Assembly: GCA_000467715.1 (NCBI GenBank)
Contig: AJFK01000678.1
Coordinates: forward strand, 1 to 35,013
Length of the DNA: 35,013 nucleotides
Origin: Hysterium pulicare CBS 123377
Lineage: Eukaryota; Ascomycota; Dothideomycetes; Hysteriales; Hysteriaceae
Direction of reading: 5' to 3'
This document shows, piece after piece, positions 1-35,013 of the stretch. Under the pieces are notes generated by a model. The model ran no database searches, was not told where the DNA came from, and was given only the letters and a program-made list of their open reading frames with translations. How positions within the stretch are numbered: position 1 is the stretch's first letter; every line of letters starts with the position of its first letter. A program made the translations under genes and the position numbers.

Positions 1-198
1 CTTCATGTGATCGGATTACAGAGATTAAGCATTATCAACGGCTGCGAGATATACTGTAATGTGTCAACCTAAAGTCATCATAAGGATGATGCATCTTTCA
101 AACTCTAAAGTGCGATATGATCAGCATCACATCACATTCCAAAGTTTATACCAGAAAATGACAACCCAAACTCCATTACTATGCTATAACCATGCCAT

Positions 199-1470
199 CT
201 ATTTAACACCCGGAATACTCTTTGCCTCATTATTCCCCAATTCTTCTTCTTTCCATCCAGCTCCGACCTTCCGTCCTCCCTCCTTCCTCTTAACTCTGCA
301 CCAGAGACTAACTTCTTGATCCCAAATGAACTGCCAGATAACATAGACCCAGCTCTTATGACAAGGCAATTCATCATAGAACTCCTTCGCGATCTGGTTC
401 AACTTCGGAAGCCTGGTCCATGGTATAGCAGGGAAATCGTGGTGCTCGTTGTGCAAGCCAACGTTATACGTGAGTATATTAAGGGGTCCATAATATGAGA
501 AGGTTTCTGGTAGAGGGATGTTGGAGGATGGGTTCCGCGCGGTGGCTGGTTGTTTTTCGAAAACATAGTGTTCGGCGATGAAGTGGCCAGCGCAAGGATG
601 CAAAGATCCAGCCAAGAACGAACTCACTATAAAGTATGCTAATGCGTGACCGCCCGCGAACTTGACCAGGGTATAATCGAAAGCAAGTTGAGCTACGATA
701 TTGAAGAAGTGGATCTTTGTCAAGGGGAGATTGTAGACAAACATCGGACGTAGGGCGTAGAAAAAAATCTGGAAGGTGGCGAAGAAGGCTTTTCCGGCGA
801 CGGAGTCGAGAAAGAGTGCTTCGAGGGAGGTAGGGAGGTCGGTATCGAGACCATCGACGCCGAGAGATTTGTGGTGGGTTAGATGGTATGGCTGTATAGT
901 CATTAGTCTCATTCGTCGCGACCGATGAGCTCCACAGTATATACATACCCTAAATGAGGCACTATAAGGAATCCCAATTGGTAGATTTGCGAAAACAGCA
1001 AATAGTCTATTTGCAAGAGGAGACCTGTATGCAAGATTGTGGGATATCTCGTGAATGGCTAGGAACAGATTCTGATTCGCCGTTGCTCCAATTATGTATG
1101 CCGTGAGGAAGAACGGCCATGATATGATAGAGGTACTTCGGAGAGAATATGCACAAAATATCTGAAGAGCTACAACGGCCGTGACAAGGTACTTCGTAAG
1201 AGGTTCCGGTCCACACAGTTTGGTAACCTAGGCGAAGCAATGTCAGCCAATCCCTCCGTTATCTCTTCTTGAAGACTTGTATACCTCTGGATGAGCTTTG
1301 ATTATAGCCTGCCTCCTCGTCCTGTGCGGCTCCTCGGTGTATGTCCAGAAAAAGCGATCATGTTCGTGGGCTTCGACAGAGGCGGGTTTGACTTCTTCAC
1401 GAGGAGTCGTCAAGAACTGTTTGGGTGCTTTCCTGGGCTGGACAGTAGCGGTAGAGACTGAAGAACGCAT
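199..1470 (-). CDS. dsd1: Sphingolipid delta-4 desaturase (dihydroceramide desaturase)
   Basis: ER membrane di-iron enzyme that puts the delta-4 double bond into the dihydroceramide long-chain base, giving ceramide for the glucosylceramide branch. Three exons read 1470-1285, 1227-949 and 891-199 on the minus strand (385 aa). All three histidine boxes are visible: HEISH in exon 2, HLTHH at the start of exon 3 and HNEHH further down exon 3. The N terminus has the family's WTYTEEPH segment, and exon 2 carries hydrophobic membrane stretches. Splicing joins SASFR to PYHLTHHKSLG, exactly as the family reads. The start is the ATG at 1470; the open frame extends upstream only to a TTG. There is no cytochrome b5 domain, as is usual for DES-type enzymes. 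The C-terminal tail is short and charged. Its 5' side faces the gene-poor stretch before metalloprotease A. Confidence 0.93.
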
Positions 1471-2876
1471 AGTGCACGATTTGCGGCTCTGCAAGTAATA
1501 ATGAGAGAGTCGAAGGGGTTTTCTTAAGTAGACATTTTGACGTTTGGCGGCGAGCTTGAAAGTTCAAGGGACTTGTGGACCGTGGGGCTAGACTTGGCCG
1601 TTGATTCGACACGCGGGTGACATAAGCGAAAAATCTTATCTTATCGGACCCCTTAACGGGACATTCACTTTTCCCTGACACATCGGATATACATATTTCC
1701 GGCTGCTGCCTTTTCAGACTTCACTTGGACAGCAGATTCATTCATAACGTCTGTACAGTTTGAAAAGACTGAATTAGGATATAATCTAGGCTGCTATTCT
1801 CTGGACGATGAATCCTGCAATTAATCGTTCCAAATGCCTATTCCCAATAATGGCCTCCCCTCAAGGTATCCATCGCCACTAACCATTCCATTCCAACTCC
1901 TTCACAAACAAACCCTCATATTTCTCTACGAACTTGGTTTCATAGCCTCCAAATTCGCCTCACGATTCCGTACCCATCCAATCTCTCCACTCACCAACGA
2001 CAACACAAACTCCTCAGATCCCCAACCGCTTCATCTTCCCAATAGCGTCTCTCCTTCGAGCGGTCGTCCATAACCGCAGTCTCATGTACCAATGGTTCGA
2101 TGCTTGGACTTGGGATCGGCTGGAGTATTAGTAGGGACTGCAGGTTGAAGGGCTGAGAGAGAGCTGTGCGTTTGTTCATGACTTACTAGGAGAGGAGGTT
2201 GGTGTCGTAGGGGCTGAGTCAGGGATGTACTGTTTCCTTGCTAGCCCCGCTGTTGAGGAAGGGTGAGCCTATTGATGGCATGATTGGGATATGTGGGTGA
2301 TTGTCGTTTAGGAAGATGATGTAGAGGGTGGCAATGTGGATCTTCTTGAGATGGAGACTGTGGTGACTCTTTAGATGGGATGTCGCGTTCGAAAACTGAG
2401 TCTAGCAAGATCGAGCGGGTGGTGGAAGGGTTCAGGCGCAGCTTCTTCCAGAGCCTTCGCCTCTTTGTTTGAAATGTTTGCTATGCACAGAGTTGTACTT
2501 AAACAATTGCTCTAGCGACGTTATCACTTGGATAAACACATTACTCTACTTCCCCTCTATTCAGTATATGCCAATAAGTATCTCACAATACCAACACTTA
2601 CGACCGAGTTTCCGAACGATCATCATGCATTGTGTACCTACTATCCAAGAAGGAGCCACCACTCGGCTCCAAACCTCCTTCACAATGTACTTGGATTAGA
2701 TGAGTGCCTACCATTCATACCTTACTATCGTCCACCTTGTATACATGCCGTCCCCCTCATCGAATTCACAATGTCTCCTATATGGCTTATCTATATCATA
2801 TCAAATTCTTCCCCCTTTCTATATCCATTCCCCCTTACTACCCTCAAACACTTTCTCTCAACAACCAGCCCTCCAA
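1471..2876. other. Intergenic stretch without a convincing gene
   Basis: About 1.4 kb between the desaturase start and metalloprotease A. Short open frames exist on both strands, for example 1834-2073 plus and a minus-strand frame around 2250-2480. None has a recognisable motif, a good start context or splice sites leading to a larger protein. The pyrimidine-rich plus strand at 2700-2876 is open in the metalloprotease A frame but reads like untranslated leader. The 5' regulatory regions of both flanking genes must lie here. Confidence 0.5.
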
Positions 2877-4262
2877 ATGGCAGAACAAAATAACCCAACA
2901 GTAGGCCAAGTCTACAAAGCATCACGCACAAAGCGCCAAAGCGACCACAACCACTTCATCCAAAACCAATGTCCCGATACCCCCTCGCAAAAAACCATGG
3001 CCCACCACTTCACTTTCCTCCACCAGCACACCCAACAGCCATCATGGCTAAAGTCCCGTAATTTGCCTCCTCCTCCTCCCAAGGGAAACGACACCCTCAC
3101 CAACCCCATCCATCCGCTCTTCCACAAGCAAAACTGGCCAGAGCTGTCGCAGGAAGACTACGCCCTCATAACACCCAGCCTCCGCCTCGCCAGTCTCCTA
3201 ATCACGGAAGAGGCGCTGCGATCCTGGTGGTTGCATCTGTGCTGCGGCGATCTGCGAACAGATGGCCAGCGAACCTTCCTCGAGCCGCATCCGCACGAGG
3301 AGATGGCGGAGGGGTATGAGGCGGTGCGGGCGCGGTTCGCGAAGATAGCGGAGAGTATTACGTTCCGCTTTGTAGATTTCCAGGAGCTTCGGTCTAAAGA
3401 GCACAGCGAGGAAGTGGCGAGTGGAGCTGGAGATGAAGGAACCGATGGGGGATATACTTTTGAGTATAATGTCGAGGGTCAGTTCCGGTCTTTGCCCCTT
3501 GGTGCCGTGCAGCAGCACTTCAAGATGAGTAGGAGTACTTTGAAGATGTACCGAGTTGGCGGTGATGTGGATGCGGATGTAATCCTCGACGCCGAGATCC
3601 TTCTTAACCATAATAGACTCAGTCGCTTGAAGCGCTTCGATGAGAATAGTCAGCAGAGCCTGAAGACGAAAGAAATGTTCGTATTAACGGATACGATGAT
3701 CCATGAGCTTGCTCACGCTTTCGGGAGGTGTCCCCGTCCTCGCTACTTTAAAGAACATTACCACACACTTAGGGATTACATTCCGGAATACGGCTATTCG
3801 TGGACGATCTTCGCGTTTGGAAGTCCAGTCCAAACAGCCAATTTTGATGGCTTTGACGTCCTGTATTATTCGCCGAGTATAACCAGAACACCGGATCCAG
3901 AGAAGTTGAATCAAGGGTTAGAAGAAGCGTTCGGTAAAATGACTTGGGTGCCTATTTCAGATGAGTGGACGGAGATGTGGTTCCGGAAATCTATCTGGAG
4001 GGACTTTGCGAAGTATAAAGAGGAAGGGAAGTTGGAACTGCCGACAGCGCAGGAGATGAGGCTGGAGATTCGAGGGGATAAGGTTGGCGACGAAGACGTG
4101 TTCGGTCTTTACTTCGATGGAAAGGAGGTCGAGGAGGGCTCTGATCCTGAAGAAAATATCATCGGTTCTAAGCCTCCTGAACCTAAACAGGAGAGTAAGA
4201 AGCGAGACAAGCGTAAAGCGGAGCAGGAGAAATTAGTGGACCGCAAGCGCAGGAAGGGATAG
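2877..4262 (+). CDS. Putative HExxH zinc metalloprotease A, uncharacterised fungal family
   Basis: Single-exon protein of 461 aa with no family name I can assign. It carries HELAHAF (H276, E277, H280). Twenty-four residues after H280 comes the acidic PEYGYS motif (E304), and CPRPRYF and EHYH lie between them. This layout fits a zincin whose third ligand is a downstream Glu or His. Other landmarks are NPIHPLF, WWLHLCC in the first half, and EWTEMWFRKSIW and LELPTA after the active-site region. The last 30 residues are strongly basic (KKRDKRKAEQ, DRKRRKG), resembling a nuclear localisation signal. There is no signal peptide or membrane segment. The frame is open back to an ATG at 2700, but that extra stretch reads like untranslated leader, so I prefer MAEQN at 2877. 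The gene at 9633-10994 is a clear paralogue. Protease activity is inferred from the motif only. Confidence 0.8.
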   Translation: MAEQNNPTVGQVYKASRTKRQSDHNHFIQNQCPDTPSQKTMAHHFTFLHQHTQQPSWLKSRNLPPPPPKGNDTLTNPIHPLFHKQNWPELSQEDYALITPSLRLASLLITEEALRSWWLHLCCGDLRTDGQRTFLEPHPHEEMAEGYEAVRARFAKIAESITFRFVDFQELRSKEHSEEVASGAGDEGTDGGYTFEYNVEGQFRSLPLGAVQQHFKMSRSTLKMYRVGGDVDADVILDAEILLNHNRLSRLKRFDENSQQSLKTKEMFVLTDTMIHELAHAFGRCPRPRYFKEHYHTLRDYIPEYGYSWTIFAFGSPVQTANFDGFDVLYYSPSITRTPDPEKLNQGLEEAFGKMTWVPISDEWTEMWFRKSIWRDFAKYKEEGKLELPTAQEMRLEIRGDKVGDEDVFGLYFDGKEVEEGSDPEENIIGSKPPEPKQESKKRDKRKAEQEKLVDRKRRKG

Positions 4263-4410
4263 AGACCAAGAGGGATAGAAGATAGTCAGAGCACCATCTA
4301 GGAATGTCCGCATTTGATTAGATTTGAACCAAATACTCAAGCAAGTCAGCCTTGAATTTAAGTGAAAAATTGATATCCAGTTCCTCGTTTACCCCCTATA
4401 TGTCCTAAAT

Positions 4411-6063
<1,653 letters not shown>

Positions 6064-6163
6064 TGTGTCTACAGCGTCTTCAGTAGTTTGTGGGAGGCCA
6101 AAGCAGACGCGCACAAGGAAAGTTGAAGTGTGGATTCCGCCCCGAGGCCAGGGATCCGCCCCG

Positions 6164-6168
6164 CCAAT
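6164..6168 (+). promoter_or_regulatory. CCAAT box in the map2 / J-protein divergent promoter
   Basis: The 189 bases between the two divergent start codons (6063 and 6253) contain CCGCCAATGACG, a CCAAT pentamer running straight into a TGACG half-site. CCAAT is the target of the fungal Hap2/3/5 complex and TGACG resembles a CRE/ATF half-site. Position, 85 bases before the J-protein ATG, fits a functional element; the assignment is by pattern only. Confidence 0.4.
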
Positions 6169-6252
6169 GACGTTTCGAAGACACCCTGACAGCGAACTTC
6201 CACCTTCAACATCTTAAACTCCAACTCTCAAACCCAATGCTCGGAATGCTTC

Positions 6253-7122
6253 ATGCCACTCCGCCCAGCACCTCTCCCGCGACATCCTCGCACCCTCCCC
6301 CATCCCATACCCTTCGCATACCGCCCTCTACGCCCCCCATGCACATCTTTCCACACAACCACAATCCAAAGAACCGATAGCGCCCAACCGACCCACTACG
6401 AACTCCTCCAACTGCCCCCCTCCGCCTCCGTCGCCGAAATAAAAAAGCAATTCTTCGCCCTCTCCAAAAAATACCATCCAGACAAGAACCCCACCGACCC
6501 CACCGCCAGCACGCGCTTCGTGCAAATCTCCGAGGCATATCACGTCCTCTCCGTTGCGGAGAAGCGCTCTCAGTATGACCGCGAGCTTGCTGCTGCGCAG
6601 TCGAGATGGAGTGGGGGAGGAGGGGGTGGTGTGCCGAAGGGCTCATACAGCAGTGCGCAAGGGTTCGCGGGGTCTAGAGCCCCGAGTGGATTGAGTCGAC
6701 GGAGGACGCAGTTTCGTGGTCCGCCGCCTTCGTTTTATAAGTCGGGTGGGTATGGGAAGCAGGGTGCGAAACGCGCTGAGCATGCTTATCAGCATACTCC
6801 TGGCGCTGGCGGAGAGGCCGAGGAGGGTGCGGAGGGGAATGAGGGGGTGTATGGAGGGTTTGGGCCTGGGCAAACGAGTCATGGGAATGAGGTGCCGCAT
6901 TTTGATGATATGAGGCATAAGAGGATGCATGATACTGTTAATGAGTATATTAGTCAGAAGAGGAGGCAGAGGGAGGGTGGGAGGATGATTGATGAGTTGG
7001 GGAATAGCGGGATGATAATCAATTTCGTATTGGTTAGTGGCACGTTGGGGTTTATCGTGTGGACCTTGTCGCTAATTGGGAAGGTGGAGAAGAAGGGTGC
7101 GAAGAAGAAGGAAGATTCGTAG
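6253..7122 (+). CDS. J-domain protein with C-terminal membrane anchor, probably mitochondrial (DNAJC30/DNAJC4-like)
   Basis: Hsp70 co-chaperone of 289 aa in one exon. The first ~40 residues are rich in Arg, Pro and Ser/Thr without acidic residues (ending SFHTTTIQR), which suggests a mitochondrial presequence. The J domain follows at about 47-112: HYELLQLPPSASVAEIKKQF, then helix II with the invariant HPD in KYHPDKNP, then FVQISEAYHVLS and YDREL. A glycine-rich segment and a region rich in Gly, Glu and Ser come next. Near the C terminus one hydrophobic helix (about 253-275, MIINFVLVSGTLGFIVWTL) is followed by a lysine-rich tail. An N-terminal J domain with a single C-terminal transmembrane helix matches the DNAJC30/DNAJC4 type rather than classical DnaJ. 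The ATG at 6237 is in another frame, so 6253 is the start. Confidence 0.85.
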   Translation: MPLRPAPLPRHPRTLPHPIPFAYRPLRPPCTSFHTTTIQRTDSAQPTHYELLQLPPSASVAEIKKQFFALSKKYHPDKNPTDPTASTRFVQISEAYHVLSVAEKRSQYDRELAAAQSRWSGGGGGGVPKGSYSSAQGFAGSRAPSGLSRRRTQFRGPPPSFYKSGGYGKQGAKRAEHAYQHTPGAGGEAEEGAEGNEGVYGGFGPGQTSHGNEVPHFDDMRHKRMHDTVNEYISQKRRQREGGRMIDELGNSGMIINFVLVSGTLGFIVWTLSLIGKVEKKGAKKKEDS

Positions 7123-7463
7123 GATAGGGCGTGGGGCTGTATATATTAGGTTGCACTGCTTTGACAGTGCTTGTACACATACTCCGCAACGGCGCCGGGA
7201 GTTATGGTTAGATGAGAGAGGACCAAGGATTTCAGTTAAATGAATTAATTTTTGAAAATTCTTGCATTGAGGCGAAGAACTGTTGTACATGCCAAACGGA
7301 GCAGAACAAGAGCAAACGCTCAACACGTCAACAAAAAAAGATTTCGAAATCCAGTATCGCTATTGGAAACGAAATCGATCCCCCTCTCCAAAAATCTATA
7401 TGCATGCCTTGACAGCGACTCCGATTCTGATTCTACACAAATACAATAGATACAGTATCTTCT
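7123..7463. other. Convergent intergenic region
   Basis: 341 bases between the stop codons of the J-protein and porin genes. It must hold both 3' UTRs and polyadenylation signals. The short overlapping open frames on the plus strand (7212-7480) have no coding character. Confidence 0.5.
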
Positions 7464-8711
7464 CTAACCTTCGAAGGTGAAGCTGGTTCCGAGCTTGTGG
7501 CCGGCCTCGTTGAGTTTCTGGGTATCGAAAGAACCACCAATGCCGAAGGTGACACCGCTGTTAACCTTGGTGTTGTAGGCAAGGGAGGCAATGCCGCGGT
7601 CGTTGATCTTGGCCTGCATCACTTGTCAGTCCCCGTGCCTTTGAAGTTATGGGTTTTGACGTACCTTGGCGAATGACAGAGGGTCGATCTTGTACTTTCC
7701 AGCAAGCTCAATGCCAACGGTGGATCCGCTCTTAGCATCCCAAGAAGCTTTGGCACCAGCCTCGACGGCGGCATTGACCCTCTGGTAGTACGAAGCAGTG
7801 AAGATGTTCAAGCTGTTCGTGGCAGTGATGGCAGCGTTGTAGGTTGCGGTGGTATAGCCGAGAGCAGCAGAGTACTTGGTGACAGCAGCCTTCTGGACGT
7901 CGTATCCAACCTCACCACCAACCATGAAGCCCTCATGGCTAACGACACCATCGAAGAGGGCATTGACCTTGCCGCTGGGTGCGTAGTCGAAGAAAGCACG
8001 TACATGGCCCAGGGGCTGCTTGAAGTGGAGGTTGAGTTTTTGTCCCTTGTTGCCAGAGCCAGGATTGAAGTTGGCAAGAACCTCAGCCTTTACTCCCTGG
8101 GCAAGAGTGTCGTTCAGCTCCACCTTGGTGGCTAGGAGGTTGGCAGTATTCCATGATTGTGTGACGCTAATGCCTGTGCCAATGTGTGTCAGTCTTATGG
8201 CAGACCATATCGCGCAGCCGGGCGGTTGTAGAGCGTGAAATGAAAAAAATTGAATGTGCTTGGTTTTGCAGATAGGTATCGCTAGTAATGAACGTCGTAT
8301 ATATATACCGTTGCTAAGCCCCTTCTTGGCCTCGAGCTGTTGTGGAGAGATGTTAGCATTGGCTCAGTACAAGATGAATAGGATTCAACTTACAGATGAC
8401 GAGACAGGTCCATCGTGAGACGAAGTGCCCCTGGCGGTGAAGTTCACGCCGTTGGGTGCTTTCAGCTTAACCTCAAGGGCAGCTATTGCAAGTTAGCATG
8501 GCCACATTCAGGGTGAAGAAGGCGAACAAACCGGCAGCAGTGTGATAGAAGTCCTTGTTGATGAGCTGAAAAGGCAATTGTGAGTGAATTGTCCAATGCA
8601 CAGGATCCAGATAGTCCATACATCATTTGAAGCTTTCGCGATGTCGGAAAAGGCCGGGGGAGGAACCTTCAGGACAGCGGCGACCTTTGGGTTATCGGTG
8701 AAGGTGGTCAT
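7464..8711 (-). CDS. por1: Mitochondrial outer membrane porin (VDAC)
   Basis: Voltage-dependent anion channel, a 19-strand beta barrel that carries ATP/ADP and other metabolites across the outer mitochondrial membrane. Six exons on the minus strand: 8711-8622, 8565-8532, 8482-8394, 8336-8309, 8173-7665 and 7613-7464, giving 299 aa. Family landmarks are PAFSDIAKASND, LINKDFYHT, VTQSWNTANLL, LNLHFKQP, GYDVQKAA, YSAALGY, NIFTASYYQRVN, YKIDPLSFAK, KINDRGIASLAYN and the C-terminal HKLGTSFTFEG. Fungal porins are usually about 283 aa and begin almost directly at PAFSDIAK. This one has about 16 extra N-terminal residues (MTTFTDNPKVAAVLKV) and no later in-frame ATG before the conserved part. The 28-base exon and the other small 5' exons are supported by frame and by homology across every junction. 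Confidence 0.95.
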
Positions 8712-9632
8712 GGTGATGGATTCTCGGGGAGAAAGAAGTGGTGATGCTTGGTGTTGATGGAAGAAAAGGATTTGTCGCGCAAAGAAAAAAACAACGCAGG
8801 AGCTTTGTCGCGGAAGAGATGAAGGCAGTCCGGGAGTTTCGCGGCTTTTCCCGAACAATACCCCCAAAGTGAGCCGAATCCGGCAACGTGCGTTTCGACA
8901 TCTGTTCGCCCACCTGGGCACCAACATAGCACTCCTTGACATCGAACATCACGACATATTCTCCAGCCACTTCGACTTGATTCTATGTTGTGGATCATAT
9001 ACATCACACAAACACTCTTTGTTCTCGGAACACTCAACTCTCACAAAAGAAATCATGGCCAGCACTCCCGGGCTTCCAAGGCCTTCTAAAGTTGTCGCCT
9101 TTCTTATGGATCACTAGGCGTCCTGAACATCTAAAAGTAATGTGATTGTGCATATACAGACGGTAGTTTCCTTTTAGGCCCACCGTGTCTCCTTCAATTA
9201 CAATGTTTTCTCATTGTGCACGATCATCACTCTCATACCGGAGTAACACATCCTATGTCATGCGTTGTTTCTCGACAACCACTGCTCCCGAATCTCTCGT
9301 TTCCACAATCCTACTGAGCACCTACGTATCGGTGCAGAAGCACTTGTCGATTCTCACCAACATGCCAGAGACTTCTACAGCCACACTGTCATAGACGATC
9401 TTATGCCTTATCTCATAAACATGTCTCTAAAGCCCATTGTAGATCTATAAGACTAGGATGTGGTACCCCTTTGTGAGTGGTCGCCGTACATTGTGCGTCA
9501 CCAACATTGGCTTCATGTTCACACTTGGAAGACCAAATGCAGAAAGACAAACTGTCTTCAAATATCTAGATGCAAAGTAGGCAAGTAATTCCTTTCTGCA
9601 TCCTCCGTGTTACTACTCCCTACTACGACAAA
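8712..9632. other. Divergent intergenic region between porin and metalloprotease B
   Basis: About 920 bases that contain both promoters. The half nearer the porin gene shows nothing recognisable. The half from 9055 onward contains a relic-like open stretch, listed separately. Confidence 0.5.
9055..9600 (+). pseudogene. Possible decayed gene remnant (weak)
   Basis: At 9055 an ATG in good context (AAATCATGG) opens a 20-codon frame ending at 9117. Downstream, one frame stays largely open from about 9250 to 9600 and reads like protein (segments GAEALVDSHQHARDFYSH, MPYLINMSLKPIVDL, then VPLCEWSPYIVRHQHW). It is interrupted by two closely spaced stops near 9447-9456. I found no splice sites that join these parts cleanly and I recognise no family. 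It could be a gene remnant or just chance open sequence. Confidence 0.2.
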
Positions 9633-10994
9633 ATGTCTTCTCTGAACGATAAAGTATCTTCTCTGAACGATAAAATATCTTCTGTCTTTCCATCAATACC
9701 ACCACCAACCTACAAAGTCTTCTTACCAGAGAAAAACGACGTCACTCTGGGCCTCGTCCTCCGAGACACTTATGAAAACGAAAAGAAGGCACGAGACACA
9801 TTTCGCTCTGACCATGGTCCTTGCTGGAGTAGCTTCCAAGCTATATTGCCATACTTCGAAGCCGATGAACAGAATAGCGCGGGAGCATGGCTCCAAATGC
9901 GTGGGTTGCCGGACCCTATCAACGACGATCATCTAGACAACCCCATCCATCCAATCTTCAAGCAGAAGAACTGGAGTAAGATTTCCAATGATGATTATGA
10001 GCTTATAAAGCCATGTCTTCGTCTTGTAAGTCTCCTGATTGAAGAAGAGTCGCTGCAAGCATGGTGGATACATATTTGCTGCTCACATCTAGACTTTGAC
10101 GACCGAGGGCTCTACCTTAAGGAACCTCCGGGTCAGAACGCTCGGGAGGCGATCGAGATCGTCAAGAATCGGTTTGCTGAGATTGCTAAGCGCATCACGC
10201 TCCGGTTTCTTAGCGCCGACGATCCAGACAACGACAGGGTTCTAGGGCGCATCGGTTGCGGGACCCTCCACGAATACGGGTGTGATGGGAGAACGCTGAC
10301 GCATATTGGCCAGGAGAAATTGAATGTAAAACCTGTGATCAGCTTTCGTCGCGAGTTTTTGATCCGGTTGAGGCAATATCACGCGAACGCGCAGCATCGA
10401 ATGATGGAAACTGAGCGGTTCCGTCTCGCAGCGGTAATATTGCATGAGTTAGGACATGCCTTTTACGTTTGTCCTACTCCGCGGTACTTCTTGGAGCACT
10501 ACCATAGTCGCGAAGAAATGGTCCCGGAGTGTGGTTATTCGTGCGTAATCTCCACGTTTGGTAGTGTGGTTAACCAACTTGTGACCGACTCAGTTAACTT
10601 CTTATACTACTCACCACAGGTAAGCAAGGCTTCTTCTTTAGAAGCTTTAGCTACCCCAACTTGGGTGCTCATAACGCATGAATGGACGCAACTTTGGTTT
10701 CGGAAGAGTATCTGGAATGACTTTGCGAAGTTTCACACCGAAGGCCGACTTGAGCTGCCAACTGCTGGAGAGATGGGGCTGGCAATCCGGTGTCAAGTCC
10801 ACAACGTCAAGCCGAAGCCGAAGCTGCAGTGTGTTGTCGAAGTTAACGGGCACGAAATTTCGCACCACTTTTCAACGGTCAGAAAATACGTCCCTTATCA
10901 TGGGAAGAGTCGGAGACTCCTTGCAAAATACGTTCCAGAAGATTGGGAACCAGATGTGTTCCACAAAATAAAGACCATCGTATTCGGAGGTTGA
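9633..10994 (+). CDS. Putative HExxH zinc metalloprotease B, paralogue of A
   Basis: Single-exon protein of 453 aa, clearly related to the gene at 2877-4262. Shared blocks are NPIHPIF, DYELIKPCLRL, SLLIEEESLQAWWIHICC, then HELGHAF (H271, E272, H275), CPTPRYF, EHYH, PECGYS (E299) and EWTQLWFRKSIW, DFAK, LELPTA, EMGLAIR. Spacing from the second zinc-ligand His to the PE motif is 24 residues in both, so the active-site module is conserved while the flanks have diverged. Unlike A it has no basic NLS-like tail and ends in a different sequence. There is no signal peptide or membrane helix. An upstream in-frame ATG at 9570 exists, but MSSLNDK at 9633 is the more natural start. The first codons are a tandem repeat. 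Function is unknown; proteolysis is inferred from the HExxH motif. Confidence 0.78.
   Translation: MSSLNDKVSSLNDKISSVFPSIPPPTYKVFLPEKNDVTLGLVLRDTYENEKKARDTFRSDHGPCWSSFQAILPYFEADEQNSAGAWLQMRGLPDPINDDHLDNPIHPIFKQKNWSKISNDDYELIKPCLRLVSLLIEEESLQAWWIHICCSHLDFDDRGLYLKEPPGQNAREAIEIVKNRFAEIAKRITLRFLSADDPDNDRVLGRIGCGTLHEYGCDGRTLTHIGQEKLNVKPVISFRREFLIRLRQYHANAQHRMMETERFRLAAVILHELGHAFYVCPTPRYFLEHYHSREEMVPECGYSCVISTFGSVVNQLVTDSVNFLYYSPQVSKASSLEALATPTWVLITHEWTQLWFRKSIWNDFAKFHTEGRLELPTAGEMGLAIRCQVHNVKPKPKLQCVVEVNGHEISHHFSTVRKYVPYHGKSRRLLAKYVPEDWEPDVFHKIKTIVFGG
9636..9677 (+). repeat. 21-base tandem repeat at the start of metalloprotease B
   Basis: Two adjacent 21-base units beginning TCTTCTCTGAACGATAAA, differing at one position, followed by a partial third unit (TCTTCTGTC). 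In frame they encode SSLNDKV, SSLNDKI and SS. This is a length-variable feature of the protein's N terminus. Confidence 0.85.
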
Positions 10995-11133
10995 GTAACT
11001 GCGCAGTTACTAATATTTCAATGGCTGTAGTCTAGCTGTTATAGCTGTTGAAGTAGATACCGTCCGCTGTTTCATTGGATATCTTATCCGTCGCTCCATT
11101 TCAGTCCCTTAACTAGATAGATATACAACTAGC
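10995..11133. other. Short spacer after metalloprotease B
   Basis: 139 bases holding the 3' end of metalloprotease B and the leader of the following small ORF; nothing else is seen. Confidence 0.4.
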
Positions 11134-11511
11134 ATGCTCCATAGTTTGGCACACCTTACCGCAAATGCCAATCACTTGAAACTTACCAACTACTTACTCT
11201 TCACTTTTCTCTCTCACTTGTCCGCTAGAATTAACATTACATATCCCCGCAAATCTCCGGCAATCATACCAGAAAGCTATACCCCATTTCCAACCAATTT
11301 CCTTGGAGCGGCTAATGGGAGGCCCTGGACAGGCGTAGATACTTTGATTTGGCCTGATCCGCACGAGAAGTCTAAAGAAGAACTGAGGAGGTTGATGCAT
11401 TGCACAAGAAAATTATTTAAAATAAATCTGTTGGGAGCAAAAGCTTTTAGGATTCTAGCTTCGGCAATCAATCGATTTGAAGATGACACAGATTCTATTT
11501 ACATGACATAG
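11134..11511 (+). CDS. Small hypothetical protein, doubtful
   Basis: Open frame of 125 codons from an ATG, same strand as metalloprotease B and 139 bases behind it. The first ~35 residues are Leu/His/Ser-rich; the rest reads like a soluble protein (RPWTGVDTLIWPDPHEKSK, RKLFKINLLGAKAF). I recognise no domain, signal peptide or repeat, and it is not similar to any part of metalloproteases A or B that I can see. It may be a real small gene, the last exon of a decayed gene, or a chance ORF. Confidence 0.3.
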   Translation: MLHSLAHLTANANHLKLTNYLLFTFLSHLSARINITYPRKSPAIIPESYTPFPTNFLGAANGRPWTGVDTLIWPDPHEKSKEELRRLMHCTRKLFKINLLGAKAFRILASAINRFEDDTDSIYMT

Positions 11512-11594
11512 TCCTCGTGAAGCCTTTGGATGGAACATACATGAATCGCACGAAGTTCTTTTTGATTCCCGTTATGCGCTTCTCAGCCCGAAGC

Positions 11595-13728
11595 CTAGTC
11601 TCCCGACTCTTCAGAATCGTCGACTGGGAGCTGCGCATTGTCACCGCTTGGTACAATCACATTCCCTTCTAAGTGCCGTAGCCTATTCTGCAATGTCTGG
11701 AGCCTTGCCGTGTTTTCTCGCAATGTTTGAAGCGACACCCCCGAATCCTGTAACCGGCGCTCCAGATCCTCCACAGTAAGCCGCACACCTGTTACTAGGT
11801 CAGCGGGTTCGGGGTTATCGAACAACCATGGTACCAGGTCGCGGAAAAAGCTTTGAAGGGATGTGTATTCCTCGACGAGCCGTGCAGGATCCTCAGTGGT
11901 GGAAGCCTGGTTTCTAGAGGTTGCGTAAGAAGGAAGGTTGTCCTCTGGGGGAAGTGGATCGGACGTTGAAGTATATTTGGTTGTTATGCGTGGGTCGATG
12001 AAGCTTATGAGGGTAGGGTCTTCGAGAAGAATGACATGGCGGGCAACCTGTAGCTCGTCGAACTCTTGTAGCCAATATGGGTGGTTTTCATCACCGACGT
12101 CCGTGCAAGTCGAAGAGACTTCCACTAGGAGAGATGTCCCTTCTGGCGTGTTCCAGATGTCTTTCGCCTTCTTCACGTAGAGCTCGCAGAGAAGCTCCTG
12201 GTGCTCATCAAACGGATTCTTTCCCCAGACCGGCTTTGGGATAGGCGCGATCTCCAACTCTCTACAGAGCCGAGCGGCCATCCAGGGATATTGTTTGATA
12301 GCTAGATTGAGTGCAGTCCTAGCTTTTTGAGGTTCGTTTAGTTGACTATGTGCCAGACCAACTGACATTGCCAAGTTGGGAGGAATTTTCCACCGAGCTT
12401 GAAGGTAATCAGTATTGACGATATCGACTAGACTTTGGGGATGTCGACCGCGTATTGCAAGTTGATCGATCATCAGCCGGATACAGTACGGGTCGTTATC
12501 TGGATCTAAGCTCAGAAGGAGTTTCGCCCATTCAAAGGCTGTCCGCCATGTAGCACGCATGCCAAGATTACTGATGTATCTCCATGCCGCAAGCCAGAAT
12601 TCGCGATTTTCTGGCCGCCGGAAGTCCAGTCGTGCTTTGCCTTGAGAAAGGTTATTTGCGAAGGTAGAATGGACTGCTCGTCCGAAAGAGAAGAGTGCTC
12701 GCTCAAGCAGATCACCTGCAGTTGTATGATCCCGCTCTTGCTTGGCAATTTCTGAGACTTGAAGTAGTGTGGAAATATGGTATGCTTGCATTCTGTTAGC
12801 GATGACGAAGCTCGAGAGACGTATATCAACATTTGATGCACTCACGGTTGTATTGTAGCAGTTGGAGCATGCGATTAGGATCCATCGAGGCTACACATGT
12901 CTCAAACTGCCGCTGAACATCCTGGTATGCCATGTTGTGGACAAACCTATACTCAACAGAACCGTCGGTATGCTTTTCAAGTAGTTCCATACCAAGACCA
13001 CCGGAGGTCCCCCGAGGCCACTCTTCCTTTCCTTGGACGAAAATATTCCGACGCAGGCCTAAAGCGGCAAGGTTACGGCCTCCTGGCACGTTTCTACCAG
13101 CAACGGCTCCGGCAAGACCACCGAGCTGAGGACCACCTCTCCCACGTCGCCTCCCTGCGAGAGCTTCTGGTTCGTCGTTGTTTTCTACTGCTGCACGGCC
13201 AAAAAGCTTCCGCATCTCGTTAGCGGGTTGAAGATGCTGTGTGTCTATTGCTAGCACGGAGAATAGCTGCTGCATTTCTTCGCTGGTGTGCTCGGTCAGT
13301 TCATGAGAATCCACATCAGCCTTGGATTGCGAATCTCTAAAATTCAGGGACAGCAACGCCTTATCAATCTCATCAAGACCTGATTCAAAGTTTGAAGTTG
13401 AGCTGGCGGGCTTTTCTGATCTTGCAGCCTTGCCACCCCTGCCTTTCTTCTTTTTCTTTTTCTTCTTCGATGGCTTAGGCTTTGGAAGTACAGTTTCGGT
13501 GGGCTCCTCATGATCTGAACCGTGTTGATCGTCTTCTACAGTCTTCTCTTCATCGTCCTCGCTGTGTTGCTCATCGTCCCCTAACATGGCGAACAAACTG
13601 GGCTTGTTGCCTGATGTAGGGATAGACTCATCTTCCGACTCTTCCTCAACATCTTCCTTAGCTAGCTGCTCGAGCCGCTGTCGCTCTTCTAACTCTTTCT
13701 GAGCACGACGTAATGCACGTGAAGACAT
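11595..13728 (-). CDS. rqc1: TCF25/Rqc1-family ribosome quality control protein
   Basis: Component of the ribosome quality control complex, which with Ltn1 and Rqc2 handles stalled nascent chains on 60S subunits. Two exons, 13728-12846 and 12784-11595, give 690 aa. The N terminus begins SSRALRRAQKELEERQ, followed by long acidic stretches and a lysine run (eight Lys) before GRGGKA. The second half holds the TCF25 domain: YRFVHNMAYQDVQRQFE, then LLQYN joined to PYHISTLLQVSEIAKQERDH across the 61-base intron, FGRAVHSTF, and FWLAAWRYISNLGMRATWRTAFEWAKLLLSLDP. The intron uses AG before CATACC rather than the earlier AG, because only that choice restores NPYHISTLL. A Ser/Glu/Asp-rich tail ends the protein. 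The start is the ATG at 13728; upstream the frame reaches only a TTG. Confidence 0.92.
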
Positions 13729-13779
13729 CTTGAAGTGGTGGTGTTTTGTGTCTGTCAAAGTTTGGCATTGAACGGCGAG

Positions 13780-13794
13780 TGACGTCCTGCCAAT
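13780..13794 (+). promoter_or_regulatory. CRE-like TGACGTC and CCAAT box in a divergent promoter
   Basis: Between the divergent starts of the TCF25 gene (13728) and the phosphatase gene (13948) lie TGACGTC at 13780-13786, one base short of the palindromic CRE, and CCAAT at 13790-13794, four bases on. These match bZIP/ATF and Hap-complex targets respectively. The same pairing occurs in the map2 divergent promoter. Pattern match only. Confidence 0.4.
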
Positions 13795-13947
13795 TAAAAG
13801 AACCTTATGTAATCACATGAGGCACGGACCAGTTGGAAATCGATCGCCATTCATTCGGCAGATCTGAACTTCACCTCCAACATCGTTCCTTCACCCCTTC
13901 AGCCTCCTGTATTCACCTCTCCAGCTCATTTCTTTCGGACTTTGTCA

Positions 13948-15863
13948 ATGCGTCGGGCAGCTGTTCAAGCCTTCCGCTCTGCCCGTCGACCCGTCTTACG
14001 GAAGTTTGTAAGGAATCGAAGCGCGGCCTTTCCGCCCTCGAACTATGGTATAGGCTTCCGGGCACTATCCTCGCGACGGAACAGCGCGACCGCCAATGTC
14101 TTGAACTCCTCCATGCAGCTCCGAACCTTTTCAGTCGCCTTGGTATCAGCTGCCGTCGCCTCAGGGGCATTCTACGCCTACCGTGGAACCTCAGGTCCAA
14201 CCTCATCCGGAGCCGATCAGAGTAGGAGTCTGACCTCGTCTGGTACAGCCTCCGCCTCGCCGAAAGCTGGAGTTACAGACGCCTCGGAGTCCACTCGACG
14301 AGCACTCGTTGTCGGGCCAGGTCAACTGTTAACGGGCACTATCACTGGAGACGGTCCCCTTTCGAAAGAGACGGATGACGAGGGCAGAAAGGTCCTGGAA
14401 ATGATAACACCGGAGCAGGCGACACAGAAACTAAGGAAGAATGAGGAATCTTGGATTGTTGGGAGAGGGGAGGGGGTTGTTCGCTACGATGTAGTCCAAA
14501 TCCCCAGCAACAACCCGATAGAGGACGATCACGCCGAGAAGATTATAGAAGTTCCACAGAGTGTGGCTGCAACAGACGATGGCACTACTGCGAGTGACTG
14601 GATGTTCTGGGGGGTCTTCGATGGACACAGGTAACCTACTTGACTAGAGATCTTCTTCGCTTGCTAATGCATACAGTGGTTGGGTCACGTCCGCAAAGCT
14701 ACGACAAACTCTTATATCCTTTGTGGCTCGTGAGCTTGATTCCACATACAAGGCTGCTCTGGCCGACCCGTCGCTTCGCTTTCCAACACCCGAGTCCATA
14801 GATAAAGCAATCAAGACAGGCTTCCTTCGGCTCGACCACGAAATTGTTCATGAATCAGTCGCCAAGGTACACAAGGCGCAATCCAAGCTTGCAGCCGCCG
14901 AATTGCTGGCACCGGCGCTTGCCGGTTCATGTGCATTGCTCTCGTTCTACGATAGCCGATCAAAGCTCCTCAGAGTGGCTTGCACGGGTGACTCCAGAGC
15001 GGTGTTAGGTAGACGGGGTGCCAGCGGAAAGTGGACAGCTACACCGCTGTCAGTTGATCAGACGGGTGGCACAGCATCAGAGGTGGAGCGGCTACGGAGA
15101 GAACACCCAGGCGAGCCGAACGTCGTCAGAAATGGTCGCATTCTTGGGAGCCTAGAACCTTCGCGTGCCTTTGGCGATGCCGTCTATAAGTGGAGTGTCA
15201 AAACCAACGATGAATTGAGGACTTCATACTTCGGTCGTTCACAATCACCGGCACTCAAGAGTCCTCCCTACGTCACTGCCGAACCAGTTATCACTACCAC
15301 GCGAGTTGAGCCTGAAAAGGGAGATTTTGTCGTCATGGCCACGGATGGTCTATGGGAAATGCTTACCAACGAAGAAGTCGTTGGGCTCGTTGGACAGTGG
15401 TTGGATGTGGAAGCAAAGACGAAGGGTGGTGCAAACGGCAATTCTACCTCTTGGCTTTCGAGCTGGTTTTCTTCACAGAAAGGACTACCTATCGAACAGC
15501 ACGGAGATGGTTCTGACCAAGGTGGCCAGCGAGCTCCAATTCGCCAACAGCAATGGGGTATGAAGGCCTCCCTGAACGATCGGTTTGTTGTGGAAGACAA
15601 GAACGTAGCCACCCATCTGGTCAGGAATGCTCTCGGTGGAAAAGATCAAGATCAATTATCGGCACTCTTGACACTTCCCAGTCCATGGTCTAGGAGATAT
15701 AGGTAAGATATAACATAAAGTCTCACGACCACAGCGCTAATAGTACGCCAGGGATGATCTAACAGTCGAAGTCATTTTCTTCGGGGAGAGCACGCCTACC
15801 GGCAACGTCACTCTTAACAAAGAAGCTAGCGCTCCTACCTCAGATACGAAAGCTAAGCTGTGA
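13948..15863 (+). CDS. ptc5: Mitochondrial PP2C phosphatase, pyruvate dehydrogenase phosphatase type (Ptc5-like)
   Basis: Metal-dependent Ser/Thr phosphatase of the PPM family, expected to reactivate pyruvate dehydrogenase by dephosphorylating its E1 alpha subunit in mitochondria. Three exons, 13948-14630, 14677-15702 and 15752-15863, give 606 aa. The N terminus (MRRAAVQAFRSARRPVLRKF) is an Arg-rich presequence, followed near residue 60 by a hydrophobic segment (TFSVALVSAAVASGAFYAY). PP2C motifs appear in order: WGVFDGHSGW formed across intron 1, CTGDSRAVLG, GGTASEVERLRREHPGE, SRAFGDAVYKW, FVVMATDGLWEML, and the last metal-site block DDLTVEVIFFGE, completed by exon 3. The large insertion after the ATDGLW motif is typical of this subfamily. 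The start is the ATG at 13948; an upstream TTG in frame was ignored. Confidence 0.92.
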
Positions 15864-16684
15864 TCTACTCGAATTAACCTCTTTCGTGGGCATACTGATA
15901 CCCATTCTTTACATTCCATGATGCTCTTCAATTCCTTCGCATGGAGCAAGGCGTTGTGAGATCGGTTCACCGGCGAGCCTTTAACAGCCGCTCTGGCGTT
16001 GAAATTATTAATTCGTTTCATCTCTATGAAGAGATCCACTTTAGCGCGATCTATTCTACAGACTAGACCTATTTTCCTTTTTCAAAAGAGCATTTTTTGT
16101 ATATGTTCAGACAGCACAGTAGCTCGAGATTCTGGTATCATGATAATCATCTCTCCGGCACCCTTCCTCCACAATAAAAGATCCGAACGCAGAAAGTAAA
16201 ATGTAGAAAATGACTCATCACAACTATAGAGGCGTCTTCTAAGTCTACTTCTCATATAGGATTCTCCCTAATACGGTTAAGTTTCGTGCATGTCATTCTG
16301 AGTAATCGTGGCTGTGATATAACTGCTATATAAAAGAATGTCAGGTGTCCGTCTAGTCGTAAGCTCGTCCCCCGCATTAAGCCCCAAATGGATGATGTAT
16401 CGGTACCCGAGCTACCTAAGTGCAACGTTCTTTCGTAGTACTTGAGTTCCGATGTCGATTCATAGTGACTCATAATGAACGACGCTCCATCCCGTTTATC
16501 CTCTCTGGTTCCACAGTTCATGAGCTTTCACCGCATAGGACGGCGCTCGCATAATATGGCTAGGGGGTCCAACTACCGTAGGACGTTGAAGATGCGAGGC
16601 AGACTTCTATTTGACGCCAATATTTAATAGAACCTTAACTCCCTTGAATACTATTCCTGCATACTTCTAACCTTTAAGCTAGCC
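15864..16684. other. Intergenic region upstream of the acyltransferase
   Basis: About 820 bases without a convincing coding region; open frames on either strand lack motifs. It contains a CTATATAAAAG TATA-like sequence near 16325 and a CCAAT box at 16617-16621, 64 bases before the acyltransferase ATG. It must hold the phosphatase 3' end and the acyltransferase promoter. Confidence 0.45.
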
Positions 16685-18037
16685 ATGAGCGATCAAACTT
16701 CCGACAGTCTAAACCTCCTCGAACAACAGCCCGCGCTGCAGATATACACTCAAATATGCTCCATCTTCCCGCTTCCCGCTTCCGCCTCGCATTCCGCAAT
16801 GATCAAGACCCTAGAAAAGGGCCTTGAACGGCTTTCGGCCAGCTTCCCATGGATAGCAGGCCAAGTGGTGAACGAAGGCCGCAGCGAAGGGAACTCTGGC
16901 GTCTTCAAAATCGCCCCGTTGACGAAAACACCCGGTCTGGTTGTACGAGATCTTCGAGGCGATACTTCAGTTCCGTCACTGTCGGATATGCGAAAAGCCA
17001 ATTTCCCAATGACCATGCTGGATGAATGTCTCTTCTGCCCTCGCAAGACGATACCGACACCCGAGGAAGCCGCATCGGGATTCCCCGTCTTTCTACTGCA
17101 GGCAACGTTCATCGAGGGGGGTTTCGTACTCGCGTTTCTGGGCCAGCATCAGACGATGGATGGGACGGGACAAGGACGTGTTATGGATCTTCTCTCGAAG
17201 GCTTGCCGCGGCGAGTCGTTCACAGACGAGGAACTGGAAGCTGGGAATCTGCCTCGCCGCGATATCATGCCCTTGCTCGGCGCCAACGAGAAGGCGAGCG
17301 CAGATCTCGAATTCCAGACTATGAAACCCACGCCCGGCGGCCAGGAAGCAGCGCCGTCTGCTCTTGTGAAATGCACGTGGGCCTACTTCACCTTTCTCCC
17401 CGACGCGCTTAAGGCGCTCAAGGAACTGGCTATGACAACTGTTCCCTCAGGCTATGTATCCACCGACGACACCATCACGGCTTTCATCTGGCAATGTGTG
17501 AGTCGCGCGCGTCTTCACCGCCTAGACGCTTCTACGGAGTCAGCATTCGCCCGCGCCGTTGATGTACGACGGCAACTAGGTATCTCACCGGGCTATCTAG
17601 GCCTTATGCAGAACATGACATACAACGTATCCACGCTTGAAAAGCTGGTCTCGGAACCAGTAGGCGTCATCGCATCGCAGCTTCGATCACGTCTGGAGCC
17701 CGAATTACTAGCGCACCAGACGCGGTCTCTGGCAACGCTCCTCCATCAATCCTCGGACAAAAACGCCGTAAAGTTCACAGCCGGTATTGATCGTTCGTCG
17801 GGCATCATGTTGAGTTCCTGGGCGCAGCAAGACTGCTACGAACTCGATTTTGGCCTTGGATTGGGAAAGCCTGAGGTTGTGAGAAGACCGAGGTTTGATG
17901 CGTTTGAGAGGCTGATGTATTTGATGCCGAGGGCGAGGGATGGAGAGATTGCGGCTGCGATCTGTTTGAGAGATGCGGATATGGAGAGGCTCAGGGAGGA
18001 TAAGGAGTTTGCGAGGTTTGCGACGTATATTGGGTGA
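16685..18037 (+). CDS. BAHD-type acyltransferase, trichothecene 3-O-acetyltransferase-like
   Basis: Cytosolic acyl-CoA-dependent O-acyltransferase of 450 aa in one exon. The catalytic HxxxD motif is present as HQTMDG (H155, D159), and the family's structural DFGWG motif appears near the C terminus as DFGLG (from D388), followed by GKPEVVRRP. The length is typical of BAHD enzymes. The overall layout, including FPWIAGQVV near the N terminus, TDDTITAFIWQCVSRAR mid-protein and VDVRRQL, is that of the fungal group annotated as trichothecene 3-O-acetyltransferase-like. Most members sit in fungi that make no trichothecenes, so the true acceptor is unknown. No other secondary-metabolism gene lies next to it here, which argues against a biosynthetic cluster in this window. 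The C-terminal 60 codons use noticeably more G-rich codons than the rest. Confidence 0.88.
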   Translation: MSDQTSDSLNLLEQQPALQIYTQICSIFPLPASASHSAMIKTLEKGLERLSASFPWIAGQVVNEGRSEGNSGVFKIAPLTKTPGLVVRDLRGDTSVPSLSDMRKANFPMTMLDECLFCPRKTIPTPEEAASGFPVFLLQATFIEGGFVLAFLGQHQTMDGTGQGRVMDLLSKACRGESFTDEELEAGNLPRRDIMPLLGANEKASADLEFQTMKPTPGGQEAAPSALVKCTWAYFTFLPDALKALKELAMTTVPSGYVSTDDTITAFIWQCVSRARLHRLDASTESAFARAVDVRRQLGISPGYLGLMQNMTYNVSTLEKLVSEPVGVIASQLRSRLEPELLAHQTRSLATLLHQSSDKNAVKFTAGIDRSSGIMLSSWAQQDCYELDFGLGLGKPEVVRRPRFDAFERLMYLMPRARDGEIAAAICLRDADMERLREDKEFARFATYIG

Positions 18038-19353
18038 TGGCCCTTTTGGGTCGGTGAGCTTCGGCGGTGGAATGACTTGGTCGGTTCAGCTTGTTTTTTC
18101 TTTGCTATAGTTATGGGTGCATTTAACATGACCCGCTGAGCTTTGGCATTCTATATAGTCCCCGAGGCTTTCAACAGGAGCGTCGCCATTAGGACTTCGG
18201 TTTTCTGTCGGATAATGATTTATTTGAGAATGTCAACAGATATAGGGAATCGACGAGCGAGGAACTGGTCCGTAGAAGTGATTCAACTTGAACCGACCGG
18301 TTCTCGATAGTTGAAGAAAAGTTTGGTAAAGCTCAACCACGTGTAAACTTTCTAGATTTAGATGCTCGTCGGTCGTCATATTGAACCGAGGTCATATGAG
18401 GAAGGAATGTTCCTTGTGCTGATGGAACGATGTAATAGCTTTAGTACGTATCACACATTGAATACTTAGGCAGGCTACCATGGCCTTGATGTGAATAGAA
18501 GGGTGTAAATATAAGTGCACGTGCCATGACGGGAAGGTCACCGGGCTTTTTCCCCTCGTAGTCCACCTCAATCTTCATACCATGAACGATTGGGATACCA
18601 ATTCATCTCTCCTCTATTTCTGCAACTCCCTGGTTGCTAACAGACCCTCAACACTTGGACTTCTTGTAAAGATTACTTGCTTTGGCAGTTGCTTACTCTT
18701 CATGTTGTGGAAAAAGACGGCCATATTGGTTTTCTTTTCCGATCCTGCTGTCTCTGCAAATTCCACCTCCTATTTCTTATTATCTATCTCTGCCTTTGTC
18801 TTTGAAGGTCCAATATTTTCACCACACGCTCTTCTTCAGCCTCACCCATTACTGTGCCTGCCATTGCCGTAGCAAACCCTTTTGAGGAACGCTCACATGG
18901 CTATAAAACCCGCAGAACTCCTGGACTTTTTTGAATGTGATACATCACAATGATTGATTTCTGCTGTATGAAGTAGTAATACTAGTACGCATGCAATCAG
19001 AGGTGGGTGGCTTGTACTTGTTGACCAATCATGTCTGAATGATTCGTATGCAGCTGCCGCACAGCCTTGCTCATCGACTTGCCAACTCAGCCTTCAATCG
19101 CCCCGGATTTCTTCAAGCATTCTCTTACCTAGGTACCCTCTTGTCAAGCTCTCTTCGCTACGAATGGCGTTAGTATAACATGCGGAAACAGCGAGATCAT
19201 TGAGATTGGCATCGCCTGGAAAGCAGGTAAGAAAGCGGTTGAATGTTTATTTCAAGTCACTGATGCCACCTGCTCTAGTTTCTTGTTCTCCACGCCATCT
19301 GCAGTTCCGCGGGTGGGAAAATTCCTGATTGAGCGCCAAATCTGTAGACAGTT
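18038..19353. other. Long gene-poor stretch before the kinase
   Basis: About 1.3 kb. A 96-codon plus-strand frame at 18582-18872 is hydrophobic but low in complexity, and I do not accept it as a gene. Close to the kinase a well-formed intron (19227-19278) suggests transcribed leader sequence from at least ~19150 onward. Short upstream reading frames occur near 19164 and 19180. Nothing else is recognised. Confidence 0.45.
19227..19278 (+). other. Predicted 5' UTR intron of the kinase gene
   Basis: CAG|GTAAGA donor and a pyrimidine-containing TGCTCTAG acceptor, 52 bases apart, with a CACTGAT branch-like element about 20 bases before the acceptor. It precedes the first long-frame ATG (19354) and contains no useful coding continuation on either side, so it is best read as an untranslated-leader intron. 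Confidence 0.5.
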
Positions 19354-21100
19354 ATGGACGGATACCAGATGCAGCACACAGAGGTTCCTTCGACCACACA
19401 ACCTCGCCATGTTGCTTCAGCAGGTTCAAAATAGCCGTACAAAGAATTTTCCGCCCACGCCTCAACTCCCAGTGAGATTAGCACGATTACTACACCCCCG
19501 ATATTGGTGATTCAGGAAGGAGATGATCACTTCTTCGAGGACGATGCACAGTTGCCATACGCGCTTATCAAAAACTTGGGACACGGCCACAGTGCCACGG
19601 TGGAGATGGTTAAGGATGTCAACACGGGATCTGTTTTTGCTCGCAAAGTCTTCCGGATATGGGGATCTCGCGACGAAAGAAAACGCATTTTTGATAACGA
19701 GATCAAGGTAATACGCCGCCTTGCTCCGCACCACCACTTTATTCGCATATTTGCCACGTATGTCGCTAAACGTGAAGTTGGGTTGATACTTGATCCAGTC
19801 GCTGATGGCGGGGACCTCGAGATGTTCCTACAGAATTTCAAGGAAGCGAAAGCTGCCCAACTAGTGCAACAAGAGGACACTAGAACACTCGAAACTTCCT
19901 TTGGGTGTCTAGCTAGTGGTCTAGAATTCATGCATCGTCAAAAGATTCGACATAAGGACATAAAGCCACAGAATATTCTGATCCATAAAGGCTCCATAAT
20001 CTATACAGATTTCGGATATTCCCTTGATCATAGCGCAATTAGTCGGAGTACTACCACTGGTAGGCCCGACACTTTCACGAGGAAATACTGTGCTCCGGAA
20101 GTGAGCGACTGGGGACCTCGGAATTCAAAATCGGACATCTGGTCACTCGGCTGCGTCTTCCTGGAGATTCTATTTGCTCTCCATGAAGAGCTTGTACCCC
20201 CAAATCCCGGCATATCCTATCACGACAGCCTCCAAGACAGCCTATTACGATCATCGCTAAATGACCTGAATCGTCTCGGAATGATCACGTCCGATATGCT
20301 CCACCCTCGGCCGGAGGACCGTTCTTCAGCAGAGGTCATTGCTTCTAAACTCAGGCGCTGTGAAGCGGATCGTTTCTGTGCCAAATGCAAAGCCGAGCAA
20401 AGAATCCAAAAGTGGAATAATGGCAATGATATACCCAAGTCAATGCCGCAATATTCCGCGTTGCCGGCCATGGAATCAGGCCAGTCTCCAGGAAGAGACT
20501 CCCTAGCCGCGTATGGGAACAAGCAGGCTTATGCTCTCTCTAGAATCTTTCCAAAAGACGGTGAGGTTTGCTTTCAATAAGATATTCTGAATTATTCGCG
20601 GCCTCGCCTAACATGTTCCAGTCATCTTCCCATGCCGCTCACTGAGTATTGGTTCATGGCGTCATGTTGTCCCGATCGGAACGGATCTTGTCGCCTTCTG
20701 CTTACTCGAGAAGTGCCGCATCAAATATTTTATCCAGCAAGGCCTAGAAAATTACATAGTAGACTACTCCTTCTCACACATTAAAACCGTTACGTCAGAG
20801 ATTGGAGATATGAACGCTGGGGATGCCTCGCAACGCCCCGGGGGCCTAACTATAGAGCTTTTTCAACCTCCGTATTTCTACTGGTTCTTCTGGCAATCTG
20901 GTTCATACGAGGAATCGGTCGACTTTACTGAGGGACAGCAAGCGTCACAGGTTCTGGTGCACCATCTCGGAGGAGATCCAAAAGAACTCAGCGAGCAGCT
21001 GGAAAAACTAGTCTCGTTGGAGTCATTCCAGAATCGACACAATTTCTCACCGCACAGGGAGATATCTGACGATGATTCTGACGATGATTCTTGGCGATGA
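19354..21100 (+). CDS. Protein kinase with conserved C-terminal extension; in-frame TAG near the start
   Basis: Ser/Thr protein kinase of a fungal accessory type. Exon 1 runs to 20560 and exon 2 is 20622-21100; GTGAGG and TTCCAG borders keep the frame. The kinase domain starts near 19560: glycine loop LGHGHSATV, VAIK-type Lys in FARKVF, catalytic HKDIKPQNIL (HKD in place of HRD) near 19951, TDFG near 20005, YCAPEV near 20090 and WSLGCVFLE. All catalytic residues are present. Exon 2 encodes about 160 residues with IELFQPPYFYWFF, DFTEGQQAS and LVHHLGGDPKELSEQL, and a Ser/Asp tail. I know no name for this domain. The oddity is a TAG at 19432-19434, in frame between the ATG at 19354 and the kinase domain. 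The next in-frame ATG (19606) lies after the glycine loop. Either the gene is broken or translation uses an unrecognised exon. Confidence 0.72.
21065..21088 (+). repeat. 12-base tandem repeat encoding SDDD
   Basis: Two exact copies of TCTGACGATGAT in a row, followed by a further TCT, at the end of the kinase gene. They encode SDDDSDDDS just before the stop, giving an acidic C-terminal tail. Confidence 0.85.
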
Positions 21101-21382
21101 TCCTGACTGGTAGACTGATAGAGTATGTCTCCAAGAAGCAAGTCAAGTGAAACTGGTAATATAAAATGTTGTCCACCACAATAAAACCTGATATGCAACG
21201 TTGAAATACCATAACGCCGGCCGGACAGGATCAGCCCATTCCATTTTTCAAAGATCTAACCTCCGTTTCTTTAGGATTCTCTTCATCTTCCGTAGCCTCC
21301 TTTTCGCCCTCTCAGACCCCCATCACAGCTTCCCCCCTCTACAACTCTCCGCTTCCCCACCCATACCAGTAAAAGGCTTCAA

Positions 21383-22160
21383 CTAAGCATCACAAATCAA
21401 CTCAAACCCCTGATTCCCAAACTCCGGGTCCGGGATAATAGTACTCGCGACGGCGTTGGTAGAATCGAAATTCTGTACTTTGGCCGTGGATTGTGCTTGT
21501 ACGCATTGATCTAAGACACATCAAACCTCCTATTAGCCATCCATCCTATCAATGACGCGGAGCAGAGTGCGAGGGACACAAAGGAAGTAGTACAAGAAGC
21601 AAGCACCGAAAGAAGAAAAGCCAGGGCGAGCAAAGAAAAAAAAAAGACCTACTCCTCTGATCATCACAATCATTCACCGACAACCCCCCCTTATTCCCGC
21701 CCCCGTTCTTATTCGCAGTCTGCGAACACTCATTAAACTGATTATCGCAAGTCCTCTAACCCCCAAATCATCAGCATCCATTCATCCTATACTCTTCAAA
21801 CCCACCCCACCGTCTCCCCCATCCACCATCCCTCCATCCCCCCTCCCTCCAAAACATAAATCACAAACTCACCTGCGCCGCACTCTTGAAATCCGGAAAC
21901 GTATCCCCCCCAACAGAAAACGGCCGTTTAGCATCCCCACTCTCCGTAATCGCGCCCGCCGCCGCGCCGCCCAAACTCCCGTTAAACGTCTGCAGGTTCG
22001 ACACGGCCGCAACTTGGCGGTAGAAGAGCGTGTTGCGCGGCATCAGGTGGAGCAGGTTGTCCGGGACGAGTTTGGGGGACGGGTTGGCGGTTGTGAGGGC
22101 CGGGGAGGTGAGGAGGAGGGTTAGGAGGAGGGGGATGGGGAGATGGAAGGGGATGTGCAT
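21383..22160 (-). CDS. Small secreted cysteine-containing protein
   Basis: Predicted extracellular protein of 172 aa, family unnamed. Three exons on the minus strand: 22160-21873, 21755-21653 and 21510-21383. The first 25 residues form a classical signal peptide: a short N region, then LPIPLLLTLLLTSPALTTA, with probable cleavage before NPSPK. The mature part has a Pro/Asn-rich start, a Gly/Ala segment (SLGGAAAGAITESGDAKRPF), then all five cysteines in exons 2 and 3 (RTCDNQFNEC, SVNDCDDQRNQC and the final LICDA). Exon 2's frame is fixed by GGTTAG and GTAGGT borders, and the joined product keeps a regular Cx6C and Cx6C spacing. Similar small Cys-poor secreted proteins are common on ascomycete surfaces. 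A role as effector or wall protein cannot be told from sequence. Confidence 0.75.
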
Positions 22161-23056
22161 TTTTCTTTTTGGTGGTGGTTGGTTGGTTGGTGTTGGGAGC
22201 TGGATTTGGATCTGGGTCTGAGGTGTGAATTTGGTGAAATGTTGCTGGAGTCGTGAGTGAGTTGAGATGGGAAAGTTAGGTTGGGATTAGAAAGCTTGAT
22301 TGCTGTAGTAAAAGGCGGCAGATGCCCCGCATAAATTCTCAGCCATAAGCGCGTCGCAAAAATGTCTTGGTCCATGAAGAGAATCATGTTGCGTGGGACC
22401 CGATTCGGTGATCGTGTGTGGGTGTTGAGACGGATGTGAAACGGAGACGAGATGGATGGGACGAACCACGTCAACCCCTGACAGAACACTGAACGGGATA
22501 CAGTTTCGGACACGAGAACGCAATTTTGAGAATATTAAGAAAATAGACTTTTAAAATATGGGGGTTTCGACTATCTAATTAAAAGAATTCCTATCTTGTC
22601 CAAGTTCTGCGCAGCAAAAGGAGCGACAAGAAAAGAATGTTGAGAGACTGAGGGAAGGAGGGAGATACATGGACGACTTTTTCGGTCAGTTGGGATAAAT
22701 CATTACGTAGACTGTCGAGAGACACGTATTTGATTCCCATTACAAATATTTACTTTGAGTTTGTTTGACCAACCATCTATAGAAAACAAATCCGCCCAAG
22801 GAAAGAGCAAAAAAAGGGAGACAAAGATCAATGGATTGACCATTGTGTTATTTAGACAATAGATGCAACCCACGCTTACAATGCACGCTCACCAAGAAAA
22901 AACGCCGTGAGAAACGGTGAACGCTAGTCCCTATTAACCATTTGGTGACCGCCAAAACCCATCAAGATATGAAAGATCGCTCTAAGAGGAAGTGTGTCGT
23001 TTACTGTCGTGAACAAGCCGTCGCGGCCACTGTGTTGATATCATGTTTCGGAACTT
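22161..23056. other. Intergenic region upstream of the secreted protein gene
   Basis: About 900 bases between the start of the secreted protein gene and the stop of the sensor gene, both on the minus strand. The minus-strand open frame at 22121-22513 overlaps the secreted gene out of frame and is a shadow. It must carry the secreted gene's promoter and the sensor gene's 3' UTR. No other structure is recognised. Confidence 0.45.
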
Positions 23057-23902
23057 TCAAAAGTTCGCCGCTGCATTTGGCCGTCCACCGGGGTTGTGGT
23101 ATTGTTCCAAATTTGACTGGAATGGGGTGTTTGTGCTCGCACTAACGGGCTTGTCACCAAGAGCGGATCCAGTACCAGCCATGAGATCGTCGTCATCTTC
23201 TCTCACACCCTTGTTGCGACCCCAGACCCTCCAACAGACGATGGCGATACCTCCGAGTAGAATGACTCCTCCGATACCGCCAACGACACCGCCGATGATC
23301 TTCTTTGAGCTGGTGCTGAGACCAGAGCTTCCTCCACTTCCTCCTCCGTTGTTGACGCTAGCGGCGGATGTGATGGTTGCTTGGCCGGTTGTGTGAAGAA
23401 CGGTGGATGAGCCAGTTGAGGTTGCGACAATGGTCTGATCACCGCTCATAGTAGTGAAGACAGTTGTGAACTGTTGAATTCCAGTCGATACTAAGGCCGA
23501 AGTGACGACGACCACTGATGACTTTTGTGCAGACGAGGAATCGGCTGCTTTCGTACTGGACACTTCTGCTGATGACGCCTCTGGGGTGGATGAAGCCGCG
23601 GCAGAGGACGGAGCGGGAGTCGACGAAGCTGCAATCACATCAGAAGACGATGCCGGTGGTGCGGAACTCGGGGCCACGCTGGATGCTGGTGGTGGTGTCG
23701 AGCTTGCAACTACTTCCGATGACGATGCCGGTGGTGCGGATGTCTGCTGCTGCTGGCTAGCCGTCACTCCGGTTCCGCTGGCTTGTTGTCTCTTGCCTCT
23801 GTGCATGAACTGTTCGATGCCGTCGAGGTCGAGGGCGGTCGACAAGGCCATCAGGGCCATCAAGGTAAACAAGATCCATGACTTCCGCTGTGGGTGTAGC
23901 AT
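23057..23902 (-). CDS. Single-pass Ser/Thr-rich surface protein, Mid2/Wsc-like stress sensor type
   Basis: Type I membrane protein of 281 aa in one exon. A signal peptide (WILFTLMALMALSTALDLDG) is followed by a dibasic HRGKRQQ site that Kex2 could cut. A ~140-residue Ser/Ala/Pro/Thr-rich region comes next, with repeated PASSS and SSTP units that should be heavily O-mannosylated. Then TVFTTMSGDQTIVATSTG, a Gly/Ser linker, one transmembrane helix (IIGGVVGGIGGVILLGGIAIVCW) and a cytoplasmic tail with an acidic DDDD stretch and Asn/Pro-rich end. This is the layout of Mid2/Mtl1-like cell-wall integrity sensors. There is no cysteine-rich WSC domain, so Mid2-like fits better than Wsc. The function is inferred from layout only, since such sequences align poorly. 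Confidence 0.8.
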   Translation of the reverse strand: MLHPQRKSWILFTLMALMALSTALDLDGIEQFMHRGKRQQASGTGVTASQQQQTSAPPASSSEVVASSTPPPASSVAPSSAPPASSSDVIAASSTPAPSSAAASSTPEASSAEVSSTKAADSSSAQKSSVVVVTSALVSTGIQQFTTVFTTMSGDQTIVATSTGSSTVLHTTGQATITSAASVNNGGGSGGSSGLSTSSKKIIGGVVGGIGGVILLGGIAIVCWRVWGRNKGVREDDDDLMAGTGSALGDKPVSASTNTPFQSNLEQYHNPGGRPNAAANF

Positions 23903-24697
23903 GCTTGCGATGTTTCTAGGGTGGAAACGAGTGTGAAGAACCAGGTAAGAGTTTGCTGGGGAACAGGCGGTCGCGATGATGCGTAAGCTGTTTCAGTGAA
24001 GTGTCCTCGCTTTCGCCCGAGTAAAAAGGGGGGCAGCTGAACAACGAAGGGCCGTAGAAGAGCAAAGCGAGTTGTGGGTCTAAAGTGGTGGATAAACGAA
24101 GGGAAGAAGAGGAACGAAGGGAAGCACAAAGGAGAGACAGTCTCGTCTTCTGGTGGTGTGATGGCTGGGTGTGGATGACAGGGCGGCGGACTGCTGCAGA
24201 GTCAAGGTGCCTGGGCTTGGCGCGAACGAAATCACGAGCAAGGTTGCCAAAATAGCGACGCTAGTGCATGCGACTCTATTCAACGCCCGTCAGCCCCCGG
24301 CACGACCTGGCTGGCCTCGAAAATTTTATACCGAACCCGCCGACCAAGTCGAAGTTGAGTGGAAGTTTGAACGAGCAAGAAAACCCAGTAGCTAGCTCGC
24401 TGCACGTGAAATGAAATAAACATGCTAAAATCACCCTTCCGAAGAAGCTGCTTACGCTTTTCCTTCCCCTCACGCGTCTGTTTTCTTTGATGGGCGATGT
24501 GTGAAGCTCTGTGATGGCCTTAATCCCATTCGAGCTAGATCCTCCCATCCGTCTATCGTCCTCCTCCCCTGTTCACTCTGCATCCTGTGCGTCATACTCT
24601 GCAAACCACACACTTTTCACTCTACAATTCCTCTCTTATTCGATAGATTCCCCTCTCGAGATCCACCCCCTAGAAGACTCTTGCGAGAAAAAAAAAT
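23903..24697. other. Divergent promoter region, sensor and PQ-loop genes
   Basis: About 800 bases holding both promoters. A palindromic CACGTG E-box lies at 24403-24408, about 290 bases before the PQ-loop ATG, and a pyrimidine-rich leader (TCC and CTC runs) precedes that ATG. No coding region is convincing. Confidence 0.45.
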
Positions 24698-25805
24698 ATG
24701 GCGAGTCTCGTGGCCCTTGTTACTAACAACCCGGCATTGACGCCGCACGAAGCGCTTTCCGGCGTCTTTGGCTCCATATCGCTGGCTTCGTGGATCTTCC
24801 TATTAGTAAAATACCCCCTACACTATCTAATTGGAAATGAGCGGAATTGACTTTTACAGGTGCCTCAATTGATTGAAAACTACAAACAAGGTTCAGCAGA
24901 AGGCATATCGCTTGCCTTCCTCACAGTCTGGTTCATAGGGTAACATACTTCCGCACCCCTCCGATATAGCTGAGCTGACCGTGATGCCTCCATAGCGACA
25001 TAACCAACCTCGCTGGTGCCATCTGGGCCGGTCTCGTCCCTACAGTCATAGCCCTCGCAATCTACTTCTGTTTCGCCGATCTAATCCTCATATCCCAATG
25101 CCTCTACTACAACATCCTCAACGCCCGCAAGGCGCGCAAAGCCTCCGCCCGCTCATCCGACAGCGAACCGCTCCTTGATCGCCGGAGAGACAGCAGCATC
25201 GGTCTGCCTGGATCGAATAGGAGACGCAGCTCGGCGGCCAGTCGAAGAAATCGAGAAAGCGGCAACCGGCGAGACTCGCTGGCCTCGATCTCGGAAGAGG
25301 AGACCAGGTCGAGGGAGTGGGTGAAGAATGCACTCAGCATCATCGGCGTCTGTGTCATCGGTGCGGCGGGCTGGGCTATTGCTTGGAAGACGGGCGTATG
25401 GGTTCCTACGCCCGTTGAAGATGATTCCGGCGACACGAATATGGCGCTGGGTGCTCAGATACTGGGGTACCTCAGCGCTGTATGCTATCTAGGGGCGCGG
25501 ATCCCACAGATCATTAAGAATCAGAAGGAGAGGTCTTGTGAAGGTCTCTCCCTTCTTTTCTTCATGCTCTCTTTGCTGGGGAACGCGACATATGGAGCTG
25601 GGGTAAGTTCATCGCATCTTGAGGTCACGCGGCCTGCGAATGCTAATACATGTATGGGTAGATACTCTTCCACTCCGTCGAGAAACAGTACTTCCTCACC
25701 AACCTCCCCTGGTTAATCGGTTCGCTGGGCACCATGGTCGAGGACGCCACCATTTTCGTTCAATTTCGTGTCTTCGGGGATAGTTCTCCCTCGGCTATCG
25801 TGTAG
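24698..25805 (+). CDS. PQ-loop vacuolar cationic amino-acid transporter (Ypq/PQLC2 family)
   Basis: Seven-helix membrane protein of 312 aa expected to export lysine and arginine from the vacuole or move them across its membrane, as yeast Ypq1-3 and animal PQLC2 do. Four exons: 24698-24805, 24860-24939, 24996-25602 and 25662-25805. Both PQ motifs are present: VPQLIENYKQGSAEGISLAF, assembled at the exon 1/2 border, and IPQIIKNQKERSCEGLSLLF. Each is followed by the expected helix. Between the repeats is a ~90-residue loop rich in Arg and Ser (RRRDSSIGLPG, SRRNRESGNRR), likely cytosolic and phosphorylated. The C terminus continues QYFLTNLPWLIGSLGTMVEDATIFVQF, standard for the family. I cannot tell which YPQ paralogue this is, so I give no symbol. 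Confidence 0.92.
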
Positions 25806-26316
25806 TATCAATGCATATGAAAAAATTGAAATATCATCCGGAGGCGCTTCTATAAATTTGATGATACCCACGTTCTATTATTTATGTATTTGTATATATT
25901 CGTTCCATATCTTGGCTTTTTGTGGGAATATATGCATTCAAGGAGACATGGACGGGCAAACATGTGTATCATAGTCCGATGTGTCTCTAGATTATAAGTA
26001 AACATAATGTCTGAACTACTTTTAGATTTCAAGATGACTACAATAGTGAGATCATCAAGTTGCACATCGTGTATATAGCATTTTTGTCATTTTTCATCAT
26101 ATATACAATGGATCATGAATTTCACCTAGGGATAGAAGCACGCGATATCCTCCAGACGAATTCAGAAAACCAACCAGCGATCTATCCTTAGCCGTAAAAT
26201 ATCAGAAAAAAAGCACGTGAAGGACCATCAACCCAAGAACAAAAGAACAAGCCAAAGATAAATACCGCTCATTAATCAAGGAAATCTGCAATTTGAATAC
26301 ACGCGTACTATGTACC
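25806..26316. other. Convergent intergenic region, AT-rich
   Basis: About 510 bases between the stops of the PQ-loop and asparagine synthetase genes. It is AT-rich, with several TATATA and TGTATAT runs suited to 3'-end formation. No coding region is seen. Confidence 0.5.
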
Positions 26317-28497
26317 TTACTTCCCTTCTTTATAAGCTTGCGAATGAGTCGCGATAGCCCTGCACGCAGAATCAGCATCATGATCCCGGAACCAAGACAA
26401 GAATGAATGGGATAGGAAACAACAACATACCGTCCACTAGGATCCGTCTGCTTACTCCAAGTAGGCGTCCACCTCATGACCGTGCTCGCACAATGCGGTG
26501 GGAAATGTTCATCAAACATCATTCTATACCAATAAGCCTCCTTACTATCCGGAATATCATCCCCCCACTCCGGCTTCGGGTTCTTCATCATCTCATCCGT
26601 GACGTTGATTTCGGCGTTGTCTTTCAACGCATCAATCCATCCGTAACCTACTCCGTCGCTAAATTGCTCTTTCTGGCGCCAGAGGATCTTGTCCGGGAGG
26701 TAAGGCTGGGTTTCTGGTTCGTCGGTTGTATCGAACGCCTTGCGGAGGATGTATTTTTCGATGCGGTCTTTTGTGATCATTTTTTCGGCTGGGTCTACGT
26801 TCATGGCGACGTCTAGGAAGGCTTTGTCGAGGAAGGGGACGCGGGCTTCGACGCCCCATGCTGAGGTGGATTTGTTGGCGCGGAGACAATCTGCGAGATG
26901 AAGGTTCTTCACTCGGCGAACGGTTTCTTCGTGGAAGGCGGCTTTGTCGGGGGCGTTGTGGAAGTACAGATATCCTCCAAAGATTTCGTCGCTGCCTTCA
27001 CCGCTGAGCACCATCTTGACGCCTAATGCTTTGATCTTTCTGCTGAGTAGGAACATGGGTGTTGAAGCTCGGATGGTGGTCACGTCGTAGCTCTCGAGAT
27101 GGAAGATAACGTCTGAAAGCGCGTTGAGGCCGTCCTCAAGCGTGAAGGTGAAGGTGTAGTGTTTTGTGCCAAGGAAATCTGCAACCTCCTGAGCAGCAAC
27201 AGCATCCGGCGCATTGGGCAGCCCTATTGAGAATGAGTGCAATTGGGGAAGAACCTGAACAGTAGCGAGCTCATCTCCATCATCGATACCCACGAGGCCT
27301 CCTGGAGCATGGCCGTCAGCTGCAACGCCGTTGACACCGTTGGTCCCGTTGACACCGTTAGCTTTCTTCTTTGCCAGCTCGTTCATTCGCAGAGTTTCAC
27401 GCTGAGCAATCGAGGCAACCAAACTGGAGTCAAGACCACCAGAGAGGAGGACTCCGTAAGGGACCTCAGCCATCAACCGTTTCCTGACCGATTTCTCCAG
27501 GGTCGATCTTATCAACTTCAAATCTAAAGGCGTCGATGGAATATCGGTTGGGTTAACAAGCCAGTTAGGGGTATAATATCTCGTCAACTGGTCCGTCTTT
27601 GAGTCATAGACATGACCAGGCGGGAATGAGATGATGTTATCGCAGACGGGATGCAGGCATTTCAGCTCTGAGGCAAAGTAGACAGCTCCTGGCGTTTTAC
27701 TCGACCTGCCCAAGTAGAACGTAGTGATTCCAATAGGATCTCGGGCCGCAACGACTCGGTCTTGGGTCTTGTCATGTAATACCCAGGAGAACATTCCGTC
27801 TAAATATTTGGGCGTGTCAATGCCATGTTCAAGGTACTAGTAAGGCCATCAGCTCCAGCTTCCATTTTGTATTCCACGTTCTCTTACCAAGGGAATTATA
27901 ACCTCGCAATCTGAATGTGTCTTGAAGTTGTATGCGTTCTTGAGGGACTTGCGAATGATTCGGTGGTTGTAGATTTCGCCATTGACCGCAAGAGACACTG
28001 TCTCATCTTCGCTGATTAAAGGCTGTGCGCCAGAGTCTGTGGTAAATGAGTAGGAGGTAGTTTCCGGAATTGAAAAATCGCATACCGACACCGACGATGC
28101 TCAGACGCTCGTGAACGAGAACTGCGCATGTAGTCAGTCTTTGGCCTTATGTTCTGAAACTTTCTAGGGTCTTACTTGTGTTGTTAGCGATCCAGTTGCC
28201 ACCTATAATGTCTCAGCTGTCATGCTTCCTGTCTTGTTCCTGGAGGTTTGCTCACTCCAGTCAGGGCCCCGATGTCGGACACTGGCACTGGTGATCAATT
28301 GGAATTCAGGATCGTTCTTGGGGATGAAACTTACGCCTTGCCCATTTTCAGGGCGGTAGGCTTGAACTTTTGCACATCGGGGTGGCTGCTGAAGAGTCAG
28401 TCACTTATCAAGAGAGGCACGAGGGGCAAATTGAAGGCATGGTCCAAGCATAAAAAGAGGCATTGACGTACCAATGGCACGCGAAGATACCACACAT
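26317..28497 (-). CDS. asn2: Asparagine synthetase (glutamine-hydrolysing)
   Basis: Makes asparagine from aspartate, glutamine and ATP in the cytosol. Eight exons on the minus strand: 28497-28472, 28385-28335, 28281-28256, 28202-28176, 28121-28086, 28036-27888, 27836-26431 and 26359-26317, giving 587 aa. It starts MCGIFACH, so Cys2 is the N-terminal glutaminase nucleophile. The class II amidotransferase domain shows [35 protein letters not shown] and [10 protein letters not shown]. The synthetase domain has [26 protein letters not shown], the PP-loop [28 protein letters not shown] in the form [38 protein letters not shown] and [14 protein letters not shown]. The exon 2 acceptor could lie three bases earlier, adding a Ser; family alignment favours 28385. 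A short repeated Asn-Gly-Val insert sits after the PP-loop. Gcn4-type sites lie upstream. Confidence 0.96.
27330..27359 (-). repeat. 12-base direct repeat encoding an Asn-Gly-Val linker
   Basis: GTTGACACCGTT occurs twice, 18 bases apart start to start, within the asparagine synthetase gene. On the coding strand it gives NGVNG-type repeats ([11 protein letters not shown]), a flexible insert between conserved parts of the synthetase domain. Confidence 0.8.
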
Positions 28498-28619
28498 TGT
28501 GAGGGCTGAATAGAGGAGGGAATGGAGAATGGGGATGCGACTTGAGACAGGAATCGGGTGAGGTTTAAGTAGAAGTCCTGCCGCGAACTTTGTGCTCTCA
28601 GAAATTGTTCTTAGTCGGT

Positions 28620-28626
28620 TGAGTCA
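28620..28626. promoter_or_regulatory. Gcn4/CPC1-type bZIP site TGAGTCA
   Basis: Perfect TGAGTCA heptamer 123 bases upstream of the asparagine synthetase ATG. This is the consensus for yeast Gcn4 and its filamentous counterpart CPC1/CpcA, which raise amino-acid synthesis genes during starvation. Its place in front of an amino-acid synthesis gene makes a functional role likely. Confidence 0.6.
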
Positions 28627-28635
28627 ACCAACGTC

Positions 28636-28642
28636 TGACTCG
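28636..28642. promoter_or_regulatory. Second near-consensus bZIP site TGACTCG
   Basis: TGACTCG differs from the Gcn4/CPC1 heptamer at one terminal base and lies 16 bases from the perfect site. Paired sites are common in amino-acid control promoters. Confidence 0.45.
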
Positions 28643-29309
28643 GCCATAGATCGGCTGCCCCACGTTAGTCGCAACCGTGCGCTAGGACAAAGACGCATCA
28701 GAAGGCCGCCGATAGCCACCCTTGTGATCTCCATCACTTCATGCACTGCAGAAATAGGAATATAGGGTGGGAGGCTGTGGGGTGGATGTGAGGGGAATCC
28801 TGCAGTAGGGCTACGAATTATACTTGTGCATCCAACAATTAAACTTCGGCTGACCCGTTCCCCCACACGGAGAAACGTTTACAGCCGCCTCCTCAATTGG
28901 CTACAGCTCGTGACCATACGAATATGCGGCAGTCGGCGAAACAAATCGTGTTGTGTGAACTGTTGATACAGGGTGGCGCTCTTAACTAAACATGCTAACT
29001 CATTAAGTTTCCAGCTCTCCAAGTGCTTGCAAAACCAAGACTGCAACAGCCCAATGAACTCAGGGCCACCGCCAGCTCCGGAAGCATAGGAGAATAATCA
29101 CGCATCCGCTACACAAAAGGAATTATTCTTCAACCCGTTCCCCATTCCCCGATTTAGAGCCCTCCTTCTCGAATCATCAACATCACCGTCCGATACCCCA
29201 CACACATGGCAAAATCCTGAAAATCCGGGGCCGCAGTTGGCGCAAATTATGCACCTTGGCCGGCGAAAGATTGGGGATCGGGAAGGTTGGGTGGAATTGC
29301 GGGGACAAA

Positions 29310-30479
29310 TCAAAAGAAAATGTAGGCAAGCAGAAAGCTTACCAGACACAGAAAAGCCGTGATCTGGACAGATACACCAGCTGATGGAGCTTGCTGAATT
29401 GCCTGGGCTACCGTGCTCTTCTCATTGGAACCTTGGCTGGGTGTGTCTGTCTTCCTCTGCCTTAGACCCTGTGCCGCTTCGTCGCGCAATCTTGCAACAG
29501 TAGCGTTAGCCTGGGCAAGCTGTTGTTTGATGTCTTCATATGATGGCACAGCACTAGCTACCCCGGCCACAGCTGCAGCGACCGTGGACCGTTGACCGGA
29601 ACTAGCAGGATTATGCGCAGAATCCACGGCGTCGCCAAGATTCTTGCTACCTGCAGGACGGGACTCTGGACGGGACACAGATCCAACAGGGGTACCAGTA
29701 GAGGCACGTTGTGGGGTGACGGCTTCTGGAGACGGTGACATCAACATGGACGAATCCTCATGGTGACCAATACCATTTGCTCTTGGAGGAGTTGTCGTGG
29801 CATCGTCTGCAGGTAGGAAAAGAACGCGAATCTTCTTTTCTTGAATGGACGATTTGGAGGTTTGCTCAATGTGTGACCACTGCATGCGTCAGCTTTGTAT
29901 CCCACTCCTACAGCAAGGTGACCATACGATAGACGCTACATTATTGAATTCCTTATCTGCTGTAACTAGCACTGATTGTACGAGGAATTTATCACGGCAT
30001 TTAGCATCGAGTGGCGGATCCTCCTTCATGGCTTGGAGGAGAACTGTATTAACACGTCAGCATGATGCTGTAAAAACCCCCACAGAGTTATCGTGGAGAT
30101 TCCATACCCTGAACTTCGACATCTTTCCCCGCCTCAATGCGGCCAGAATTGGGTCTCACGCAGTATCTGTATCGTATTTATAAGCACAGTGTGGGATTGT
30201 GGATCTTCGTGGAGGTCCATACTGTTTTGGTGCTGTGGTTTTCACCTGCAATATGTCAGTCAATCATTCCTGCGACATCTGAGTGCACTTGGTGCAGTGT
30301 TTATCCCTCACCTTGAAGGCCACAGGGTCGCTATGGGGGTTCCGGAGTCGCAGAACCTGAGATACTTCATTTTGGAAAGGACCTGCACTCCGTCAGCATC
30401 CCCCTCATTATTATTACCATCCCCATTGTCAAAACTCACGCTTGAAGCCAAGCTCCACTGGATCAAGTTCGACAGACAT
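29310..30479 (-). CDS. scs2: VAMP-associated protein (VAP/Scs2), ER membrane contact-site tether
   Basis: Tail-anchored ER protein whose MSP domain binds FFAT-motif proteins at contacts with the plasma membrane and other organelles. Six exons on the minus strand: 30479-30440, 30382-30312, 30245-30223, 30166-30108, 30043-29928 and 29879-29310, giving 292 aa. The joined N terminus reads MSVELDPVELGFKRPF, then VSQVLRLRNPHSDPVAFK and VKTTAPKQYCVRPNSGRI, and AMKEDPPLDAKCRDKFLVQS, the standard MSP core. A Ser/Pro-rich linker follows, then a coiled-coil stretch (SYEDIKQQLAQANATVARLRDEA) and one C-terminal transmembrane helix (VQITAFLCLVSFLLAYIFF). Exon 3 is only 23 bases, yet its frame and the residues on both sides match the family. 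Confidence 0.95.
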
Positions 30480-31008
30480 GACGTTGGTAGACTAAGCGGA
30501 CGTTGTTTGCGGAGGTCGGGGGTGAGACGGCGTATGTGACAATAGAACAAAGACTTGGAAGGCGAATCGAGGAAGTGATTGTGAGGAGAATATAGGTGTA
30601 CAAGGAGTGCGGCCTGTGCTAGGTTGTGTTTTGCGAGGTAGATGCGAATTGTGTAAGTGTTGTATATAGCACTGCAGGTGTTTAGAGATGGAATCCCAGC
30701 CACGGTCTCGGTTGTTGGTGACCTCACGTCACAAGCCAAGATTCTGGGAACCTGGAGCCTGCACACAAGCTTTCACACAACGACTAAACTTTTGGTCATC
30801 ACCTTCGAAAGCTACACCTTTTTGGCAACAAGGCTTTCGTGGCATTAACGAAGTCTATATTACACACCCCATACTCGTTCCCTCAACCACTTCTTGGATT
30901 CCTACTTATATACATACCCTGTACCCCACCCCAGCTTGAGAACTCCCCAGACACTTACCAAAACCACCTACGCAACTCTATCAAACACAACGAGGTCCTC
31001 ACTACAAA
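30480..31008. other. Divergent promoter region, VAP and UBX genes
   Basis: 529 bases between divergent ATGs. It contains ACCTCACGTCAC at about 30720, a CRE-like core (ACGTCA), and a pyrimidine-rich, A/C-rich leader just before the UBX gene. The minus-strand frame covering 30308-30766 is a shadow of VAP exons and upstream sequence. Confidence 0.45.
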
Positions 31009-32068
31009 ATGACTTCCGATAAAGATTATCTCGTTGAAATGGGATTCTCTCCAGAGCATTCGGAACTTGCACTACAAAAAACAGGCGGACGTGAGTTGTG
31101 TCTACCCTCATCTCATATTCGAACTTACTAACTGGGAGCTTAGTTCAAGGTGCTATTGACTGGTTAGGCAATAACTCAGACAAGCCTATAGATCAACTAA
31201 AACAAGAAGAAGCCGATGCCAAAGCCGATGCCTCAGCCGAACCACCAGCCCTTCAGCCCGGCGAAGTAGCTCAAAGCCTGGTGTGCGACGACTGTGGCAA
31301 GCGATTTCGATCCGTAAATCAAGCCCAGTTCCATGGGGAGAAATCGTAGGTGTTCCCTATACTTGCTTCGACCAAATCAAGAAACCGAGCAAAGACTGAC
31401 ACGTTTCCGATAGTGGGCACGAGAACTTCTCCGAATCAACCGAAGAAATCAAGCCCCTCACTGAAGAGGAAAAGGCACAAAAACTCGCCGAAATGAAGGC
31501 ACGTTTGGCTGAGAAGCGCGCCCAAGAAGCGGACGAAGATAAGATTGCGCGGAAGAAAAACGAACAAATCCGTATGAAGGCTACGAAAGAGTCGCAGGAT
31601 GCAAAGGAAGCGCTTGAAAAGAAAGAGCGGATAAAAGAAGCCCAGGCTAAGAAGCGGGAGAAGCAGGCAGAAGCTGACGCCAGGAAGCGCGTGTTGGCAA
31701 AGCTAGAAGCAGACAAGGCAGAGCGGAAGAGAAAGGCAGATGCCGAGAAGGCTATTAGAGCTGGCCAAGCTCCTCCACCACCAGTCGCTGAACCTGCGCA
31801 GCCTACAACATCTGGTCCAGCTACTTCGAAACCGGCGTCTGCTTACACGGAGGCGAGACTGGCACTTCAAACACCTAATGGGCGCGTAATGAAGACGTTC
31901 CCAGTTGAGACCACGTTATTCGAGGTCGCTCATGCCTTGTCCGAGCAAGGCATTGAGGTCACTACCTTCACCCAGAATTTCCCAAAGAAGGTCTTTGACA
32001 ACACAGATTTCGGCATGACGCTCAAGGAAGCTGGCATGGTTCCCAGCGCTGCTCTTGTTGTTAAATAG
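31009..32068 (+). CDS. UBA-zinc finger-UBX domain protein (SAKS1/UBXN1-like Cdc48 adaptor)
   Basis: Probable ubiquitin-binding cofactor of the Cdc48/p97 ATPase. Three exons, 31009-31090, 31144-31345 and 31414-32068, give 312 aa. An N-terminal UBA domain (YLVEMGFSPEHSELAL, then GAIDWLGNNSD, joined across intron 1) is followed by a C2H2-type finger (CDDCGKRFRSVNQAQFH with a second His in SGHENF, completed across intron 2). A long Lys/Glu/Ala coiled coil covers about 105-210, and a C-terminal UBX domain (ARLALQTPNGRVMKTFPVET, FTQNFPKKVF, LKEAGMVPSAALVV) ends the protein. The phenylalanine-proline segment TFTQNFPKK is at the usual p97-binding loop. The architecture matches animal SAKS1 except for the clearer zinc finger. 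It diverges from the VAP gene. Confidence 0.92.
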
Positions 32069-32593
32069 AGAATTTCTGCATAGCATGGTAGGGTGGAGTT
32101 CTGGGTGCTCATGATTGAATGAGGGAAAATAATGAATATGCGATATGAGAGCATCTTATTTAATGAAGGAACCCGGTTTGATAGTATGATGGCCAGGGGT
32201 TATAGTATCCCTCTGGAATATTCAAAAAGATGAATATCTAAAATTTGTGATTGGCCAGATATGCTGCATGTGAATAAGCATGCTGAATAATCGACCAAAT
32301 TCGGTAGTTCAGAACAACACGCGACTGCCTCCCTAAGAGAATTTCCTCCAAATCGAATGAACTGGACGTACCTATTGCCGACCATTTTGGAACCCTATCA
32401 TGAACACTACTCCCATATCTACTGAGAGTAGCTTACGCTCCTTTCCCATGGACGTGAAGATCAGTTTGTTGTGGTAGCGAACGCGTATCTGTCCTTCGTT
32501 GGAAACTTTCATCTACCTCTCCTTTTCCAAGTTCTTCCGAATACTAGAGTCATTTTTCACGTTTTGCTAGTAGGGGCTTTCTATTCATTCACT
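32069..32593. other. Intergenic region upstream of the RecQ gene
   Basis: 525 bases with no accepted gene. It holds the UBX 3' end and the RecQ promoter. The frame from 32471 that runs into RecQ exon 1 is open only by chance. Confidence 0.45.
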
Positions 32594-34210
32594 ATGCCAG
32601 GCAAGAAGAGAGTCCAATATGAACTTGATTACACCCTTCGTCGCGTTTTCGGGAAGCGGTCATTTAGGTTAGTACAAACGCCACAACTCACCACATATTA
32701 TGCAACAGTCTGATAGCTTCTACTCAGACCACTCCAGCGGGACGTCATTACAGCTACACTCGAAGGAGAAGATGTCTTCCTTCAGGCAGCGACCTCATTT
32801 GGGAAGAGTCTATGCTATCAACTGCCTGCTGTTGTGGATTTTGGCAGTACGTATCATATCATTGATTTCGAGTAAAGTAATACTCACTAGCGATTGTTAT
32901 AGTCACAATTGTCATTTCACCACTGCTCGCTCTCATGGTAAGATCGTTCATGGCTATTTATATCTTCATTCTCATTCTGCCTTCAGAACAACCAAGTCGC
33001 TTCAATGCGCGCTGCCAACATCAGAGTCGCCACAATCAACAGCACGACCCCTCCGTCCCTCAAGACTAAAATTCTAGAAGACCTTCAATGTGGCCATCCA
33101 CTCACCCGCCTCCTCTACGTAACTCCTGAATACTGTCAACTCGACCACTTCCGCAAAATCCTTCGCATCATTCATTCACAGCGCGAGCTCTCACGTATAG
33201 CGATAGACGAAGCTCACTGCATCAGCGAATGGGGCCACGATTTCCGACCCTCCTTTCAATCCCTCTCTTTCTTCAAAACCGAGTTTCCCGACGTTCCCGT
33301 GATGTGCCTCACCGCGACGGCAACATTTCGCGTACGGGAAGATATCATCAAGACTCTAGCTCTCGACCCACAGAAGCTAAAACTATATACCATGACGACC
33401 AGCCGCCCAAATTTGCATTACGAGCTCCGATTCAAATCCGACGAAGAAGATCACTATGTCGATTTTCTAAAATGGCTCCGAGCCACCCATGCCCGCCGTG
33501 CCTCAAACCCATCTCGAGCCACCCAACTGGCAACTCAAAACCTACGTACCGACAACGTTCCCGGAATCATCTATACCCTCTTCCGCCGCGATTGTGAATC
33601 CCTCGCCGCAAGACTCCGCGCCGATGGCATAGGCGCAAAGCCCTACCACGCAGGCCTACCTCACACGGAGCGCGCAGACGCTCTAGCAGGTTGGGTCGCT
33701 AACAAAGAAGGATACGACGTCATAGTCGCGACCACAGCCTTCGGCATGGGCATCGATAAAGAAAATGTACGGTTCGTAGTCCACTGGCAAATCCCCAAAT
33801 CCTTCGAAGGCTTCTACCAAGAAGCTGGACGCGCGGGCCGAGACGGTAAAGCCGCAATCTGCATCTTGTACTATGGGCGCGAAGACCGCGATCGAGCTGC
33901 TTCGCTTATGGCCCGCGATGCAGCTCGTCAACCGTCTTCGAAATCCAATTCCGCGCAGCAGGCGCAGATGATGAGTCGGGCGAAGTCTTTGCAGGCACTA
34001 GTTGGGTATTGTGAGAGTACGACTGGATGTAGACATGAGTTGATTGCGAAGTATTTTGGGGAACAGGAAAAGGTGCCGTGTCAGTGGGCTTGTGATTGGT
34101 GTAAGGATGCTAAGGAGCTGGTTAGGAAGAAGGAGAAGGGTCTTGCTAGTGAGGAGTGGTGTTCGACGCAGAGGGAGATGGGTGCTTATGCTGTTGATGA
34201 GTACGATTAA
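32594..34210 (+). CDS. RecQ-family ATP-dependent DNA helicase (compact form)
   Basis: 3'-5' DNA helicase of superfamily 2 that unwinds recombination and replication intermediates in the nucleus. Four exons: 32594-32667, 32728-32846, 32903-32937 and 32987-34210, giving 483 aa. Motif 0 is split over intron 1 (SFRPLQRDVI). Walker A is TSFGKS (K51), motif Ia ISPLLALM, Walker B is DEAH (150-153) in IDEAHCISEWGHDFRP, and motif III is LTATAT. Motifs IV-VI follow: IIYTLFRRDCESLA, VIVATTAFGMGIDKENVRFVVHW and YQEAGRAGRDG. Next is a RecQ zinc-binding subdomain (CESTTGCRHELIAKYFGE, then CQWACDWCKDA). No HRDC domain or long N-terminal region is present, so it is a short RecQ, unlike Sgs1/BLM. The acceptor of exon 2 is the second AG, because only that gives RPLQRDV. 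Confidence 0.92.
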
Positions 34211-34734
34211 GTGGATTGCATGAGGTACAGGCAGACTGTTGAGTGTAAACGCTGGTTTCAGAGACGAGGTTGTTTGCATTACTGGTGTTGCAGGCTTATA
34301 TCATTAAAGTTTTCATGACTGTATATGTAATTTGTAACTTAGAATAGTGTTTCAATTGAAACAACCCTTATAGCTGAAAAGATTATCCATCCATATCAAG
34401 CATAGGAAAAGTTTTGTCGCCATTGAATTATTACCATCTATATGGAGGAAAGGGTTCTCGCTAACACGCGAGAGAAACGCGTTTCACGTAAGCAAATTAG
34501 TAAGCACCACTTCACTTCAACTTTCTCCAAGCTTAACGTCCGTCTTACCATCTCGGAATGTCACATTCAAGTCTCTTGTCAACAAGAGTCTCACATCATG
34601 AATAAACCCTTCCTTATTAAGTTTAAATGCAAATCAACACACTCGCAGTCACCACAACCTCGGAAACCAACGAAGCACCCAGGGCTAACGAGTAACAATG
34701 AAGTGCAGTGAGATAAGGCTTCACAGGTATCAAA
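34211..34734. other. Downstream region of the RecQ gene
   Basis: About 520 bases. The 89-codon plus-strand frame at 34442-34711 has an ATG but no motif, and its Lys/Ser/His-rich composition does not look coding. Nothing else is recognised. Confidence 0.4.
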
Positions 34735-35013
34735 GTAGTAGAAGTATATGATAGCAATAATTTGATATTAATTCCTAACGTTATGTACTCGGGCATATAA
34801 GAAGTTAAGAATGCTTCAGGTAAGAGAATAGCGGAATAGAGATTTTGAACAGAAATATAGCTTGCTAAGAAAAATATTTTTTAACGTTCTTTTCTATTTC
34901 TTTGCATATTTTTTTAGGTAAGTAAGTATTTTAAGTTTAAACAAAAATAAGAAACAAGAGTTAGAAGTAGATATAAAGAAAGACTAAATAAAAGTAAAAA
35001 GTATTAAATAATA
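34735..35013. other. Very AT-rich window edge
   Basis: Base composition turns sharply AT-rich over the last ~280 bases, with A-runs, TTTTTTT runs and many TA and AAT steps and very few CG steps. This resembles the edge of a degenerate, AT-biased repeat block such as those left by repeat-induced point mutation, but no transposon open frame or terminal repeat is visible inside the window. Confidence 0.45.

Follow-up and report, generated by a model that had tools for sequence, protein, structure and literature searches.

A multi-copy fungal protein family with a putative Glu-zincin-type HExxH site

Results

Genes A and B and the DNA between them

The window, the whole stretch of DNA analysed (35,013 nucleotides of Hysterium pulicare CBS 123377, contig AJFK01000678.1, here C460), carries two genes, A and B, whose products each contain an HExxH motif (Table 1). 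As the first-pass annotation had described, both lie on the same strand about 5.4 kb apart (gap 5.37 kb), and the J-protein and porin that it placed between them are borne out by Pfam, which gives an M24 metallopeptidase open reading frame (ORF), a candidate for the annotated map2, in the gap, along with a DnaJ gene and a Porin_3 ORF. The in-frame ORFs start further upstream, at 2700 for A and 9570 for B; the ATGs listed in Table 1 are plausible start codons. BLASTP aligns A and B with 142 of 399 residues identical (36%, E 2e-83), and on this similarity the two are paralogues. All motifs by which they had been paired are found in the translations, namely HELAHAF/HELGHAF, CPRPRYF/CPTPRYF, EHYH and PEYGYS/PECGYS, the last at +24 from the second histidine in both proteins, together with the flanking NPIHPLF/NPIHPIF, SLLITEE/SLLIEEE, SWW/AWW followed by HLCC/HICC, and EWT..WFRKSIW.DFAK.

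Table 1 Features of genes A and B in the window
Feature	Positions	Strand	Basis
Gene A, HExxH family member, 461 aa from ATG 2877	2877..4262	+	open ORF
HELAH of A, H276/E277/H280, candidate zinc ligands and general base	3702..3716	+	invariant in 14/14 aligned copies; HExxH in 17/17
EHYH of A, residues 293-296	3753..3764	+	only the first Glu widely kept, 16/17; 13/14 in 14-copy alignment
EYGYS of A, E304/G306/S308; E304 proposed as third zinc ligand	3786..3800	+	E and G in 14/14; E-x-G-x-(S/A) in 17/17
C-terminal basic cluster of A from residue 442, possible nuclear signal, not family-wide	4200..4256	+	pattern scan
Gene B, 453 aa from ATG 9633, nearest relative of A in the genome	9633..10994	+	open ORF, BLASTP, tree
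HELGH of B, H271/E272/H275	10443..10457	+	alignment and motif listing
ECGYS of B, E299/G301/S303	10527..10541	+	alignment and motif listing

A and B are two of at least 17 copies

Searches of the 37.2 Mb genome (596 contigs) with A, B and four paralogues as queries repeatedly returned the same set of loci, at least 17 on 11 contigs; 17 is a lower bound because the search scores its best candidates only. A and B, annotated as a pair of paralogues, are two members of this larger family. C460 holds two copies, C387 and C468 three each and C548 two, while C92, C161, C543, C542, C500, C42 and C4 hold one each. In 14 copies, among them A and B, the conserved region lies in a single open frame. The C548 74k copy reads through once a 53-base GT-AG intron is removed from within its HExxH codons, and the C542 and C500 copies switch frame, via an intron or a frameshift. 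An eighteenth place, C387:91845-92345, holds only the region after HExxH; a six-frame reading of the DNA between its two neighbours contains no HExxH, so it looks like a remnant.

A and B are sisters with support 100/100 in a maximum-likelihood tree of the 17 rows. The C548 pair (100/99) and the 38k and 36k copies of C468 (99/99) are sisters too, and the three C387 copies cluster (97/98). With these local sister groups, the tree indicates growth of the family at least in part through local duplication. Two placements speak against purely local growth: the C92 and C161 copies pair from different contigs (96/96), and the third C468 copy is separate from the other two. Of the 14 inner branches, six are starred and six are open, and the pairing of C42 with C500, both on long branches, may be spurious. 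The divergence of the tandem copies suggests that substrates may be copy-specific.

The neighbourhoods were compared over 19 stretches on the ten other contigs, 18 of which yielded 78 ORFs of at least 180 aa, with intron-broken genes and the window's own neighbours excluded. No recurrent partner gene family was found between loci among these ORFs at E 1e-6, the sole recurring pair lying inside one single stretch. Ten of the 78 were scanned with Pfam, giving one HET-ankyrin gene, one Vps15-like kinase, one dynamin-like GTPase and one sub-threshold Tri3 match, and six were without a match.

Conservation is concentrated on the HExxH site

The 13 other aligned copies share 17-38% identity with A, and mean column identity in the 14-copy alignment is 22%. 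Besides the start methionine, nine positions are invariant in these 14 copies (A numbering): L74, H79, P100, H276, E277, H280, E304, G306 and W374, with E293 and S308 among the nearly invariant ones. Five of the nine therefore belong to the HExxH and E-x-G motifs. The span 276-308, which was picked post hoc, covers 26 of the 224 gap-free columns (start methionine counted) and is enriched in invariant columns (hypergeometric p 0.0013). All 17 loci retain HExxH and E-x-G-x-(S/A). Composition alone would predict about 0.05 HExxH per 450-aa protein, against a homologous HExxH at every one of the 17 loci; by this comparison its conservation exceeds chance, although paralogues are not independent. 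Selection on a metal-type site, as had been proposed, is supported by this pattern, and the histidines have not been lost from most homologues, as far as the paralogues are concerned. The supporting argument from an invariant 24-residue spacing did not survive: the offset from the second histidine to the glutamate ranges from 23 to 36 and is 24 in five of the 17 copies.

Conservation also extends beyond the site. An N-terminal block, L-x-N-x-(I/V/L)-H-P-x-F ... P-(A/S)-L-x-L ... WW, and a C-terminal block, W-x-x-x-W-F-x-K-x-x-W, are conserved. We counted two features against a zinc-peptidase reading: L74, H79, P100 and W374 are invariant though outside the motif, and the residue after S-W, Glu in most copies, is T in A, while B has V after S-C.

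A glutamate is the candidate third ligand

The first-pass annotation had offered EHYH or PExGYS as the source of a third zinc ligand. In the 17-row core alignment the first histidine of EHYH is found in A and B only (2/17) and the last in 7/17, and on this alignment the EHYH histidines were rejected as that ligand. Sixteen of the 17 copies retain the first glutamate of EHYH, E293; the exception, C42, has an intact HExxH and E-x-G, and its row, which aligns differently in the 14-copy alignment, shows a histidine there. All 17 copies retain the glutamate of PE-x-G-x-S (E304 in A, E299 in B). With the EHYH histidines not conserved, this residue is, on the alignments, the sole family-wide candidate. 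Glu-zincins carry a conserved glutamate C-terminal to HExxH as third ligand, and E304 is a candidate for this role. Met-zincins and Asp-zincins can be set aside, as HExxHxxGxxH and HExxHxxGxxD are absent from all 17 motif strings.

Comparison with named families

The annotation had been unable to place A and B in a named family, and our searches agree. For the 14 members, no Pfam-A family reached its cut-off (best E 0.015, CRA_rpt, 15.9 of 21.4 bits) and no NCBIfam family did so (best E 0.05); in the latter set, the metalloprotease NF038122 gave a sub-threshold match to A residues 213-284, at the HExxH region (E 0.05, 13.6 of 80 bits). PHROGs returned no convincing E for these members, the best being phrog_2767, of unknown function (E 0.0027), over an 18-residue stretch of B that contains HExxH. 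Among PDB sequences nothing significant was found with A (best MCM7, E 0.23) or with the family profile (La-related protein 7, E 0.39), neither of these being a peptidase; the profile also touched snake venom metalloproteinases at the HExxH helix below threshold (E 0.68-1.2). The conserved HExxH of zincins (clan MA) is present in 17 of 17 loci and 14 of 14 aligned copies, and kinship to zincins, with no significant match to a peptidase family, rests on this motif.

Two narrow patterns for A and B gave 110 matches in viral contigs and 69 in prokaryotic genome contigs, none a confirmed relative, and tblastn gave no match to A in plasmids or phages. No published account of such a family was found in the open-access literature, as judged from titles and abstract openings.

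SprT-like (PF10263) alone among the Pfam families was hit by more than one member, by two of 14, both below threshold (best E 0.068; 13.5 bits for the best member, cut-off 25.6). A whole-genome search for SprT-like genes gave seven places, four over cut-off, with no family member among them. The third zinc ligand of SprT-like proteins is a histidine; the position taken as its match is histidine in seven of the 17 copies. The annotation had also proposed a comparison with the SprT fold. In hhalign, the family and three SprT-like proteins of the same genome aligned with a probability of 17.6% over 19 columns, the HExxH helix alone, and decoys scored 9.7% with both sides reversed and 0.7% and 0.4% with one side reversed. 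On these grounds SprT-like membership was rejected.

Cellular location

A simple hydropathy scan, with start codons chosen by judgement, gave no clear signal peptide, and no clear membrane helix was seen in any copy (top mean hydropathy over 19 residues 1.64). Over the first 45 residues from the chosen starts the top 9-residue value is 1.68 (C4); with the upstream in-frame starts it rises to 1.91 for A and 2.27 for B, over a short stretch. The annotated lack of a secretion signal in A and B agrees with this start-dependent scan. As hydropathy shows neither a clear signal peptide nor a clear membrane helix, an intracellular location is likely. Secreted fungal metallopeptidases of M35 and M36 carry a signal peptide, and a secreted protease of their kind was judged unlikely on the motif and the lack of a clear signal. 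By pattern scan, basic clusters, short or long, occur in seven of the 17 copies, long in A and C387_93k, and near the C-terminus in A, C387_93k, C548_72k and C4. The pattern used finds no cluster in the other ten, three of them partial; by this measure nuclear location does not emerge as a family-wide trait.

Discussion

We propose, at a probability of roughly 60%, that A and B belong to a multi-copy family of zinc metallopeptidases, so far undescribed and probably intracellular, that has a Glu-zincin-type site. Zinc binding, fold, peptidase activity, location and substrates are what we infer from the sequences. In the proposed mechanism, zinc would be held by the two histidines of HExxH and the glutamate of E-x-G-x-S, and the glutamate of HExxH would activate water for cleavage of the peptide bond. 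The conserved N- and C-terminal blocks may form the remaining fold or the substrate cleft. The family expanded at least partly by local duplication and its copies diverged, which points to copy-specific substrates.

The Glu-zincin-type reading is favoured because it accounts for the kept His/Glu/His and spaced glutamate, the variable loop between them and the catalytic glutamate in 17 of 17 copies. Were the metal bound with E293 of EHYH as third ligand in place of E304, the retention of E293 in all copies except one would be explained; its absence from C42, where HExxH and E-x-G are intact, and the presence of E304 in every copy make this arrangement very improbable. A structural, metal-free HExxH, the family being some other enzyme or a scaffold, would fit the lack of significant homology to known zincins. 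It seems improbable, given that the two histidines, the glutamate and the spaced glutamate are all retained in the 17 copies across a loop of such variable length.

We would likewise give little weight to the view that the copies are very distant SprT-like or WLM members, that is, nuclear proteases of protein-DNA crosslinks with an altered third ligand. The two sub-threshold SprT-like matches and the basic clusters of seven copies speak for it; the seven SprT-like places of the genome, none a family member, the scattered histidines at the presumed ligand position, the hhalign match confined to 19 columns and the ten copies, some partial, without a basic cluster by the pattern used speak against it. 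Finally, the same zinc site may sit in proteins that are no longer peptidases, the zincin fold serving binding or regulation. Pseudo-enzymes tend to lose the catalytic glutamate over divergence of this order, and it is kept in all 17 copies, which makes this alternative unlikely, with a small but real chance of being correct. In its favour, the peptidase activity is itself deduced from sequence, and inactive metallopeptidase homologues form a known class (PMC11266112).

A more specific proposal goes beyond the Glu-zincin-type assignment and is offered only tentatively, at less than even odds: that this is a previously undescribed intracellular Glu-zincin family, marked by a private N-terminal block together with HE-x-(A/G/T)-H ... 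E-x-G-x-S-W, and that a filamentous fungus has come to carry at least 17 strongly diverged copies of it, in part through repeated local duplication. If so, the pattern is the one expected of regulated proteolysis with copy-specific substrates, for example in telling self from non-self or in defence against genetic parasites inside the cell. If Pfam-A, NCBIfam and PHROGs miss at least 17 likely intracellular proteases of one genome, the fungal protease catalogue would have a gap there. The invariant residues are direct targets for mutants, and the divergence of tandem copies makes substrate specialisation testable.

The proposed enzyme type is an ordinary one; the family appears to be undescribed. 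With SprT-like proteins (PF10263) the family has the HExxH helix in common, but it lacks their conserved third histidine. ImmA/IrrE (M78) and other intracellular HExxH...E peptidases have HExxH followed by an acid on the next helix. The likeness to these lies in the probable intracellular location and in HExxH followed by an acid; M78 is not among the Pfam families listed for the 14 members. Another parallel is with the Glu-zincins (subclan MA(E), thermolysin-like arrangement), which are defined by glutamic acid as third ligand (PMC3890501) and in which a separate invariant glutamate likewise lies C-terminal to HExxH. The family differs from them in its extra conserved N-terminal block, with no sequence homology detected, and in having E-x-G-x-S-W, as against NEXXS in M4 and GEGWSD in M36 (PMC7804941). 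According to PMC3650047, known Pfam domains account for about 52% of HExxH occurrences, and more HExxH metalloprotease families may await discovery. PMC7804941, which lists fungal metallopeptidase families, gives An06g01580 of Aspergillus niger as an HExxH protein without family assignment, and the family described here resembles it, by description only, as a likewise unassigned fungal HExxH protein.

A remnant and neighbours of the HExxH family

The HExxH half is missing from the family remnant on contig C387, which is flanked on both sides by intact family copies. At 74 kb on contig C548 (minus strand; stretch L014), a 53-base GT-AG intron appears to split the HExxH codons of the family copy (HE-T-AH), and in the adjoining paralogue the reading frame is open at the same site. 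An ankyrin-HET domain gene adjoins this C548 pair.

Within the window, the GC skew passes from -0.195 to +0.205 between adjacent 2-kb bins (20001-24000), and a trichothecene 3-O-acetyltransferase-like gene is also present.

Features of the window and of other contigs (C) of the same genome, with stretches cut from them (L)
Feature	Location	Strand	Evidence
C-terminal remnant of HExxH family	C387:91845-92345 = L009:3846-4346	minus	E-x-G-x-S-W present
Ankyrin-HET domain gene	L036:4299-8093	minus	Pfam HET 5.2e-26
Trichothecene 3-O-acetyltransferase-like gene, 450 aa	window 16685-18037		Pfam TRI-like_N 2.9e-63
SprT-like gene with HEMVH	L022, C42:64095-64424		SprT-like search of genome

The whole-genome search for the SprT-like family returned four places above the cut-off, and the family member on C42 lies ~26 kb away from the SprT-like gene of that contig.
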